This document shows, in pieces, positions 1 through 64,000 of a stretch of DNA of 64,000 nucleotides (position 1 is its first letter; every line of letters starts with the position of its first letter). The notes beneath the pieces are model-generated. The model was given only the letters and a program-made list of their open reading frames with translations, was not told where the DNA came from and ran no database searches. A program made the translations under genes and the position numbers. The stretch covers positions 1,054,001 to 1,118,000 of the forward strand of contig NZ_FMHT01000003.1 of the NCBI RefSeq assembly GCF_900091585.1, written 5' to 3'. The DNA comes from Micromonospora nigra (GTDB lineage: Bacteria > Actinomycetota > Actinomycetes > Mycobacteriales > Micromonosporaceae).

Positions 1-514
1 GCGAGCGGGCGCGCGACAACCGGGCGTGCGCGTGGTTCGTGGGCACCCCGAGGGCCGTACCGATGTCGGCGGACGACAGGTCGTGACGGATGGCCAGGTG
101 CACCACCTCACGGTCGCCCGGGTTCAACGCGGCGACCGCCGTGTGCACCAGGTCGCGTACCTGCTCGGCGTTGACGCCCGCGCCCGGGTCCGCCCCGTCG
201 GCCGCCGGTTCGCCGGCCTCCTCCAGCGGCAGGGAACGGGACCGGTCCCGGAGCTGCCGGAGGCACTCGTTACGCACGATCGCGTACAACCAGGAGCGCA
301 ACCGGTCGGGCTCGCGGAGCTGGTCGATGCGCTGACTGGCCGCGAGGAACGCGTCGTGGACGGCGTCCGCGGCGGCCTCCGGCTCGCGCAGCACGGTGCG
401 GGCGTACGTGTAAAGCCGGTCGACGTAGCGCCGGTACATGCCCTCCAGCCCGGCCCGCTCGCCGCGCCGCAGCGCCTCGACCAGGGTGGAGTCGTCCTGT
501 GCCGCCGTGTCCAT
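1..514 (-). CDS. ECF-type RNA polymerase sigma factor (3' end cut by window edge)
   Basis: The first 171 codons of a sigma-70 ECF factor are readable, and the stop lies beyond the left edge. Region 2 is clear (YRRYVDRLYTYARTVLRE, then VHDAFLAASQRIDQL and RSWLYAIVRNECLRQLRDR, the core-binding and -10 recognition helices). Region 4 begins near residue 130 (LNPGDREVVHLAIRHDLSSADIGTALGV). It would direct RNA polymerase to a small set of stress or cell-surface promoters. The ATG at 514 is chosen because the sigma homology starts soon after it. It is divergent from the secreted repeat protein at 646, which may be a target gene. That link is inference from position only. A possible C-terminal extension cannot be judged. 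Confidence 0.85.
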   Translation of the reverse strand, partial: MDTAAQDDSTLVEALRRGERAGLEGMYRRYVDRLYTYARTVLREPEAAADAVHDAFLAASQRIDQLREPDRLRSWLYAIVRNECLRQLRDRSRSLPLEEAGEPAADGADPGAGVNAEQVRDLVHTAVAALNPGDREVVHLAIRHDLSSADIGTALGVPTNHAHARLSRARS

Positions 515-645
515 CGTGCCCCCGTTGCTCGTCGTCGGGTCCAGTGAAGCGGCGGAGCTTTCATCTCCGGAGTTTCTGTTGGCATCCCGACCCGCCCCGA
601 CTCCTACCGGTGTCATCACGACGAACAACCCGAAGGGACAACACC

Positions 646-1518
646 ATGCGAGAAGGATCGAAGCACGTCCGGTGGGCACGTCGGACGGCCACCGTGGGCG
701 GGGCCGCGCTGAGCGCACTCGTACTCGGTCAGCTCGCCCTCACCGGGCCGGTGGCGGCGGTGCCCGGCCTGAGCATCAAGACGACGACCGGCCCCAGCAA
801 CAGCAACGCGAAGACGCAGAACGCGGTCTGCCCGACCGGCACCAAGGTCATCGGCGGCGGCGGCGCGATCAGCGGTTCCGGCCTCGGCCAGGTCGGCATG
901 GACATCATGCGGCCGCTGATCGGCGGGGACGCGTACTCGGTGACCGGACGGGAGGACGAGAACGGCGTCGGCGGCAACTGGGCGGTCACGGCGAACGCGA
1001 TCTGCGCCACGCCGCCGGCCGGCCTGGTGATGGTGTCGGGCAGTTCGACGCCCAGCTTCGGCACGTCGAACTGGTTCGAGAAGCCCTGCCCTGCCGGCAA
1101 GCACGCCATCGGGGTCGGTGGCGCGGTCGTCGGGGCGTCGAACAGCGAGGTCGTCCTGGAAGACCTGCGCATCCACAAAAACAGCGTCGTCGTGGCGGGC
1201 GCCGAGGACGGCACGGGCTTCGCCGACACCTGGTGGCTGGACGCCACCGCGATCTGCGCCGACCCGCTGCCCGGCGAGCAGCGTGTGATCAACGACAGTG
1301 CCTACAGTTCCGCCGCCACGCGGTCGATCACGGCCACCTGTCCCCCCGGTACGCGGGTGCACGGCGTGGGCGGTGAGATCCTCGGCGGCGACGGGCAGGT
1401 GCGCCTGACCCAGATGCGGGCCACGACCTCGACCGTCGTCACGGTTTCCGCCGCCGAGGACGAAAACGGTTTCAGCAGCAACTGGAAGGTGCGCGCGTAC
1501 GCCGTCTGCGCGAACTGA
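646..1518 (+). CDS. Secreted protein of three homologous ~90-residue repeats
   Basis: A 290-residue protein with a Sec-type signal: basic MREGSKHVRWARR, a hydrophobic stretch to about residue 32, and an Ala-rich end. The mature part is three diverged copies of one module. Each module opens with a CPxGT/CPAGK motif followed by a Gly-rich GGGAISG / GVGGAVVG / GVGGEILGG loop. Each closes with a DENG(V/F)xxNW- or DGTGFADTWW-like motif and A(I/V)CA. The first two thirds therefore hold paired cysteines per module that could form disulfides. The ATG at 646 has GAAGGGA 8 bases upstream. A strong hairpin terminator follows 5 bases after the stop. No enzyme family was recognised, and an extracellular binding or surface role is only inferred. 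Confidence 0.85.
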   Translation: MREGSKHVRWARRTATVGGAALSALVLGQLALTGPVAAVPGLSIKTTTGPSNSNAKTQNAVCPTGTKVIGGGGAISGSGLGQVGMDIMRPLIGGDAYSVTGREDENGVGGNWAVTANAICATPPAGLVMVSGSSTPSFGTSNWFEKPCPAGKHAIGVGGAVVGASNSEVVLEDLRIHKNSVVVAGAEDGTGFADTWWLDATAICADPLPGEQRVINDSAYSSAATRSITATCPPGTRVHGVGGEILGGDGQVRLTQMRATTSTVVTVSAAEDENGFSSNWKVRAYAVCAN

Positions 1519-1522
1519 CCCC

Positions 1523-1557
1523 GACAGGGGGGCCGGCGGGTCGCCGGCCCCCCTGTC
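1523..1557 (+). terminator. Intrinsic-type terminator hairpin after the repeat protein
   Basis: A perfect 16-bp stem (GACAGGGGGGCCGGCG paired with its complement) closes a 3-nt GGT loop 5 bases after the stop codon at 1518. There is no U-run, as is usual in these genomes. Confidence 0.8.
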
Positions 1558-1601
1558 TCGCGTGCGGACCGGATGGTCCTGCGGCCGGCCGGTCCGCCGG
1601 G

Positions 1602-2001
1602 TCCACTGTCATCGACACGACCAACGGCCGGGCCGTGCGGTCCGAGCTCATGGCCGACTTCGCGAACGCCTGGCAGGCGGCGGACAAGGTTGTCTACTCC
1701 ACGACCCTCGCCGCGGTGTCGACCGCCGACACCCGACTCGAACGCCAATTCGACCCCGCCGCAGTACGCCAACTGAAGGCCACGGCCGGCAGCGACCTCA
1801 CCCTGGGAGGTGCGAACCTCGCGACCCATGCCTGCAAAGGCCGGGCTGGTCGACGAGTGCCAGCTGTTCGTCTGGCCCGTGGTCGTCGGCGGGAGCGAGC
1901 CGGGGTTGCCGACCGGCATGCGCACCGACCTCGAACTGCTCGATGAGCGCCGCTTCCGAAACGGCGTCGTATACCTCCGCTACCGGCCTCTCGGGCAGTG
2001 A
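1602..2001 (+). pseudogene. Decayed dihydrofolate-reductase-like (RibD C-terminal family) gene
   Basis: Two frames together give the C-terminal two thirds of a bacterial DHFR-like oxidoreductase. Frame one reads WQAADKVVYSTTLAAVSTA, then RLERQFDPAAVRQLKATAG and DLTLGGANLATHA. The next frame continues KAGLVDECQLFVWPVVVGG, LPTGMRTDLELLDERRF and NGVVYLRYRPLG to the stop at 2001. The switch falls at about 1830-1840 and fits a single inserted base. The N-terminal nucleotide-binding strand and any start codon are missing, because the recognisable homology begins directly after the terminator at 1523-1557. The gene is therefore 5'-truncated and frameshifted, and I infer it is non-functional. Confidence 0.75.
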
Positions 2002-2030
2002 CCGACAGCCCGCCTGCTGGCCGGGATGCT

Positions 2031-2495
2031 CTACTGGCCCGGCGCAGGTTCCTCCTGATTCTGCACCGTCACGATTGCCAGCGCCGTCGCCGTGAGTTGC
2101 TCCCGGTCCACCTGGCCGGGTTCGACCAGCACGTTGACGGCGACGCCAGGTTCGGCCAACCAGAACGCCTGGGAATCGTCACGAAGTCCCGTGGTGTCGC
2201 CGTGGGTGAACTCGGTCAACGGCCAGTCGGCCGGGTCGCGCTCGTGGTAGTCGGTGAGGAAGTCGCGCAGGGCGGCGAGGTCGGTCAGCCGCTCGCCCCG
2301 CATGACGTGGACGCGCAGGTCGACCCGGTAACCGTCGTCGGTCTGCCGCTCCCAGACGCGCGTGGCGAACCGGACGTCGTCCCATTCGCTGGCGAAGTCG
2401 GAAACCTCGGTGCCGACGTCACCCGGCACCTGCCGGATGTGGAACCCGTTCAGCACGCCGCCGTCGCGCCCCACCGGCCCGGACGCCCCGCTCAT
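2031..2495 (-). CDS. Hypothetical protein, last gene of a four-gene unit
   Basis: A 154-residue soluble protein of no recognised family. It has an acidic middle (VSDFASEWDDVRFATRVWE) and a tail rich in beta-strand-like stretches (AVNVLVEPG, ATALAIVTVQN). The ATG at 2495 overlaps the stop of the upstream gene as ATGA, which indicates translational coupling, so this start is preferred over in-frame codons further upstream. There is no signal peptide or TM segment. The pattern FHIRQVPGDVG followed by WxLTEFxxGDTTGLRDDS may help searches. Function is unknown. Confidence 0.7.
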   Translation of the reverse strand: MSGASGPVGRDGGVLNGFHIRQVPGDVGTEVSDFASEWDDVRFATRVWERQTDDGYRVDLRVHVMRGERLTDLAALRDFLTDYHERDPADWPLTEFTHGDTTGLRDDSQAFWLAEPGVAVNVLVEPGQVDREQLTATALAIVTVQNQEEPAPGQ

Positions 2496-2938
2496 CCCGC
2501 CGCCTCGATCGCCGCCTCGACCTTGTCCAGGTAGTTGAACCACCACTCTCCCTCATCCGGCTGGGACGCAGCGGCAAGCAGGTTCGCCGCAATCACAAAT
2601 GGAACGGCGGCCGACGCTGAACCACTCCCCATTGCCACCGGGCTTCCAGTCGTTATCGCCCGAAGCAGGGCGTCGACCTCGGCGGCTCGCACCCCGCTCC
2701 ACCGTTCCTGCTCCGCTATCGTCCGGGAGATCTCCGTGACCTGGTCGGCCGAAGGCATCCCCTCGTGAACCTCGAAGAGCACGGCAGCCGCTACCGCGAG
2801 GCTGAGTTCCACAGCCTTCGTCACGGTTGCCTCGTCCCCGAGCGACGCCGTTGCCGCAGCAAGACGGTCGGCATCCTTGTGGACCGCCGCATCTAGAACA
2901 GATCTGACCAGCGCCTCGACACGGTCATCGATTTTCAT
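2492..2938 (-). CDS. Hypothetical helical protein
   Basis: A 148-residue, mostly alpha-helical, acidic protein starting MKIDDRVEALVRSVLDAAVH. It has an Ala-rich middle helix (AVELSLAVAAAVLFEVHEG) and a second hydrophobic helix (SASAAVPFVIAANLLAAASQ) that looks amphipathic rather than membrane-spanning. It ends GEWWFNYLDKVEAAIEAAG. Its 5' end overlaps the upstream gene by 14 bases and its stop overlaps the next start by 4 bases, so it is part of one transcript. No family was recognised. Confidence 0.7.
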   Translation of the reverse strand: MKIDDRVEALVRSVLDAAVHKDADRLAAATASLGDEATVTKAVELSLAVAAAVLFEVHEGMPSADQVTEISRTIAEQERWSGVRAAEVDALLRAITTGSPVAMGSGSASAAVPFVIAANLLAAASQPDEGEWWFNYLDKVEAAIEAAG

Positions 2939-3233
2939 CGACCCTACTCCGATCTTTCCGCTTTGCTTGCCATGCCTTGTACGAGCCGACAGATGTGGCG
3001 GCAGCCAGGACGGTGCCGGCGACCGCTTTCACCACAGGCGGCAGGAACTCCTGGAACGTCGCATACGCCGTCGCCGTAGCTGATGTCCACCAAACAATCG
3101 ATTCACTGGAAAGGCGTTCACGGGGGCGCGCAGGAGGAGCAACCTGCTCGCGAGCGCCGGCATCGAGCCGTCGAGGAATCGCCGGCCGAATCACGGGTCC
3201 CGCGACAACGGGTGGCTGACTGGTCCGCGCCAC
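2925..3233 (-). CDS. Small hypothetical protein with one membrane segment
   Basis: A 102-residue protein: a proline/arginine-rich N-terminus, one probable membrane helix (PPVVKAVAGTVLAAATSVGS) near residues 66-85, and a very basic tail (YKAWQAKRKDRSRVDENR). No clear ribosome-binding site precedes the codon at 3233, so the true start may be internal. It lies between the DUF6244-like gene and the helical protein in the same direction. The small-TM-plus-soluble-partner layout resembles other paired small genes, but no function can be assigned. Confidence 0.55.
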   Translation of the reverse strand: MARTSQPPVVAGPVIRPAIPRRLDAGAREQVAPPARPRERLSSESIVWWTSATATAYATFQEFLPPVVKAVAGTVLAAATSVGSYKAWQAKRKDRSRVDENR

Positions 3234-3268
3234 GGGTGGTTGGCTGGTTGCGCCGCCACCACCCGTAC

Positions 3269-3532
3269 TCAGTTTCCCAGCGCATGCACCTTGGCGATCG
3301 TCTCCTGCACCTGCTGCTTGGCGGGCTCACTACCCTGCGCGGCCCGCATCAGCGCCTCGCGGTACGAGTCGATCATGCCGATCAGGGGCCCGGCACCGAT
3401 GCCCTGCAACGCGCCCGCGACGAGCTGCCGCGCCTCGGCCGCATCCTGCGCAGCCGCCGCCGTCTTCGCCTTCGCCTCGTCCAGCTTCTGCGACGCCGCC
3501 GCCAACCTGGCGATCATCTCCGCTGCGCTCAC
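3269..3532 (-). CDS. Small helical protein, DUF6244-like
   Basis: An 87-residue protein beginning (V)SAAEMIARLAAASQKLDEA, followed by a long Ala/Gln-rich coiled-coil-like helix (TAAAAQDAAEARQLVAGAL) and a second helix ending QQVQETIAKVHALGN. From memory this matches a small uncharacterised Micromonosporaceae family (DUF6244). The GTG at 3532 is chosen because GGGGGAGG stands 5-12 bases upstream. It is the first gene of the four-gene unit running down to 2031. Confidence 0.65.
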   Translation of the reverse strand: MSAAEMIARLAAASQKLDEAKAKTAAAAQDAAEARQLVAGALQGIGAGPLIGMIDSYREALMRAAQGSEPAKQQVQETIAKVHALGN

Positions 3533-3726
3533 GTGCCCTCCCCCGGTGCACCGCTGATGACGGTCACGCCCCGCACGAGCCACGACCACAGAGGAGAGTA
3601 CGAGATCAGCGCACCTAGCGCGACCGTCCGGTCACCGCAGCGCAGAAGCGCGGGCGAACAAATATCAGATGTGATGTGAAGCCCGGGCAACTTGCGGCAG
3701 GCGGTCATCGCCAGCCGTGGTGCTGC
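3533..3726. other. Intergenic, left flank of the IS630 element
   Basis: About 190 bases upstream of the four-gene unit and up to the TA at the IS630 left end. Base composition is more AT-rich than the surroundings around 3660-3690. It should contain the promoter of the four-gene unit, but no convincing -35/-10 pair was identified. It was originally the 3' flank of the membrane-protein gene now on the other side of the IS. Confidence 0.5.
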
Positions 3727-3728
3727 TA

Positions 3729-3749
3729 CAGATCTTGATTGGTCAGGTT
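3729..3749 (+). repeat. IS630 left terminal inverted repeat
   Basis: CAGATCTTGATTGGTCAGG-TT, matching the complement of 4867-4887 at 20 of 21 positions. Confidence 0.9.
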
Positions 3750-3798
3750 TGTCCGATGTGGTCTGTGTGACGTTATGGGGCTGGGGTAGATCGATGGG

Positions 3799-4873
3799 AT
3801 GAGGTATCCCGATGGAGGTGGGTTGTCCGCGCGGGGGCGGGCGAAGCGTGAGGCGATACGACGGGAGGCGGCCGGGTGGTTCGCCCAGGACGTGTCGGTG
3901 CCGGAGATCGCGCGTCGGCTGCGGTGTCGCAGACCGCGGTGTACGGCTGGCGCAAGCGGTGGCGGGCCGGTGGTGAACAGGCCCTCGCCTCGAAGGGGCC
4001 GGGTGGGTCTCGGTGTCGGCTGGATGAGGGCCGGCTGCGGCGGCTGGCCGACGCCTTGGACGAGGGTCCGGCGGCGCACGGGTTCGGTAGTGATCAGCGG
4101 TGGACCCTGGCTCGGGTGTCGGACCTGATCGCTCGGATGTTCCGCACCCGGTACACACTGCGCGGGACGGCGAACATCATGTACCGGCTGGGCTGGTCGG
4201 TGCAGGTGCCCGCGCATCGTGCGGTCGAGCGGGACGAGGCAGCGATCATCACGTGGCGGCGGGAGACGTGGCCGGCGGGAAAACGGTAGCGGCGCAGCGG
4301 CAGGCGTGGCTGGTCTTCGAGGACGAGGCCGGTCAGACGCTGCGCCCACCGAAGGCACGCACCTGGGGACGACGCGGGCACACCCCCGTGGTTCCGGTGT
4401 CGGGCAAGGGCTCCGGCCGCGTCTCGATCGCCGGACTGACCTGTTACCGGCCCGGGCAGCGGTCCCGGCTGATTTATCGCACGATCGTGCACCGCGGCCG
4501 CAAGAACGAGCGGCGCAGCTTCAGCGAACGCGACTACATCGCCCTGCTGGATGCCGCCCACCACCAGCTCGACGGCCCGATCGTGTGTGTCTGGGACAAC
4601 CTGAACACCCACATCAGCGCCGCGATGCGCGCCATGATCGACGTCCGGGACTGGCTGACCGTCATCCGGCTACCGGCCTACGCCCCGGACCTGAACCCGA
4701 CCGAGGCCGTGTGGTCCCACCTCAAACGCAGCATCGGCAACCTCGCCGTGACCGGCGTCGACCACCTCCTCGCGATCATCCGCAACCGCCTCAAGCGCAT
4801 CCAGTACCGCACCGACCTACTCGACGGCTTCCTCGCTCACACCGGCCTGACCCTCGAACCCGACACAACCTGA
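3799..4873 (+). pseudogene. IS630-family transposase, frameshifted
   Basis: Three frames carry one transposase. Frame 1 (3799 to about 3921) encodes the start MRYPDGGGLSARGRAKREAI and the first helix-turn-helix part (VPEIARRLR). A missing G near 3921 moves the remainder (VSQTAVYGWRKRWRAGGEQA, the second part of the HTH) to another frame that stops at 4289. The catalytic DDE domain is in a third frame after a -1 shift: FEDEAGQTLRPP holds the first Asp, CVWDNLNTH the second and APDLNPTEAVWS the Glu. All three catalytic residues are present. The second shift coincides with a canonical slippery heptamer and may be programmed. The first looks like a mutation, so the copy is probably inactive. Confidence 0.85.
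4277..4283 (+). other. Candidate -1 ribosomal frameshift heptamer G GGA AAA
   Basis: In the upstream transposase frame the codons read gcG GGA AAA cgg tag, an exact X XXY YYZ slippery sequence, 3 bases before the TAG at 4287. A -1 slip here leads directly into the frame with the DDE catalytic domain. Some IS families, including some IS630 members, are known to use programmed frameshifting. Use of this site is inferred. Confidence 0.6.
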
Positions 4874-4887
4874 CCATTCAAGATCTG
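4867..4887 (-). repeat. IS630 right terminal inverted repeat
   Basis: Complement of the left repeat at 3729-3749 with one mismatch. It supplies the new stop codon for the gene at 4878-5825. Confidence 0.9.
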
Positions 4888-5825
4888 TAACGGACGAGAC
4901 CGAGCCGGTGCTCCGTCATCCGCCGCCGGATACCCCCGGCGGTCGCCTTTACTTCTTCCAGCAACTTCCTGGTCTGGTAACGGCTACGTCCCCGCAGCAC
5001 TCCCAACAACCCGGCGCCGGTCGACAGGACGACGACGACGAACCCACCGAGCACGAGGATCGCGCCGGTACGGCCTTCGCTAGGCTGTGGCAGCGCTGCC
5101 AAGGTCACGGCAGCTAAGGTGAAGACCGCCCAAGCCACTACTGCAGTCGTGATGCCTGAGTGGTCGCGGAGCCATCGAATCAGGCTCCGATCATGGCGAG
5201 CCTGCAGCGCCGGCAGCAGGTCATCCAGTAGGGATGTCAGTACGGTGTTGAGCAGGGGGAGATCGGCATTCCTGAGGTCTGCGCTTTTCAGGCTCACTTT
5301 CCGCAGGGTGCTACGGATCTTGACCGGGTCGCCGGCCGGTACGATGACGTGCGGCCACTCCCGTTCGAACTCTGATTGGCGACACATCCGAATCCCGTTC
5401 CACGTCACCATGACGAGAGGTATCGGGAGAGCAAGGATCAGGCCAACCCAGCCCCAGGGGCTGTCTCCGGTTAACATGTTAATGCCGTAGCCGCTGACTG
5501 CGGCGACGAGGGCCGCTGCGGCTGGTCCCTGAATGTGTTTCAGGTACTCTTTATCGAGGACCCCTTGCAAGAAGCGGTTGACCGGCTCGATTCGATCTCG
5601 CAAGAGGTAAACGAGAAAGTTGCTCAGGAAAACCGTGATCATCACGACGGTGGAGTACACGGCGACGAACAGCGAAAGAGGGGTTTCTGCGGGCTCGGAA
5701 GAGGGGGCTAGTGCGAACCAGTTCATGGCCGGAAGGTTAGCCGAGCCGTCAACCATGTGCTGCCAGGGGTGCTGTCCGGCAAAGACGGAAGTGAGTCTAT
5801 TTTTCAATGACAAGTTGAAGATCAT
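4878..5825 (-). CDS. Multi-pass membrane protein of unknown function, C-terminus altered by the IS
   Basis: A 315-residue protein with about five TM helices: two near residues 50-78 and 100-120, one at about 128-150 (WGWVGLILALPIPLVMV), then a soluble loop of about 70 residues, and a C-terminal pair (TTAVVAWAVFTLAAVTLAAL and AILVLGGFVVVVLSTGAGLL). The tail is basic. Its last codons read CGT TAC AGA TCT TGA, where TACAGATCTTGA is the end of the IS630 element. Without the insertion the frame would read CGT TAG, so the IS landed on the native TAG stop and added three residues (Tyr-Arg-Ser). The start at 5825 is uncertain, and Met34 is an alternative. Lower GC at wobble positions than its neighbours suggests acquired DNA. 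Confidence 0.65.
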   Translation of the reverse strand: MIFNLSLKNRLTSVFAGQHPWQHMVDGSANLPAMNWFALAPSSEPAETPLSLFVAVYSTVVMITVFLSNFLVYLLRDRIEPVNRFLQGVLDKEYLKHIQGPAAAALVAAVSGYGINMLTGDSPWGWVGLILALPIPLVMVTWNGIRMCRQSEFEREWPHVIVPAGDPVKIRSTLRKVSLKSADLRNADLPLLNTVLTSLLDDLLPALQARHDRSLIRWLRDHSGITTAVVAWAVFTLAAVTLAALPQPSEGRTGAILVLGGFVVVVLSTGAGLLGVLRGRSRYQTRKLLEEVKATAGGIRRRMTEHRLGLVRYRS

Positions 5826-6248
5826 TCACTTTGGGTCGCTGTGGGGTTCGGCAGCGGCAAATCGTTTCGATGTCGCCTCGATGCTCCCGGGCGTAGTCGA
5901 GCGCTTGGTCAATGGTGAACCGGACGCCCTCCGGGTTTCGCGGAACCCGTGCCCGAGCGGCAGGCTGAACCCGTACGCCTCGGCCACCGCTTCGTCGATC
6001 TCGACCCCGCAGCCGCCGGATGCCTGCGCCGGTTACCGACTCGTCGTGCACCAGGTTGTAAGCTTCGTCAGCCCCAACTCCCGCCCCGACATCACCCACC
6101 GCCGGTACGAATCCAACTCCGCGCCAATCTCCCTAATCCGGTCCTTCGGCGGTAGCTGCGGGTAGGTCTCAAACCCGTCTGAGGGTGTGTACAGGGGGTC
6201 AGATCGCAAGCTGGCAAACATGCCAAGTGCATGAGAGAGCGGCGACAT
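5826..6248 (-). pseudogene. C-terminal remnant of an Eco57I/PglX-like DNA methyltransferase
   Basis: Pieces in three frames together read as the C-terminus of a large restriction-type adenine methylase: SDPLYTPSDGFETYPQLPP, IREIGAELDSYRRWVMSGRE, GLTKL, then YNLVHDESVTG, then EIDEAVAEAYGFSLPLGHGF in a further frame, then ETPEGVRFTIDQALDYARE. The order (DP.F.PSD.FETFP, E.G..Y...R......GLTK.YN..HD, LD.AVA.AYGW, LGHGFHET..GVR.T) is the one I know from class I methylases of the Eco57I/BREX PglX type. At least three frameshifts and the absence of the catalytic NPPY region show it is a relic. It lies between two insertion sequences, which suggests deletion of a former restriction or phage-defence locus. 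Confidence 0.65.
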
Positions 6249-6411
6249 GTCAGGCGCTGGCCGAGACCTTCTTGAGCAGCTGAATCTCGACTCGCTTGTT
6301 CTTGACGAATGTCAGGTTGTGCGAGGTGCAGCAGAGGATACCAAGCCGAAGAGTCATCAGTGAAATCGATGTCCTTAGCTGCCGTGACCGTGGCAGCGCT
6401 GCCACAGCCTA
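6249..6411. other. Degenerate intergenic DNA between methylase relic and IS5-type element
   Basis: No supported gene. On the minus strand a short open stretch (about 6267-6360) ends NKRVEIQLLKKVSASA and may be another gene fragment, but no family is recognised. The TA at 6410-6411 is one copy of the target duplication of the following IS. Confidence 0.4.
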
Positions 6412-6433
6412 AAGGATGTCTCGTAACTCGGTG
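6412..6433 (+). repeat. IS5-type left terminal inverted repeat
   Basis: 22 bases matching the complement of 7268-7289 with two mismatches. Confidence 0.85.
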
Positions 6434-6461
6434 AAGGCGTTGCTCGGCAACGGCGCTGGTG

Positions 6462-7259
6462 TCACCCGGCGAGGATGATGTTGTGGAGGTGGGCGATGCC
6501 GGAAGCGGTGTCGGTCAATGTGTGGGCGGCGCGGCGGTAGTCGCGCAGGATCTTGAAGCACTTCATGCGGGCCAGTACGTGTTCGACCTGCGCTCGGATG
6601 GTGCGGTGCTGCTTGTTCAGCTCCGCTTTCCACTCGGGCAGTTCGCTGCCGTCGGCGGGCTTGCGGTAGGGGATGATCACCTCGGGGTTGCCGCGGTAGG
6701 CGCCGTCGGCCATGACCGGCCGTCCGGCCAGCTTCTGGTCGATGCCGCTGGTGCGGTAGACGATGGTGTCGTTGCGGTTGCCGGGCTGCGGGTCGCCGAG
6801 TGCGACCACGAGGCGGGTGTGGGCGTCGATGGCGACCTGCAGGTTGGTGCTGTAGCGGTAGTTCTTGCTCGGGGCGGCCAGGCGGTGATCCCGGGTTGGG
6901 ATCAGGGTGCCGTCAACGATGGTGATCTGGTCGACCCGACGCCGGCGTACCGGGGCCAGGGCGAGCAGCGGACCGAGGGTGTCGATGACTCGATGGGCGG
7001 CGGAGTGCGACACCCCGAACAGCGGGCCGATCTGCCGCATCGTCAGGTTCGTGCGCCAGTAGGCGGCTACCAGCAGCACCCGATCGGCAAGGTTGAGAGA
7101 CCACTGCCGCCCCGGCCGCCCGTCAGCGATCGCGTCACCGCCACGCTCGGCGACCAGCCGGACCAGTCTGCGGAACTGAGCGGGCTGCAGCCCCGTGAAC
7201 GGGAAGATCCACTCCGGGCGGGCCGCCGTGATCACCTGCACCACGACATGATCCACCAT
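6462..7259 (-). CDS. IS5-family transposase (DDE_Tnp_4 type)
   Basis: A 265-residue transposase, intact. The N-terminus carries a helix-turn-helix (MRQIGPLFGVSHSAAHRVID, about residues 76-95). The RNase-H-like DDE domain follows: first Asp in QITIVDGTLIPT, second in GRPVMADGAYRGNPEVI, and Glu in IRAQVEHVLARMKCFKIL. A conserved end AHLHNIILAG is present. Length and motif order match complete members of the group. The ATG at 7259 lies just inside the right terminal repeat. Because the frame is undamaged and the ends are near-perfect, this is probably a recent insertion. Confidence 0.92.
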   Translation of the reverse strand: MVDHVVVQVITAARPEWIFPFTGLQPAQFRRLVRLVAERGGDAIADGRPGRQWSLNLADRVLLVAAYWRTNLTMRQIGPLFGVSHSAAHRVIDTLGPLLALAPVRRRRVDQITIVDGTLIPTRDHRLAAPSKNYRYSTNLQVAIDAHTRLVVALGDPQPGNRNDTIVYRTSGIDQKLAGRPVMADGAYRGNPEVIIPYRKPADGSELPEWKAELNKQHRTIRAQVEHVLARMKCFKILRDYRRAAHTLTDTASGIAHLHNIILAG

Positions 7260-7267
7260 GGACCGAC

Positions 7268-7289
7268 CACCGAGTTACGAGACGTCCCT
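7268..7289 (-). repeat. IS5-type right terminal inverted repeat
   Basis: 22 bases paired with 6412-6433. They are followed by the second TA target copy at 7290-7291. Confidence 0.85.
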
Positions 7290-7392
7290 TAGCGTCGTGC
7301 AACTGGCGGAGTCACGGCCGAGCATCCAACCGCATCCCAGGCGGGCTTCGGTGTGATCCTTGAGCCCTGCACCGTGCCCGGTCGTTCCGCAG

Positions 7393-8439
7393 CTACCGCA
7401 TCCCGCAAAGTGCTTCGGCCAGTTCCGCTGCAACGTCAGGCCGGGAAAAGTCCCAGACAATCAGCAGCCCTTCTGAGCTTGTGATGGTGAGCCTGCCATA
7501 CAACATGACTGGCAATTGCCTGTTGTTCTTGAAGCGGCGATCTGGGCCACCGGACTTGTTGGTGTACTGCCAGGTCGTTCCAACACGCGGGGCGTCGGCT
7601 GGCGGCGTGTCCGACTCAATGAACCGCTGAACCTGCGCGTGGGCGTTCACTGCGGCATAGGGAAAGCCTGCGTACTGGGCGCCGTGACGGACGATCACCC
7701 GGTCTGGAAGGAAGTACACGGAGCGGTCTTTTCCGTGCAGGCTCGGCACGGCTATGTTTGTCACGAGCACGGGCGGACCAGCCAGATTCAGTTGGGCTGG
7801 GCTTCGGCGGATCAACGCTCCGGCCCCAGCGTTGACTTTCCGCTGATAGGAGGTGTCGAGGGCACCTTCGGCTTCGACGTGCCAAACGCGTTGAACCCGG
7901 CTAACGAAGCTGCTACTCGTGATGAGACGCTCGTAGTTAAGGGCTGGTACGTCATCGACCTGGTAGAAGACGACGACTGATCGCCGGGCAAGGTCGCGCT
8001 GCCGAAGCCACCACACTCCAGGCAGGCCGGGCACGAGCAGCAGGAGCCCATACGGTGCAGAAATTAGCGCCAGGAGTGTGAGGGAGGCAGCGACCCACGG
8101 CCACAGCAGATGCCGTCGGGCCGCTGCCTGGATCTGACTTATCAGGTCGGAGGGATGCGCTGCAACCAATTGCTGTACCGGTGCGCCGGACAACTCCTGC
8201 ATGACGATCCCGTCGTTGCGAGTCGCTGGCGGCATCGGCATCGGACTACCGGAGGAGATCGGGGCGGTAGCCCCGCCGCCGAAGTAGGTCGTGCCGAGAC
8301 CGGCAACCCGGACGTAGTTGCCGCGAGGCCCGGTGCCGACGCGAAACCCTGGAACCCCAGCGGAGACACCGACGCCCGAAGGTGACAGGTTGAATCTAAA
8401 GGGACCGGCCTTCAGGCTGGTCCGCAGGTAAAAGCCCAT
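7393..8439 (-). CDS. DUF4236 domain membrane protein
   Basis: A 348-residue protein. Residues 1-53 are a DUF4236 domain (MGFYLRTSLKAGPFRFNLSP, SGVGVSAGVPGFRVGTGPRG, NYVRVAGLGTTYF). A low-complexity Pro/Ser/Met linker follows. Two closely spaced membrane helices come next (about residues 107-145: LLWPWVAASLTLLALISAPY and GLLLLVPGLPGVWWL). The C-terminal half is soluble and ends in a strand-rich part with GKDRSVYFLPDRVIVRHG, KSGGPDRRFKNNRQLPVMLY and SSEGLLIVWDFSRPDVA, which looks like a self-contained binding fold. The ATG at 8439 has a GAGGG ribosome site. The family has no settled function. Confidence 0.82.
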   Translation of the reverse strand: MGFYLRTSLKAGPFRFNLSPSGVGVSAGVPGFRVGTGPRGNYVRVAGLGTTYFGGGATAPISSGSPMPMPPATRNDGIVMQELSGAPVQQLVAAHPSDLISQIQAAARRHLLWPWVAASLTLLALISAPYGLLLLVPGLPGVWWLRQRDLARRSVVVFYQVDDVPALNYERLITSSSFVSRVQRVWHVEAEGALDTSYQRKVNAGAGALIRRSPAQLNLAGPPVLVTNIAVPSLHGKDRSVYFLPDRVIVRHGAQYAGFPYAAVNAHAQVQRFIESDTPPADAPRVGTTWQYTNKSGGPDRRFKNNRQLPVMLYGRLTITSSEGLLIVWDFSRPDVAAELAEALCGMR

Positions 8440-8736
8440 GAGTGCCCTCGCGTCGCCGCCGACAATGCGGGCAACGGTAGGTCTTAGTACGCGGCGAGAG
8501 AACCAGACTATCGGATATTGGGCAGCAAGCGGCCAAGGAAATCAGATGGAAGCACGCGAAGACCAAGTTGACTATCAAGCCGTGGTCCTGGACCTCTGGG
8601 GGGATCAATCGCCGGGCGTCGCCCGGGCACGTTCGGACGCCCCCGGTTGGGCGAGTTGGCCCGCACACCGGCAGTGGGTTGAAGGTTCCGACTCGGGACG
8701 CTCGGCTGACGACAGCGCAACGTCGAGTTCGGGTGT
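8440..8736. other. Intergenic stretch with no supported gene
   Basis: About 300 bases between the DUF4236 gene start and the end of the GntR gene. Frames are open by chance in GC-rich DNA but show no family homology or ribosome site. It must hold the promoter of the DUF4236 gene. Confidence 0.5.
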
Positions 8737-8955
8737 TCACTCATCAACGACGAAAACACCCACACCCTGAACACCCTCGATCAGCCCCTCGGTACGCAGC
8801 TTGAAGATGGCCTGGCGCACGGTGATCGCAGAGACCTTGTGCTCCGTGCACAGCTCGGCGGTCGACGGCAGTTTGGCTCCGGGCGGCAGCTCACCCGACT
8901 CGATCTGAGTGCGCAGATGGTCGGCGAGCCGCTCCCACTTGGGTTTGGCGGGCAT
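8737..8955 (-). CDS. Minimal GntR-family winged-helix regulator
   Basis: Only 72 residues, so essentially a GntR DNA-binding domain and nothing else: WERLADHLRTQIESGELPPG, AKLPSTAELCTEHKVSAITV, RQAIFKLRTEGLIEGVQGVG and VFVVDE. The usual effector-binding domain (FadR, HutC or MocR type) is missing, as in small regulators of some actinobacterial mobile elements. The ATG at 8955 follows an AGGGAG site. It is divergent from the small genes starting at 9231, and the spacer between them carries a repeated palindromic motif at 8996-9064 that it may bind to repress both directions. Confidence 0.88.
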   Translation of the reverse strand: MPAKPKWERLADHLRTQIESGELPPGAKLPSTAELCTEHKVSAITVRQAIFKLRTEGLIEGVQGVGVFVVDE

Positions 8956-8995
8956 GTGGACTCCCTGGTCAGCACCGCTATTCGATCACGCCAGG

Positions 8996-9064
8996 GCTTT
9001 ACATGGCAAGAAATGACTACCCTTCCCCGCCGACGCTTGCTTTAGATGGGCGCACATGTAAAGC
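8996..9064. promoter_or_regulatory. Repeated GCTTTANATG operator-like sites between divergent genes
   Basis: GCTTTACATG at 8996-9005, GCTTTAGATG at 9039-9048 and the inverted copy CATGTAAAGC at 9055-9064. The last two form a 26-bp dyad with a 6-base centre and one mismatch, and the outer pair forms a perfect 10-bp inverted repeat. This is AT-rich against a very GC-rich background and lies just upstream of the GntR gene, so an autoregulatory site is likely. Confidence 0.6.
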
Positions 9065-9230
9065 TGTCCCTCGACCGGCTCCCTGGTCAGCACCCACGGG
9101 ACCCGGTTCTTCCCCACCGCACAGAGCGCCCGGCCGGTCGGTCCCCCTGGTCGGCCGGGCGTGCCGTGGGTCGCCCGCACGCGGCCCCGGCTGGATTCCG
9201 CACCGCCATCGACGGACGGGAGTTCCCCTC

Positions 9231-9452
9231 GTGCCCCACCCACCAGACTCACCAGACCCACCACCCGCCGACCGCACACCACCCGTCGGCACGGCGTTCG
9301 TGTCGGCGCAGGACGTCGAGGACGCCGACGACGTGCTGTTCGCCCACCCGCCCCGACCGGTGACGCGCTGGATGTGCGGGTGCGGCGAGCCGTACCCGTG
9401 CCCGGAGGTGAGCTTCGCCCACCTGGTGAAGCATGCCAGGGTCGCCCCGTGA
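9231..9452 (+). CDS. Small Cys-rich hypothetical protein
   Basis: A 73-residue protein with a Pro/Asp-rich start and a compact cysteine/histidine motif: RWMCGCGEPYPCPE followed by FAHLVKHARVAP. The C-x-C-x5-C plus two His pattern could bind a metal, which is inference. The GTG at 9231 has GGGAG 9 bases upstream. The stop overlaps the next gene start (GTGA at 9449-9452). It is the first gene of a coupled plus-strand unit divergent from the GntR gene. Confidence 0.65.
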   Translation: MPHPPDSPDPPPADRTPPVGTAFVSAQDVEDADDVLFAHPPRPVTRWMCGCGEPYPCPEVSFAHLVKHARVAP

Positions 9453-10426
9453 ACGCCGACGAGCTGCGCCGTCACGTGCTGCGCGAGTTGGCCGGGGCGC
9501 GTCGCACGGTCGTCGAGCACGACACGGAGGCGTACACCGGGATCTGCCGTAGCTGCGGGCGGCCCGGCCCCTGCGACGCGCAGCGCGCCGCGCGGGCCCG
9601 CCTCCACCAGCGCGACGCCCTGCCGCAGATCCGGCCGGCGTCGCCCGTACCACCGGCCACCCGAGGTCCGGTGATGCCGCCAAAGCTACCGGGGCACGAG
9701 GATGCCGTGGACCGGCTGCGTGATGCCTGGCTGGCCACCATCGCGGCGGCGGACCGGGCGGGCGGGTTGCTGCACGGCGCGGGGCCGCCCGGTCGGCGGC
9801 TGCCCTGGCAGGACGCCGTGACCGAGTGCTGGCGCGCGCTGGGTCTCGTGCACGCCGGCCTCGGGGAGGCCCGCGCCGGCTCCGGCAACGCCGGTGACCT
9901 GCTCGCCGGGCTGCGGTTGGCCCGCGCCGACGCGCACCGGGCCGCCGCCGAGGCGGCCAGGACCCGGTGGTGGCTGGCTGCGGCCGAGGACCGGTTGCGC
10001 CGCCGCCACCGCGCTGCCGTCGATCCGCCGCGCCGGACCGACGCGCGCCTCCCCGACCATGCGCGGCAGGCGGGTGAGCTGGCGGCGGCGAACCGGTTCC
10101 GGGCGGCCGTGGCCCGGCTCGACCTGGTGGCCGCGCGGCTGGCGCTCGGCGGCCGGGCCATCGACCGGTGGGCCGCCGCGTTGGCCGGTGACCCGGAGCC
10201 GACCCCCGCGCTGCCACCGCACCGGGTCGCCACGGCGCAGCCGTCGGCGACCGCGCAGGCAACGGCCCAGGAAGCAGCCCAGGCGACGGCCCGGGGGGCG
10301 CGGGCCGCCGCCGCCCTGGTCGTCGCCGGCACCAGGCGCAACGACCGGCGGGCCGCAGCGGGCCTGCCGGGCAGCCCACAGCACCCACGCAGCCGACAGA
10401 ACCGAGGAAGGTGGAACCGAGCATGA
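9449..10426 (+). CDS. Hypothetical protein with CxxC-type N-terminus and Ala/Arg-rich helical body
   Basis: A 325-residue protein. The N-terminus has TGICRSCGRPGPCDAQRAAR, a cysteine cluster often seen in small actinobacterial proteins of unknown role. The rest is long Ala/Arg-rich helices, likely coiled-coil (GDLLAGLRLARADAHRAAAE, RLDLVAARLALGGRAI). A low-complexity ATAQATAQEAAQATARG segment stands near the C-terminus. The GTG at 9449 overlaps the previous stop by 4 bases and its own stop overlaps the next ATG by 4 bases (10423-10426), so the three genes are translationally coupled. No catalytic motif was seen. Confidence 0.65.
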   Translation: MNADELRRHVLRELAGARRTVVEHDTEAYTGICRSCGRPGPCDAQRAARARLHQRDALPQIRPASPVPPATRGPVMPPKLPGHEDAVDRLRDAWLATIAAADRAGGLLHGAGPPGRRLPWQDAVTECWRALGLVHAGLGEARAGSGNAGDLLAGLRLARADAHRAAAEAARTRWWLAAAEDRLRRRHRAAVDPPRRTDARLPDHARQAGELAAANRFRAAVARLDLVAARLALGGRAIDRWAAALAGDPEPTPALPPHRVATAQPSATAQATAQEAAQATARGARAAAALVVAGTRRNDRRAAAGLPGSPQHPRSRQNRGRWNRA

Positions 10427-11208
10427 CCGACGACCCGACGACCGCCCTGCGGAGCCTGCTCGACGGGCGACTCGGCCGGCACGACCGCCGGTTGCGCCGG
10501 TTCACCGAGCCGCAGTGGCTGCGCTACGCCGACCTGCTCGCCGGGGCGCTGCTGGTGGCCGCGCGCCGCCGGTTCGCCGCCGGGCAGGACCGCGCGCCGC
10601 TGATCAGGTTCGTCGCGGCGGCCCGGGAACGCTACGACCTGACCGGCGTGGACGTCGACCCGACGCTGGCCGAGGCACTGCTCGGCGCGGCCCTGGGCGA
10701 GCGCCCGCCGCCGCCCGGCACGGCCGGTGCGGTGACCGCCGGTACGGTGCTGCTGCTGGCGTTGCTCGAGGACGAGGGTCTCACCCCCACCGAACTGGAC
10801 GCCTTCCTCGCCGCCACCGAGACCGCCGCCCGACGCGACGACACGACCTCACCGCCGGGCACGGCAGCAGCGCGGGGCACCGTGTGCGCAGACACCACGA
10901 CCTCAGCGCAGGGCGCGGAACACCAGCAGGTAGCCGCAGTACGCCAGCGGGACGGCCAGGAAGCACACCAGGATGCCCAGCAGGGGGTAGCGCGGTGGCG
11001 TGCCGGCGACCACGGCGGGAGTGCCCCAGCGACCGAGGATCAGCCACCCGGCGATCAACGACACGGCGGGCAGCCCGGCGCACATCCACGTGTAGAGCGT
11101 GCCGAGGCCGAGGGCCCCGACGCCGGAGGCGAGCACCATGACCAGCATCAGCACCACGCCGACGCCGGCACAGCCGAGATAGACGGCGAGCGCCCGAGCC
11201 ATCGGTGA
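10423..11208 (+). CDS. Hypothetical protein, 3' part antisense to the convergent gene
   Basis: An ORF of 261 residues from the ATG at 10423 (GAGGAAGG upstream). The first ~155 residues look real: TALRSLLDGRLGRHDRRLRR, YADLLAGALLVAARRRFA, DLTGVDVDPTLAEALLGA and LTPTELDAFLAATETA. Beyond about 10900 the frame runs antisense through the last ~300 bases of the convergent membrane-protein gene and becomes Gln/His/Arg-rich without plausible structure. Either the overlap is genuine or a small frameshift near 10900 has removed the real stop. No family was recognised. Confidence 0.55.
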   Translation: MTDDPTTALRSLLDGRLGRHDRRLRRFTEPQWLRYADLLAGALLVAARRRFAAGQDRAPLIRFVAAARERYDLTGVDVDPTLAEALLGAALGERPPPPGTAGAVTAGTVLLLALLEDEGLTPTELDAFLAATETAARRDDTTSPPGTAAARGTVCADTTTSAQGAEHQQVAAVRQRDGQEAHQDAQQGVARWRAGDHGGSAPATEDQPPGDQRHGGQPGAHPRVERAEAEGPDAGGEHHDQHQHHADAGTAEIDGERPSHR

Positions 11209-11745
11209 CCAGCTCGGCAGCAGCGCCGGCCGTTGGGCCAGCAGCTCGGTCCGCTGGCCCAACCGGTCGGCCTCGTCGGCCCAGCGCCGCGCCGACTCCA
11301 GCTCCGCCGCCGGATCGGTCTCGCCGGCGCGCGGCGCGGGTACCCCGCCCGGCACCGCCAGTGCCGTCTCCCCCGGCCTCCCCTGGGGGTACGCCCCGAC
11401 CCCCGGCCGCCCCGGCGCGGCGGCTGCGCCGCCGACCGACCCCGTGCCCGGTCGCGGCCCCGCGTCGCGCTGCCCGGCCGACGGCACCCCGACGGTCGAC
11501 GGGATCGGCTGACCCGGCACAGGCTGACCCGGCAGCGGCTGGCCCGGAGGCGGAGGCGGGCTGCCGATCGTGTGGCCGAGCTGGTCGAGGCGCTGCCCCT
11601 GCGCGGTCAGCCGGCGGTCGAGGTAGTCGACGGCGGCGTGCAGATCCTGGCGGCGGGCCGACTCGGCGGCAGCGCCCTGCTCGCCGGCCCGCCGCTGCGT
11701 GGCGAGATGGCGGGCCAGCGCCGCGTAGTCCTCGAAGCTCGACAC
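10903..11745 (-). CDS. Coiled-coil and three-TM protein of the FtsK-like operon
   Basis: A 280-residue protein. Residues 1-60 are helical and charged (FEDYAALARHLATQRRAGEQ, DLHAAVDYLDRRLTAQGQRL, a probable coiled coil). Residues 62-140 form a Pro/Gly-rich linker with PGQPLPGQPVPGQPIP repeats. A second charged helix follows (ELESARRWADEADRLGQRTE). The C-terminal third has three TM helices (YLGCAGVGVVLMLVMVLASG, TWMCAGLPAVSLIAGWLIL, LLGILVCFLAVPLAYCGYLL). The GTG at 11745 directly abuts the stop of the FtsK-like gene (TGAGTG), so the two are co-translated. It probably anchors or organises the ATPase at the membrane, which is inference from operon layout. Confidence 0.8.
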   Translation of the reverse strand: MSSFEDYAALARHLATQRRAGEQGAAAESARRQDLHAAVDYLDRRLTAQGQRLDQLGHTIGSPPPPPGQPLPGQPVPGQPIPSTVGVPSAGQRDAGPRPGTGSVGGAAAAPGRPGVGAYPQGRPGETALAVPGGVPAPRAGETDPAAELESARRWADEADRLGQRTELLAQRPALLPSWSPMARALAVYLGCAGVGVVLMLVMVLASGVGALGLGTLYTWMCAGLPAVSLIAGWLILGRWGTPAVVAGTPPRYPLLGILVCFLAVPLAYCGYLLVFRALR

Positions 11746-14367
11746 TCAGCTCTCCCCGTCCGGCGCGTGCCCGTCGCGGGTGAACGGCACGATGAGGCGT
11801 ACCCGCTGGTCGTGCCGGTCGACCAGCAGCGCCCGGTCGGCGCGCGGCTGGTAGGCCAGGTCGTGCACGCCCAGGTGCAACCCCAGCTCGGCCCCGGTCA
11901 CGTTCAGGGCGACCAGGCAGGCCACGTCGTCGCGGTTCTGGGTGCCGCCGATGTCGTCGGCAAGCCGCCGCAGGCCGCGCCACCAGCCCAGCAGGTGCAC
12001 GCCGCGCCCCGGCCCCTGGCGCAGCAGGGCGCGCAGGTCCTCGTGGGCGGCGCGGAACGTCACCGGGTCGGCGGCGGCGAGCACGGCGGCAGCGGCGTCC
12101 ATCCCGAACACGACGAGGTAGGTGCGGGCCGACCCCGCAGCCCCCGCCGGGCCGGTCGCCGCGCTCGGGCCGGTCGCCGCGTTGGGGTCGGCCGCCGCGC
12201 CGGGGGCCGCGTTCGAGCCGGGTGCAGGCGCGGCCAGCTCCACGACGCGGTCGCGCAGGGCGTGCGCGTCGAGGCGTTCCACGGGGTGGCCGGCGGCCAC
12301 GAGCGCGGCGACCGTGTCGTCGACGGCGGGATCGGCGGCGGCCACGAGAGGCGCGAGCAGGAACCGCGCCTCGCCGGGGCGGTGCTGGCGGGCGAGGCTG
12401 AGGGTGGCCGCGCGCAGCACCTCGGCGGCGGTGGCGGCGGTGCCCACGACAGCCAGGTGCCGGCCAGGGCTGGTGTCCAGCATGAACAGCGCGGACGTGC
12501 CGTCCACGTCGACGGTGCGGCCGACCAGCGCCAGGGGACGCCGGCCGCCGGGGCGCAGCCCGACGAACGTGGCGTCGTCCTCGACGCGGGCGCCCTCGTA
12601 CCCCCGGAACACCGACGGCGGGCGGGCCCCCTGCGGGCGGGCCTGCCACAGCTCGTGGCGCAGCCGGGCCAACGCGCCGGTCTCGGCGTGGGCGTCGGGG
12701 AACCGGACGACGGTGTCGGCCCCGGCGGCCCCGGCGGCGGTGTTGAGCACGGCCGTGCCGACGGCCAGGGTTGCGGCGGCGGAGTTGTCGCGGTCGAGCA
12801 CGCCCCCGCCGCCGGGCAGCGCCACCCGCAGGGCGAACTGCCCGAACACGGCCTCGGCCCGCCCGTAGAGGGCCTCGATGCCGGTCATGGCCTGGCTGGC
12901 CAACACCAGGTGCACCCCGTAGGAGCGGCCCTTGCGGGCCAACTCCTCCAGCAGGTCGACCGACTCCCGGGCGATGGCGTCGTTGCCGGCCAGCAGCACC
13001 TGGAACTCGTCGACCACCGCCACGACCCGGGGCGCGGGCACGTCGGCGGGCAGGTCGGCGAGCTTCGTGACGCCGTGCCGCTTGAGCAGGGTCGCCCGGC
13101 GGTGCAGTTCGCGACGTAGCTCGCGCAGCACGGCGACGCCGTACTCGCGGTCGCTCTCGATGCCGACCGTGCGGGCGTGCGGCAACCAGGACGGGTCGCG
13201 CTCGGTCGGTACGAACTCGGTGAAGCTCACGCCCTCCTTGAAGTCGAGCAGGTAGAGCTGCAACTCGGCCGGGGAGTAGCGGGCGGCCAGCCCGTAGAGG
13301 ACGTCGAGCAGGAAGACCGTCTTGCCGGCACCCGTGCGCCCGCCGACGAGCCAGTGCGGGGTGGCGTCGTCGAAGGCGACCGGAGCGGGATCGCGGCCGG
13401 CCCGCCCGACGACGGTACGCAGGCCCGCCCGCCCCGACTCCGCCCACCGGCGCGGGGGCAGCAGCTCGGCGAAACCCACGGCGGCGTGCCGGCGGGCGGC
13501 GGCGTCGAGATGCCCCGCGAGGGCCGACACGGCCGCCGGTGGCGGATCGCCGTCGAGCAGCACCGGCACGGCCAACCCGCTGCCGTCGGCGCTGAACGGC
13601 GCCCCGGGCGGGTCACCGACGTGGGCGTACCCGTCGGGGGTCAGCCGCAGCGCGGTGGTGGTGCCCAGCGGCGGCGGTGGGGTGGCCGACGACCCGGTCG
13701 GCCAGCCACCGACCAGCACGCAGACGGCGGCGGCCGGGCCGGCGTGGGTGAGCGCGGCGAGCCGGGCGGCCTCACGGGGCGGTGGGGCGGACGCGGCCAC
13801 CACCAGCAGCAGCTCCTGGTCGTCGCGGTCGCTCTGCCGGGCGGCGCGGGCGTGCCGCTCGGCGTCGTCGAGCAGCGCGGCCACCTCCGCCTCGGTGGTG
13901 GCGGGCGGGTCGAGCACCCCGGCGTCGACCAGCGGGCGCAGCGGCCCGAACGTGGCCCCGAGGGCGGCGGCGTCGAGACCGGCGACCCGCAGCCCGCCGG
14001 GCGGCGCGGTGGCGAGCATCCGCAGGACGACGGCCCGCAGCAGCGCGGCGGCCCGCGGGTCACGGGCGTCGACGTCGACGGACAGGTGGTGACCGCCGCC
14101 GAGGGGCACCAGCACGGGGAACCCGCCGCCGGCGGTGATCGCCTCGCCGAGGCGCACCGGCAGCGGCGTACCGGTCAGCGGGGTGCCCGGGGCCGGGGCG
14201 GCCAGCGCGCCGCCGACGCGGGCCAGCCGGGCGACCAGGTCGGGGTCGGCCGGCGGCGGGGCCGGCGGCGGCGCGGCGCGCAACGCGGCACGGGCGTTGT
14301 CGAGGTGGACGCGGGCGGCCCGGTGGGCGGACACCGCCTGCCCGTACGCCGACGCGAGCCTGCCCAC
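11746..14367 (-). CDS. FtsK/SpoIIIE-type ATPase
   Basis: An 873-residue protein with one clear FtsK/SpoIIIE motor domain. Walker A is GGRTGAGKTVFLLDVL (about residue 390), followed by LYLLDFKEGVSFTEF, typical of FtsK-like ATPases. Walker B is RVVAVVDEFQVLLAG and the sensor region is YGVHLVLASQAMTGIEALYG. A second, degenerate ATPase-like lobe follows (HLAVVGTAATAAEVLRAATL, TYLVVFGMDAA) without an intact P-loop. There is no N-terminal TM region and no gamma domain, unlike chromosomal FtsK, so it is closer to EccC- or TraB-like motors. The GTG at 14367 is chosen for the GGAGGGG ribosome site. Upstream in-frame codons would overlap the previous gene. Confidence 0.85.
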   Translation of the reverse strand: MGRLASAYGQAVSAHRAARVHLDNARAALRAAPPPAPPPADPDLVARLARVGGALAAPAPGTPLTGTPLPVRLGEAITAGGGFPVLVPLGGGHHLSVDVDARDPRAAALLRAVVLRMLATAPPGGLRVAGLDAAALGATFGPLRPLVDAGVLDPPATTEAEVAALLDDAERHARAARQSDRDDQELLLVVAASAPPPREAARLAALTHAGPAAAVCVLVGGWPTGSSATPPPPLGTTTALRLTPDGYAHVGDPPGAPFSADGSGLAVPVLLDGDPPPAAVSALAGHLDAAARRHAAVGFAELLPPRRWAESGRAGLRTVVGRAGRDPAPVAFDDATPHWLVGGRTGAGKTVFLLDVLYGLAARYSPAELQLYLLDFKEGVSFTEFVPTERDPSWLPHARTVGIESDREYGVAVLRELRRELHRRATLLKRHGVTKLADLPADVPAPRVVAVVDEFQVLLAGNDAIARESVDLLEELARKGRSYGVHLVLASQAMTGIEALYGRAEAVFGQFALRVALPGGGGVLDRDNSAAATLAVGTAVLNTAAGAAGADTVVRFPDAHAETGALARLRHELWQARPQGARPPSVFRGYEGARVEDDATFVGLRPGGRRPLALVGRTVDVDGTSALFMLDTSPGRHLAVVGTAATAAEVLRAATLSLARQHRPGEARFLLAPLVAAADPAVDDTVAALVAAGHPVERLDAHALRDRVVELAAPAPGSNAAPGAAADPNAATGPSAATGPAGAAGSARTYLVVFGMDAAAAVLAAADPVTFRAAHEDLRALLRQGPGRGVHLLGWWRGLRRLADDIGGTQNRDDVACLVALNVTGAELGLHLGVHDLAYQPRADRALLVDRHDQRVRLIVPFTRDGHAPDGES

Positions 14368-14479
14368 CCTCTGCCCCTCCGCCGACGCCGGTCCGATCCT
14401 GGGAAACCCTAACGGACCGCGCCGGTGTCGGCACAGTCCGAACCGGACGCGTCGGACCGGACACGCCGGACAGTACGCG

Positions 14480-17166
14480 TCAGGGGGCGGGCGGGGGCAC
14501 CGGGCCGCAGGCCGCCGCCGTCGACGGATCACCGTCCCCGCACCGGAACACCTCCACCGGCTCGACCGTCACCTCGGGCACCCGTTCGACGCGCATCAGC
14601 GAGATCGGCTTGTCCAACGGCTCACCCGAGTCGGGGGTGTAGCGGATCGGTCCGGCGACGCCGGGGTGCCCCCGGCCGGTGGTCTGCCGCAGCACCTCGG
14701 CGTGCACGCTGACCGGGTTGACCGAGGTGGGTTCCCACCGTCGGCGCGGGTCGGCGTGCCGCAGCCGGGCGGCGAGGCTCTCCATGGCCCGCACCAGCAT
14801 CATGGCGGCGTCGTAGGCGAGGCTGACCCGTTCGCCGACCGGGACCGGGCTCTCGGGCCGGCAACGCGGCGGGTCGAGCAGGTTGCGGGCCTGAACAAGG
14901 TCGAGGAAGCCGGCACGGGTGTCGTCACGGCGCGACGCGGCGTCCCGCAGGGCCGGGCAGGTGGCCAGGGCCGCCTTGGACACGTAGGTGACGGGGATGT
15001 TGCCGGGCGCGGCGTCGCGCAACGCCGGGTTGGCCATGTAGCGGTTGACGGAGTCGTCGGCCACCAGGTGTCGTGGCGGGTTGTCGCCACACTCGCGCAG
15101 GGCCCGCATGAACCCGTTGAACTCCGACCAACGCCCGGCGTAGAAGAGGAGGCCGGGGAAGCCACACTCGGCGGTGAGCCGGTGGCCCGTGCGCCACTCG
15201 TCGACCGAGGTGATGCGGCTGCCGAAGCGTTGCCGCAGCCCTTCCACGAGGGTACCGACGTACAGGTCGTCGGCCAGGGAGCTGTTCTCGCCGGTGGTCC
15301 AGTACACGTGTGCCTCGTCGACCCGCAACACGTTCCGCGCGTACGCCTCGACCATCCGGACCTGGTCCGCGTTGGGCGCGGACACCTGGAGGTAGAGCCG
15401 CGAGTGGGCGTCGATGCGGTCGGCCGACAGGGTGGGGGCGAGCACGGGCAGGCCCACCCGGTTCAGCTCGCGCAGGGCGTCGGCGGTGCTGCGGCGGCTC
15501 TCCACCATCCCGACGACACCGAGCACGGTGGGATCGTCCCGGGCGAGATCGGCCAGCATGGACACCGCCTGGCCGGCGTGACGCATCTGCCGGCCACCGT
15601 TGGCGACGACGATCCGCAGCAGGGCCGCCCCGTCGGCGCTGGCCGGCTCCAGGAGCAGGGCCCGCTGGGCGGTCGCCATGCCCTCCAGTTCCTCCCGCTC
15701 GGAGACGTAGGACTCCTCGTCGGCCCGGGTCCGGTTGCCGGTGAGGGTGCCGAGGTAGACCAGGGTCAGGTAGGGGCGGCGGCGGTCGCTGCGCTGCCAG
15801 ATGTCCTCGGCGGCGCGGTTCTGGGCGAAGATGCGCCGCTGCACCGCGCGCAGTCGCTCCTGACCCGGGTCGGTGTTGAACACCTGCGCGGCGGTGTCGC
15901 TGTAGCCGACGCACTCCCCGTCGACCATCCGCACCGACACCCGCCCCGTCAACGCGGGATGGCAGCCGGGGGCCCAGCGGGAGCCCACCCAGAGGCCGCC
16001 CGCGGCGACCAGCACCAGGCACAGGGCGGCGGGCAGGAAGCGGCGCGACCACCAGGGCGGCTCGGGGGCGGCGAAGGCGCGTACCCCGCCGCGTGGCGGT
16101 GGCCCGGCGTCGGTGCTGTCGGGACGCAACACCACCAGCCACGCCGCGGCGCGGCGCAGCCGCCGCATCTCCGGCAGTGCCTCCGACCAGTCGCCGAACG
16201 CCTCGTCGGCGTCGGCGAGGGGTGCGGCCGGGGCAGTTCGGGCGGCGGTGCGTCGGCCACGGCGACGACCAGCAGCGGATCGTTGCGGCCGGTCTCGTTG
16301 CGGACGTCGTTGAGCAGGCGGGTCAGGGTGTGACCGACGCCGTCGGGGGCGACGTGGTCGAGCAGGAGGACGGGGTACGCGGTGCGCCGCCAGTCCGACG
16401 GTCGCCACAGCCGTCGCCGGTACGCCTGGCGCAGGTCTTCGAGGAAGGCGTGCAGCAGCAGCTTGTTGACCTGGTCGGGCTGTTCGCCGTCGCGCCAGCC
16501 GGCGGTCAGCCGTTCGGCGAAGCCGAGGAACGTCACGGACTGCCGGGGGGCGAGGTACTGCTGGCGCATGAACCAGCGGTAGTGCTGCCCGACGACGGGC
16601 ACCCGGCCGGACACGGCGATCCGGAACACCACGCCGGGAACGGCGTGGCGGACCAGCCACAGCAGCACCTGCGTGACGAGGCCGACGGTGTCGGAGGCGG
16701 CGGGTGCCGGTTCCCCGGCGGGCCGGCCGCCCCGGCGGTCGCGCAGGCGACGGACCAGCGTGGACCGGCCGTCCTCGGCGTCGACGCCGGGACTGAGGCT
16801 CTGCTGCATCAGCCAGTCGGCCAGCGGATAGTGCCGGAACCGCAGCCGGGCGGTGCCGAACGCCTCCAGGGACAGCTGCCGGTGCAGGTCCCGCAGCAGG
16901 ATCGGCACGTCGGTGCCGGTGGGCTGGGCCGCGACGTCGAGCACGGCGTGCGGGACGCGCCGCCGTGGCCCCTGGCCGAGGAAACGGCGCAGCAACGCCA
17001 TCGGGTCGGCGGTGTCGGCGGGTCGGACCAGCCAGATCACCGGGAGGCGTCGCTCGCTGCGGCGCGGCCGGCGCAGCAGCCGCGCGAGCAGGGCGAGCAG
17101 GTCCAGCCCGCCGGCCGGGAGCAGGTCCCGCGCTGGCGGGGTGTGCTGGTCGGTCGACTCGCGCAT
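14480..17166 (-). pseudogene. Membrane receptor-like protein: degenerate NTPase domain, TM helix and Venus-flytrap domain; one frameshift
   Basis: Two frames make one ~895-residue protein. The N-terminal ~310 residues (from ATG 17166 after AGGGGGTGG) resemble a P-loop fold with a degenerate loop (PVIWLVRPADTADPMALLRR) and a Walker-B-like strand (YPVLLLDHVAPDGVGHTLTR, then DPLLVVAVAD). A one-base loss at about 16225-16237 moves on to LADADEAFGDWSEALPEMRR, a TM helix (FLPAALCLVLVAAGGLWVGS) and an extracellular type I periplasmic-binding fold of ~480 residues (GVVGMVESRRSTADALRELN, RVGLPVLAPTLSADRID, LYLQVSAPNADQVRMVEAYA, HVYWTTGENSSLADDLYVGT, ending GPIRYTPDSGEPLDKP). I infer a ligand-sensing receptor. 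The frameshift may be real or a sequencing error. It is the first gene of the operon with the FtsK-like ATPase. Confidence 0.7.
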
Positions 17167-17231
17167 ACCCACCCCCTGCGACGACGCCGTGGCGGGGCGT
17201 CGATCCGTCCAGTGTGGCGGAGGTGGGCAAG

Positions 17232-17265
17232 CCGCGGCGGCCGGCGTTCCCGCCGGCCGCCGCGG
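17232..17265 (-). terminator. Hairpin terminator after the SGNH hydrolase gene
   Basis: A perfect 15-bp stem (CCGCGGCGGCCGGCG and complement) with a TTCC loop, 7 bases past the hydrolase stop at 17273. It may also insulate the receptor operon that starts at 17166. Confidence 0.75.
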
Positions 17266-17272
17266 TCCCGGA

Positions 17273-18073
17273 TCAGCCGGTGACGGCGTTCAGCGCCGGC
17301 AGGTAGCCGTCGCGGTAGCCGGCGGAGTTCGGGTGGTACGCCTCGATGACGCCGCTGACGTCACGGATCCACGGGTCGTCGGCGCACACGCCGTGGCCGG
17401 CGAAGGTGGGCCGGGTGTCGGCGAAGGTCGCCCCGGCCGCGGCGGCCCGGTCGGAGATGACGGTGGCGAGCACGTCGGCGGCCTGATTGAGGATGGTGCG
17501 CTTGTAGGAGCTCATCGCCAGCAGGCCGCACCAGCCCGTCTCGAACAGGCGGGGGTAGCCCAGCACGATCAGTCGGGCGTTGGGGGCGCGCTCGCGGATC
17601 GCGGCGTAGGTGCGGTCGAGCCGGCCGGGCAGCGTGGCGGTGGCGAACGCCTTGGACTCGTTGACCGCGTCGGTGCACTTCGACGTGCTGCCGAAGCGGC
17701 AGCTGGTGATCACGTCGGCGAAGCCGGCGTCGTTGCCGCCGATGGTGATGGTGACCATGGTGGTGCTGCTGCTCAGGGAGCTGACCTGGTCGTTGATGAC
17801 GTCGGCGGTGACCGCGCCGCCGCAGGCGGCGAAGCGGAAGCTGTCGACGTCGTTGGCGGCGGCCCACAGCGGGGCGTACGACTTCTGGCTGCGCAGGCAG
17901 CCGGACCAGTCGTACGGGCCGGCGCCGACACCGGAGGAGTACGAGTCGCCGAGGGCGACGTAGTGCACGGGCGCGGCGGCCTGGGCGGCGGCGGGGACGG
18001 CGACCGCGCCGAGGATGCCGATGAAGAGGGTGACCAGCGCGGCCAGGGCACGCGCCAACGGACGGTGTGGCAT
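17273..18073 (-). CDS. Secreted SGNH/GDSL esterase-lipase
   Basis: A 266-residue secreted hydrolase. The Sec signal is MPHRPLARALAALVTLFIG through AVAVPAAAQAAA (cleavage near residue 34). SGNH blocks are all visible: block I HYVALGDSYSSGVGAG (catalytic Ser), block II with the Gly in RFAACGGAVTADVI, block III TITIGGNDAGFADV (Asn), and block V with Asp and His in DVSGVIEAYHPNSAGYRDGY. Six cysteines can form the three disulfides typical of Streptomyces-type lipases/esterases of this clan. The ATG at 18073 follows GGAGGT, and an upstream in-frame codon at 18091 has no ribosome site. The substrate is probably an acyl ester. It is monocistronic between two terminators. Confidence 0.93.
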   Translation of the reverse strand: MPHRPLARALAALVTLFIGILGAVAVPAAAQAAAPVHYVALGDSYSSGVGAGPYDWSGCLRSQKSYAPLWAAANDVDSFRFAACGGAVTADVINDQVSSLSSSTTMVTITIGGNDAGFADVITSCRFGSTSKCTDAVNESKAFATATLPGRLDRTYAAIRERAPNARLIVLGYPRLFETGWCGLLAMSSYKRTILNQAADVLATVISDRAAAAGATFADTRPTFAGHGVCADDPWIRDVSGVIEAYHPNSAGYRDGYLPALNAVTG

Positions 18074-18220
18074 GGGACCTCCACGGAACATGGGGGGGTG
18101 GTGGAGCCCGGTGACCGCGCGCGTGGCCAGGGGTGTGATGGTTGTTACTAGCCGGTAAGACTAACGAAACATTCGAATCAATGGAACAGGATCAGATCAC
18201 TCGATCCACTCCGCAAAGAC
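18074..18220. other. AT-richer promoter region of the SGNH hydrolase
   Basis: The stretch from 18140 to 18220 is clearly lower in GC than its surroundings and must hold the hydrolase promoter. TAGTCT (complement of 18158-18163) is a -10 candidate, but no well-spaced -35 was found. Confidence 0.4.
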
Positions 18221-18257
18221 GAACCCGCCCGCCCCGGAGGCCGGGGCGGGCGGGTTC
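18221..18257 (-). terminator. Hairpin terminator after gltD
   Basis: A perfect 17-bp stem (GAACCCGCCCGCCCCGG and complement) with an AGG loop, 15 bases beyond the gltD stop at 18272. Confidence 0.85.
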
Positions 18258-18271
18258 GTGACGGACTGTGG

Positions 18272-19744
18272 TCAGTGGGCAGCGAGGGGTCGGGTGGCCG
18301 GGTCCACCGGAGCGGGCAGCGCACCCGCACCGTCCAGATAGGCGTGCATGGCGGCAGCCGCCGCCCGGCCCTCGGCGATCGCCCAGACGATCAGCGAGGC
18401 ACCCCGGTGCATGTCACCGGCCACGAACACCCCGTCGGCGGCCTGCCAGTCCGGGCGGGCGTCGACGGCCCCCCGGGCGTTGCGGGCCACCCCGAACTGG
18501 GCCAGCAGCGGCTGCTCCTCGGTGCCCTCGAAGCCGATCGCCAGCAGCACCAGGTCGGCCGGCAGTTCCCGCTCGGAGCCGGGCAGCACGGTGACGATCC
18601 GCCGGCCGTCGCGCTTCTCCACGGTCACCTCGGCGATCCGCACCGCCCGCACCTGCCCGGTGCCGTCGTCGACGAACTCCTGCACCGCCACCGCGAAGAC
18701 CCGCTCGCCGCCCTCCTCGTGGGCCGCGTACTCCCGCAGGATCCACGGCCAGGTCGGCCACGGGTCACGGGCCTCGTCGCGCTCCCGCGGCGGCTGCGGG
18801 TACAGGTCGAGCTGGTGGATGCCCGCCGCGCCCTGCCGGTGGGCCACCCCCAGGCAGTCCGCCGCCGTGTCGCCGCCACCGATGATCACCACGTGCTTGC
18901 CGGCGGCGTCGATCGCCGCAGTCGCCTCCCGGCCGCTGACCACCCGGTTCGCGGCCACCAGATGGTCCATCGCCTGGTGCACGCCACGCAGCGCCCGCCC
19001 CGGCGTCTCCGGGGTGTCCCGCCCCTGCAACGCGCCGCAGGCCAGCAGCACCGCGTCGTGCTCGGCGCGCAACTGCTCGGCGGTGACGTCCACGCCGACG
19101 TGCACGCCGGTGCGGAAGCGCACCCCCTCGGCCGACATCTGGGCCAGCCGCAGGTCGATGTGCTCCTTCTCCAGCTTGAAGTCGGGGATGCCGTAGCGCA
19201 GCAGGCCGCCGACCGCGTCGTCGCGCTCGTAGACCGTCACCGCGTGACCGGCGCGGGCCAACTGCTGCGCGGCGGCGAGCCCGGCGGGCCCCGAACCGAC
19301 CACGGCGACCGACCGACCGGACGGCGTCGCCACCGGCCGGGGATGCAGGCCATCCCGCGCCGCCGCGTTGGCGATCTCCACCTCGACCTGCTTGATGGTC
19401 ACCGGCTCGCCGCCGGAGATGCCGAGCACGCACGCCGCCTCGCAGGGCGCCGGGCAGAGCCGGCCGGTGAACTCCGGGAAGTTGTTGGTGGCGTGCAGCG
19501 ACTCCACCGCCGCGTCCCAGTTGCCCGTCCGCACCAGGTCGTTCCAGTCCGGGATCCGGTTGCCCAGCGGGCAGCCGTCGTGGCAGAAGGGGATGCCGCA
19601 GTCCATGCACCGGGTGGCCTGCTCGCGGATCAGTTCCGCACCGGCCGGCGGGTAGACCTCCCGCCAGTCGCTGATCCGCACCGGCACCGGCCGGCGGGCC
19701 GGCATCCGCCTCGGGTAGCGCAGGAAACCGTTCGGGTCAGGCAC
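18272..19744 (-). CDS. gltD: Glutamate synthase, small (beta) subunit
   Basis: A 490-residue NADPH-dependent subunit that feeds electrons through FAD and iron-sulfur clusters to GltB for the GOGAT reaction (glutamine plus 2-oxoglutarate to two glutamates). The N-terminal cysteine clusters are [20 protein letters not shown] and [18 protein letters not shown]. The FAD motif is [20 protein letters not shown] (residues ~148-167). The NADPH-binding [11 protein letters not shown] lies in [19 protein letters not shown]. The C-terminal FAD segment is [20 protein letters not shown]. The GTG at 19744 overlaps the gltB stop by 8 bases, so subunits are coupled. Length is normal for the family. Confidence 0.97.
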
Positions 19745-22700
19745 GAGCCACCTCCTGGGCGACCGCCCGCGGGGCGGGCGGCACCGGCACCGCCGGCGCG
19801 GCGGGCGCGGTCAGTTCCTTCATCACCGCGTCGTCGACGTCATGGCCGGCGGCTTCGGCGGCCCGCATGATCTCCAGCACCCGGCGGTAGTCCCGGGGCA
19901 CCACGGCGGTGAACTCCTCCACCGCCTCCGTCCAGCGCTTGAGCAACCCCTCGGCGACCGCCGAATCGGTCTCGGCGAAGTGCCGCTGCACCAGCTCGTG
20001 CAGCCGGGACCGCTCCTCCTCCCCCAGCGGCGACAGGTCGACCAGCTCCGGATTGACCAGCCGGCGGTCCAGCCGGTGCACGAAGGCCGTGCCCCCCGAC
20101 ATGCCGGCGGCGAAGTTGCGGCCCGTCGGACCCAGCACCACCACCGTGCCACCGGTCATGTACTCGCAGCCGTGGTCACCGACCCCCTCGACGACGGCCA
20201 CCGCTCCGGAGTTGCGCACCGCGAACCGCTCCCCCACCCGGCCCCGGAGGAAGACCTCTCCCTCGGTGGCGCCGTACAGGATGGTGTTGCCGGCGATGAT
20301 CTGGTCCTCGGCGCGCTGCCCCGCGACGGCGTCGACGTCGACGAACGGAGCCGCCGCATCCGGACGGACCACGAGCCGCCCCCCGGACAGGCCCTTGCCG
20401 ACGTAGTCGTTGGCGTCGCCGTGCAGCCGAAGGGTGACCCCACGCGGCAGGAACGCGCCGAAGGACTGCCCGGCCGTGCCGCGCAGGGTGAACTCGATCG
20501 TGTCCGAGGGCAGCCCGGCACCACCGTGCCGGCGGGTCACCTCGCCGCCGAGCATCGCGCCGACGCTGCGGTGCTCGTTGCGCACCGCCACCTCGACCCG
20601 CACCGGGGTGCCGTCGCGCAGCGCCGGCTGCGCCAGCGCGATCAGCTCGTTGTCGAGCGCCAACTCCAGGCCGTGGTCCTGGGCGCGGACGCCCCGACGG
20701 GCCGCCCCCTCGGGCAGCTCCGGCAGGTGCAGCACGCGGCTCAGGTCCAGCCCACCCGCCTTCCAGTGCTCCACCGCCGGGGCGAAGTCGAGCAGCTCCG
20801 CACGCCCGATCGCCTCGTCGATGCTGCGCAGGCCCAGCTCGGCCAGGTAACCGCGGACCTCCTCGGCGAGGAACAGGAAGAAGTTCTCCACGAACTCCGG
20901 CCGGCCGGTGAACCGCTCGCGCAGCACCGGGTTCTGGGTGGCGATGCCCACCGGGCAGGTGTCCAGGTGGCACACCCGCATCATGATGCAGCCCTCGACG
21001 ATCAGCGGCGCGGTGGCGAAGCCGAACTCCTCCGCCCCGAGCAGCGCCGCGACCAGCACGTCCCGGCCGGTCTTGAGCTGACCGTCGACCTGAACAGTGA
21101 CCCGGTCGCGCAGCTTGTTCAGCAGCAGCGTCTGCTGCGCCTCGGCCAGGCCCAGCTCCCAGGGGGTGCCGGCGTGCTTGAGCGAGTTCAGCGGGGACGC
21201 GCCCGTGCCGCCGTCGTGCCCGGAGATCAGGATGACGTCGGCCTTCAGCTTGGCCACCCCCGCCGCGACGGTGCCCACGCCGACCTCGCTGACCAGCTTG
21301 ACGTGCACCCGGGCGGCCGGGTTGACGCACTTGAGGTCGTGCACGAGCTGGGCGAGGTCCTCGATGGAGTAGATGTCGTGGTGCGGCGGCGGGGAGATCA
21401 GCCCCACCCCGGGTGTGGCGTGCCGGGTGCGGGCGATCCACGGCCACACCTTGTTCCCGGGCAGCTGACCGCCCTCGCCGGGCTTGGCGCCCTGGGCCAT
21501 CTTGATCTGGAGGTCGTCGGCGTTGACCAGGTACTCGCTGGTCACCCCGAACCGGCCGCTGGCGATCTGCTTCACCGAGGAGCGACGCGCCGGATCGTAC
21601 AGACGCTCGACGTCCTCGCCGCCCTCACCGGTGTTGGACTTGCCGCCGAGCCGGTTCATCGCGATCGCCAGGGTCTCGTGCGCCTCCGCCGAGATCGACC
21701 CGTACGACATGGCGCCGGTGGCGAACCGCCGGACGATCTCGCTGGCCGGCTCCACCTCCTCGATCGGCACCGGCGGCAGCACGCCCGTGCGCAGCCGGAA
21801 CAGGCCACGCAGCGAGCCCGCCCGCGCCGCCAGCTCGTCGACCTTCGAGGTGTACCGGCGGAAGACGTCGTACTGCCGGCTGCGGGTCGCGTGCTGGAGC
21901 AGGAAGACCGTCTCCGGGTTGAACAGGTGCAGCTCACCCTCGCGGCGCCACTGGTACTCGCCGCCCACGGGCAGCCGGTCGGACGCCTCCGCGCCCGGTG
22001 CCGGCCAGGCCAACGCGTGCCGGGCGGCCACCTCGGCGTGGATGCCGTCGAGACCGACGCCGCCGATGGTGCTCGGGGTGCCCCGGAAGTAGCGCTCGAC
22101 GAGCCGGGCGTCGAGGCCGACCGCCTCGAACACCTGGGCCCCGCAGTACGACGACACCGTGGAGATGCCCATCTTGGACATGATCTTCAGGACGCCCTTG
22201 CCGAGCGCCTTGACGTAGTTGCGGATCGCGGTGCCCGACTGCAACCCGACCAGTACGCCGGTGGAGGTCATGTCCTCCACCGACTCGAACGCCAGGTAGG
22301 GGTTGACCGCCGCCGCGCCGTACCCGATCAGCAGCGCCGCGTGGTGCACCTCGCGGCAGTCGCCGGACTCGACGACGAGCGCCACCTGGGTGCGGGTCTG
22401 CTCCCGCACCAGGTGCTGGTGCACCGCCGCGGTGAGCAGCAGCGACGGGATCGGGGCCAGGTCGGCGTTGGAGTCCCGGTCCGACAGCACCAGGATCCGC
22501 ACGCCGTCCTCGATCGCCTCGGACACGTGCCGGCAGATCTCGGTCAGCCGGGCCCTGATGCCGGCGCCGCCGTCGCGCAGCCGGTACAGGCCGGAGACCC
22601 GGACGGCCTTGAAACCGGGCAGGTCGCCGTCCTCGTCGATGCAGAGGATCTTCGCCAGCTCGTCGTTGTCGATCACCGGGTAGGGCAACACGATCTGCCG

Positions 22701-24467
22701 GCAGCTCGCCGGGCCCGGATCGAGCAGGTTGCCCTCCGGGCCGATGGTCGACGCCAGGCTGGTCACCAGCTCCTCGCGGATGGCGTCCAGCGGCGGGTTG
22801 GTGACCTGGGCGAACAGCTGGTGGAAGTAGTCGTACAGCAGTCGCGGCCGGGTCGACAGCGGCGCGATGGGGGTGTCGGTGCCCATCGAGCCGATCGGCT
22901 CGGCACCCACTCGCGCCATCGGCGCGAGCAGGATCTTCAGCTCCTCCTCGGTGTAGCCGAAGGTCTGCTGCCGGCGGCGCACCGAGTCGTGGGTGTAGAC
23001 GACGTGCTCGCGGGCCGGCAGGTCGTCCAGCTCGATCAGCCCGGCGTGCAGCCAGTCGGCGTACGGCTGGGCGGCGGCCAGCTCGGTCTTGATCTCGTCG
23101 TCGTGCACGATCCGGCCGGCGACGGTGTCGACCAGGAACATCTTCCCCGGCTGGAGGCGGCCCTTGGCGACCACGCGGGCCGGGTCGAGGTCGAGCACGC
23201 CCGCCTCGCTGCCCAGCACCACCAGGCCGTCGGCGGTCTGCCACCAGCGCCCCGGGCGCAGCCCGTTGCGGTCGAGCACCGCCCCGACGATCTCGCCGTC
23301 GGTGAAGGCGACCGACGCGGGGCCGTCCCACGGCTCCATCAGGCTGGCGTGGAACCGGTAGAAGGCGCGCTTGTCGGCGCGCATGTCCGGGTCGTTCTCC
23401 CACGCCTCCGGGATCATCATCAGCACCGCGTGCGGCAGGCTGCGGCCGGCCAGGTGCAGCAGTTCCAGCACCTCGTCGAAGTTCGCCGAGTCGGACGCCG
23501 CCGGGGTGCACACCGGGAAGACGCGCCGGATGTTGCCGGGCAGGTTCTCGCTGCGCAGCAGCGCCTCCCGCGCCTGCATCCAGTTGCGGTTGCCGCGAAT
23601 GGTGTTGATCTCACCGTTGTGGGCGATGATCCGGTACGGGTGCGCCAGCGGCCAGGACGGGAACGTGTTGGTCGAGAACCGGGAGTGCACCAGCGCGATC
23701 GCGCTGTCGACCCGCTCGTCGGTCAGGTCCGGATAGAAGGCCGGAAGCTGGTCGGGGGTGAGCATCCCCTTGTAGACGAGGGTCCGCCCGGACAGCGACG
23801 GGAAGTACGCCGGCACGCCGCGCTCGGCGGACTCCCGCTCGGCCTGCTTACGCACGCAGTACGCCACCCGCTCCAGCTCGACGCCCGACAGGGGCGAACC
23901 GGCCGGACCGGCGGGCGTGTCGGTGAGCCGGGCCGCCGCGAGGAACAGCTGCCGCACCCGGGGCATCGCCGCCAGGGCGGTCTCCCCCAGGTCGGACGCG
24001 TCGACGGGGACGTCCCGCCAGCCGAGCAGGTCGGCGCCCTCCACCAGGGCGTACTTCTCCACCACCCGGCGGGCCCGCGCCTCGGCGTCGTCGTCGTCGG
24101 GAAGGAAGACCAGCCCGGTGGCGTACTGGCCGGCCGGGGGCAACGGGAAGTCCACCACCGCGCGCAGGAACGCGTCCGGCACCTGGATCATGATCCCCGC
24201 GCCGTCACCGGTGTTCGGTTCCGCGCCCCGAGCGCCCCGGTGGTCCAGCCGGCGCAGCGCGCCGAGACCGTTGGCGACGACCGTATGGGAGCGCCGGCCG
24301 TGCAGGTCCGCCACGAAGGCCACCCCGCAGGCGTCGTGCTCGCGCGCGGGATTGTAGAGGCCGCCCGAGGGCGCTACCGGGCCGTGCGCGGCGGAGCGCC
24401 CGGACACGGGCGCTACCTGGTCGTGCTGCGGGGCCGGCTGGGGGCTGTGAGGGTACGCAAAGGCCAC
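19737..24467 (-). CDS. gltB: Glutamate synthase, large (alpha) subunit
   Basis: A 1576-residue ferredoxin/NADPH-type GOGAT alpha subunit in ammonia assimilation. The N-terminal amidotransferase nucleophile is Cys47 in [16 protein letters not shown], exposed after removal of a 46-residue propeptide that is rather long. The FMN synthase domain includes [35 protein letters not shown] and [20 protein letters not shown]. The 3Fe-4S ligands lie in [18 protein letters not shown]. The C-terminal GXGXG beta-helix repeats include [18 protein letters not shown] and [17 protein letters not shown]. The GTG at 24467 has AGGAGG 10 bases upstream. It is the first gene of gltB-gltD. Confidence 0.97.
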
Positions 24468-24576
24468 CGGGCCTCCTGTCGTCGCTCAGGGTGGATCATG
24501 GTCGGGACGACGTCGGCCCTCATTCGGTCTATTGAGTCTACGTTAGGGCGGTCTGCGCAGGGCAGGTGCAGATAGA

Positions 24577-24609
24577 TCACACCTTCCAGAGTGTGAGACG
24601 TGTAGTCTC
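24577..24609. promoter_or_regulatory. Two adjacent palindromes upstream of the GNAT gene and gltB
   Basis: TCACAC-N8-GTGTGA at 24577-24596 is a perfect 6-bp-arm dyad, overlapped by GAGAC-GTGTA-GTCTC at 24595-24609, which includes the -10-like TAGTCT. They lie in the AT-richer spacer between divergent gltB (start 24467) and the acetyltransferase (start 24615), so a regulator bound here could affect both. Confidence 0.55.
24603..24608 (+). promoter_or_regulatory. -10 box TAGTCT, leaderless start
   Basis: TAGTCT ends 6 nt before the GTG at 24615, and there is no Shine-Dalgarno sequence. Confidence 0.5.
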
Positions 24610-24614
24610 GCGCG

Positions 24615-25460
24615 GTGGATACCCGGCACAGGGGCCTCTTCGAGGCGTTGGAACGGTTCTACGACGCGCTGCCCCGGGACGCGGCCCACGCCGAACAGCA
24701 CGGCGGTCTGGTGCTGTTCGTCCGGAACGGGGCGGGATGGCCGTTCTACGCCCGGCCCCGCCTCGACGCGGCCCCGCCGCCGTCGCTGGCGGACATCACC
24801 ACCGTACGTGAACGGCAGCGGGAACTCGGCCTGCCGGAGACCTTCGAGTGGGTGCACGAGAACACCCCCGACCTGCTCGCGGTGGCCCGCTCGGCCGGCC
24901 TGGCCGTCGTCGAGGCACCCCTGATGGTGCTGGACCCGGCCGCCCTCGTCGACCCGGCGACCCTCACCGGCGTACCCGTGCGGCTGCTCGACGCCGACGC
25001 GCCCGACTTCGGCGCGGCGGTGGCCGCCCGCCGCGCCGTCGCCACCGTCGGCTTCTCCGCCCCCGGCACCGCCACCGGACCGGCCGGCGCGGCGGAGCGC
25101 GACGCCGCAGTCGGCGAACTGGACCTGGCGGCCCTGGCCGAGGAACGCGCCATGATCGCCGACGGGCGGCGGCTGTCCGCGCTGGCCGGCACCCCCGACC
25201 TGGGCGTCCTGGCCAGCGGCATGGCCATGCGGGTGGGCGACGTGGCGGAGATCGCCGGGGTGGCGACGCTGCCCGCCGCCCGGCGGCGGGGACTCGGCGC
25301 GGCCGTCACCGCCGCCCTGGCCCGGCAACTGCTGGCCGCCGGAACCTCACTGGTGTTCCTGTCCGCCGGTGACGAGGACATCGCCCGGGTGTACGTGCGG
25401 GTCGGCTTCCGCCGCGTCGGCACCGCCTGCATCGCCGAACCCGCCCCGCTCACCCCCTGA
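24615..25460 (+). CDS. GNAT-family N-acetyltransferase
   Basis: A 281-residue protein with a C-terminal GNAT fold. The acetyl-CoA pyrophosphate loop is AGVATLPAARRRGLGAAVTA (motif A, R/Q-x-x-G-x-G/A as RRRGLGA, about residues 216-235). It is followed by LVFLSAGDEDIARVYVRVGF and RRVG (motif B with the usual Y-x-x-x-GF). The N-terminal ~120 residues (GLFEALERFYDALPRDAAHA, WPFYARPRLD) form an extra domain common in actinobacterial members. The acceptor substrate cannot be told. The GTG at 24615 follows a -10-like box by 6 nt without a ribosome site, so the message may be leaderless. It is divergent from gltB. Confidence 0.85.
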   Translation: MDTRHRGLFEALERFYDALPRDAAHAEQHGGLVLFVRNGAGWPFYARPRLDAAPPPSLADITTVRERQRELGLPETFEWVHENTPDLLAVARSAGLAVVEAPLMVLDPAALVDPATLTGVPVRLLDADAPDFGAAVAARRAVATVGFSAPGTATGPAGAAERDAAVGELDLAALAEERAMIADGRRLSALAGTPDLGVLASGMAMRVGDVAEIAGVATLPAARRRGLGAAVTAALARQLLAAGTSLVFLSAGDEDIARVYVRVGFRRVGTACIAEPAPLTP

Positions 25461-25583
25461 GCCCTCGCCCGCCCCGCGCCCCGGGCGGCTCAGGCAGGGG
25501 CGTCACCGGGACGGGGCCCGGCGGTGGGCGCACGACAGCCGGGCGGCTCAGGCGGTGGGTGGACGCCACCCGGGCGGCTCAGG

Positions 25584-26780
25584 TCAGGCGGTGGGTGGCG
25601 GACGCCACTGGGCGGCGACCGCGGCGGCGCTGCTGCGCAGCCGGGGGGTGATCGTGCCGAGGGCGGCGTCCCGGGCGCGCAGGGCCAACCGGCCCCGGGT
25701 CTGCAACACCGCCGACATCCGGCGCGTCTGGCGCACCACCGCCGCCGCCCGGGGCCGGCGCACCCGGTCGTACGCCGCGACGGCGTCGGGCAACCGGGAC
25801 TCGCGCAGCAGGGCGGCGAGAGTCGCCGCGTCCTCGAACGCCAGGCAGGCGCCCTGGCCCAGGTGCGGCGGCATCGCGTGGGCCGCGTCGCCGAGCAGCA
25901 CCACCCCACCCGGACCGGCCGGGAAGCCGTACGCCCGGGGCAGCGGACGCAGCTCCCGGATCTCCTGCTGCACCAGGTCCACCGGCTCGGTGGCGGCGAG
26001 CAGCTCGCCGATCGGCGCCGGCCAGCCCGCGAACCAGCGGCGCAGCAGCGCGAGCTGGGTCTCCGGCGGCTCGGGGCGGGGCGCCCCGGCCGCGGTGGCC
26101 ACCCAGTAGATGCCGCCCCGGCTGGACGCCCCGGAGGATCCGCGCTCGCCCAGGGAGGCCGCCACGAAGCGGTAGCCGGCGCCCAGCACCTCCCCGCCGA
26201 GCGGCTGGTCGGCGGGCAGCCTGGGGGCCCGGTACCAGGGGATCACCGCCCGCCAGGCGGCGCAGCCGGAGCTGACCACGGCGGCTTCGGGAGCGAACTG
26301 ACGGCGGATGGCGCTGTCGGTGCCGTCGGCGGCCACCAGCAGGTCCGCCTCGAACATGTGCCGGCCGTCACCCACCGCCGGGCGCTGCCCGGCCACGGCA
26401 TGCACCGTGCGCACGGTGCACCCGGTGCGCAGCTCGACCTGCTCCCCCAGCCCGGCGATCAGGGCGTCGTGCAGGTCCTCCCGGTGCACCACCACCGGCA
26501 CCCGGTCGTCGTCGGGGGTGGGACGCGGCTGCACCAGCCAGTGCCCGTCGGGCCGGCGGACGCCGCCGTCGGGCAGCGGCGTGGCGATCGCGTCCAGACC
26601 GGCACCCAGCCCGAGGGCGCGCAGCGCGCGGACGCCGTTGGGCCACAGCACGACGGCCGTCGGCTCGGGGCGGACCCGGTCGACCCGTTCCAGGAGGGTG
26701 ACCCGCCAGCCGGACCGGGCCAGCGCACCGGCGACCGTCAGCCCGCCGAGCCCGGCGCCGACCACCACCGCGGTACGCAT
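25584..26780 (-). CDS. FAD-dependent monooxygenase (aromatic hydroxylase type)
   Basis: A 398-residue class A flavoprotein monooxygenase. The dinucleotide-binding motif opens the protein (VVVGAGLGGLTVAGALARSG). The DG motif region is FEADLLVAADGTDSAIRRQF and the GD motif is GGVVLLGDAAHAMPPHLGQG, continuing ACLAFEDAATLAALL. These three signatures in order, with an Arg after the DG motif, are those of p-hydroxybenzoate-hydroxylase-like enzymes. Substrate is unknown, with salicylate- or urate-like aromatics as guesses from family breadth. It sits 12 bases after lgt in the same direction and may be read from the lgt transcript. Confidence 0.9.
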   Translation of the reverse strand: MRTAVVVGAGLGGLTVAGALARSGWRVTLLERVDRVRPEPTAVVLWPNGVRALRALGLGAGLDAIATPLPDGGVRRPDGHWLVQPRPTPDDDRVPVVVHREDLHDALIAGLGEQVELRTGCTVRTVHAVAGQRPAVGDGRHMFEADLLVAADGTDSAIRRQFAPEAAVVSSGCAAWRAVIPWYRAPRLPADQPLGGEVLGAGYRFVAASLGERGSSGASSRGGIYWVATAAGAPRPEPPETQLALLRRWFAGWPAPIGELLAATEPVDLVQQEIRELRPLPRAYGFPAGPGGVVLLGDAAHAMPPHLGQGACLAFEDAATLAALLRESRLPDAVAAYDRVRRPRAAAVVRQTRRMSAVLQTRGRLALRARDAALGTITPRLRSSAAAVAAQWRPPPTA

Positions 26781-26792
26781 CGCCGCCCGCCC

Positions 26793-27938
26793 TCAGCTGT
26801 CGCGGTCGGAGGCGGCCCGGTCCGATGTCTGGTCTGTCCCGGTCGGGGTGCCGGCGTCCGCCGGGGCGGACCCCGCCGGGACCTCGGTGTCCGCCGGGAC
26901 CTCGGTGTCCGCCGCCCCGGGGGGCAGTTCGCCGGTCTCCCGCCAGGCGCGGAAGCTCTCCTCGTCGACCACCCGGTAGCCCTCCGGCTGCCCCTTCGGC
27001 GCGGTCGCCTCCCGCGCGGACAGGTCGACCTGGGACAGGTCCGCCGCGCCGGCCGCGGTCGGCGCGGCCGGGGCCTCGATCGGGATCAGGTACTCCCGGG
27101 GGCCGCGCACCCGGACGAAGTAGACCAGCGCGCCGAGGAAGACCAGCGCGGCCGTCCACACGTTGAGGCGTACGCCGAGGATGGTGTTCGCCTCGTCGGT
27201 ACGCATCAACTCGATCCAGAAGCGGCCGGTGGTGTAGCCCATGACGTACAGGGCGAACGCCCGGCCCCGGCCGAGCCGCAGCTTGCGGTCGAGCACCAGC
27301 ACCAGCACCGCGACGCCCACGTTCCACAGCGCCTCGTAGGCGAAGGTGGGGTGGTAGAGCCCGGGTTCGAGGATCGGCTGCCCGGACTCGTCGCGCAACG
27401 CCTGACCGGGATTGTTCGGATCCATCCGGTGGATCTCCAGCCCCCACGGCAGGGTCGTCCGGCCGCCGTACAGCTCGTTGTTGAACCAGTTGCCGAGGCG
27501 GCCGACCGCCTGCGCCAGCGGCAGGCCGATGGCGAGCGCGTCGGCGATCACGGTCAACGGGATGCCGAGCTGCCGGGCGGCGAACCAGGCACCGACCGCG
27601 CCACCGGCCACGGCGCCCCAGATGCCGAGGCCGCCCTCCCAGATGGCGAACGCCGCCATCGGGTCGCCGCCGGTGCCGAAGTACTTCTCCGGCGAGCTGA
27701 TCACGTGGTAGATCCGGGCACCGACGATGCCGGCCGGCACCGCCCAGACCGCGATGTCGAGCACCGCCCCCGGGGCGACGCCGCGCTGGCGCAGCCGTCG
27801 CTCGGTGACCCAGCAGGCCACCACGATGCCGAGGATGATACACAACGCGTACGCCCGGACGGGCAGCGGCCCGATCTGCCACACCGCGGTGCTGGGGCTG
27901 GGCAGGGCCGCCTGGGGGGTCAGCGAGGCGAGGTTCAC
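26793..27938 (-). CDS. lgt: Prolipoprotein diacylglyceryl transferase
   Basis: A 381-residue polytopic membrane enzyme that moves diacylglycerol from phosphatidylglycerol to the lipobox Cys of prolipoproteins. About seven TM segments are visible. The Lgt signature is GRLGNWFNNELYGGRTTLPW (residues ~150-169), and AIWEGGLGIWGAVAGG and YHPTFAYEALWN precede and follow it. The last ~90 residues are a Pro/Glu-rich cytoplasmic tail with a repeated TEVPADTEVPAGS, common in actinobacterial Lgt. The GTG at 27938 is chosen because the membrane region begins shortly after it and TAGCGT stands 8 nt upstream. Another lipoprotein-maturation gene, lspA, is at 63149 in this window. Confidence 0.95.
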   Translation of the reverse strand: MNLASLTPQAALPSPSTAVWQIGPLPVRAYALCIILGIVVACWVTERRLRQRGVAPGAVLDIAVWAVPAGIVGARIYHVISSPEKYFGTGGDPMAAFAIWEGGLGIWGAVAGGAVGAWFAARQLGIPLTVIADALAIGLPLAQAVGRLGNWFNNELYGGRTTLPWGLEIHRMDPNNPGQALRDESGQPILEPGLYHPTFAYEALWNVGVAVLVLVLDRKLRLGRGRAFALYVMGYTTGRFWIELMRTDEANTILGVRLNVWTAALVFLGALVYFVRVRGPREYLIPIEAPAAPTAAGAADLSQVDLSAREATAPKGQPEGYRVVDEESFRAWRETGELPPGAADTEVPADTEVPAGSAPADAGTPTGTDQTSDRAASDRDS

Positions 27939-27946
27939 GGGTGCAC

Positions 27947-27952
27947 ACGCTA
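27947..27952 (-). promoter_or_regulatory. -10 box TAGCGT of lgt
   Basis: TAGCGT is 8 nt before the lgt GTG with no Shine-Dalgarno sequence, so a leaderless or near-leaderless start is likely. Confidence 0.4.
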
Positions 27953-28026
27953 CCGCTGCGGACCCCTCCGACGGCACCCCGGTCCGGCTCGACCGCGCGC
28001 CGGAGCGTCCAGGCCGGGTCGCGGCG

Positions 28027-28032
28027 TAGGAT
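28027..28032 (+). promoter_or_regulatory. -10 box TAGGAT of the Nudix gene
   Basis: TAGGAT lies 8 nt before the ATG at 28041, with no ribosome-binding site. Confidence 0.4.
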
Positions 28033-28040
28033 TCGGGCTC

Positions 28041-28598
28041 ATGAGGGCGCTCACCTGGGCGGTCGCCGCGGTCGTCACCGACGGGTCCGGCCGGGTGCTG
28101 CTCTGCCGGCAGAGTCCACCCGCCGCCTGGTACGCGCCGTCGGACGGGCACCCCGAACCCGCCGCCCGGTACGCGCTGCCGGGCGGGCGACTCCGTCCCG
28201 GGGAGGGGCCGGTCGAGGCGGTGGCCCGCGACATCCTGACCGAGACGGGCTGGCCCGTCGAGGTGGTCGACCTGGTGGGTCTCTACCGGCTGCTCCGGGC
28301 GGGTCCGACGCCGGCGGCCGGTCGGGCCGGCCCCCCGCCCGACGTGCTGGTCCACGTGTTCCGGGCCCGGGTCGGTGCCGCCGCGCCCGCGACCCGGCCG
28401 GCGGGTGGCTGCCACCTCTCCTGGCACGCCCCACCCGATCTGCCGGAGCAGCTCACCCCGACCACCCGGGCCGCGCTCGCCGACGCCCTGGCGGGCCGCT
28501 CCGGCGTGCTACGGACCTGGGCGGCGACGCCCCGGGCCCCATCGCAGCGCCCCGGAGCCTCGCCCGACGACGGCGCGGACACCCGCGCCCTCCCGTGA
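28041..28598 (+). CDS. Nudix hydrolase with a slightly degenerate Nudix box
   Basis: A 185-residue Nudix-fold protein: MRALTWAVAAVVTDGSGRVL then LCRQSPPAAWYAPS, ALPGGRLRPGEGPVEAVARD and ILTETGWPVEVVDLVGLYRL. The Nudix consensus G-x5-E-x7-REUxEExGU is read as G-RLRPG-E-GPVEAVA-RDILTETGW, so RE has become RD and EE has become TE. The final metal-binding Glu is kept. Activity on a nucleoside diphosphate derivative is plausible but may be weakened. The C-terminal ~45 residues are low-complexity. It is divergent from lgt with about 100 bases between starts. Confidence 0.8.
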   Translation: MRALTWAVAAVVTDGSGRVLLCRQSPPAAWYAPSDGHPEPAARYALPGGRLRPGEGPVEAVARDILTETGWPVEVVDLVGLYRLLRAGPTPAAGRAGPPPDVLVHVFRARVGAAAPATRPAGGCHLSWHAPPDLPEQLTPTTRAALADALAGRSGVLRTWAATPRAPSQRPGASPDDGADTRALP

Positions 28599-28658
28599 CC
28601 CACCCGCGCCCCGCCCCCGGTACGTCGGTCGGTCGCGGGAGAGTGTGCCCGCGCGGAC

Positions 28659-28748
28659 GCCGGTCAGGTCGCGGGGGCGCGGACGCCCTCGGCGAGTTCG
28701 GATGCCGGTCAGGTCGCGGGGGCGCGGACGCCCTCGGCGAGTTCGGCG
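28659..28748. repeat. 45-bp tandem duplication spanning the trpA stop
   Basis: Bases 28659-28701 and 28704-28746 are identical over 43 positions at a period of 45. The right copy is the real 3' end of trpA with its TGA. The left copy is an out-of-gene duplicate just past the stop. 45 bases equals 15 codons. Confidence 0.85.
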
Positions 28749-29512
28749 CTCAGGGCACGCAGGGCGGTCAGACCGGCGGCCGGGTCGGGGGCGTCGAGGA
28801 CGCAGCGGACGAGCGCGCTGCCGACGATCACCCCGTCGGCGTACCCGGCGACGGTGGCCGCCTGCGCCCCCGTACCCACACCCAGGCCGACGCCGACCGG
28901 CAGGTCGGTCACCCCACGCACCCGGGACACCAGCACCGGGGCCGCCTCCGAGGTCTGCGACCGGGCCCCGGTGACCCCCATGATCGCGGTGGCGTAGACG
29001 AAGCCACGGCAGTGTTCGGTGGTCATCCGCAGCCGCGCGTCGGTGGACGACGGGGACACCAGGAACGTGCGGTCCAGCCCGTACGCCTCGGAGGCGGCCA
29101 GCCACTCGCCGGCCTCCTCCGGGATCAGGTCGGGGGTGATCAGCCCGGTGCCGCCGGCGTTGGCGAGATCGCGGCCGAACGCGTCGACGCCGTACCGCTC
29201 GACCGGGTTCCAGTAGGTCATGGTGACCACCGGCGCGCCGGTGGCCGCGACCGCCTCGACGACGCGCAGCGCGTCGGCGGTGCGGACGCCGCCGGCCAGG
29301 GCGATGTCGCTGGCCCGCTGGATCACCGGGCCGTCCATCACCGGGTCGGAGTACGGGATCTCCACCTCGATGACGTCGACCCCGGCCTCGACCATCGCGG
29401 TCATCGCGGCGATGCTGCCCTCGACGGTCGGGAACCCGGCCGGCATGCAGCCGACCAGCACCGCCCGCCCGTCCGCGCGGGCCTTGTCGAACGCCACCCC
29501 GATCCGGCTCAT
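28709..29512 (-). CDS. trpA: Tryptophan synthase alpha chain
   Basis: A 267-residue TIM barrel that cleaves indole-3-glycerol phosphate to indole, passed to TrpB. Catalytic Glu is in VDVIEVEIPYSDPVMDGPVI (residues ~43-62), where the second acid is Asp of YSDP. The phosphate-binding part is LPVGVGLGVGTGAQAATVAG followed by DGVIVGSALVRCV. MTYWNPVERYGVDAFGRDLA and LITPDLIPEEAGEW are also typical. The ATG at 29512 is 8 bases past the trpB stop. The 3' end has been duplicated just downstream of its stop. Confidence 0.97.
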   Translation of the reverse strand: MSRIGVAFDKARADGRAVLVGCMPAGFPTVEGSIAAMTAMVEAGVDVIEVEIPYSDPVMDGPVIQRASDIALAGGVRTADALRVVEAVAATGAPVVTMTYWNPVERYGVDAFGRDLANAGGTGLITPDLIPEEAGEWLAASEAYGLDRTFLVSPSSTDARLRMTTEHCRGFVYATAIMGVTGARSQTSEAAPVLVSRVRGVTDLPVGVGLGVGTGAQAATVAGYADGVIVGSALVRCVLDAPDPAAGLTALRALSAELAEGVRAPAT

Positions 29513-29520
29513 GCCGTCCC

Positions 29521-30756
<1,236 letters not shown>

Positions 30757-30792
30757 GGCGGGGTTCCTCTCGCTGCGTGACCCGGCGCGCGG

Positions 30793-31656
30793 CTAGCGCG
30801 CCGGGCGGGGCGTCGCCGGGTGGTTGCCGGCGTTGACCAGCTCGGCCACCGCCTCCCGGGGGCTCTTCTGGGTGACCAGACCCTCGCCGACCAGCACGGC
30901 GTCGGCGCCGGCCGAGGCGTACCGGATCAGGTCGTGCGGGCCGCGTACCCCGGATTCCGCGATCTTGACGACGCTGCTGGGCAGGCCGGGCGCGATCCGT
31001 TCGAACACCGAGCGGTCGACCTCCAGGGTACGCAGATTGCGCGCGTTGACGCCGATCACCTGCGCGCCGGCCTCCAGGGCCCGGTCGGCCTCCTCCTCGT
31101 CGTGCACCTCGACCAGGGCGGTCATCCCGAGGGACTCGATCCGCTCCAGCAGGCCCACCAGGGCGTTCTGCTCCAACGCGGCGACGATCAGCAGGACCAG
31201 GTCGGCGCCGTGCGCCCGGGCCTCGTGCACCTGGTAGCTGGACACCACGAAGTCCTTGCGCAACACCGGAATCTGCACGGCGGCCCGCACGGCGGCCAGG
31301 TCGTCCAGCGAGCCGCCGAACCAGCGCCCCTCGGTCAGCACGCTGATCACCCGCGCGCCACCGGCAGCGTAGTCACCCGCCAGGTCGGCCGGGTCGGCGA
31401 TCTCGGCGAGCTGACCCTTCGAGGGCGAGGACCGCTTGACCTCGGCGATCACGCCCACGCCCGGCTTGCGCAGGGCCGCGTACGCGTCGAGCGGTGGCGG
31501 TGCCGCAGCCGCCAGTTCACGGATCCGCTCGAGCGGAACCTGCTCCTGCCGCCGGGCCACGTCCTCGCGGACGCCGACCAGGATCTCGTCGAGCACACTG
31601 ACGGGCGCCGCCGGACCGGCTTCGTCCCCCTCCGCGTGCGCATGCTCAGCAGTCAC
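30793..31656 (-). CDS. trpC: Indole-3-glycerol-phosphate synthase
   Basis: A 287-residue TIM-barrel enzyme that closes the indole ring of CdRP. Catalytic blocks are present: [20 protein letters not shown] (the Glu and Lys of the E-K-SPS motif), [20 protein letters not shown] (second Lys), [20 protein letters not shown] and [20 protein letters not shown]. The GTG at 31656 is chosen because GAGAGGGGAG stands about 8 bases before it. The ATG at 31683 has no ribosome site. It is the first gene of trpCBA. No trpF is fused or adjacent, consistent with PriA (52729-53454) doing that step. Confidence 0.96.
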
Positions 31657-31781
31657 CAACGGACTCCCCTCTCCGGGTGTCATGGGCCGATGCTAGGGGG
31701 CGCCACCTGGCGACAGGCGCCGGGGGTATGGCGCGCCTCACGAGATGGGCTGCGGCATAATGGCCGACTTCGGCGAACGGA

Positions 31782-31800
31782 GCGTGACACTGTGTCACGC
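31782..31800. promoter_or_regulatory. Perfect dyad GCGTGACA-CTG-TGTCACGC
   Basis: Eight-base arms with a 3-nt centre, about 125 bases upstream of trpC. The inner half-sites CGTGAC/GTCACG recur with one base less spacing at 44825-44840 upstream of the acyl-CoA ligase. Confidence 0.6.
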
Positions 31801-31923
31801 CCTCCCCCGCTTCCGCGTCACGAAGCTCATCGATGCCCGCCCATGCCCCATTCCACCACGCGGCGCGGGTCGGGCGCAGCGCGCCGGGGCCGGGCGCGAT
31901 GTGACCAAGCTCAAGGGTGACCT

Positions 31924-31937
31924 GGGACCTAGGTCCC
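31924..31937. promoter_or_regulatory. DevR/DosR-box-like palindrome GGGACCTAGGTCCC
   Basis: A perfect 14-bp palindrome with the core GGGAC-N4-GTCCC, matching the centre of the mycobacterial DosR consensus (GGGAC-TWWA-GTCCC) except for the four central bases. It lies 138 bases upstream of the small gene at 32075. Confidence 0.5.
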
Positions 31938-32074
31938 TTCCCTGGTGGCGGGCACCGCCAGCAGAGTTGACCCGTGGGTCACCACCGCGAAACGTGAGCC
32001 GGCCACCATCGTCCCAGGGCAGACTCGATGACGTGTCCGCCCACCCGCCACCGACGACCTCCCAAGAGGTGATC

Positions 32075-32332
32075 ATGAACCCCTCCGGGCCCCACCAGAC
32101 CATCGGCCTGACGACCATCTCCCGGACCGTCGCGTCGCTCGCCGTCGGCGTGGTGCACACGCTGGAACGCGCCGTGGTGGGCGAGGCACGGGTGCGCACC
32201 GCCCAGGGCAACGCCTGGGAGGCGGTCTGCGCCGACCGGGCCCGCGCCGACCAGCGCGCCGAACTCGACCGCCTGGTGGCCGAGCTGTCGGCCGCCCGGG
32301 CCGCCGCCCGGGACCGCCAGCCGGTCAGCTGA
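32075..32332 (+). CDS. Small hypothetical protein
   Basis: An 85-residue protein. The N-terminal half is MNPSGPHQTIGLTTISRTVA with SLAVGVVHTLERAVVG, a weakly hydrophobic helix. The C-terminal half is a charged coiled-coil-like helix (RADQRAELDRLVAELSAARA). The ATG at 32075 has AGAGGTG 5-11 bases upstream. It is transcribed against the trp genes and its last codons overlap the convergent trp-associated gene by 8 bases. A DosR-box-like palindrome lies upstream. Function unknown. Confidence 0.65.
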   Translation: MNPSGPHQTIGLTTISRTVASLAVGVVHTLERAVVGEARVRTAQGNAWEAVCADRARADQRAELDRLVAELSAARAAARDRQPVS

Positions 32333-32942
32333 CCGTCGGGTCCTCGCCCCGGTCCAGGGCGTCCCACGCCTGGGTGGTGCCCCGGCCCTCGATCGGGCCG
32401 GCCGGCTGGGGCGCCGCCGGCCCGCCCGGCCGGGTCGTCACCTGGCCGGGCCGGGCCGGACGCTCGTAGCGGGCCCCCATCGCCGGCCACCGGCCGCCCC
32501 GCCACCCGGTCAGCAGGCCGCCGCCGGCGGTGAGGAGCCCGCCGACGAGGCACAACGCCGGCCACTGCCGGCTCACCTCGCCGTCGAACCCGGCGACCAG
32601 CCCCTGGACGCCGCCCGCCGCCACGGCGAGCCCGAGCAGCGCCAGCAGCCCGCCCAGCACCTGCCGCAGCCGGCCCCGGGTGGCCAGCACCGCGCCGCCG
32701 CCGGCCAGTGCGACCACCGCCAGCGCCGGCAACCACGGCACCAGCGCCGCACCGGTACTGGTGTCGCGCACCGGCGGCAGCGGGGCCGGGCGGGCGCTCA
32801 ACTCGACCGCCCAGGTCCGGGTGGCCGCCCACAGGGCCAGGCCCGCGCCGGCCAGGCAGAGCAGCACCGCGTAGGTCAGCTCCCGCCGCCCCGCCGGCCC
32901 GCCCCGGGTCACCGCGCCGGCCGGTGCGGGAGCGGGGCTCAC
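32325..32942 (-). CDS. Trp-operon-associated membrane protein (TIGR02234 type)
   Basis: A 205-residue membrane protein with four TM helices: [58 protein letters not shown] and [21 protein letters not shown] soluble Pro-rich tail ends [32 protein letters not shown] between helices 1 and 2 and the [11 protein letters not shown] end are hallmarks of the actinobacterial family always found between trpE and trpC. The GTG at 32942 overlaps the trpE stop by 3 bases (GTGA). Its role in tryptophan metabolism or transport is not established. Confidence 0.92.
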
Positions 32943-34492
32943 CGGGCCGCCCGCAGCGTCTCGGCGGCGGCGATCGCGGCGAGCACGGCGGCGGCCTTGC
33001 TGCGGGTCTCCTGGTCCTCCGCGGCCGGATCCGAGTCGGCCACGACGCCCGCCCCGGCCTGCACGTACGCCCGCCCGTCGCGGATCAGCGCGGTGCGGAT
33101 CGCGATGGCCATGTCCAGGTCGCCGCCGAAGCCGAAGTAGCCCACGGTGCCGCCGTAGAGCCCCCGCCGGACCGGCTCCAGTTCCTCGATGATCTCCATG
33201 GCGCGCACCTTGGGGGCGCCGGACAGGGTGCCCGCCGGGAAGGTGGCGGCCAACGCGTCGAAGGCGGAGCGGTCCTCGCGCAGCGTGCCCACCACCGTCG
33301 AGACAATGTGCATGACGTGGCTGTACCGCTCGATCGTGGCGAACTCGGGCACCTCGACCGTGCCCGGCAGGCAGACCCGCCCCAGGTCGTTGCGGCCCAG
33401 GTCGACCAGCATCACGTGCTCGGCCCGCTCCTTCGGGTCGGTGAGCAGTTCGGCGGCGAGCCGGGCGTCCGCCTCCGGGGTGGCGCCCCGCGGCCGGGTC
33501 CCCGCGATGGGGTGCAGCAACGCCCGGCGGTGCCCCTCGGCGTCCGCCGTCACCTTCAGGTGTGCCTCCGGCGACGAGCCGACCACGTCGAAGCCGTCGA
33601 AGCGCAGCAGGTACATGTAGGGGCTGGGGTTGGTGGTGCGCAGCACCCGGTAGACGTCCAACGGGTCGGCGTCGGTCTCCCGCTCGAACCGCTGCGCCAG
33701 CACGATCTGGAAGCACTCGCCGGCCCGGATCGCCTCCTTGGCCGCCTCCACCGCCTTCGGGTAACCACCGTCGGGCGTACGGCTGCGTACCCGGTCCACC
33801 GCCGGCCTGGCCACCGTGGAGATCATCGGCGGGATCGGCCGGGACAGCGCGGTCGTCATCGCGTCCAGCCGGCCCACCGCGTGGTGGTACGCCGCCGCCA
33901 CCCGGTCCGCGCGCTCCGGTTCGTCCGGCGCCGGCAGGACCGCGTTCGCGACGAGGATCGCCGAACCGTCGTAGTGGTCGAGCACCACCAGGTCGGTCGC
34001 GAGCATCATGCCCAGTTCGGGCAGCCCGAGGTCGTCCTCGGTCAGCGCCGGCAGTCGCTCGAACCGCCGGACCAGGTCGTAGCCGAGGTAGCCGACCATG
34101 CCGCCGGTCAGCGGGGGCAGGTCGCCGCCGGCCTCGGCGGCCGGCCCGGCGAGCGCGGCCACGGTGGCCCGCAGCACCCGCACCGGGTCCCCGGTGGTCG
34201 GCAGGCCGGCCGGCGGGGTGCCGGTCCAGACGGCCACCCCGTTCCGCTCGGTCAGCGTGGCACTGCTGCGCACCCCGATGAACGAGTAGCGGGACCAGGC
34301 CATCCCGGCCGAACCGACACCCTGCTCGGCGGACTCCAGCAGGAACGTGCCGGGGCCGCCGGCCAGCTTGCGGTAGACCCCGACCGGGGTCTCGGCGTCG
34401 GCGAGCAGCCGCCGGGTGACGGGCACGACCCGCCAGCGGGCCGCCAGGTCGGTGAAGGTGGCGAGGTCGGGGCTCACCGAGCCGTCCGTCAT
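32939..34492 (-). CDS. trpE: Anthranilate synthase component I
   Basis: A 517-residue chorismate-binding enzyme that makes anthranilate with an amidotransferase partner (trpG is not in the window). The feedback-inhibition motif LLES-x10-S is kept ([10 protein letters not shown]...WSRYSFIG, residues ~50-72), so tryptophan inhibition is expected. The chorismate-binding C-terminus has [60 protein letters not shown] and [17 protein letters not shown]. Its ATG overlaps the hisI stop as ATGA. The His and Trp pathways are thus physically coupled here. Confidence 0.97.
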
Positions 34493-35781
34493 GACTCCTC
34501 CCGGGCGCCGGTCACCGGCAGGTCCTCGAAGAAGCAGGTGCGGTGCCCGGTGTGGCAGGCCGCGCCCAACTGGTCGACGCTGACCAGGATCGCGTCGCCG
34601 TCACAGTCCATCGCCACCGACCGGACGTACTGGTGGTGGCCGGAGGTGGCGCCCTTCACCCAGTACTCGCCCCGGCTGCGGGACCAGTAGGTGGCCCGGC
34701 CGGTGGTCAGGGTGCGGTGCAGCGCCTCGTCGTCCATCCAGGCGACCATCAGCACCTCGCCGGAGTCGTGCTGGCGCACCACCGCGGCGACCAGGCCGTC
34801 GGGGGTGCGGCGCAGCCGGGCGGCGATGGACGGGTCGAGCCGGGACGTCCGGCCCGGGGCGGGTTGCTGCGGGCTGGGGTGGGCGCCGCTCACCGGCGCG
34901 TCAGGTACGGGCACAGTGAGCCATTGTCCCGCACCCGCCGTGCGCCCCGGTGCCGCCTCCCGGCGGGGGCGGGGCGGCCGGCCGGCGGGCCGGCCGAGCT
35001 GGGCCACGTAACGCCGGAGCCGACCGTCCACCAGGGCCGCAGCCAGGTCCGCGCCGGCCACCTCGGCGATCTCGGCCGCGTACGGGCGCACCAGCGGCAG
35101 CGTGCCGCCGACGAGGCGGCTGGCGGCGGCGGCGAGCTGGCCCACGGAGCCGGGCCGCAGCCCGAGGCAGAGCAGCATGTCCTCCCGGTAGCCGGCCGGC
35201 GCCACGGGCAGGTCGAGCGCGGCGGACAGGGCGGAGCGGCGGGACACCACCCGCACGGACGGGTTCGCCAGCCGCAGCACCGAGGGGGTGAGGCGGGCCA
35301 GGTCGGCGGCGGCCAGCCGGATTCCGAGCTGGTCCCCGGCGTCCCGCGCCCCGGCGACCTTACCCAGCGTGGCAATCAACTCCTCCAGCCGCGGCTCGTC
35401 GGCCGGCTGGCAGAGCACGGGCAGGTCGATCCGGGGCCGCCAGTGCGGCTCCGCCCAGAGCAGCCGGGCGGGCGCGGTGACCGGCAGCCCGAACGCCCAG
35501 TCGGCGGGCTCACCCAGCCGGACGATCCAGGACCGGACGTCCCGCGACGCCACCGACAGGTGGGTCAACCGGCCCGAGTGCTCGGCGAGGTACGCCCGGC
35601 GGGCCGCGTACGGAGCGCCGCCGACCAGCACGTCCACGTCGACGTCGCTGTGGGCGGTGGCGGCCCGTCGGGCGTGGCTGCCGCGCAGCAGGATGCCGAC
35701 CACGGGCCGGTCCGCACCCGCCCGCAGCCGGGCAGCCCACTCGTCGAGAAAGCCGCTGTCCGGTGACGGAGCGTGATCCAC
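34489..35781 (-). CDS. hisI: Nucleotidyltransferase-like domain in frame with phosphoribosyl-AMP cyclohydrolase
   Basis: One open frame of 430 residues. Residues 1-~100 hold a nucleotidyltransferase motif [20 protein letters not shown] followed by VDVLVGG (GS...SDxDxxV). A helical domain follows to ~270, then a Pro-rich linker. From ~315 there is a full His[60 protein letters not shown] and TGHRTCF, with the Zn-binding Cys residues. HisI opens the purine ring of PR-AMP in step 3 of histidine synthesis. HisI is normally a ~125-residue separate protein. An internal GTG at 34893 could start it alone, but no stop separates the two parts. Either a real fusion or a lost stop. Confidence 0.8.
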
Positions 35782-35920
35782 CGCGCCATCGTGCCGTACG
35801 TCCGATCAGGGTGCAATGCCCGTTGCCGGACTCTGTGTCCGGTCCGCAGGACCCCGATCGTGCTGGTGGCCGAGTCGCGCGGTCGACGGGTCGTTGCGCG
35901 ACCGGGCATATGTCATCTAG

Positions 35921-35934
35921 CGTTGAGTTCAACG
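35921..35934. promoter_or_regulatory. TetR-type operator CGTTGA-GT-TCAACG
   Basis: A perfect 14-bp dyad overlapping a TAGCGT -10 candidate, 27 bases upstream of the ABC ATPase start at 35961. The TTGA...TCAA halves are typical for TetR repressors of efflux genes, and a TetR gene closes this cluster at 37532. Confidence 0.6.
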
Positions 35935-35960
35935 TCCGATGAGTTTTGGGGAGGTGGGCG

Positions 35961-36713
35961 ATGGAGAACGCGATCGCCGTCCGGGACCTGGTCGTGGACC
36001 GGGGCGGGCGGCGGGTGCTGCACGGGCTCAGCACCACCGTGCCGGCCGGCGCGGTCACCGGGCTGCTCGGCCCGAGCGGCAGCGGCAAGACGACCCTGAT
36101 GCGGGCCGTGGTCGGGGTGCAGCGGGTCGCCGCCGGCACGGTCACCGTGCTGGGCCGACCAGCCGGCACCGCCGAGCTGCGACACCGGGTCGGCTACCTG
36201 ACCCAGGCGCCCAGCGTCTACGCCGACCTGACCGTGCGGGAGAACGCCCGCTACTTCGCCGCCCTGCACGGACGCGGCCGGGCCGAGGCCGACCGGGCCG
36301 TCGCCGACGTGGGGCTCGCCCCGGCCGCCGGCCAACTGGTGGGCACCCTGTCCGGCGGCCAGCGCAGCCGGGCCTCGCTGGCCTGTGCGTTGGTCGGCGA
36401 GCCGGAGCTGCTGGTGCTCGACGAACCCACCGTCGGGCAGGACCCGGTGCTGCGGGCCGACCTGTGGGCCCGGTTCCACGCGCTGGCCGCCGCCGGCACC
36501 ACCCTGCTCGTCTCCAGCCACGTGATGGACGAGGCGGCACGCTGCGACCGGCTGCTACTGGTCCGCGCCGGGCGGATCGTCGCCGACGACACCCCCGACG
36601 CGGTACGCGCCGCCGCCGGGGTCGACGACCTGGACGAAGCGTTCCTGCGCCTGATCCGGGCCACCGAACGCGCCGCGTCGGACGCCGACGCCGAACGGGA
36701 GGTGTCGTCGTGA
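35961..36713 (+). CDS. ABC transporter ATP-binding protein (ABC-2/DrrA type)
   Basis: A 250-residue ATPase: Walker A GLLGPSGSGKTTLMRAVVGV, Q-loop GYLTQAPSVYADLTVRENAR, signature GTLSGGQRSRASLACALVGE, Walker B LLVLDEPTVGQDPVLRADLW and H-loop TLLVSSHVMDEAARC. The ATG at 35961 follows GGGGAGGTGG. The stop overlaps the permease GTG by 4 bases. With the permease it forms a half-size ABC-2 exporter, probably for a drug or lipid-like compound, controlled by the TetR protein at 37532. Confidence 0.95.
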   Translation: MENAIAVRDLVVDRGGRRVLHGLSTTVPAGAVTGLLGPSGSGKTTLMRAVVGVQRVAAGTVTVLGRPAGTAELRHRVGYLTQAPSVYADLTVRENARYFAALHGRGRAEADRAVADVGLAPAAGQLVGTLSGGQRSRASLACALVGEPELLVLDEPTVGQDPVLRADLWARFHALAAAGTTLLVSSHVMDEAARCDRLLLVRAGRIVADDTPDAVRAAAGVDDLDEAFLRLIRATERAASDADAEREVSS

Positions 36714-37465
36714 ACCCACGGATCCTGACCGCCACGACCGGCCGCATCCTGCGCCAGCTGCGCCACGACCGGCGCACCGTCGCGCTGCTGGTGGTGGTGC
36801 CGGCGGTGCTGCTGGCCCTGGTCCACTTCATGTACGTCGACCAGCCGACGCCGCCGGGACAGCCGTCGACCTTCGACCGGGTGGCGCTGGTGATGCTCGG
36901 CGTCTTCCCCTTCGTGATCATGTTCCTGGTGACCAGCATCGCGATGCTCCGGGAACGCACCACCGGCACCCTGGAACGGCTGCTGACCACCCCGCTGGGC
37001 AGGCTCGACCTGCTCTTCGGCTACGGCATCGCGTTCGGGCTGGCCGCCGTCGGGCAGGCGGTGGTCGCCTCGGCCGTCGCGTACGGCCTCCTCGGCCTGC
37101 ACACCGCCGGCGGCAGCGGCCTGGTCATCATGATCGCCGCGCTGAACGCCGTACTCGCCGTGGCCCTCGGGCTGTTCTGCTCCGCCTTCGCCCGCACGGA
37201 GTTCCAGGCCGTACAGTTCATGCCGGTCGTGGTCGTCCCGCAGCTGCTGCTGTGCGGGCTGTTCGTACCGCGCGACGAGATGGCCGGCTGGTTGCAGGCG
37301 GTCAGCGACGTACTGCCCCTGTCGTACGCCGTCGAGGCCCTTCAGGAGGTCGGCGCGCACGCCGACCCGACGGCCACGATGTGGCGCGACGTCGCGGTGG
37401 TCGGCGGGGCGGTGGTGCTGGCGCTGGTTCTCTCGGCGGCCACCCTGCGCCGCCGCAGCGGCTGA
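36710..37465 (+). CDS. ABC-2 type permease
   Basis: A 251-residue permease with six TM helices: TVALLVVVPAVLLALVHFMY, LVMLGVFPFVIMFLVTSIAM, IAFGLAAVGQAVVASAVAYG, LVIMIAALNAVLAVALGLFC, QFMPVVVVPQLLLCGLFVPR and AVVGGAVVLALVLSAATL. ERTTGTLERLLTTPLGRLDL after TM2 is the conserved coupling segment of ABC-2 exporters. It pairs with the ATPase ending at 36713 and is translationally coupled to it. Confidence 0.93.
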   Translation: MNPRILTATTGRILRQLRHDRRTVALLVVVPAVLLALVHFMYVDQPTPPGQPSTFDRVALVMLGVFPFVIMFLVTSIAMLRERTTGTLERLLTTPLGRLDLLFGYGIAFGLAAVGQAVVASAVAYGLLGLHTAGGSGLVIMIAALNAVLAVALGLFCSAFARTEFQAVQFMPVVVVPQLLLCGLFVPRDEMAGWLQAVSDVLPLSYAVEALQEVGAHADPTATMWRDVAVVGGAVVLALVLSAATLRRRSG

Positions 37466-37470
37466 CCCGT

Positions 37471-37506
37471 GTCTCCGGTCGGGCTGCCGGCGGCCCGACC
37501 GGAGAC
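37471..37506 (+). terminator. Hairpin between the ABC permease and tetR genes
   Basis: A 14-bp perfect stem (GTCTCCGGTCGGGC with complement) around an 8-nt loop, 5 bases after the permease stop. It may attenuate read-through into the regulator gene. Confidence 0.6.
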
Positions 37507-37531
37507 GCGCGACGACGAGCGAAGGGTGACG

Positions 37532-38164
37532 ATGACACGGCGGACCGGACGTCGACCCGGCAACCCGGACACCCGGGAGGCGATCCTGACAGCCGCCCGG
37601 GCGGCATTCGCCGACCGGGGCTTCGACGCGACCACGATCCGGTCGGTGGCCGCCTCGGCGGGTGTCGACCCGGCGCTGGTGCACCACTACTTCGGCAGCA
37701 AGGACAAGCTGTTCCTCGCCGCCATGCAGGCCCCGCTGGACCCGGGCGAGCTGGTGCCGCGGATCCTGGCCGGCGACCCCGAGGGCGTCGGCGAACGCCT
37801 CGTCCGGGCGTTCCTCGGGGTGTGGGACTCACCCGCCGGTACCGCCGGGGTGGCGCTGCTGCGCACGGCGGTGACCACCGAGTGGGCCGCGCGGCTGCTC
37901 CGGGAGTTCCTGGTCACCCAGGTGCTGCGCCGCATCCAGGAGCACCTCCCCGGCGACCGGAGGCAGCTCCCACTGCGTGGTTCGCTGGCCGCCAGCCAGC
38001 TGCTCGGGCTGGTCATGATGCGCTACGTGATCCGGCTGGAGCCGGTCGCCTCCGCCACGCCGCAGGCTCTCGTCGCGGCCGTCGGGCCCACCGTGCAGCG
38101 CTACCTGACCGGCGACCTGGCCGGCGTCTTCGACGATCCGGCGGGCGCCGTGGCGCACCGCTAG
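37532..38164 (+). CDS. TetR-family transcriptional regulator
   Basis: A 210-residue repressor: the N-terminal HTH reads REAILTAARAAFADRGFDAT, TIRSVAASAGVDPALVHHYF and GSKDKLFLAAMQ. The C-terminal half resembles the TetR_C_17 type (LLREFLVTQVLRRIQEHLPG, LGLVMMRYVIRLEPVA). The ATG at 37532 follows GAAGGG. It is third in line after the ABC exporter genes, and a TetR-like palindrome at 35921-35934 covers their promoter. It is therefore inferred to repress the exporter until a substrate binds. Confidence 0.93.
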   Translation: MTRRTGRRPGNPDTREAILTAARAAFADRGFDATTIRSVAASAGVDPALVHHYFGSKDKLFLAAMQAPLDPGELVPRILAGDPEGVGERLVRAFLGVWDSPAGTAGVALLRTAVTTEWAARLLREFLVTQVLRRIQEHLPGDRRQLPLRGSLAASQLLGLVMMRYVIRLEPVASATPQALVAAVGPTVQRYLTGDLAGVFDDPAGAVAHR

Positions 38165-38228
38165 CCGCCCCGGACCGGGGGCATCGACGGCCCGCACGGT
38201 GGGGCGGGTCAGCGGCCGGCGGGGCGGA

Positions 38229-38990
38229 TCAACGCTGGTCGGCGGTCCCCCGGACGGCCGCCCGGGGGCAGAGCACCGGGTGCAGGGCACGGGCCAACCC
38301 CGCCCGGTCGGTCACCGGGTCGGTGAACGCGAGCCGGGCCCGGCGCCGCGCGCCCGGTCGACCGAAGGAGACCAGCAGGCCGTACCGGTCGACGCGCTCC
38401 ACCCGGGGCGTCCACCGCGGATCGTCGGCGACCAGGCCGAGCTGCCGGCGCAGGTACCCGGTCAGCCGCTCGCTGTGCCGCTCGGCGAGTTCGGTCAGCA
38501 GTTCCGCCTCCACCGGGTGCAGCGGGTCGGGTTCGGCCCCGGCGTACTCGACGGGATCGATCCGGCGGACGGTGCCGGCGCGTTCCCAGCGGACCTCGAC
38601 CACCTCGAATCGGTACAGCCGGAACCGGGTGCCCACGTCGAGCAGGTCGCCGGTGGGCTCCACGGCGGCGAAGTCGAGCGCTGCGCTGCGGGCCTCGTCA
38701 CCGTCGAGTCGCCCCGCCCAGCCGGAGACCCAGGCACGGCCCAGTGACGGCGCACCGGCCGCCGGGGGCAGGTCGAGCACGTCCAGCACCACCGCGACCT
38801 CCCCGCCACCCCCGGTGGGGCGCAGCGCGCCGGCCAGGTCGCTGACCACCGGCACGAGCAGCAGCACCCGCCCGTCGGGGTCGGTGGCGTGCCGCACGTG
38901 GTAGGGGCCGGGCCGGTGCGCCAGGTGGGCGAGACCGGGAAGCCGGCCCGCGACGAGGGTGCGGACGATCTCGGCGGGGCTGGGCCGCAT
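38229..38990 (-). CDS. DUF2470 domain protein under an iron box
   Basis: A 253-residue protein in two parts. The N-terminal ~130 residues read as a flavin/heme-binding split-barrel-like half (HHVR-type: GPYHVRHATDPDGRVLLLVP, VVLDVLDLPPAAG). The C-terminal DUF2470 segment includes LHPVEAELLTELAERHSERL, RYGLLVSFGRPGARRRARLA and FTDPVTDRAGLARALHPVL. DUF2470 proteins often accompany heme or siderophore handling (HugZ-like). The ATG at 38990 has a strong AAGGAGGT, and an IdeR/DmdR1-type box lies 14 bases upstream. Iron-repressed expression and a role in iron release are inferred. Confidence 0.85.
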   Translation of the reverse strand: MRPSPAEIVRTLVAGRLPGLAHLAHRPGPYHVRHATDPDGRVLLLVPVVSDLAGALRPTGGGGEVAVVLDVLDLPPAAGAPSLGRAWVSGWAGRLDGDEARSAALDFAAVEPTGDLLDVGTRFRLYRFEVVEVRWERAGTVRRIDPVEYAGAEPDPLHPVEAELLTELAERHSERLTGYLRRQLGLVADDPRWTPRVERVDRYGLLVSFGRPGARRRARLAFTDPVTDRAGLARALHPVLCPRAAVRGTADQR

Positions 38991-39003
38991 GGCACGACCT
39001 CCT

Positions 39004-39022
39004 TAAGGTTAGGCTTACCTAA
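39004..39022 (-). promoter_or_regulatory. IdeR/DmdR1 (DtxR-family) iron box
   Basis: On the minus strand TTAGGTAAGCCTAACCTTA, matching the known consensus TTAGGTTAGGCTAACCTAA at 16 of 19 positions, 14 bases upstream of the DUF2470 start codon. Confidence 0.85.
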
Positions 39023-39053
39023 CTCGGAGGGTAGAGCACCGCGCCGGCCCCGT

Positions 39054-40856
39054 CTACCTGGTCTGCTCCAACCACGAGGCGTAGAGCAGCGCGTACACCG
39101 ACTCCGGATCCCGGACCAGCTCGTCGTGCGGCCCGCGCTGCACGATCCGGCCCCGGTCCACCACGATCACCTCGTCGGCGGCCTGGGCCGTGGACAACCG
39201 GTGCGCGATCGCGAGCGTCGTCCGACCCCGGGTCACCGCGTCCAGGGTGCGTTGCAGCCGCACCTCGGTCGCCGGGTCCACCGCGCTCGTCGCCTCGTCC
39301 AGCACCAGCAGATCCGGGTCGGCCACGTACGCCCGGGCCAGCGCGACCAGCTGCCGCTCCCCCACGCTCAGCGCCTCACCCCGCTCCCCGACCGGGGTGA
39401 GCAGGCCCGACGGCAGACCGTCCAGCCAGTCGGCCAGCCCCAGCTCGGTGAACGCGGTGGTGAGCTGCGCGTCGGTCAGCTCCGGACGAGCGAAGCGGAC
39501 ATTCTCCGCCACCGTCGCGTCGAACAGGAAGCCGTCCTGCGGCACCATCACCACCCGGGCCCGCAGCGAGTCGAACCGCACCTGCGTCAGCGGCACCCCG
39601 GACAGCAGCACCTCCCCCTCGGTCGGATCCATCAGCCGGGTGAGCAGCTTCGCGAACGTGGTCTTGCCGCTGCCCGTCTCGCCGACCACCGCCACCCGGC
39701 TCTTCGCCGCGATGTCCAGCGTGACGTCGTGCAGCACCGGCGGGCCGCCCGGATAGGCGAAGCCGACCCCCGCGAACCGGACGTCCAGCGGCCCCGACGG
39801 CAACGCCCGGCCCCGCTCGCCCGGGTCGGCGACGTCCGGGGCCATGTCCAGCACGTCCAGCACCCGTCGCCAGCCCGCGATGGCGTTCTGCGCCTCGTTG
39901 AGCACCTCGGTGGCGATCTGCACCGGCTGGATGAACAGGGTCACCAGGAACAGGAACGCGGTCACCTCACCGATGGTCAGCGTCTGGTCGGCCCCGAGGA
40001 CCACCCCCAGCGCCACCACCCCGGCCAACGCCAGCCCCGCCGCCAGCTCGCCCACCGAACTGCCCAGGATGCTGATCCGGATCGCCTTCTGCTGGGCCTG
40101 ACGCTGGCCGTCGATCGCCTCGTCCAACCGGCGGGCCGTCCGCCCCGCGATCCCGTACGCGCGGATCACCGGCGCACCGACCACGCTCTCCCCGATCGCG
40201 CCCAGCAGCGCGCCGGTGCGCTGGCGCACCACCCCGTAGGCGGCCCCCAGCCGCTGCTGCAACGACCGGATGATGAACACCGCGGGCAGGAACGCGGCGA
40301 ACACCACCAGCGTCAACTGCCAGGAGTACACGACCATCACCGCCGTGGTGACCGCGAGCTGCCCCAGGTTGACCAGCAGGATCACGCCGCCCCACTGGAG
40401 GAACTGGGTGATCTGGTCGACGTCGCTGGTCACCCGGGACACCAGGGACCCGCGCCGCTCCGACTGCTGGTGCAGCATCGACAGGTCGTGCACATGGCGG
40501 AACGCCCGCACCCGGACGCCCGCCAGGGCCGTCTCGCTGACGGTGAACAGTCGGCGCATCATCAGGTAGCCGCAGGTGGTGGTCACCACCAGCACGGAAG
40601 CGGTCACGGCGACCACGCCGTAGAGCGCGCCGAGATCCAGGCCGCCGCTGATGCCGTTGTCGATGCCCTGCTGCACCGCCACAGGCACGGCCACCCGGCC
40701 GACCATGTAGACCAGTGCCAGCCCCAGGGTGCCGACCAGACCGACGCGCAGCTCCGGGGAGAGCGACAGCCCTCGGCGCAGGGTGTGCCAGGTCGACTCG
40801 GCCGCCGCCACGGGCTTCTCGGCCACCACGGGCTTCCCGGTCACCGTCGCGCTCAT
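39054..40856 (-). CDS. ABC exporter, fused TM-ATPase half (second subunit)
   Basis: A 600-residue half-transporter: six TM helices over residues ~35-330 (for example LRVGLVGTLGLALVYMVGRV, VTASVLVVTTTCGYLMM, LTLVVFAAFLPAVFIIRSLQ), then an ATPase. Walker A is VAVVGETGSGKTTFAKLLTR, Q-loop MVPQDGFLFDATVAENVRFA, and Walker B LLVLDEATSAVDPATEVRLQ followed by TLAIAHRLSTAQAADEVIVV. The signature motif is LSVGERQ, not LSGGQ, as in one subunit of heterodimeric exporters. It follows the partner at 40900 by 43 bases. The substrate is unknown. Confidence 0.93.
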   Translation of the reverse strand: MSATVTGKPVVAEKPVAAAESTWHTLRRGLSLSPELRVGLVGTLGLALVYMVGRVAVPVAVQQGIDNGISGGLDLGALYGVVAVTASVLVVTTTCGYLMMRRLFTVSETALAGVRVRAFRHVHDLSMLHQQSERRGSLVSRVTSDVDQITQFLQWGGVILLVNLGQLAVTTAVMVVYSWQLTLVVFAAFLPAVFIIRSLQQRLGAAYGVVRQRTGALLGAIGESVVGAPVIRAYGIAGRTARRLDEAIDGQRQAQQKAIRISILGSSVGELAAGLALAGVVALGVVLGADQTLTIGEVTAFLFLVTLFIQPVQIATEVLNEAQNAIAGWRRVLDVLDMAPDVADPGERGRALPSGPLDVRFAGVGFAYPGGPPVLHDVTLDIAAKSRVAVVGETGSGKTTFAKLLTRLMDPTEGEVLLSGVPLTQVRFDSLRARVVMVPQDGFLFDATVAENVRFARPELTDAQLTTAFTELGLADWLDGLPSGLLTPVGERGEALSVGERQLVALARAYVADPDLLVLDEATSAVDPATEVRLQRTLDAVTRGRTTLAIAHRLSTAQAADEVIVVDRGRIVQRGPHDELVRDPESVYALLYASWLEQTR

Positions 40857-40899
40857 CGGGCCCGCCTTCCGTCCGCCGCCGCGCCGCACCGCGTCGCAC

Positions 40900-42768
40900 T
40901 CACCGGTCCACCTCCAGGCCGGAGGACACCTGCGTGACCTCGTCGAAACCGCGGTGCGGGTCGTCGTCCACCTCGGCCTGCTCGTAGGCGGTGACCAGGT
41001 CGATGTAGCCGGGCACCGTGGCGAGCAGCTCGGTGTGGGTGCCCCGGGCCAGCACCCGCCCCTGCTCCACATAGATCACCTCGTCGGCGAGGGCGATGGT
41101 GGCCCGCCGGTACGCCACCACCAGGATCGACGCGGCCGGTCCGCCGCCCGCCGAGGCGCGCAGCCCCGCCAGGATCGCCGCCTCCACCCGGGGGTCGACG
41201 GCGCTGGTCGCGTCGTCGAGCACCAGCAGCCGGGGGCTGCCGGCGAGGGCGCGGGCCAGGGTGAGCCGCTGTCGCTGCCCGCCGGACAGCGACGTGCCAC
41301 GCTCGCCGACCATGGTGTCCAGCCCGTCGGGCAGGGCCGCGACGAACCCGTCGGCCTCGGCCAGCCGCAACGCCGCCCAGACGGTCTCGTCGTCGATGCC
41401 CGGCCGGTCCAGGGCGATGTTCGCCCGCACGGTGTCGTCGAAGACGAACGGCACCTGGGCGACCAGGGCGGCGGTGCGGGCCAGCGAGTCGGCCGTCAGC
41501 TCCCGCACGTCCACCCCGTCGATGGCGACCGTGCCGGCCAGCGGGTCGACCAGCCGCACGGCCAACGAGGCGACGGTCGACTTGCCGGCGCCGGTCGGCC
41601 CGACCAGGGCCACGGTGCGACCCGCCGGGACGGTGAAGGAGACCTCGCCGAGCACCTGCGCACCGGGCAGGTGCGCCTCGGCCGGCTCGTAGCCGAAGCC
41701 GACGCCGGTGAAGGTCAGGGTGGCCGGGCGGGGGTCGGCCGGATCCAGGACGGTGTCGCCGTACGGCATCTCGCCGGTGGCGTCGAGCACCCGGCTGACC
41801 CGGTCCCAGCCGGCGACGCTGCGCGGCAGCTCGGCCAGCACCCAGCCGATGGCCCGCACCGGGAACGCCAGCACCGTGAACAGGAACGCCACGCTGACCA
41901 GCTCGGTGACCGTGATGGCGCCCCCGCGCAGCCGGATCGCGCCGACCACCAGCACGGCGAGGGTGCCGAGGCTGGGCAGGGTCTCCAGCATCGGGTCGAA
42001 CACGCCCCGCAGCCTGCCCACGGAGATCAGCGCGTCGCGCAGCTCACCGGCGCGGGCCGCGAACCGGTCGGCCTCCTGCGCCTCGCGACCCATCGTCTTG
42101 ACCACGAGCGCCCCGTCGAAGCTCTCGTGGGCGATGCCGCTGACCTCGGCGCGCAGCCGCTGGGCGCGGGCCTGGCGGGGGGCCATCCGTCGGGAGTAGA
42201 CGACGTTGAGCGCGAACAGCGCCGGGAAGACGGCCAGGCCGACGAGGGCCAGCGCCCAGTCGGTGACGAACAGCGAGACCACGGCGCCGATCAGCATCAC
42301 CAGCGTGCCCACGGCGAAGGGCAGCGGGGCGATCGGGTACCAGGCGGCCTCCACGTCGGAGTTGGCGTTGGACAGCAGGGTGCCGGTGGCGTTGCGGTGG
42401 TGCCAGGACAGCGGCAGGTCGAGGTAGCGACGGGTGACCCGCCGGCGGTAGGCGGCCTGGAGGCGGAACTGCATGTAGCCGGCGCCCAGCCGGCGGCCGA
42501 AGATGCCGACCACCCGCAGCACGCTGATCCCGATCAGGGCCGCCGCGGCGAGGGCCAGCACCCCGACCCCGACCGAGCCGCGCTCCACCGCCGGGACGAC
42601 CACCTCGCCGACCACCGCGCCGACCACGAAGGCGCTGCCGATCACCATCAGGCCGAACAGCACGCTCCCACTGACCGCGACCGCGAAGATCCGCGGTTGT
42701 TCCCGGATCGCCCGCCCGAGAACGCCCAGGCCACGGCCGAGCACATCCCGATTTGTCCTGCTCGCCAA
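40900..42768 (-). CDS. ABC exporter, fused TM-ATPase half (first subunit)
   Basis: A 622-residue half-transporter with an N-terminal six-TM domain (IFAVAVSGSVLFGLMVIGSA, GVLALAAAALIGISVLRVVG, LVMLIGAVVSLFVTDWALAL and others). Its ATPase has Walker A VALVGPTGAGKSTVASLAVR, signature RGTSLSGGQRQRLTLARALA and Walker B LLVLDDATSAVDPRVEAAIL. The residue after Walker B Asp is Asp rather than Glu (LDDATS), and its H-loop is VAYRRATIALA, with no His. It is thus the catalytically degenerate partner. The start is TTG at 42768 preceded by GGGGGAGAG, and GATAAT at 42793-42798 is a good -10. Confidence 0.92.
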   Translation of the reverse strand: MASRTNRDVLGRGLGVLGRAIREQPRIFAVAVSGSVLFGLMVIGSAFVVGAVVGEVVVPAVERGSVGVGVLALAAAALIGISVLRVVGIFGRRLGAGYMQFRLQAAYRRRVTRRYLDLPLSWHHRNATGTLLSNANSDVEAAWYPIAPLPFAVGTLVMLIGAVVSLFVTDWALALVGLAVFPALFALNVVYSRRMAPRQARAQRLRAEVSGIAHESFDGALVVKTMGREAQEADRFAARAGELRDALISVGRLRGVFDPMLETLPSLGTLAVLVVGAIRLRGGAITVTELVSVAFLFTVLAFPVRAIGWVLAELPRSVAGWDRVSRVLDATGEMPYGDTVLDPADPRPATLTFTGVGFGYEPAEAHLPGAQVLGEVSFTVPAGRTVALVGPTGAGKSTVASLAVRLVDPLAGTVAIDGVDVRELTADSLARTAALVAQVPFVFDDTVRANIALDRPGIDDETVWAALRLAEADGFVAALPDGLDTMVGERGTSLSGGQRQRLTLARALAGSPRLLVLDDATSAVDPRVEAAILAGLRASAGGGPAASILVVAYRRATIALADEVIYVEQGRVLARGTHTELLATVPGYIDLVTAYEQAEVDDDPHRGFDEVTQVSSGLEVDR

Positions 42769-42780
42769 CGCTCTCCCCCG

Positions 42781-42814
42781 CCGTAAGCCGCCATTATCTC
42801 CCTCATCCTTACGG
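42781..42814. promoter_or_regulatory. Promoter of the ABC exporter with flanking inverted repeat
   Basis: GATAAT (complement of 42793-42798) is a near-consensus -10 for the minus strand, with GGGGGAGAG before the TTG start. CCGTAAG at 42781-42787 and CTTACGG at 42808-42814 form an inverted repeat around it, suggesting an operator. Confidence 0.5.
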
Positions 42815-43015
42815 GTCGGGAACCCCCGTGCCGACCCGGGGGCGATATGTCTGCCGTCACCATCGTCCCGTCACCCGGACCACCACAGCGCCGCCCACCC
42901 GCGCCACCTACCGCGCCGACGCCGCACCGCCCGGCCGCCCGGGCCACCCGCCCGACCCACGGGCGCCACGGCCGACCCTGGCAGTCCCCGACGCGCCGAA
43001 CGAGCCGCGCGGCCC

Positions 43016-43021
43016 TACGAT
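43016..43021 (+). promoter_or_regulatory. -10 box TACGAT, leaderless start
   Basis: TACGAT followed by 7 nt and then the ATG at 43029, with no ribosome-binding site. Confidence 0.55.
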
Positions 43022-43028
43022 CACTGGC

Positions 43029-43658
43029 ATGTCGCGGTACGCCCGTTCGGAGCGCGAGGCGCTCACCGACCTGATGTCAACCCTGGGACCTGACGCACCG
43101 ACGGTCAACGAGGGCTGGACGGTCCGTGACCTCGCCGCCCACCTGGTGGTGCGGGAACGCCGGCCGGACGCGGCCGGCGGCATCGTGATCAAGCCCCTGG
43201 CGGGCTACACCGAGCGGGTCCGGCTCTCGGTCGCCGCGCGCCCCTGGGCGGATCTGCTCGACCAGGTGCGACGGCCGCCGCTGTGGAGCCCGACGAGCAA
43301 CCCGTTGACCGACGAGCTGGTCAACACCATGGAGTTCTTCATCCACCACGAGGACGTGCGGCGCGCCCAGCCGGAGTGGCAGCCGCGCGACCTGCCGCCC
43401 GGCCTGCAGGCCGCGCTGTGGCGACGCACCTCCGCGATGGCCCGGCTGGCGCTGCGTCGCTTCCCCGCCGCCCTGCGCGTGCAGGCGCCGGGGCACGGCG
43501 AGCGGTCGGTGGGCCGGGGTGGCGAGCCGCTGCGCCTGGTGGGGCCACCGGGCGAGCTGACGCTGTTCCTGTCGGGCCGGCAGCGGGTCTCCCGGGTCCA
43601 GATCGACGGGTCGGCGCCCCTGACGGAGCGGCTGCGGAGCACCCACCTGGGCTTCTGA
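43029..43658 (+). CDS. TIGR03085-type DinB/maleylpyruvate-isomerase-like metal-binding protein
   Basis: A 209-residue protein of the mycothiol-maleylpyruvate-isomerase N-terminal (DinB-like helical) fold: SEREALTDLMSTLGPDAPTV, NEGWTVRDLAAHLVVRERRP, PLTDELVNTMEFFIHHEDVR and RAQPEWQPRDLP. The His of DLAAHLVVRE and the HHED pair match the three-His metal site of the family. The C-terminal part (LVGPPGELTLFLSGRQRVSR) is the usual small beta domain. It probably acts on a thiol conjugate, which is inference from mycothiol-producing relatives. The ATG at 43029 is only 7 nt from a -10 box. Confidence 0.88.
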   Translation: MSRYARSEREALTDLMSTLGPDAPTVNEGWTVRDLAAHLVVRERRPDAAGGIVIKPLAGYTERVRLSVAARPWADLLDQVRRPPLWSPTSNPLTDELVNTMEFFIHHEDVRRAQPEWQPRDLPPGLQAALWRRTSAMARLALRRFPAALRVQAPGHGERSVGRGGEPLRLVGPPGELTLFLSGRQRVSRVQIDGSAPLTERLRSTHLGF

Positions 43659-43703
43659 CACAGGGTACGGAGACCGTCACCGTACTGCCCGAATTGTTAC
43701 TCA

Positions 43704-43725
43704 CCGATCGACCCGTCCCGATCGG
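43704..43725. promoter_or_regulatory. Perfect dyad CCGATCG-N8-CGATCGG upstream of the terpene synthase
   Basis: Seven-base arms spaced by 8, ending 10 bases before a TACGCT -10 candidate (43736-43741). The gene starts at 43783 with AGGGAGC upstream. A regulator binding here would cover the -35 region. Confidence 0.55.
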
Positions 43726-43782
43726 CTGCTCCCGTTACGCTGTCCCGCACCGCCCGCCCCGGGCGGCGCGACAGGGAGCACC

Positions 43783-44730
43783 ATGCGGACCTTTGCGGTC
43801 TCGACACTGCGGGAACCCCCCTTCCCGGCTGGCCGGCACGACGGCACGGAACAGGTGGCCCGGGACAGCGTCAACTGGGCCCGCGAGCACGACCTGATCC
43901 CGTCCGGCCGGCGGCTGGACCGGCTGCGGCGGGCCGACGCGGCGGGGCTGGCCGGCCGGGCGGGGCCCGACGCGCCGCTCGACCGGCTGCGCCTGCTGGC
44001 CGACCTGATCACCTGGCTGTTCGTGATGGACGACGCCTGCGACGAGGACGGTCTCGGCGCCACGCCGACCCGCCTGAACCCCACGGTCTGCGGGCTGCTC
44101 GACGTGCTGGACCGACACGGCGCCCCCGGCCCGCCGCCCCCGGGTGCCGCCGAACTGGGCGTCGCGCTCGACGACCTGTGCCGGCGGGTCCGCGCCCGGG
44201 GTCGCCCGGCGACGCTGCTGCGCTTCGTCGCGGAGATGCGGGAGTACCTGCTCGCCCTGCTCTGGGAGGCGGGCAACCGGGAGCATCGCCGGGTGCCGCC
44301 GCCGGACGAGTACGCGCAGATGCGCCGCCACACCGGAGGGGTGCGCCCCTGCCTGACCCTGACCGACCTGGCGTTGGGCGTGCCGCCGTCGGCCGATTGG
44401 CGGGCCGCCCCCGACTGGGTCGTGCTGGACCTGCTCGCCACCGACCTGGTGTGCTGGTGCAACGACGTCGTGTCCTACGGCAAGGAGCAACACGTCGCAC
44501 CCGACCCGCACAACCTGGTCACGGTGCTCGCCGCCGGAGACGGCGACGGTGAGGCGGCGGCGCTGCGGGCCGCCGCGGGCCGGTTCAACCGAGGGTTGGA
44601 CGCCTTCGTACGGGTGGAACGGGTGCTGCGGGCCGACCCGGCCCCCGGCGTCGACCGGGCGTTGGCGGTCCGGTGCAACTGGGTCCGGGCGACCTACGAC
44701 TGGTCCCTGGCGGTGGCCAGGTACGCCTGA
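43783..44730 (+). CDS. Class I terpene synthase
   Basis: A 315-residue protein of the bacterial class I terpene cyclase fold, which ionises a prenyl diphosphate using Mg2+. The aspartate-rich motif is WLFVMDDACDEDG (about residues 77-89) and the NSE motif is WCNDVVSYGKEQHV (about 226-239, N-D-x-x-S-x-x-x-E type with KE). The pyrophosphate sensor Arg is likely in MRRHTGGVRPC (~180). The C-terminal ATYDWSLAVARYA carries the final RY pair. The product cannot be told, and a sesquiterpene is the commonest outcome for this size. No P450, prenyl transferase or other tailoring gene is adjacent, so this is an orphan cyclase. Confidence 0.93.
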   Translation: MRTFAVSTLREPPFPAGRHDGTEQVARDSVNWAREHDLIPSGRRLDRLRRADAAGLAGRAGPDAPLDRLRLLADLITWLFVMDDACDEDGLGATPTRLNPTVCGLLDVLDRHGAPGPPPPGAAELGVALDDLCRRVRARGRPATLLRFVAEMREYLLALLWEAGNREHRRVPPPDEYAQMRRHTGGVRPCLTLTDLALGVPPSADWRAAPDWVVLDLLATDLVCWCNDVVSYGKEQHVAPDPHNLVTVLAAGDGDGEAAALRAAAGRFNRGLDAFVRVERVLRADPAPGVDRALAVRCNWVRATYDWSLAVARYA

Positions 44731-44824
44731 ACTGCCCGTTCGTCCCGCGAACCGGGCCATCGGATGATCGTCGGGGCTAGCCGATGCGCGGGTGCACGCA
44801 ATACCCTTCGGTAACGAACACCGA

Positions 44825-44840
44825 CGTGACGACTGTCACG
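44825..44840. promoter_or_regulatory. Crp-type site CGTGAC-GACT-GTCACG
   Basis: A perfect dyad that fits the Streptomyces Crp consensus GTG-N6-GNCAC exactly and the GTGA-N6-TCAC general CRP pattern. It ends 27 bases before the acyl-CoA ligase start. Confidence 0.6.
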
Positions 44841-44867
44841 CCTCCACCCTCGAAGGCGGCTACAGCG

Positions 44868-46694
44868 ATGGCTCTCGATGTACCGTACCGCTCCATTCCT
44901 GACATGTTCCTCAAGCGCGTGGCGGCGACTCCCGACCGCCACGCTTTCGCCCACCCGGCCGCCGACGACTCCGGACCGGTCTGGCTGACCTGGGGGCAGG
45001 TCGCCAAGCGCGCCAAGGCCGTCGCCGCCGGGCTGCACGGCCTCGGCGTCGAACAGGAGGACCGGGTCGCGATCCTGGCGAACACCCGGCTCGACTGGGT
45101 GCTCGCCGACCTCGGGATCATGTGCGCCGGCGGCGCCACCACCACGGTCTACCCGACCACCGAGCCGGAGGACGCGAGCTACATCATCGCGGATTCCGGC
45201 TCGCGGGTGCTGTTCGCCGAGAACCCCGCCCAGGCCGCGAAGATCGCCGGGGCGACGCTGCCGGCGCTGACCCACGTCGTGCTCTTCGACGGCGCGGCCG
45301 ACCCGTCCGCGGCCGTGCCCCAGCTCACCCTCGCCGAACTGGAGGAGCAGGGCAACCGGCGGCTGGCCGAGCAGCCGAACCTGATCGAGGAACTCGTCGC
45401 CGGCATCGGCCCGGAGAACCTGGCCACCCTGATCTACACCTCGGGCACCACCGGCCGCCCCAAGGGCGTCGAGCTGCTGCACGGCGGCTGGTGCTGGGAG
45501 GGCGTGGCGCAGGCGGAGAGCGGGCTGCTGCGCGACGACGACGTGCAGTACCTGTGGCTCCCCCTGTCCCACTCGTTCGGCAAGACCCTGCTCTGCGGTG
45601 TGATCCACACCGGGCTGCCGACGTACGTCGACGGGCGGGTCGACAAGCTGGTCGAGCTGCTCGCCGTGGTCAAGCCGACGCTGCTGTGCGGCGCACCCCG
45701 GATCTTCGAGAAGGTCTACAACAAGGCGGTGACCACCGCGCGGAGCGCGGGCGGCGCGAAGGCGAAGATCTTCGCCTGGGGTGTCGAGGTCGGCCGGAAG
45801 AAGGTCGGCCTGGAGCAGGCCGGCAAGCCGCTGCCCGCCGGGTTGAAGCTGAAGTACGCCCTGGCCGAGAAGCTGGTGTTCAGCAAGCTCCAGGCCCGTC
45901 TCGGCGGCCGGATCAGGGTGCTGGTGTCGGGGGCCGCCCCGCTCAGCCCCGAGATCGCCGAGTTCTTCGCCGCGGCCAACCTGCCGATCCTCGAGGGCTA
46001 CGGCCTGACCGAGAACTGCGCCGGAGCCTTCGTCGGCCGACCGGGTGCCCTGCGCATCGGCACCGTCGGCACGGCGATGGGCGACCTCCAGTGCCGCATC
46101 GACAGCGACGGCGAGATCCTGCTCAAGGGCCGGCCGGTCATGCGCGGCTACCACAACCTGCCCGAGGAGACCGCCGCCGCGTTCACCGAGGACGGCTTCT
46201 TCCGCACCGGCGACATCGGCGAGCTCGACGCCGACGGCTACCTGAAGATCACCGACCGCAAGAAGGACCTGGTCAAGACCTCCGGTGGCAAGTACATCGC
46301 GCCCTCGCACATCGAGGGCCTGTTCAAGGCCACCTGCCCGTACACCTCCCAGGCGGTGGTCATCGGTCAGGCCCGCAACTTCTGCACCATGCTGGTGACC
46401 CTCGACCCGGACGCGATCGTCGGCTGGGCCGCGGGCACCCCGCTGGAGGGCCGCCCGTACGCGGAGATCGTCGCCTCGCCCGAGGCGCAGGCCATGGTCG
46501 AGGAGTACGTCGCGCAGCTCAACAGCAAGCTCAACCGCTGGGAGACCATCAAGAAGGTCACCATCCTGCCGCGCGACCTGACCATCGAGGACGGCGAGAT
46601 CACCCCCTCGCTGAAGATCAAGCGCCGGGGTGTGGAGGGCAACTTCGCCGCCGAGATCGACAAGATGTACGCCGGGACGGTCGCCGAGATCTGA
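44868..46694 (+). CDS. Long-chain acyl-CoA ligase (FadD15-like)
   Basis: A 608-residue AMP-forming ligase that activates fatty acids to acyl-CoA through acyl-adenylate. The P-loop is NLATLIYTSGTTGRPKGVEL (residues ~184-203). The A5 region is LPILEGYGLTENCAGAFVGR. The A7/A8 hinge is GFFRTGDIGELDADGYLKIT followed by DRKKDLVKTSGGKYIAPSHI, and the A10 Lys is in GEITPSLKIKRR. Length and the KTSGGKYIAPSHIE block fit the actinobacterial long-chain group. A Crp-like dyad lies just upstream and a strong terminator follows. Confidence 0.95.
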   Translation: MALDVPYRSIPDMFLKRVAATPDRHAFAHPAADDSGPVWLTWGQVAKRAKAVAAGLHGLGVEQEDRVAILANTRLDWVLADLGIMCAGGATTTVYPTTEPEDASYIIADSGSRVLFAENPAQAAKIAGATLPALTHVVLFDGAADPSAAVPQLTLAELEEQGNRRLAEQPNLIEELVAGIGPENLATLIYTSGTTGRPKGVELLHGGWCWEGVAQAESGLLRDDDVQYLWLPLSHSFGKTLLCGVIHTGLPTYVDGRVDKLVELLAVVKPTLLCGAPRIFEKVYNKAVTTARSAGGAKAKIFAWGVEVGRKKVGLEQAGKPLPAGLKLKYALAEKLVFSKLQARLGGRIRVLVSGAAPLSPEIAEFFAAANLPILEGYGLTENCAGAFVGRPGALRIGTVGTAMGDLQCRIDSDGEILLKGRPVMRGYHNLPEETAAAFTEDGFFRTGDIGELDADGYLKITDRKKDLVKTSGGKYIAPSHIEGLFKATCPYTSQAVVIGQARNFCTMLVTLDPDAIVGWAAGTPLEGRPYAEIVASPEAQAMVEEYVAQLNSKLNRWETIKKVTILPRDLTIEDGEITPSLKIKRRGVEGNFAAEIDKMYAGTVAEI

Positions 46695-46704
46695 CCGGTC
46701 CGTC

Positions 46705-46742
46705 GCGGCGGCCCCGTACCCGGTCGGGTGCGGGGCCGCCGC
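46705..46742 (+). terminator. Terminator of the acyl-CoA ligase gene
   Basis: A 17-bp stem (GCGGCGGCCCCGTACCC with one G-T pair against its partner) and a GGTC loop, 11 bases after the stop at 46694. Confidence 0.75.
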
Positions 46743-46871
46743 GCTGCCAGCCCCCTCCGCCCGCCGCGCTGCCAGCGCTGTCCGCCCGCCGCGCTGCCAG
46801 CGCTGTCCGCCCGCGGCACTGTCCGCCCGCGGCACTGTCCGACCGCGGCACTGTCCGACCGCGGCACTGTC
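46741..46871. repeat. Two tandem repeat families in a convergent spacer
   Basis: Three 25-bp units (46741, 46766 and 46791; core GCGCTGCCAG ... TCCGCCCGCC) run straight into three and a half 16-bp units (46815, 46831, 46847 and 46863; GGCACTGTCCGMCCGC). They lie between convergent fadD-like and mocR-like genes. No gene is supported in this stretch. Confidence 0.85.
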
Positions 46872-46920
46872 GTCGAGCGGCCCCGACCGGCGCTACCTGC
46901 GACGGCCGCCCCGCCCCGGG

Positions 46921-48378
46921 TCAGGCGATGACGGCGGGCTCCCGCCACGGGGGCAGCCCCGCCCGGTCCAGGTCGTAGCGCACGGCGGCGATCCGCGCGA
47001 CCGCCTCGACCAGGTCGGTGGCGGGCAACGTGAACGGCAGGCGCAGGAAGCGCTCCAGCGTCCCGTCCAGGCCGAAGCGGGGGCCGGGTGCCAGCCGTAC
47101 GCCGGCCTCCTCCGCGGCGCGGGCGAGCGCGCTGGAGATGGGTCCGTCGAGTTCCGCCCAGAGGGTCACCCCGCCGCGCGGCACGGTGACCCGCCAGTCG
47201 GGCAGCCGCTCCGCCAGCGCGTCGAGCAGCGTGTCGCGTTGGGCGGCGAGCTGCCGGCGGCGGGCGGCCACGATGGTCGGCGCGGCGGCGAGCAGGTGGA
47301 CGGCGACGAGCTGGTCGAGCACGGGGCTGGCCATGTCCACCCCGACCCGGGCGGCGGCCAGGCGCTGCACCTGGGGTGCGGAGGCGCGGACCCAGCCGAT
47401 GCGCAGGCCACCCCAGAACGGCTTGCTCATGCCGCCGATGCTGACCACCCGCGAGTGCCGGTCGAAGCTGGCGGTGGGGGGTGGCACGGGGGTGCCGTCC
47501 AGCGGCAGGTCCACGAACGACTCGTCGACGACCAGGTCGATGCCGGTGGCGTGCGCGGTGGCCACCAGCCGTTCGCGCAGCTCCGCCGGCATCAGGTGCC
47601 CGGTCGGGTTCTGGAAGTCGGGGATCAGGTAGGCCAGCTTCGGCCGGGTCTGACGCAGGCTGCCCAGCAGCAGGTCGGCGTCCCAGCCGGGTTCCCGCCC
47701 GGCCAGGCCGTGGGTGCTGATCCGGGCGCGGCGGGCGCCGAGGGCGGCGAGGGCGTTGGGGTAGCTGGGGGACTCCACCAGGACGTTGCCGCCGGGCACG
47801 AGCGTGAGGCGCAGCACCAGGTCCAGGGCGTGCTGCGTGCCGTTGGTGACCATGATCTGGTCGGGCGACGTGGGCAGGCCCCGTGCGGTGTAGCCGTGGG
47901 CGACCGCCTCGCGCAGCTCGACGATCCCGGTGGGGTGGTAGCCGGCCCCGCCCAGATACCGGGGCAGGTCCTCGGTGGCGGCGCGGGCGGCGGACAGCAG
48001 CTCCGGCGGGGCGGCCAGGGCGGCCACCCCGAGGTCGATCATGTCGCGGTCGTCGTGCGGGGTCCACAGGCCGGTGCTGGCGACGCGGTGGGTGCCGGGC
48101 AGCATGGTCCAGCTGCCCGCGCCGCGCCGGCTGGCCAGGTGGCCGCTGTCGCGCAGTTCCCGGTACGCGGCGGTGACCGTGGTCCGGCTGATCCGCAGCG
48201 CCTCGGCCAGTTCCCGCTCGGCCGGCAGGCGTACGCCGAGCGGCAGCCGACCATCGGCGAGCAGGCCGCGCACGGCGCCGGCGAGCGCGGCGTAGTCGGG
48301 GTTGCGCCGGCGGCCCGGGAGGGCGTGCCACTGCCCGAGCAGACGGGCCAGTTGACTGCCCCGCACCTGACTCGTCAT
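46921..48378 (-). CDS. MocR-family PLP-dependent regulator paired with YczE
   Basis: A 485-residue fusion of a GntR winged helix (YAALAGAVRGLLADGRLPLG, VRLPAERELAEALRISRTTV, TAAYRELRDSGHLASRRGAG) with a fold-type I aminotransferase domain. PLP-binding blocks include MVTNGTQHALDLVLRL, YLIPDFQNPTGHLMPAELRE, DLVVDESFVDLPLDG and SIGGMSKPFWGGLRIGWVRA (Lys of the Schiff base). MocR regulators sense PLP or amino compounds. The ATG at 48378 has GGGGAG upstream. It is divergent from a YczE-like membrane protein, the standard yczR/yczE pairing, with direct repeats between the genes. Confidence 0.93.
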   Translation of the reverse strand: MTSQVRGSQLARLLGQWHALPGRRRNPDYAALAGAVRGLLADGRLPLGVRLPAERELAEALRISRTTVTAAYRELRDSGHLASRRGAGSWTMLPGTHRVASTGLWTPHDDRDMIDLGVAALAAPPELLSAARAATEDLPRYLGGAGYHPTGIVELREAVAHGYTARGLPTSPDQIMVTNGTQHALDLVLRLTLVPGGNVLVESPSYPNALAALGARRARISTHGLAGREPGWDADLLLGSLRQTRPKLAYLIPDFQNPTGHLMPAELRERLVATAHATGIDLVVDESFVDLPLDGTPVPPPTASFDRHSRVVSIGGMSKPFWGGLRIGWVRASAPQVQRLAAARVGVDMASPVLDQLVAVHLLAAAPTIVAARRRQLAAQRDTLLDALAERLPDWRVTVPRGGVTLWAELDGPISSALARAAEEAGVRLAPGPRFGLDGTLERFLRLPFTLPATDLVEAVARIAAVRYDLDRAGLPPWREPAVIA

Positions 48379-48413
48379 GGCCACTCCCCACTCGCCATGG
48401 CCACTTCCCGCCT

Positions 48414-48445
48414 ATTGGCCTCTTCGATCCCACAAATTGGCCTCT
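48414..48445. promoter_or_regulatory. Direct repeats ATTGGCCTCT x2, likely MocR binding site
   Basis: ATTGGCCTCT at 48414-48423 and 48436-48445, 22 bases apart (about two helical turns), in the divergent spacer. MocR-type regulators such as GabR and PdxR are known to bind direct repeats. The second copy overlaps the TAGAGT -10 of the yczE-like gene. Confidence 0.65.
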
Positions 48446-48450
48446 AGAGT
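48445..48450 (+). promoter_or_regulatory. -10 box TAGAGT, leaderless start
   Basis: TAGAGT followed by 7 nt and the ATG at 48458. Confidence 0.5.
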
Positions 48451-48457
48451 GGCACGC

Positions 48458-49204
48458 ATGGCAGAAATTGGCAACGTCCGACACCGTCCGGCGCGACGAC
48501 TGACCCAGCTCTTCGCCGGACTGGTGCTCTACGGGGCCAGCATGGCGATGATGATCCGCTCCGGGCTCGGCCTGAACCCGTGGGACGTCTTCCACCAGGG
48601 GTTGTCCCGGCTGACCGGGCTGTCGTTCGGCACCGTGACCATCGCCGTCGGCGTGGTGGTGCTCCTGGCGTGGATCCCCCTGCGCCAGCGGCCGGGGATC
48701 GGCACGGTGAGCAACGTGCTGGTGATCGGCCTGGTGGTGGACGCGAGCCTGGCCCTGCTGCCGTCCGGCGGTCCGCTGCCGGCGCGGATCGCTCTGCTCG
48801 TGGTCGGCATCGTGGGCAACGGCGCGGCCACCGGCCTCTACCTCGGCGCGCGGCTCGGGCCCGGCCCCCGCGACGGGCTGATGACCGGCTTCGTCGCCCG
48901 GCGCCCCGGCCGGTCGATCCGGGTGGTCCGCACCGCCATCGAGGTCGGCGTGCTGGCCGCGGGATGGCTGCTCGGCGGCACGGTGGGTCTCGGCACGGTC
49001 GCCTACGCCCTGGCCATCGGCCCGCTCGCCCAACTGTTCGTGCCGATGTTCGACGTGGCCGGACCACCCCGACCGCTGGCTGGCGGCGCGGCGGGGGTGG
49101 GCGGGGCAGCCAGGCCGACGGCCGGTGCCGGGCCGACCCCGACCGCCGTGCCGGACGAACCCGTCGACGCGCCCCGAACCGCCCCGTCGTCGTCCCGACC
49201 ATGA
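48458..49204 (+). CDS. YczE/YitT-like integral membrane protein
   Basis: A 248-residue protein with five TM helices: LFAGLVLYGASMAMMIRSGL, FGTVTIAVGVVVLLAWIPLR, GTVSNVLVIGLVVDASLALL, ARIALLVVGIVGNGAATGLY and AIEVGVLAAGWLLGGTVGLG. Family blocks GLGLNPWDVFHQGLSRLTGL and LGPGPRDGLMTGFVARRPGR are clear. A Pro/Ala-rich tail of ~50 residues follows. The divergent MocR gene is its expected regulator, and the pair may handle a PLP-related or amino compound. The start is only 7 nt from a -10 box. The 3' end runs into a 21-bp tandem repeat. Confidence 0.9.
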   Translation: MAEIGNVRHRPARRLTQLFAGLVLYGASMAMMIRSGLGLNPWDVFHQGLSRLTGLSFGTVTIAVGVVVLLAWIPLRQRPGIGTVSNVLVIGLVVDASLALLPSGGPLPARIALLVVGIVGNGAATGLYLGARLGPGPRDGLMTGFVARRPGRSIRVVRTAIEVGVLAAGWLLGGTVGLGTVAYALAIGPLAQLFVPMFDVAGPPRPLAGGAAGVGGAARPTAGAGPTPTAVPDEPVDAPRTAPSSSRP

Positions 49205-49262
49205 CCGTCGTCGTCCCGACCGTGACCGTCGTCGTCCCGACCGTGACCGTCGTCGTCCGCCC
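49185..49262. repeat. 21-bp tandem repeat at the end of the yczE-like gene
   Basis: About three and a half copies of CGTCGTCGTCCCGACCGTGAC, starting in the last codons of the gene ending at 49204 and continuing past the stop. Confidence 0.8.
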
Positions 49263-49363
49263 GTTACCGCCCGGCCGCAACCCTCGGCGGCGGAGAGATC
49301 ACCCACGGTCGTGATGCGCCGCCGGGTGTTCCCAACCGGGCGGGCGCCCGGCAGAATCTGCGC

Positions 49364-49825
49364 ATGGGGGAGAACGGGTGGCGTCGTACCGACGCCTGGA
49401 TCTTCGTCTCGTTGGTGATCGCCAGCGGCGCCGGCCGGCACCGGCGCGCGGCGTCGAGCCGTCGGCCCGAGGGAGTACGACTGGCCGACGTGCTGTCCAC
49501 AGCCGACCATCTCAACCAGACGATCCCCGAACGGCACGAGGTGGAGGAGGCGGTCCGCCGCCTCGTCGGCGCGGGCCTGGTCGACGTGTCCGACGGCTGG
49601 TTCCGGATCACGGCCGAGGGGGAGCAGTTCTGGCGCAGCCGACCCAACGCCGGTTTGGCCACCACAGTGGACACCGTGCAGGGGGCGCTCAGCCGGCGAC
49701 ACACGCCGGGCAGCGCCGACTGGAACCTCGACGAGGCCGACCACGCCGCGGCCGTCCAGGAGTACGTGGTGCGGTCGATCCCGATGCCGCGCCGCTCGCC
49801 GGAGGGCCACTCCGGGCGGGGCTGA
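49364..49825 (+). CDS. Hypothetical winged-helix-like protein
   Basis: A 153-residue soluble protein. MGENGWRRTDAWIFVSLVIA opens it. The middle looks like a small winged helix (GVRLADVLSTADHLNQTIPE, EVEEAVRRLVGAGLVDVSDG, WFRITAEGEQFWRS), similar in pattern to PadR- or DprA-tail-like folds. No effector or catalytic domain is seen. It is convergent with hisF. Function unknown, with a DNA- or protein-binding role possible. Confidence 0.7.
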   Translation: MGENGWRRTDAWIFVSLVIASGAGRHRRAASSRRPEGVRLADVLSTADHLNQTIPERHEVEEAVRRLVGAGLVDVSDGWFRITAEGEQFWRSRPNAGLATTVDTVQGALSRRHTPGSADWNLDEADHAAAVQEYVVRSIPMPRRSPEGHSGRG

Positions 49826-49831
49826 GCCGCG

Positions 49832-50599
49832 CTAGCGGACGGGGTGCCCCGCGCCGCGCAACGCGGCCTTGACCTCGCCGACGGTCAGCTCGCCGAAGTG
49901 GAAGACACTCGCGGCGAGCACGGCGTCCGCGCCCGCGCCGATCGCGGGCGGGAAGTGTGCCACCTCACCGGCCCCGCCGCTGGCCACCACCGGCACGTCG
50001 ACCACCGCGCGCACCGCGGCGATCAGCGCCAGGTCGAACCCGGCCTTGGTGCCGTCGGCGTCCATCGAGTTGAGCAGGATCTCACCCGCGCCGAGTTCCG
50101 CGCCGCGCCGCGCCCAGCCGACCGCGTCGATGCCGGTGCCGCGCCGCCCGCCGTGGGTGGTGACCTCGAAGCCGCTGGGCGTCGTGCCGGCGGGCGCCCG
50201 TCGCACGTCGAGGGAGAGCACGAGCACCTGCCGGCCGAACCGGTCGGCGATCTCGGCGATCAACTCGGGACGGGCGATGGCGGCGGTGTTCACCCCCACC
50301 TTGTCGGCACCGGCGCGCAGCAGGGTGTCGACATCGGCGACCTGCCGGACACCGCCGCCGACGGTCAGCGGAATGAACACCGACTCGGCGGTACGCCGGA
50401 CCACGTCGAGCATGGTGCCCCGGTCGCTGGAGGAGGCCGTCACGTCCAGGAAGGTCAGCTCGTCGGCCCCGGCGCGGTCGTAGGCGGCGGCCAGCTCCAC
50501 CGGGTCGCCCGCGTCGCGCAGGTCGAGGAAGTTGACGCCCTTGACCACCCGCCCGGCGTCCACGTCGAGACAGGGGATCACCCGTACCGCCACGGTCAT
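49832..50599 (-). CDS. hisF: Imidazole glycerol phosphate synthase, cyclase subunit
   Basis: A 255-residue TIM barrel that with HisH converts PRFAR and glutamine-derived ammonia to IGP and AICAR. Conserved blocks: [20 protein letters not shown] (catalytic Asp11), [76 protein letters not shown] (Asp130) and [19 protein letters not shown]. The ATG at 50599 is preceded by TAGGCT and 6 nt without a ribosome site. It stands apart from hisA/hisH/hisB/hisC/hisD, separated by the oxidoreductase and ohr/ohrR genes. Confidence 0.97.
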
Positions 50600-50605
50600 G
50601 CCGTG

Positions 50606-50611
50606 AGCCTA
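50606..50611 (-). promoter_or_regulatory. -10 box TAGGCT of hisF, leaderless start
   Basis: TAGGCT, 6 nt, then the hisF ATG. Confidence 0.5.
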
Positions 50612-50672
50612 TCCAATGCGCGTACGGCGGTGGCCGACCCGACCGGGCCGGCCACCGCCGATGAGCCGTGGG

Positions 50673-51671
50673 TCACACCCGGACGAGCATCTTGCCCAGG
50701 TTCTCGCCGCGCAGCAGGCCGAGGAAGGCCGACGGGGCGTTCTCGATGCCGTCGACGACCGTCTCGTCGTAGGACAGCGTGCCGTCGCGCAGCCAGCCGG
50801 AGACCTCCTGCTCGAACTGCTCCCGCAGGTGCCCGAAATCGCTGACGAGGAAGCCGCGCAGGGTGAGCCGCTTGCCGATGAGCATCGCCAGGTTGTGCGG
50901 GGCGGCGGCCGGCTCGGTGTCGTTGTACTGCGCGATCATGCCGCAGATGGCGGCCCGGCCGTGCAGCCGCAGCGACGAGATCGCCGCCTCCAGGTGCTCG
51001 CCGCCGACGTTGTCGAAGTACACGTCCACGCCGTCGGGGGCGGCCTCCTTCAGCAGGTCGCGAACCGGGCCGTCGTGGTAGTCGAACGCGGCGTCGAAGC
51101 CGAGAGCCCGCAGCCGCTGCACCTTGGCCGCGGACCCGGCGCTGCCGACCACCCGGCCCGCGCCCCTGAGCCGGGCGATCTGGCCGACCATGCTGCCCAC
51201 CGCGCCGGCCGCGCCCGAGACGAACACGGTCTCCCCCGGCTTCATCGCGGCCACGTCGAGCAGCCCCGCGTACGCGGTCAGCCCGGTCATGCCGAGCACG
51301 CCGAGGTACGCGGCCACCGGGGCGAGGCTCGGGTCGACGACCCGGGCGGCACGCGCGTCGAGCAGCGCGTACTCCCGCCAGCCGAGCCCGTGCAGCACGG
51401 TGTCGCCGGGCCGGACGCCCTCGGCCTCGCCGGCCACCACCTCGCCGACCGCGCCCCCGTCGAGCGGGGCGTCGAGGGCGAACGGCGGCACGTAGGACTT
51501 GACGTCGTTCATCCGTCCGCGCATGTACGGGTCGACCGAGATGTACTGGTTACGGACCACGATCTGCCCCGGACCGGGGCTGGGGACCTCCGTCTCGACG
51601 AGGCGGAAGTTGTCCTCGGTGGGCCAGCCCTGCGGGCGGGAGGCCAGGTGGATCTCACGGTTGCTGCTCAC
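50673..51671 (-). CDS. MDR-family NADP-dependent oxidoreductase (CurA/PtgR-like)
   Basis: A 332-residue zinc-independent medium-chain reductase. N-terminal RQIHL-like opening (SSNREIHLASRPQGWPTEDN), YISVDPYMRGRMNDVKSY, the Rossmann motif TVFVSGAAGAVGSMVGQIAR, FDAAFDYHDG, VDVYFDNVGGEHLEAAISSL and RGFLVSDFGHLREQFEQEVS are hallmarks of the leukotriene B4 / 2-alkenal reductase group. It likely reduces alpha,beta-unsaturated carbonyls using NADPH. The GTG at 51671 follows AAAGGA. It lies next to the organic-peroxide gene ohr in the same direction, so it may share a lipid-peroxide detoxification role. Confidence 0.93.
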   Translation of the reverse strand: MSSNREIHLASRPQGWPTEDNFRLVETEVPSPGPGQIVVRNQYISVDPYMRGRMNDVKSYVPPFALDAPLDGGAVGEVVAGEAEGVRPGDTVLHGLGWREYALLDARAARVVDPSLAPVAAYLGVLGMTGLTAYAGLLDVAAMKPGETVFVSGAAGAVGSMVGQIARLRGAGRVVGSAGSAAKVQRLRALGFDAAFDYHDGPVRDLLKEAAPDGVDVYFDNVGGEHLEAAISSLRLHGRAAICGMIAQYNDTEPAAAPHNLAMLIGKRLTLRGFLVSDFGHLREQFEQEVSGWLRDGTLSYDETVVDGIENAPSAFLGLLRGENLGKMLVRV

Positions 51672-51713
51672 GGGCGTCCTTTCGGCTGCGGTAGACGGGC
51701 CTGCAGGCGGGGC

Positions 51714-52145
51714 TCACGCCGCCAGGGTCTCGCGGACGCGGAGCGCGACCTCGACGTTGCCCCGGGTGGCGTTGGAGTAGGGGCAGACCTGGTGGGCCCG
51801 CTCGACCAGCTGCTCGGCGGCCTCCCGCGGGACGGCGGGCAGGTCGACGACGAGGGCCACGGCCAGCCCGAAACCACCGTCGTCGTCGGGGCCGATGCCG
51901 ACCTCCGCCTCGACGACCGATCCCGTGACGTCGGCCCTGGCCGTGCGGGCCACCAGGCGCAGGGCCGAGTGGAAGCAGGCCGCGTAGCCGGCGGCGAACA
52001 GCTGCTCCGGGTTGGCGGCGTTGCCGGCGCCGCCCATCTCCTTCGGCACCGCGAGGTCGAGTGCGACGGTGTCGTCCGAGGTGCGGACGTGGCCGTCGCG
52101 GCCGTCGCCGGTGGCCGTGGCGTGGGCGGTGTAGAGCACCTGCAT
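51714..52145 (-). CDS. ohr: Organic hydroperoxide resistance protein
   Basis: A 143-residue OsmC/Ohr-fold peroxidase that reduces organic hydroperoxides with a cysteine pair. The reactive Cys is in NPEQLFAAGYAACFHSALRL and the resolving Cys in ERAHQVCPYSNATRGNVEVA. The opening MQVLYTAHATATGDGRDGHV and the family-defining catalytic Arg region (GHVRTSDD) are present. The ATG at 52145 follows AAGGAG. It sits 2 bases from the end of ohrR and is co-transcribed with it. Confidence 0.96.
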   Translation of the reverse strand: MQVLYTAHATATGDGRDGHVRTSDDTVALDLAVPKEMGGAGNAANPEQLFAAGYAACFHSALRLVARTARADVTGSVVEAEVGIGPDDDGGFGLAVALVVDLPAVPREAAEQLVERAHQVCPYSNATRGNVEVALRVRETLAA

Positions 52146-52147
52146 GG

Positions 52148-52621
52148 TCACTGCTCCTTCTGCTGTCGGTGGATCCGGTCGGTGACCCGGGTGAGGGTGT
52201 CGCGCAGCTCGACGAGATCCGCGGCGGACAGCCCGGTCGCCCGGGCCACCCGCAGCGGCACGTCCGCCATCCGCTCGCGCAGCGCCCACCCCTGCGGGGT
52301 CAGGCCCACCGCCACCCGCCGCTCGTCGGTCGCGGAGCGCCGCCGGACGACCAGGCCCGCCCCCTCCAGCCGCTTCAGCAGCGGGGAGAGGGTTCCGGAG
52401 TCCAGGCGCAGCCGCGCGCCGAGTTCGGAGACCGTGGGCCCGTCGTCGTGCCCGTCGCGGCCGGGACCGGTGTCGTGCTCCCAGAGCACCAGCAGCACCA
52501 GGTACTGCGGGTAGGTGAGCCCGAACCCGTCGAGGATCGGCCGGTAGACGTCGGTCAGCGCCCGGGAGGCGGCGTAGAGCGCGAAGCACACCTGCCGTCG
52601 CAGCTCCAGATCGTCGGTCAC
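52148..52621 (-). CDS. ohrR: MarR-family peroxide-sensing repressor
   Basis: A 157-residue OhrR: the sensor Cys lies in LELRRQVCFALYAASRALTD near the N-terminus, followed by VYRPILDGFGLTYPQYLVLL. The winged helix is PTVSELGARLRLDSGTLSPL, LKRLEGAGLVVRRRSATDER and RVAVGLTPQG. The GTG at 52621 is chosen because the homology begins there and TACCTT stands 6 nt upstream. A longer frame to 52693 would cross the operator. A 26-bp palindrome upstream is the expected binding site. Confidence 0.92.
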   Translation of the reverse strand: MTDDLELRRQVCFALYAASRALTDVYRPILDGFGLTYPQYLVLLVLWEHDTGPGRDGHDDGPTVSELGARLRLDSGTLSPLLKRLEGAGLVVRRRSATDERRVAVGLTPQGWALRERMADVPLRVARATGLSAADLVELRDTLTRVTDRIHRQQKEQ

Positions 52622-52627
52622 CGAGGA

Positions 52628-52633
52628 AAGGTA
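52628..52633 (-). promoter_or_regulatory. -10 box TACCTT of ohrR-ohr, leaderless start
   Basis: TACCTT, 6 nt, then GTG at 52621, next to the palindromic operator. Confidence 0.5.
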
Positions 52634-52638
52634 GCGTG

Positions 52639-52664
52639 CAATCAAGTTGCGCACAACTCGATTG
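52639..52664. promoter_or_regulatory. OhrR operator, 26-bp palindrome
   Basis: Half-sites CAATCAAGTTGCG and CACAACTCGATTG pair at 11 of 13 positions. It covers the -35 region directly upstream of the ohrR -10 box. Confidence 0.75.
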
Positions 52665-52728
52665 TGCGGACGGACACCGCAGCGGCCGGGCACATCCGCA
52701 CCCGGCCGCTGGCGACGTGTTGCGACCG

Positions 52729-53454
52729 TCAGGCCCGAGCGAGCACCGCCAGGGCCTCCGCAACGGTGAACGCGCCCGCGTACAGCGCCTTACCGGCGAT
52801 CACGCCCTCCACACCCACCGGCTCCAGAGTGGCCAGGGCCCGCAGGTCGTCCAGGGTCGAGACACCGCCGGACGCGATCACCGGGGCCGTGGTGCGCGCA
52901 CACACCTCGCGCAGCAGATCCAGGTTCGGACCCTTCATCGTGCCGTCCTTGGTGATGTCGGTCACCACATACCGCGACGCGCCCGCCTTGTCCAGCCGCG
53001 CCAACACCTCGTACAGGTCACCGCCGTCGCGGGTCCAGCCCCGCGCGGCGAGGGTCGACCCGCGCACGTCCAGCCCGATCGCGACCCGGTCGCCGTACTC
53101 GCCGCAGACCCGGTCGCACCAGTCGGGGTCCTCCAGCGCCGCCGTGCCGATGTTCACCCGGGCCGCGCCGGTGGCCAGCGCGGCGCGCAGCGAGGCGTCG
53201 TCGCGGATGCCGCCCGACAGCTCCACCCGCACGTCGAGGCGGCGCACCAGGTCGGCGAGCAGCGCCGCGTTCGACCCCCGGCCGAAGGCGGCGTCCAGGT
53301 CCACCAGGTGGATCCACTCCGCCCCGTCGCGCTGCCAGGCCAGCGCGGCCTCCAGGGGATCGCCGTACCCGGTCTCGCTACCGGCAGCGCCCTGCACGAG
53401 CCGGACGGCCTGGCCGTCGACGACGTCCACGGCGGGCAACAGGGTGAGGCTCAC
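52729..53454 (-). CDS. priA: Bifunctional phosphoribosyl isomerase A (HisA/TrpF)
   Basis: A 241-residue TIM barrel. It isomerises ProFAR in histidine synthesis and, in actinobacteria, PRA in tryptophan synthesis. [20 protein letters not shown] carries catalytic Asp11, [38 protein letters not shown] and [20 protein letters not shown] carries the second Asp. [14 protein letters not shown] ends the phosphate site. The arrangement [19 protein letters not shown] is the PriA version. No separate trpF was found near trpC, which supports the dual role. The GTG at 53454 is used. Confidence 0.95.
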
Positions 53455-53472
53455 GGTCTGTCTCTCCTCGGG

Positions 53473-53796
53473 TCAGGTACGACGGTCCAGGGCGATCACC
53501 ACGATCGCCGGTAGTACGAGCAGCAGCAACGCGATCAGTCCGATGCGCAGCGCCACGTCCGGCACGAACACCCAGATCAGGGCGATCGCGGCCAGGGTGA
53601 GCAGCACGATGGCGGCCCGTTCACCCCGGCTGTGGCGGGGCAGTCGACCGGTGCGGCCCCGCCGCCAGGTCGGGGTCAGCCGGCGCACCAGCGCCCGCCG
53701 CCGCGCCCGGCGGGTCCGCCGCCGCTCCCGGGTCGCCCGCGCCCGGGCCGCCTCGGCCTCCCGCACCGCCCGCCGACGGGCCCGTTCCTTGCTCAC
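53473..53796 (-). CDS. Small basic membrane protein
   Basis: A 107-residue protein. The N-terminal ~55 residues are extremely Arg-rich (ERARRRAVREAEAARARATR, ERRRTRRARRRALVRRLTPT). They are followed by two TM helices (AAIVLLTLAAIALIWVFVP and LRIGLIALLLLVLPAIVVIA) ending LDRRT. It lies between hisA/priA and hisH in the same direction. The basic stretch would face the cytoplasm and could touch nucleic acid or lipid head groups. Function unknown. Confidence 0.75.
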   Translation of the reverse strand: MSKERARRRAVREAEAARARATRERRRTRRARRRALVRRLTPTWRRGRTGRLPRHSRGERAAIVLLTLAAIALIWVFVPDVALRIGLIALLLLVLPAIVVIALDRRT

Positions 53797-53871
53797 GCGG
53801 ACGCCCCCACCCGGCGGGCGAGGGAGCCCTCACCGGCCGGGCGTGCCCCCGCCCGAGGCCCGGCCACCGGC

Positions 53872-54504
53872 TCAGCCACCGGTGGGCAGCGTGGCCAGCC
53901 AGTTGCGCAGCAACACGGCACCGGTGTCGGCGGACTTCTCCGGGTGGAACTGGGCCGCCGACAGCGACCCGCGCTCCACCCCGGCCACGAACGCGGCCTC
54001 GTGATGGGCGGTGGTCACCGTGGCCCCCGCAGCGGTCAGGGCCGCGACGTCCGACACCGCGTACGAGTGGACGAAGTAGAACCGGCTGTCCGCCGGCAGG
54101 CCGGCGAACAGCACCGACCCCACGGGCACCTGCACCGTGTTCCAGCCCATGTGCGGCAGCCGGGTGGCGGGCAGCCGCGTCACGGCCCCGGGCAGCAACC
54201 CGAGCCCCTTGGTGACCACGCCGTGCTCGTCGCCGTGCTCGAACAGCACCTGCATGCCCACGCAGATGCCGAGCACCGGCCGGCCCGCCGCCACCCGCTC
54301 GGCGATCACCGGGCCCGCGCCGAGGGCCTCGATGCCGGCCATGCAGGCGGCGAAGGCCCCCACCCCGGGCACCACCAGGCCGTCCGCCTCGGCGGCGGCG
54401 GACAGGTCGTCGGTCACCGTCACGTCCGCACCGGCCGCCGCGAGGGCCCGCTCGGCCGACCGCAGGTTGCCCGACCCGTAGTCGAGCACCACCACCCTGT
54501 TCAC
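53872..54504 (-). CDS. hisH: Imidazole glycerol phosphate synthase, glutaminase subunit
   Basis: A 210-residue class I amidotransferase that supplies ammonia to HisF. Catalytic triad: Cys in RPVLGICVGMQVLFEHGDEH, His and Glu in LSAAQFHPEKSADTGAVLLR. RVVVLDYGSGNLRSAERALA and LVVPGVGAFAACMAGIE are typical. The GTG at 54504 overlaps the stop of the small upstream gene as GTGA. Confidence 0.97.
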   Translation of the reverse strand: MNRVVVLDYGSGNLRSAERALAAAGADVTVTDDLSAAAEADGLVVPGVGAFAACMAGIEALGAGPVIAERVAAGRPVLGICVGMQVLFEHGDEHGVVTKGLGLLPGAVTRLPATRLPHMGWNTVQVPVGSVLFAGLPADSRFYFVHSYAVSDVAALTAAGATVTTAHHEAAFVAGVERGSLSAAQFHPEKSADTGAVLLRNWLATLPTGG

Positions 54505-54674
54505 GAACCCTCCCCCGGAAGAAGCCAGAGCACGCCGGCGATCGTGGCCAGCACGGCGAGCAGCGCGGTGACCACCACGGCGGCGCGCGGCGCCCCCTGC
54601 CGGTGCAACGACACGGCTCCCCCGACCAGCACGCCGGCCAGGATCAGGACCAGGGTCGGCAGCACGCCCCCCAT
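54501..54674 (-). CDS. Small two-TM membrane protein between hisB and hisH
   Basis: A 57-residue protein with two TM helices (VLPTLVLILAGVLVGGAVSL and AAVVVTALLAVLATIAGVLW) separated by HRQGAPR. It ends LLPGEGS and overlaps the hisH start by 4 bases. The ATG at 54674 is 43 bases past the hisB stop. Similar small membrane genes are common between hisB and hisH in actinobacteria. Function unknown. Confidence 0.75.
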   Translation of the reverse strand: MGGVLPTLVLILAGVLVGGAVSLHRQGAPRAAVVVTALLAVLATIAGVLWLLPGEGS

Positions 54675-54717
54675 CAGCGCCACCCCCCGACCGGTGCGGT
54701 CGGGTTCCCCACGCCGC

Positions 54718-55329
54718 TCACAGCGCCCCCTTGGTGCTGGGGATCGCGCCCGCCGCGCGCGGGTCGACCGCGGTCGCCTCGCGCAGCGCCCGGGCGACCG
54801 CCTTGAACTGGGCCTCCACCACGTGGTGCGCATCCGGGTGGCCGCCGGGACGGGCCGCCCGCAGCACGTCGACGTGCAGGGTCATCCGGGCCGCCTGGCC
54901 GAATGACTCGAAGATGTGCCGGGTCATGCTGGTCGCGTAGACCGGCCCGATGTACGGGGCGAGCACCGGCTCGTCGTGCACCACGTACGGCCGGCCGGAC
55001 AGGTCGACCGCCGCCCGGACGAGGACCTCGTCCATCGGGATCGTGGCCGAGCCGTACCGCCGGATGCCGGCCTTGTCGCCCAGCGCCTGGTCGAACGCGG
55101 CCCCCAGGGCCAGCGCCGTGTCCTCCATCGTGTGGTGGGCGTCGATCTCCAGGTCACCGACGGTGCGGACGGTCACGTCGAAGCCGCCGTGCCGGGCGAT
55201 CTGGTGCAGCATGTGGTCGTAGAAGCCGACCCCGGTGCTGATCTCGGCCCGGCCGGTGCCGTCGAGGTCGACCTCGACCAGGACCTCGGTCTCCTTGGTG
55301 ACCCGCTCGACCCGGGCGGTGCGACTCAT
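54718..55329 (-). CDS. hisB: Imidazoleglycerol-phosphate dehydratase
   Basis: A 203-residue Mn-dependent dehydratase (step 6 of histidine synthesis), monofunctional without a phosphatase domain. The two metal-binding HHxxE repeats are DLEIDAHHTMEDTALALGAA and GHPDAHHVVEAQFKAVARAL. GVGFYDHMLHQIARHGGFDV and SMTRHIFESFGQAARMTLHV complete the family. The ATG at 55329 follows GAAAGG. An upstream in-frame start at 55362 has no ribosome site. Confidence 0.97.
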   Translation of the reverse strand: MSRTARVERVTKETEVLVEVDLDGTGRAEISTGVGFYDHMLHQIARHGGFDVTVRTVGDLEIDAHHTMEDTALALGAAFDQALGDKAGIRRYGSATIPMDEVLVRAAVDLSGRPYVVHDEPVLAPYIGPVYATSMTRHIFESFGQAARMTLHVDVLRAARPGGHPDAHHVVEAQFKAVARALREATAVDPRAAGAIPSTKGAL

Positions 55330-55384
55330 GGCGTGCCTTTCGGTCTCGGCTGCGGGGCCCACGGGCCCACTGCTCGCGCTCCCA

Positions 55385-57774
<2,390 letters not shown>

Positions 57775-57781
57775 GCCTGCG

Positions 57782-57787
57782 AGTCTA
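57782..57787 (-). promoter_or_regulatory. -10 box TAGACT of the his operon, leaderless start
   Basis: TAGACT, 7 nt, then the hisD GTG, with no Shine-Dalgarno sequence. Confidence 0.6.
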
Positions 57788-57868
57788 GGCGGCCCGCCCG
57801 GGAGCACCCCGCGCCGCCCGCTCGGCGGGACGGTGAGCCGGGACACGCGCGCCGTCGGCGGATCGGGC

Positions 57869-57874
57869 TACGCT
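57869..57874 (+). promoter_or_regulatory. -10 box TACGCT, leaderless start
   Basis: TACGCT, 7 nt, then the GTG at 57882. Confidence 0.55.
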
Positions 57875-57881
57875 CGACCAC

Positions 57882-58583
57882 GTGACCGCACGGCTGCCGG
57901 TGTTCCCGCTCACGACGGTGCTCTTTCCCGGCCTGGTGCTGCCGCTGCACATCTTCGAGGAGCGCTACCGGGCCCTGGTCCGCCACCTCGTCGCCCTGCC
58001 CGACGGGGCCCCGCGCGAGTTCGGGGTGGTGGCCATCCGCAGGGGCTGGGAGGTCGCGCCCGCCGCCGGCCGGGCCACCCCCGGCGGCGGCGAGGTGACC
58101 CTGCACGAGGTGGGCTGCACCGCCGAGCTGCGGCAGGTCACCGAACTCGACGACGGCGGCTTCGACATCGTCACGGTGGGCCGCCGGCGGTTCCGCATCA
58201 CCGACGTCGACGCGCGCTCCACGCCGTACCTGACGGCCGAGGTGCAGTGGCTACCCGAGGCGAGCGGCCCCGACGAGGCCGCCGAGGTGCTGGCCGCTCG
58301 GGTGATCGCGGTCTTCCGGCAGTACCTGGGCCTCATCCGCGCCGACCCGGAGGAGATCTCCGAGCAGCTGCCGGAGGACCCGACGGTGCTGTCGCACCTG
58401 GTCGCCGCCACCGCCGCGCTGACCGTGGCCGACCGGCAGCGGCTGCTCGCCATCGACGACACCGCCGCCCGGCTGCGCGCCGAGCTGCGGCTGCTCAACC
58501 GCGAGGCGGCCCTCCTGCGCCAGGTGCGGGCGGTTCCGGTGCCGCTGGCGGAACTGGCCGCTGCCCCGCCGGCCCCCAACTGA
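57882..58583 (+). CDS. LON substrate-binding-domain protein
   Basis: A 233-residue stand-alone N-terminal LON domain: ARLPVFPLTTVLFPGLVLPL, HIFEERYRALVRHLVALPDG, VGCTAELRQVTELDDGGFDI, VTVGRRRFRITDVDARSTPY and LTAEVQWLPE. There is no AAA+ or protease part, as in many short bacterial homologues of unknown role. The C-terminal helices (ARLRAELRLLNREAALLRQV) are standard. The GTG follows a -10 box by 7 nt. Its last 89 bases overlap the convergent DUF2567 gene. Confidence 0.92.
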   Translation: MTARLPVFPLTTVLFPGLVLPLHIFEERYRALVRHLVALPDGAPREFGVVAIRRGWEVAPAAGRATPGGGEVTLHEVGCTAELRQVTELDDGGFDIVTVGRRRFRITDVDARSTPYLTAEVQWLPEASGPDEAAEVLAARVIAVFRQYLGLIRADPEEISEQLPEDPTVLSHLVAATAALTVADRQRLLAIDDTAARLRAELRLLNREAALLRQVRAVPVPLAELAAAPPAPN

Positions 58584-59487
58584 GTTCGCCCGGGGCCGGC
58601 CCACCGTCACCGCCGCCGGGAGCCCCGCCCGGGGCTGTCGCCTGGTCGCCGCCACCGGGAGCCCCGTCCGGGGCCGGCCCACCGTCACCGCCGCCGGGTG
58701 CCGCGGGCGACGGCGACCAGGCGATGGCCGGCTCGGGCTCGGGTCGCAGCGACGGCCACCGCGACCAGCCCGCCAGCAGGGTGTACGTCACGGCGGCGGC
58801 GAACGCCGGCAGCAGCAGGTTGCCGTGCGGCACGGGCAGGACGCCGAGCAGCCAGTCGACGCCGCCGGCGCGCAGGTCGGCCGGCTTGGCGAAGGCACGG
58901 CCCTCCGGGGCGGTCGCCAACAGCCGCTCGTAGCCGGCCAGTCCGATGCGCCGCCCGACCTGCCAGGCCACCGGCGCGGCGCCCAGCGCACCCAGCACCA
59001 CCGCGAACAGGCCCACGGGCCCGCGCCACCGGCGCAGCAGGAACCACACGGCCAGGGCGGCGAGCACCCCGAAACCGGCACCGAGGAAGCTGAACCACCC
59101 GTCGGCGGCGATCGGCTGCTCCGGCTGCGCCTGCGCGTACACCGCCCCGTCGGGGGTCTTGAGCACCGGCGTGTCGGGGGCGAGGGCCGCCCAGACCAGA
59201 CCGAACGGCACGCCCAGCAGCGCGCCGACGAGTGTCACGGCGAGCACGGCGCGCACCGCCGGGGCCGCGGGCACGGCCGGAGCGGCGGGGCCGGGAGCCG
59301 CCGGGGTGGGCGTGGAACCGGGGCCCGCCGAGGCGGGCGTGGGGCTGGGGCCCGCCGAGGCGGGCGTGGGGCTGGGGCCCGCCGGGGCGGGCGTGGGGCT
59401 GGGGCCCGCCGGGGCGGGCGTGGGGCTGGGGCCCGCCGGGGCGGGCGTGGCGACGGGCCGTTCGGGGTCAGGGGTGTCCGGGCTCAC
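58495..59487 (-). CDS. DUF2567 membrane protein with repeat tails
   Basis: A 330-residue protein. The N-terminus carries about five 9-residue repeats of the GPSPTPAPA type (27-bp DNA repeat, 59310-59460). The core DUF2567 region has four TM helices (LAVTLVGALLGVPFGLVWAA, FGVLAALAVWFLLRRWR, LFAVVLGALGAAPVAWQVGR, LLPAFAAAVTYTLLAGW) and a loop with DGAVYAQAQPEQPIAADGWF. The C-terminus has GGGDGGPAP/GGGDQATAPGG repeats. Both tails are low-complexity and overlap nothing essential. The last 89 bases are antisense to the LON gene. Function unknown. Confidence 0.85.
   Translation of the reverse strand: MSPDTPDPERPVATPAPAGPSPTPAPAGPSPTPAPAGPSPTPASAGPSPTPASAGPGSTPTPAAPGPAAPAVPAAPAVRAVLAVTLVGALLGVPFGLVWAALAPDTPVLKTPDGAVYAQAQPEQPIAADGWFSFLGAGFGVLAALAVWFLLRRWRGPVGLFAVVLGALGAAPVAWQVGRRIGLAGYERLLATAPEGRAFAKPADLRAGGVDWLLGVLPVPHGNLLLPAFAAAVTYTLLAGWSRWPSLRPEPEPAIAWSPSPAAPGGGDGGPAPDGAPGGGDQATAPGGAPGGGDGGPAPGELSWGPAGQRPVPPAAPEPPAPGAGGPPRG
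59310..59460. repeat. 27-bp tandem repeat encoding GPSPTPAPA
   Basis: Five to six copies of a 27-bp unit (GGGCCCGCCGRGGCGGGCGT then GGGGCTG) in the DUF2567 N-terminal coding region. Confidence 0.85.
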
Positions 59488-59539
59488 CCGATGATCCTCG
59501 CAGTTAGCCGTGGGGTCCGGGGGCGGTCGTGGCGGCCGG

Positions 59540-61072
59540 TCACCGGGCGAACGGTTCCAGCATCACCGCGGCCGCCCGCAACCAGGCCTGCCGGGTCTCC
59601 GGCTGGAGCTGGTGGTACTCGATCGACGAGCCGGTCTCCAGCGCCGGGTCGTAGGGCACCACGGCCACGGCGCGGGTACGGGTGGCGAAGTGACGTTCCA
59701 GGTCGTTCTGCAACGACGAGCGGCCGGGCGTCGGGCAGGAGATCAGGGTGACCGCGTTGTCGGCCAGCTCGCCCATGCCCACCTCGTGCAGCAGGTCGAG
59801 CATCCAGTCGGCGCTGAAGGCCGCGTCCTCCCGGGGAACGGTGGTGACGACGAGCTGGTCGGCGGCCTGCATCACGCTGCGCCAGTTGGCGCTCTCCACG
59901 TTGTTGCCGGTGTCCACGCAGACCACGTCGTGGGTGCGCCGCAGCAGCTCCAGCACCCGCCTGACGGTGAACTGGTCCAGCCGCTGCGCGAAGCGTGGGC
60001 TCTCCTCGCCGGCGAGCACGTCGTACGAGCCGTCGGAGGCGTGCCGCAGGTAGTCGTCCAGCGCCTCCAGCAGGTCGTTGCCCTCCCGGATCTCGATGTG
60101 TGCCAGGTCCGAGACCAGGTGTCGGATGGTCCGGGCGTGCCGGGCGCTGCCCGCGCGCAGCCCGAGGGTGCCGCGCAGCTCGTTGTCGTCCCAGGCCAGC
60201 ACGCCCCGGCCCCGCACGCTGCCCACCGTGGCGGCGGCCAGCACGGTGGCGGTGGTCTTGTGGACGCCGCCCTTGGGGTTGGCGAACGCGAGCACCCGGG
60301 GGGCGCCCAGGTCCCGGCGCAGCACCCCGGCGGCGCGCTCCAGGTCGTTCTCCCCGCCCCGGGGCCGCCACTCAAGGCGGGGTGGGTAACCCCGGTCGAC
60401 GGCGGTGGACGCGGCCGGCACGGCCGGCGGCACGACCGGAACAGCGGGCGGGGCGGGCGGGGGCGGAGCGGATCGGTAGCCGTTGTCCAGCACCGCGTAG
60501 CGGGACTCCACCGGCGGCGCGGCGTGTCGGTAGCCGTTGTCCAGCACCGCGTACCGCGACTCCGGCCGACGCTGCTCCGGCACCGGCGGGCGCACCGGCT
60601 CCGGCGGATGGCCGGGCTGCCGCGGACCCGGATCGGCCGGGTAGCCGGACTGCCGCGGCGCGGGCTCGGCCGGATGGCCGGACTGCCGCGGCGCGGGCTC
60701 GGCCGGGTAGCCGGACTGCCGTGGCACCGGCTCAGCCGGATAGCCGGGATCCGCCCGGTACGCCGGGTCGACCCGGAAGGCCGCCTCCGCCCGGTAGCCG
60801 GGCTCCGCAGCGTAACCGGGCTCCGCAGCGTAACCGGGCTCCGCAGAGTAACCGGGCTCCACCGGCGGCGGGGCCGGGAACCGAGCGGCGTAGCCGGCGG
60901 CCGACCCGCGTCGGGGCAGCGGCTCCGGCGGGGTCGGCGGCGGCTCCTCGGCACGCCGCTCCGGCTCGGCCTGGTCGCCACCGCGACCGCCGAGCCGGGC
61001 CCGGTCGAGCAGCGCCCGCCACCGAGGTGCTGGTTCGGCCGGCCGCCCCCAGCCGGTCTCGCTGCCGTCCAC
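59540..61072 (-). CDS. MinD/ParA-like ATPase with long repeat-rich N-terminus (EspI-like)
   Basis: A 510-residue protein. Residues 1-~235 are disordered with several repeat sets: GYAAEP-type heptads, PRQSG(Y/H)PAEPA units, and twice ESRYAVLDNGYR. The C-terminal ~270 residues are a MinD/Mrp-like ATPase: deviant Walker A VLAFANPKGGVHKTTATVLA, switch region DDNELRGTLGLRAGS, VVCVDTGNNVESANWRSVMQ (Walker B) and QLVVTTVPREDAAFSADWML. This architecture matches EspI-like proteins of type VII secretion loci, but no other ESX gene is here. The GTG at 61072 has GGGAGGG upstream. Confidence 0.88.
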   Translation of the reverse strand: MDGSETGWGRPAEPAPRWRALLDRARLGGRGGDQAEPERRAEEPPPTPPEPLPRRGSAAGYAARFPAPPPVEPGYSAEPGYAAEPGYAAEPGYRAEAAFRVDPAYRADPGYPAEPVPRQSGYPAEPAPRQSGHPAEPAPRQSGYPADPGPRQPGHPPEPVRPPVPEQRRPESRYAVLDNGYRHAAPPVESRYAVLDNGYRSAPPPPAPPAVPVVPPAVPAASTAVDRGYPPRLEWRPRGGENDLERAAGVLRRDLGAPRVLAFANPKGGVHKTTATVLAAATVGSVRGRGVLAWDDNELRGTLGLRAGSARHARTIRHLVSDLAHIEIREGNDLLEALDDYLRHASDGSYDVLAGEESPRFAQRLDQFTVRRVLELLRRTHDVVCVDTGNNVESANWRSVMQAADQLVVTTVPREDAAFSADWMLDLLHEVGMGELADNAVTLISCPTPGRSSLQNDLERHFATRTRAVAVVPYDPALETGSSIEYHQLQPETRQAWLRAAAVMLEPFAR

Positions 61073-61171
61073 GGCTCGCCCTCCCAGCACTGTTCATCTC
61101 TGCCTGACAGGCTACGAACGAAACCCTATTCGGGCCACACCCGTAGCCGTACCCTCACCGCCCACCCGCGC

Positions 61172-62182
61172 TCAGCCGGCCGGGGTCGCCGAGCCCCTCT
61201 CGGGCACGTCCCCCCAGGTCGAAGCAACCGGGGACGGGACGACCGACGACGGCGTGGACGCGGGCCGGGGTGACGAAGACGTCACGTCCGGTGGGGACGG
61301 TACCGCCTCAGGCGACGGAACGCCCGTCGGCCCGCCGGAACGGTCCTCGATGGACGGTGCCGCGTCGAGCCCCGCGTCGACGGTCGGTCGCACCACGTCA
61401 CGCTGCTCGGGCAGCGGCGGGGTGAACACCGCACGCTCCAACCGGTCGACCTCGGGCGCCGGGTCGACCGCCCGTACGCCGGGCCGGTTCGCCACACCGC
61501 GCAGCACCCCCGGCTGGGCGCGCACCACCACCGCGTACAGGCAGGCGCAGCCGGAGCGGTAGGCCGCCGCCTCCTCCGCCGCCACCCGGGCCCCGACCTC
61601 GTAGAACTGGCGCAGCTCCCGCTCCTGGGCGTTGCCGCCGGCCAGCACGGCGGCCCGCGCCCGGTAGTCGGCCGCCTCACGGTCCTTGCGATCGGCCAGC
61701 ACGGTCATGCCGGCGGTCACGTCGTCGGGGAGCCGCTGGGCGGCGATGCGCACGATCTCGGTCTGCCGGTCGGGCAGCGGGACCCGACCGAGCACGGCGG
61801 CGACCCGGACGTCCCCGACCACCCCCGGAAGCGACTGCGGGGTCAGGTACTCCGACAGGGTGACCAGGGCGTACGTCCCGTCGCGCGGCACGGTGACGGA
61901 CGCCGGCAGGGCCGCCAGGTCCGCCGCCGCGGCCTGCACGTAGCCGGGAATCGAGTCGCCGTCGGACACCCCCACCCGGGTCACGTCGCCGAGGGTCGGG
62001 TCGCCGACGGGCCGGGAGTCGGCGGCCCACATGGCGGTGGCCATGACCGCGGCGGCGCAGAACACCGCCACCCAGGACAGCACCGGGGGGCGGGTCGGGC
62101 CCTGCCCCCAGCAGGTCACGGCCCCGACCAGGCGGGGCAAGAGACGCTGGTCCAACTGCCGCAGCAGATCGCCGGCGCGCAC
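61172..62182 (-). CDS. One-TM hypothetical protein
   Basis: A 336-residue protein with a cytoplasmic start (VRAGDLLRQLDQRLLPRLVG), one TM helix (LSWVAVFCAAAVMATAMWAA, about residues 36-55), then an exported domain with strands and charged helices (RDGTYALVTLSEYLTPQSL, QERELRQFYEVGARVAAEEA, GCACLYAVVVRAQPGVL). A Ser/Pro-rich tail ends it. The GTG at 62182 follows GAGGAG by 7 bases. It directly precedes the MinD-like gene (100 bases) on the same strand, so the two may form a membrane-anchored pair. No family was recognised. Confidence 0.75.
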   Translation of the reverse strand: MRAGDLLRQLDQRLLPRLVGAVTCWGQGPTRPPVLSWVAVFCAAAVMATAMWAADSRPVGDPTLGDVTRVGVSDGDSIPGYVQAAAADLAALPASVTVPRDGTYALVTLSEYLTPQSLPGVVGDVRVAAVLGRVPLPDRQTEIVRIAAQRLPDDVTAGMTVLADRKDREAADYRARAAVLAGGNAQERELRQFYEVGARVAAEEAAAYRSGCACLYAVVVRAQPGVLRGVANRPGVRAVDPAPEVDRLERAVFTPPLPEQRDVVRPTVDAGLDAAPSIEDRSGGPTGVPSPEAVPSPPDVTSSSPRPASTPSSVVPSPVASTWGDVPERGSATPAG

Positions 62183-62225
62183 GGGCGGACTCCTCGTCAC
62201 CGTCGGGGTCGGACGGGCCGCCGCG

Positions 62226-63152
62226 CTAGTCGCGGAGGATCTCCAGCGCGCGTCCCAGGTCGTCAGGGTAGTCGCTGACGAAGCGGACCTCGTCCCCCGT
62301 TCGGGGGTGCGCGAAGCTCAACTCGCGGGCGTGCAGCCACTGTCGGCCGAGTGTCAACCGGGCCGCCAGGGTGGGGTCCGCGCCGTAGGTGAGGTCGCCC
62401 ACGCAGGGATGGCGCAGGGTCGACAGGTGCACCCGGATCTGGTGGGTACGCCCGGTCTCCAGCCGGACGTCCAGCAGGCTCGCGGCGGGGAACGCCTCCA
62501 GCGTGTCGTAGTGGGTGATGCTCGGCTTGCCGCCGGAGACCACCGCCCAGCGGTAGTCGTGGTGCGGGTGCCGGTCGATCGGGGCGTCGATGGTGCCGCG
62601 CAGCGGGTCGAGGTGGCCCTGCACCACGGCGTGGTAACGCTTCTCCACCTCGCGGTACTTGAAGGCCCGCTTCAACACCGTGTACGCCTGCTCGCTCTTG
62701 GCGACCACCATGATCCCGGTGGTGCCCACGTCGAGCCGGTGCACCACGCCCTGCCGCTCGGCGGCACCGCTGGTGGAGATCCGGTGCCCGACCGCCGCCA
62801 GGCCGCCGATCACCGTCGGGCCGGTCCAGCCGGGGCTGGGGTGCGCGGCGACGCCGACCGGCTTGTCGACCACCACGATGTCGTCGTCGGCATGGATCAC
62901 CCGCAGGCCGGGCACGGCCTGCGGCACCACGGTGGGCGGGGCCACCGGCGCGGGCAGGGTGACCTCGAGCCAGGAACCCGCCTTGACCTTGTGGGAGTTC
63001 GCCCGGGCCGCGCCGTCGACCAGGGCGTCACCGGCGTCGACGAGCGCGGCGGCGGCGGTGCGGGACAACCCGAACAGGCGCGAGACGGCCTGGTCGAGGC
63101 GCATCCCGTCGAGGCCGTCGGGCACCGGCAGGGACCGCTGGTCGCCGCTCAC
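62226..63152 (-). CDS. RluD-family 23S rRNA pseudouridine synthase
   Basis: A 308-residue enzyme with an S4 domain ([40 protein letters not shown]) and the RluA/RluD catalytic core. Motif: [20 protein letters not shown] with the catalytic Asp of RLD. Other blocks: [59 protein letters not shown] and [20 protein letters not shown]. The exact uridine targets are probably those of RluD, which cannot be proven from sequence. The GTG at 63152 overlaps the lspA stop by 4 bases. Confidence 0.95.
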
Positions 63153-63748
63153 GCCGTCTCCTTCTGTCCGGCGGGGTCGTCGACCGGCGAGTCGGCACCG
63201 GACCCGACGCGACCGCCCTCGCGCCGCCGGCCGGTCAGTTCCAGACCGACGGCCAGCACCACACCGCAGAACAGGGCGCTGTCGGCCAGGTTGAACACCG
63301 GGAAGGTCCGGCCGTACGGCTCGAGGACGCTCACCATGTCCACCACGTGGCCGACGAACACGCCGGGGGCGCGGAAGATCCGGTCGGCCAGGTTGCCCAG
63401 CGCACCGCCGAGAACCAGGCCGAGCGAGAGCGCCCAGGGTAGTGACCGCAGGGTCCGGGCCATCCAGACGATCCAGCCGACCACCCCGAGGGTGATCAGC
63501 GGGAAGACCCACGTGTAGTCCGAGCCGAGGCCCCACGCGGCACCACTGTTACGCACCAGCGAGAACCAGACCAGGCCGCCGAGCACCCGCACCGGTTCGC
63601 GGCCCTCCAGGTTGACCAGCGCCAGGTGCTTGGTGAGCAGGTCGAGCGCCAGCAGCAGTGCCGCGATGGTGAACAGGATCGTGACGGCCCGTCCCCGGGA
63701 TCCATCCCGGGTGGCGGGCCCGGCGACGCCGGGCGGTGCTGCGCTCAT
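63149..63748 (-). CDS. lspA: Lipoprotein signal peptidase
   Basis: A 199-residue aspartic protease with four TM helices that removes signal peptides of diacylglyceryl-modified prolipoproteins, acting after Lgt (26793-27938). The catalytic Asp residues are in [20 protein letters not shown] and [40 protein letters not shown] is the conserved SxNxGAAW segment. The ATG at 63748 has GGGGAG upstream. An in-frame start at 63784 lacks one. Translationally coupled to the pseudouridine synthase gene. Confidence 0.96.
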
Positions 63749-63814
63749 GTGCTCCCCATCGACACTCGCGGCGGTGTGAGACACCGCCCCTTCACGGCCG
63801 CCGGGGAGCGGACC

Positions 63815-64000
63815 TCAGCGCCGCTCCTCCAGCTGCTTGCACGTCACGCAGAGGGTGGCCGACGGGAAGGCGGCGAGCCGCTCCACCGGGATGGGGTTGC
63901 CGCACCGCTCGCACCAGCCGTAACCACCCTCGTCGAGCCGCTCCAACGCGCGCTCGACCTGCGTGATCCGTTCCAGGATGTTGTTGGCGAGAGAGATCTC
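63815..64000 (-). CDS. DksA/TraR C4 zinc-finger protein (5' part beyond window edge)
   Basis: The last 61 codons are visible: a coiled-coil end (LANNILERITQVERALERLD) and the DksA/TraR zinc finger GYGWCERCGNPIPVERLAAF followed by PSATLCVTCKQLEERR. The Cys pairs are C-x2-C and C-x2-C separated by 17 residues. Such proteins bind the RNA polymerase secondary channel or act as general regulators. The start and N-terminus lie past position 64000. Confidence 0.93.
   Translation of the reverse strand, partial: EISLANNILERITQVERALERLDEGGYGWCERCGNPIPVERLAAFPSATLCVTCKQLEERR

Follow-up and report, generated by a model that had tools for sequence, protein, structure and literature searches.

Bacterial STAND and TIR proteins have been studied mostly as sensors of intracellular events. 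The Venus-flytrap domain of LivJ and mGluR is also the fold of the receptor ectodomain described here, which differs from them in being tethered to one transmembrane (TM) helix and a cytoplasmic domain, with no Liv permease adjoining. In the caspase-TM-PBP variants of EACC1 System 4, an actinobacterial cytoplasmic module is likewise followed by a TM segment and an extracellular periplasmic-binding protein (PBP) domain, and excerpts of the source mention TM-PBP merely among C-terminal variants that number up to 50 (PMC7159879). Whereas System 4 is recognised by an upstream EACC1 gene and a caspase or cyclase N-terminus, the receptor has a predicted degenerate STAND core, and the gene upstream of it in the window encodes a GDSL lipase (Lipase_GDSL_2, E 2.1e-23). 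iSTAND proteins, as portrayed in extracts of two papers (PMC7159879, PMC8195603), also have a STAND-derived NTPase domain without catalytic motifs; no MoxR-vWA system was seen beside the receptor, whose core is joined directly to TM helix and flytrap. PBP-based transmembrane signalling in Actinobacteria is further known, from part of PMC9769921, for GlnH-GlnX-PknG of Corynebacterium glutamicum, a multi-component system likened here by description, in which the PBP is a separate protein, unlike the fused receptor. Finally, EccC and FtsK/SpoIIIE have the FtsK_SpoIIIE motor found in the ATPase encoded next to the receptor, but this ATPase scores far under the EccC cut-off, is without an N-terminal TM region, has a separate partner with three TM segments (3-TM protein) and lacks Ecc neighbours. 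CmdB of Streptomyces, once weighed as a relative of this ATPase, has homology with VirB4-like proteins according to an extract of PMC2782261.

This work covers a window of 64 kb from Micromonospora nigra. The explanation that best joins the results, which we hold with reasonable confidence, is that of a modular single-pass flytrap receptor with a degenerate STAND core, separate from an independent EccC-like motor pair and probably a pseudogene here. Its computed basis comprises the domain identities, the fold, the modularity and the absence of association with the ATPase; from these we infer the ligand class, the direction of the signal, the adaptor role, the evolutionary order and the loss of function in this genome.

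Domains of the receptor

On the minus strand of the window the genes follow the order receptor, FtsK-like ATPase and 3-TM protein, and the last two abut (TGA/GTG at 11743-11748), in agreement with the sequence-only reading. The neighbours of the ATPase gene are gltBD, the GDSL lipase gene and the 3-TM gene. The same reading had presented the receptor as one large protein; the domain composition proposed for it stands, but the single open reading frame does not, since the gene is split in the window by a frameshift near 16,240. The N-terminal part (16246-17166) and the C-terminal part (14480 to about 16,240) occupy different frames, and the break is placed at 16225..16250 (minus strand) from where both frames stop matching relatives.

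The ectodomain (14483..15964, minus strand), which starts with a C...GECVGYSD signature, is modelled as a Venus flytrap (pLDDT 88.3, pTM 0.84). A Foldseek search of the PDB gave 613 matches at E <= 0.001, the top ones being LivJ-type proteins and mGluR ectodomains (E about 2e-15), and LivJ 4gnr is also matched by sequence profile (E 7.5e-9). The extracellular type I periplasmic-binding fold read from the sequence is thus confirmed, as is the single TM helix, FLPAALCLVLVAAGGLWVG (15983..16039, minus strand; mean Kyte-Doolittle hydropathy 2.13), which corresponds to helix 67-87 of the structure model; a weaker hydrophobic stretch (1.71) lies in the N-terminal domain. Type I periplasmic-binding proteins work with an ABC permease and ATPase. 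The search for Liv-type permeases found one in the vicinity of the receptor at a single locus of 79 (L056), at a distance of about 7.5 kb, and none adjoins the receptor of the window, so that the earlier statement that the binding domain is no transporter part holds for Liv-type permeases. The plasmid search with a receptor returned one weak record, a 28% partial match, annotated as ABC transporter substrate-binding protein; as this record illustrates, such receptors can carry that annotation though no transporter is implied. At NCBI, the product name bifunctional serine/threonine-protein kinase/ABC transporter substrate-binding protein is in use for some proteins.

The N-terminal domain (16246..17166, minus strand), identified from coding statistics, motifs, model and HHalign, is predicted to be cytoplasmic. 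When 42 receptor N-domains were compared with 12 STAND proteins encoded separately from their flytrap (labelled as STAND from AAA_22 in 10/12 and AAA_16 in 8/12 at E <= 0.01, together with characteristic motifs), HHalign gave a collinear alignment over the whole N-domain (99.3%, E 4e-20), which relates it to the P-loop/AAA+ core of STAND NTPases. The alignment spans columns 8-290 of the 654 of the STAND profile; the C-terminal half (winged helix and helical domain) is absent and the TM helix comes next. The Walker A motif GxxxxGK[ST] occurs in none of the 42 fused N-domains. A D at the position of the Walker B acid stands in 29 of them, including that of the window (Walker B-like VLLLD). These results bear out a cytoplasmic P-loop-derived domain without Walker A, as had been proposed. 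The domain is modelled with pLDDT 80.2 and pTM 0.79. Foldseek with the N-domain alone found nothing significant, the top hit being RdrA (E 0.016), Pfam gave no confident family for the 42 N-domains (best, at chance level, E 0.0036 in 1/42) and no caspase, and a sequence search against the PDB returned nothing; for this reason, the NTPase ancestry rests on the profile comparisons, by which the domain is classed as a degenerate STAND/AAA+ core. A KAP-NTPase identity, considered on account of the hydrophobic insert, was set aside.

The ATPase and its membrane partner

The ATPase gene (11746..14367, minus strand), assigned by domain search, curated models and synteny, encodes an FtsK_SpoIIIE motor domain (12991..13389, minus strand; E 1.4e-22) with one Walker A, GRTGAGKT. 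An FtsK/SpoIIIE-type ATPase had been recognised from the sequence, and the curated models place it closer to EccC than to FtsK: the nearest is EccCa (E 5.3e-25), at 88 bits against a cut-off of 509. The PDB matches include EccC5 7np7 (E 7e-12) and 4nh0 (E 2.8e-20), titled cell division FtsK/SpoIIIE. The curated score and the adjacent Ecc partners of a type VII secretion EccC are both lacking, and so is the combination, in one protein, of N-terminal TM region and gamma domain that marks an FtsK DNA translocase; the Pfam listing at E <= 0.1 has no FtsK gamma. That the ATPase is without a TM region of its own, as had been read, is likely, but it is not cleanly separated on the hydropathy scale: the best hydrophobic stretch, at residue 806, is rich in Ala (1.72), and the six best all lie outside the first 257 residues. 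The partner (10903..11745, minus strand), defined by hydropathy and synteny, has the three expected hydrophobic segments (means of 2.52, 2.41 and 1.73), with a coiled coil and a Pro-rich linker recognised by eye. SmeA/SffA, considered by description as a model for the pair, were set aside.

A TTAGGGT element (14406..14412, minus strand), which we take to fit a promoter -10 consensus TANNNT, precedes the start of the ATPase gene by about 40 nt, and TAGGGT is present in 37 of 38 aligned rows with or without a receptor gene. Loci with and without a receptor gene thus share this promoter-like upstream stretch, for which reason translation probably starts at 14367 and not in the longer open reading frame from 14532, and the pair probably has its own promoter.

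From the domain order, the three genes had been read as a ligand-gated membrane machine, a single unit in which the FtsK-like/3-TM pair would be gated by the receptor. The genes lie on the same strand, the membrane is involved for both receptor and pair, and among the 32 receptor loci of close Micromonospora the ATPase directly follows the receptor in 20, window included, where co-regulation is possible. However, other genes intervene in 9/32, and the ATPase is absent from the stretch examined in 3/32. The ATPase orthologue is present in 134 of 151 Micromonospora genomes and the receptor in 53 (48 have both, 5 the receptor alone, 86 the ATPase alone and 12 neither), with no association between them (Fisher p 0.79). 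Besides, gltD, the ATPase and the 3-TM gene are kept in all 18 loci fetched from receptor-less genomes, whereas, in the flanks examined, the pair accompanies the receptor in 0 of the 48 loci that do not belong to the close Micromonospora group; the conserved three-gene synteny that would have supported the machine therefore failed to appear. Two paralogous ATPase/3-TM couples exist in the M. nigra genome, neither with an adjoining receptor, and their 3-TM proteins have no detectable sequence similarity with that of the window. A three-gene receptor-motor operon is rejected on presence and absence, synteny and the promoter evidence, and gating of the pair by the receptor, largely refuted by the same data, is very improbable. 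We regard the ATPase/3-TM pair as a system of its own, made up of an EccC-like motor and its membrane partner and separate from the receptor.

An interchangeable flytrap module

The window gene is a member of a modular receptor family of actinobacteria, whose common TM-flytrap module is combined with differing cytoplasmic signalling domains. The survey of partners took in part of the matches in one sample of 246 genomes, and in 3 of 20 further loci no partner was assigned. Fused to the module were TIR_2 (E 2.7e-34), TIR_2 with Pkinase (two ORFs), the Ser/Thr kinase domain Pkinase (E 1.5e-49 and 9.3e-53), EAD1 (two ORFs; E 1.3e-8 and 4.2e-13), DUF4062 (E 3e-13) and an NB-ARC-like domain (E 7e-4, below the Pfam cut-off, with DUF7779 there just above its own); each of these nine ORFs has one TM segment. 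In the split form, seen in 12 of 16 loci with a short TM-flytrap protein, a P-loop STAND-like open frame abuts or overlaps the short TM-flytrap frame; the other 4 have no adjoining STAND gene. Nine of the 12 split STAND partners have GK[ST], eight of these with the first G. Among the papers listed by searches of the open-licence PMC literature, none was seen to describe a PBP ectodomain fused with STAND, TIR, kinase or EAD1.

Working model and alternative roles

A receptor role is likely for the flytrap-STAND protein. In intact relatives, the large gene would give a single-pass cell-surface receptor, whose Venus-flytrap ectodomain would bind a small ligand, by its fold most likely an amino acid or a similar compound. 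Closure of the flytrap would be transmitted through the one TM helix to the cytoplasmic degenerate STAND core; as this core should not bind NTP in the P-loop way, it would serve as scaffold or adaptor, presenting a partner or letting it go. Such a protein most likely arose when the STAND NTPase and the TM-flytrap protein of a two-gene system were fused and the P-loop and the C-terminal half of STAND were lost.

TIR and EAD1 are domains of immune or cell-death systems, and their occurrence in sister proteins bears on the two roles to be weighed. As a nutrient sensor, the flytrap would read extracellular amino acids and the pseudo-NTPase core would control metabolism, as GlnH/GlnX do for PknG. 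The LivJ/mGluR-like fold, the proximity of gltBD in Micromonospora and the actinobacterial PBP-to-kinase precedent (PMC9769921, in part) point to this role, but no gltB or gltD cluster member lies near the receptor in the loci of other genera and the TIR and EAD1 sisters fit it poorly, so that it is offered tentatively. We would put forward with equal reserve a defence or conflict receptor, relaying a cue from outside the cell (phage, competitor or kin signal) to effectors of the STAND, TIR or EAD1 type, the degenerate core being an iSTAND-like adaptor or nucleic-acid binder. The same ectodomain is fused to TIR, EAD1 and NB-ARC-like domains and stands beside STAND-like genes, its presence is patchy, with recurrent loss or gain and breakage, caspase-TM-PBP fusions are reported in System 4 (Kaur et al. 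2020, PMC7159879, excerpts), and part of PMC8195603 proposes inactive STAND domains as nucleic-acid receptors; nevertheless, the PADLOC search gave no family for the receptor, no effector was recognised adjoining it in the window, and the Ser/Thr kinase fusions fit ordinary signalling equally well.

Compatible with either role in the family is that the receptor gene is dead and functionless in M. nigra, for which the chances seem even. All 12 aligned receptor relatives have one open frame, and most relatives are likewise unsplit. Two-framed receptor genes occur in 5 of 36 loci (the window, L064, L065, L066 and L071; L068, with N runs, left out) against 1 of 181 control genes of the examined loci (p 0.0005), controls that include genes truncated at contig ends as well as 18 loci without a receptor, but the excess over the ATPase gene alone reaches just p 0.078. 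The window falls in a starred clade of 14 rows in the ATPase tree, whose three receptor genes (window, L065 and L071) are all two-framed, and the loci closest to it by ATPase, L118 and L134, are receptor-less. On the other side, both receptor parts keep an intact coding signature (for the N-terminal part, 141 in frame against 23.7 at most in the other five), and the lone frame break may be a sequencing indel or a real lesion alike. In the window, this gene has probably decayed into a pseudogene or something close to one.

Returning to the modular receptor family, it is conceivable, if somewhat doubtful, that actinobacteria possess surface receptors that combine one mGluR/LivJ-like flytrap and TM helix with exchangeable cytoplasmic modules of immune type (STAND in trans, degenerate STAND in cis, TIR, TIR with kinase, kinase and EAD1). 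Such receptors would be counterparts in layout of Toll-like receptors, detecting a small molecule outside the cell and setting off defence or decisions on cell fate. The flytrap family would tie the sensing of extracellular small molecules to STAND, TIR and kinase outputs, and its two-gene form with an intact Walker A would make this link directly testable.

The receptor gene and its two parts

The minus strand of the window carries two genes that we take, from recognition of their sequences, to be gltB and gltD, and the genes of a GDSL lipase, the receptor, an FtsK/SpoIIIE-type ATPase (11746..14367) and a protein with three transmembrane (TM) segments (3-TM; 10903..11745). The ATPase has a single Walker A and matches Pfam FtsK_SpoIIIE (E 1.4e-22); its stop and the 3-TM start meet at TGA/GTG, as the sequence-only reading had it. 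That reading also took the receptor as a single large ORF, which is not what the window contains: the N-part is read in the frame of 16246-17166, the C-part in that of 14480 to ~16,240. The 12 aligned relatives have a single open frame, and the N-part bears a strong coding signature (141 vs at most 23.7).

The C-part, modelled from the window sequence with a 39-row alignment (pLDDT 88.3, pTM 0.84), consists of one TM helix and a Venus flytrap. Its Foldseek hits, 613 of them at E <= 0.001, include mGluR ectodomains and binding proteins of the LivJ type (E ~2e-15). The extracellular type I periplasmic-binding fold and the single TM helix proposed earlier are confirmed. Sequence profiles agree more weakly with the flytrap (LivJ 4gnr, E 7.5e-9; kainate receptor, E 0.0024), and at E <= 1 Pfam reports Peripla_BP_6 in one and ANF_receptor in two of 12 members.

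For the N-part (42-row alignment; pLDDT 80.2, pTM 0.79) Pfam gives no confident family and Foldseek no significant match, the best being RdrA (E 0.016, probability 0.87); P-loop ATPases, recognised by eye from the titles, are 48 of the 50 targets listed. The deciding link is the profile comparison of these N-domains with the STAND partners of the split form, in which a STAND gene lies beside a short TM-flytrap gene: the match (99.3%, E 4e-20) is collinear across the regions of both Walker motifs, A and B, and by this profile evidence the N-part is of STAND ancestry. At the level of a single protein, the same link is the match of the N-domain profile to one bearing GPPGSGKT (E 5.5e-19, searching that one sequence). 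All 42 N-domains are without Walker A, and 29/42 retain the Walker B aspartate; with the STAND link, this upholds the suggestion of a P-loop-like domain lacking a good Walker A. In the fused form the STAND core leads into the TM helix, and the C-terminal half of STAND is absent.

The receptor and the neighbouring ATPase/3-TM pair

Of 151 Micromonospora genomes, 134 have an ATPase orthologue (E <= 1e-43 for the C-terminal third, a threshold set by us) and 53 a receptor orthologue (at least 65% identity). Counted by hand for these two genes, and with G108 (a 72% fragment only) scored as receptor-less, both are present in 48 genomes, the receptor only in 5, the ATPase only in 86 and neither in 12 (Fisher p 0.79). 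The receptor-only genomes are G012, with a truncated ATPase, the drafts G068, G070 and G125 (>200 contigs), and the single-contig G159, with just a weak ATPase match (E 3.7e-33). In G012 (locus L025) the ATPase gene is reduced to its N-terminal third, the motor is gone and the 3-TM gene still follows.

In 18 loci fetched from receptor-less genomes that carry an ATPase orthologue, the order gltD, ATPase, 3-TM is kept in 18/18 and the lipase in 14/18, and no stretch contains a receptor match (0/18); in G006, which is among these genomes, a 45% homologue of the receptor lies elsewhere. Compared with L118, a receptor-less locus, the receptor is a ~2.8 kb cassette, bounded on one side by the lipase stop and on the other by the upstream region that belongs to the ATPase itself. 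This upstream region contains TAGGGT, a -10-like element (consensus TANNNT), in 37/38 rows with a script-found ATPase start; receptor-less loci supply 11 of these rows, and at least two rows repeat a genome (L023/L063, L029/L054). The exception is L046.

Within 32 Micromonospora loci that have the close receptor (31 related loci plus the window), the ATPase directly follows the receptor in 20, of which three lie at a contig end, and other genes intervene in 9; it was not found in the stretch in three (L048, L058 and L061, the last with just the ATPase start seen). In the other 48 receptor loci (46 outside Micromonospora, plus L080 and L082, two Micromonospora loci whose receptor is distant) neither the ATPase nor the 3-TM protein has a homologue in flanks of up to 10 kb, some shorter. 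The window's own genome has two further ATPase genes of the same kind (43-44% identity), each adjoining a gene for which three TM segments are predicted; no receptor lies next to either. The proposed conserved three-gene order does not hold, since the pair persists without the receptor and is absent from the flanks examined of the other 48 receptor loci; these two results and the Fisher test largely refute one ligand-gated machine, and the receptor most likely belongs to no machine with the neighbouring ATPase.

Loss or gain of the receptor is frequent. A 48-row ATPase tree requires 8 changes of its presence or absence, 7 of them forced by starred branches, vs 14.9 for shuffled labels; this is a quick tree with one long branch flagged, the 18 absent rows were picked for lacking the receptor, and the count is blind to gain vs loss. 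L134 and L118, to which the window is closest by its ATPase, are without receptor. Two-frame receptor genes occur in the window, L064, L065, L066, L071 and L068 (a sequence with N runs). Leaving L068 out, the rate is 5/36 for the receptor vs 1/51 for the ATPase, 0/47 for gltD, 0/46 for gltB and 0/37 for the lipase (p 0.0005 vs pooled controls; p 0.078 vs the ATPase alone). L026, L044, L047 and L058, with one stop inside the alignment, were not counted as broken, as the alignment may overrun the natural end. In the starred 14-row clade with the window, every receptor gene (3/3) is split over two frames; that of L046, which branches immediately beyond this clade, is unbroken.

The 3-TM gene is followed downstream by a DUF6244 gene (3269-3532, minus strand; PF19757, E 1.3e-30) and by an unnamed gene of 154 aa (2031-2495, minus strand), which may be part of the ATPase unit because both recur behind the pair in many Micromonospora loci. 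Genes named by eye as transposase-like (4100-4873 and 6462-7259) separate the 3-TM and DUF6244 genes here, which is not so in L118. Elsewhere in the same genome, a paralogous couple (L224:6437-11124) stands beside an 86-aa, weakly DUF6244-like protein (phmmer E 3e-5, high bias), which might serve a minimal motor of EccC-like type as small-protein substrate or partner; a third couple (L222:6994-10388) lies ~16 kb from a probable type VII secretion locus with a large EccC-like ORF, named by similarity and by eye.

A flytrap family with exchanged partners

The search gave 129 receptor relatives, of which 79 loci were kept, from Micromonospora, Plantactinospora, Streptomyces, Nocardia, Saccharothrix, Lentzea, Amycolatopsis and others. 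Their neighbours vary from genus to genus and no universal partner gene was seen; a Liv-type permease occurs in 1/79 loci (L056), in agreement with the claim that the binding domain is not a normal transporter part. Class-wide, the ectodomain is present in 53/246 genomes and 22/95 genera. Partners were tallied at 30 and 20 places from this search, the remaining matches being mostly weaker. The 30 loci comprise 20 matching the degenerate STAND-like profile, the window, 5 with a short tail only, and NB-ARC-like (1), EAD1 (2) and Ser/Thr kinase (1) partners. The 20 further places (one overlapping an earlier locus) comprise STAND-like profile (5), short tail only (7), TIR (1), kinase (1), TIR plus kinase (2), DUF4062 (1) and three without assigned partner. 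In each of the nine examples whose partner has a Pfam name, a single TM segment reaches hydropathy >= 1.8. The TIR or TIR+kinase proteins at L179, L188 and L196 have a Toll-like layout in bacteria, with an extracellular flytrap.

The split form was analysed at 16 short TM-flytrap genes (15 from the class-wide search and one from another; four chosen by ORF length alone; 8.5 to 11.5 kb fetched). In 12/16 a P-loop protein gene of 640-860 codons lies upstream on the same strand, its frame abutting or overlapping that of the flytrap; L208, L211, L212 and L213 have none. AAA_22 is found in 10/12 of these proteins at E <= 0.01 and GK[ST] in 9/12, and the fused-form N-domain profile directly detects 5/12. 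At L200:7520-11009 a tandem pair of TM-flytrap genes follows a single STAND gene. The occurrence of two parts in fused and split forms is a classic sign of parts working together, and so the STAND-like part and the TM-flytrap would do.

Possible roles of the receptor

Kaur et al. 2020 (PMC7159879) list, among the up to 50 variants of their System 4, caspase proteins that carry TM and PBP; inactive STAND proteins are described in the same paper and in PMC8195603. Among the papers listed by searches of the open-licence PMC literature, we saw none that describes this ectodomain in a two-gene form with STAND, or in degenerate-STAND, TIR, kinase or EAD1 fusions.

The receptor may serve nutrient sensing or conflict; a role in ordinary sensing is favoured by the kinase partners and the LivJ-like fold, one in conflict by the EAD1, TIR and STAND partners. 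The data show the architecture, the fold, the ancestry by profile, the modularity and the lack of association with the ATPase; the mechanism is inferred from them. When the flytrap closes on a ligand, the TM helix would shift and the module in the cytoplasm would respond: through the STAND switch in the split form, and through the enzyme in the TIR and kinase forms. In the window's form the core without P-loop would be able only to bind partners.
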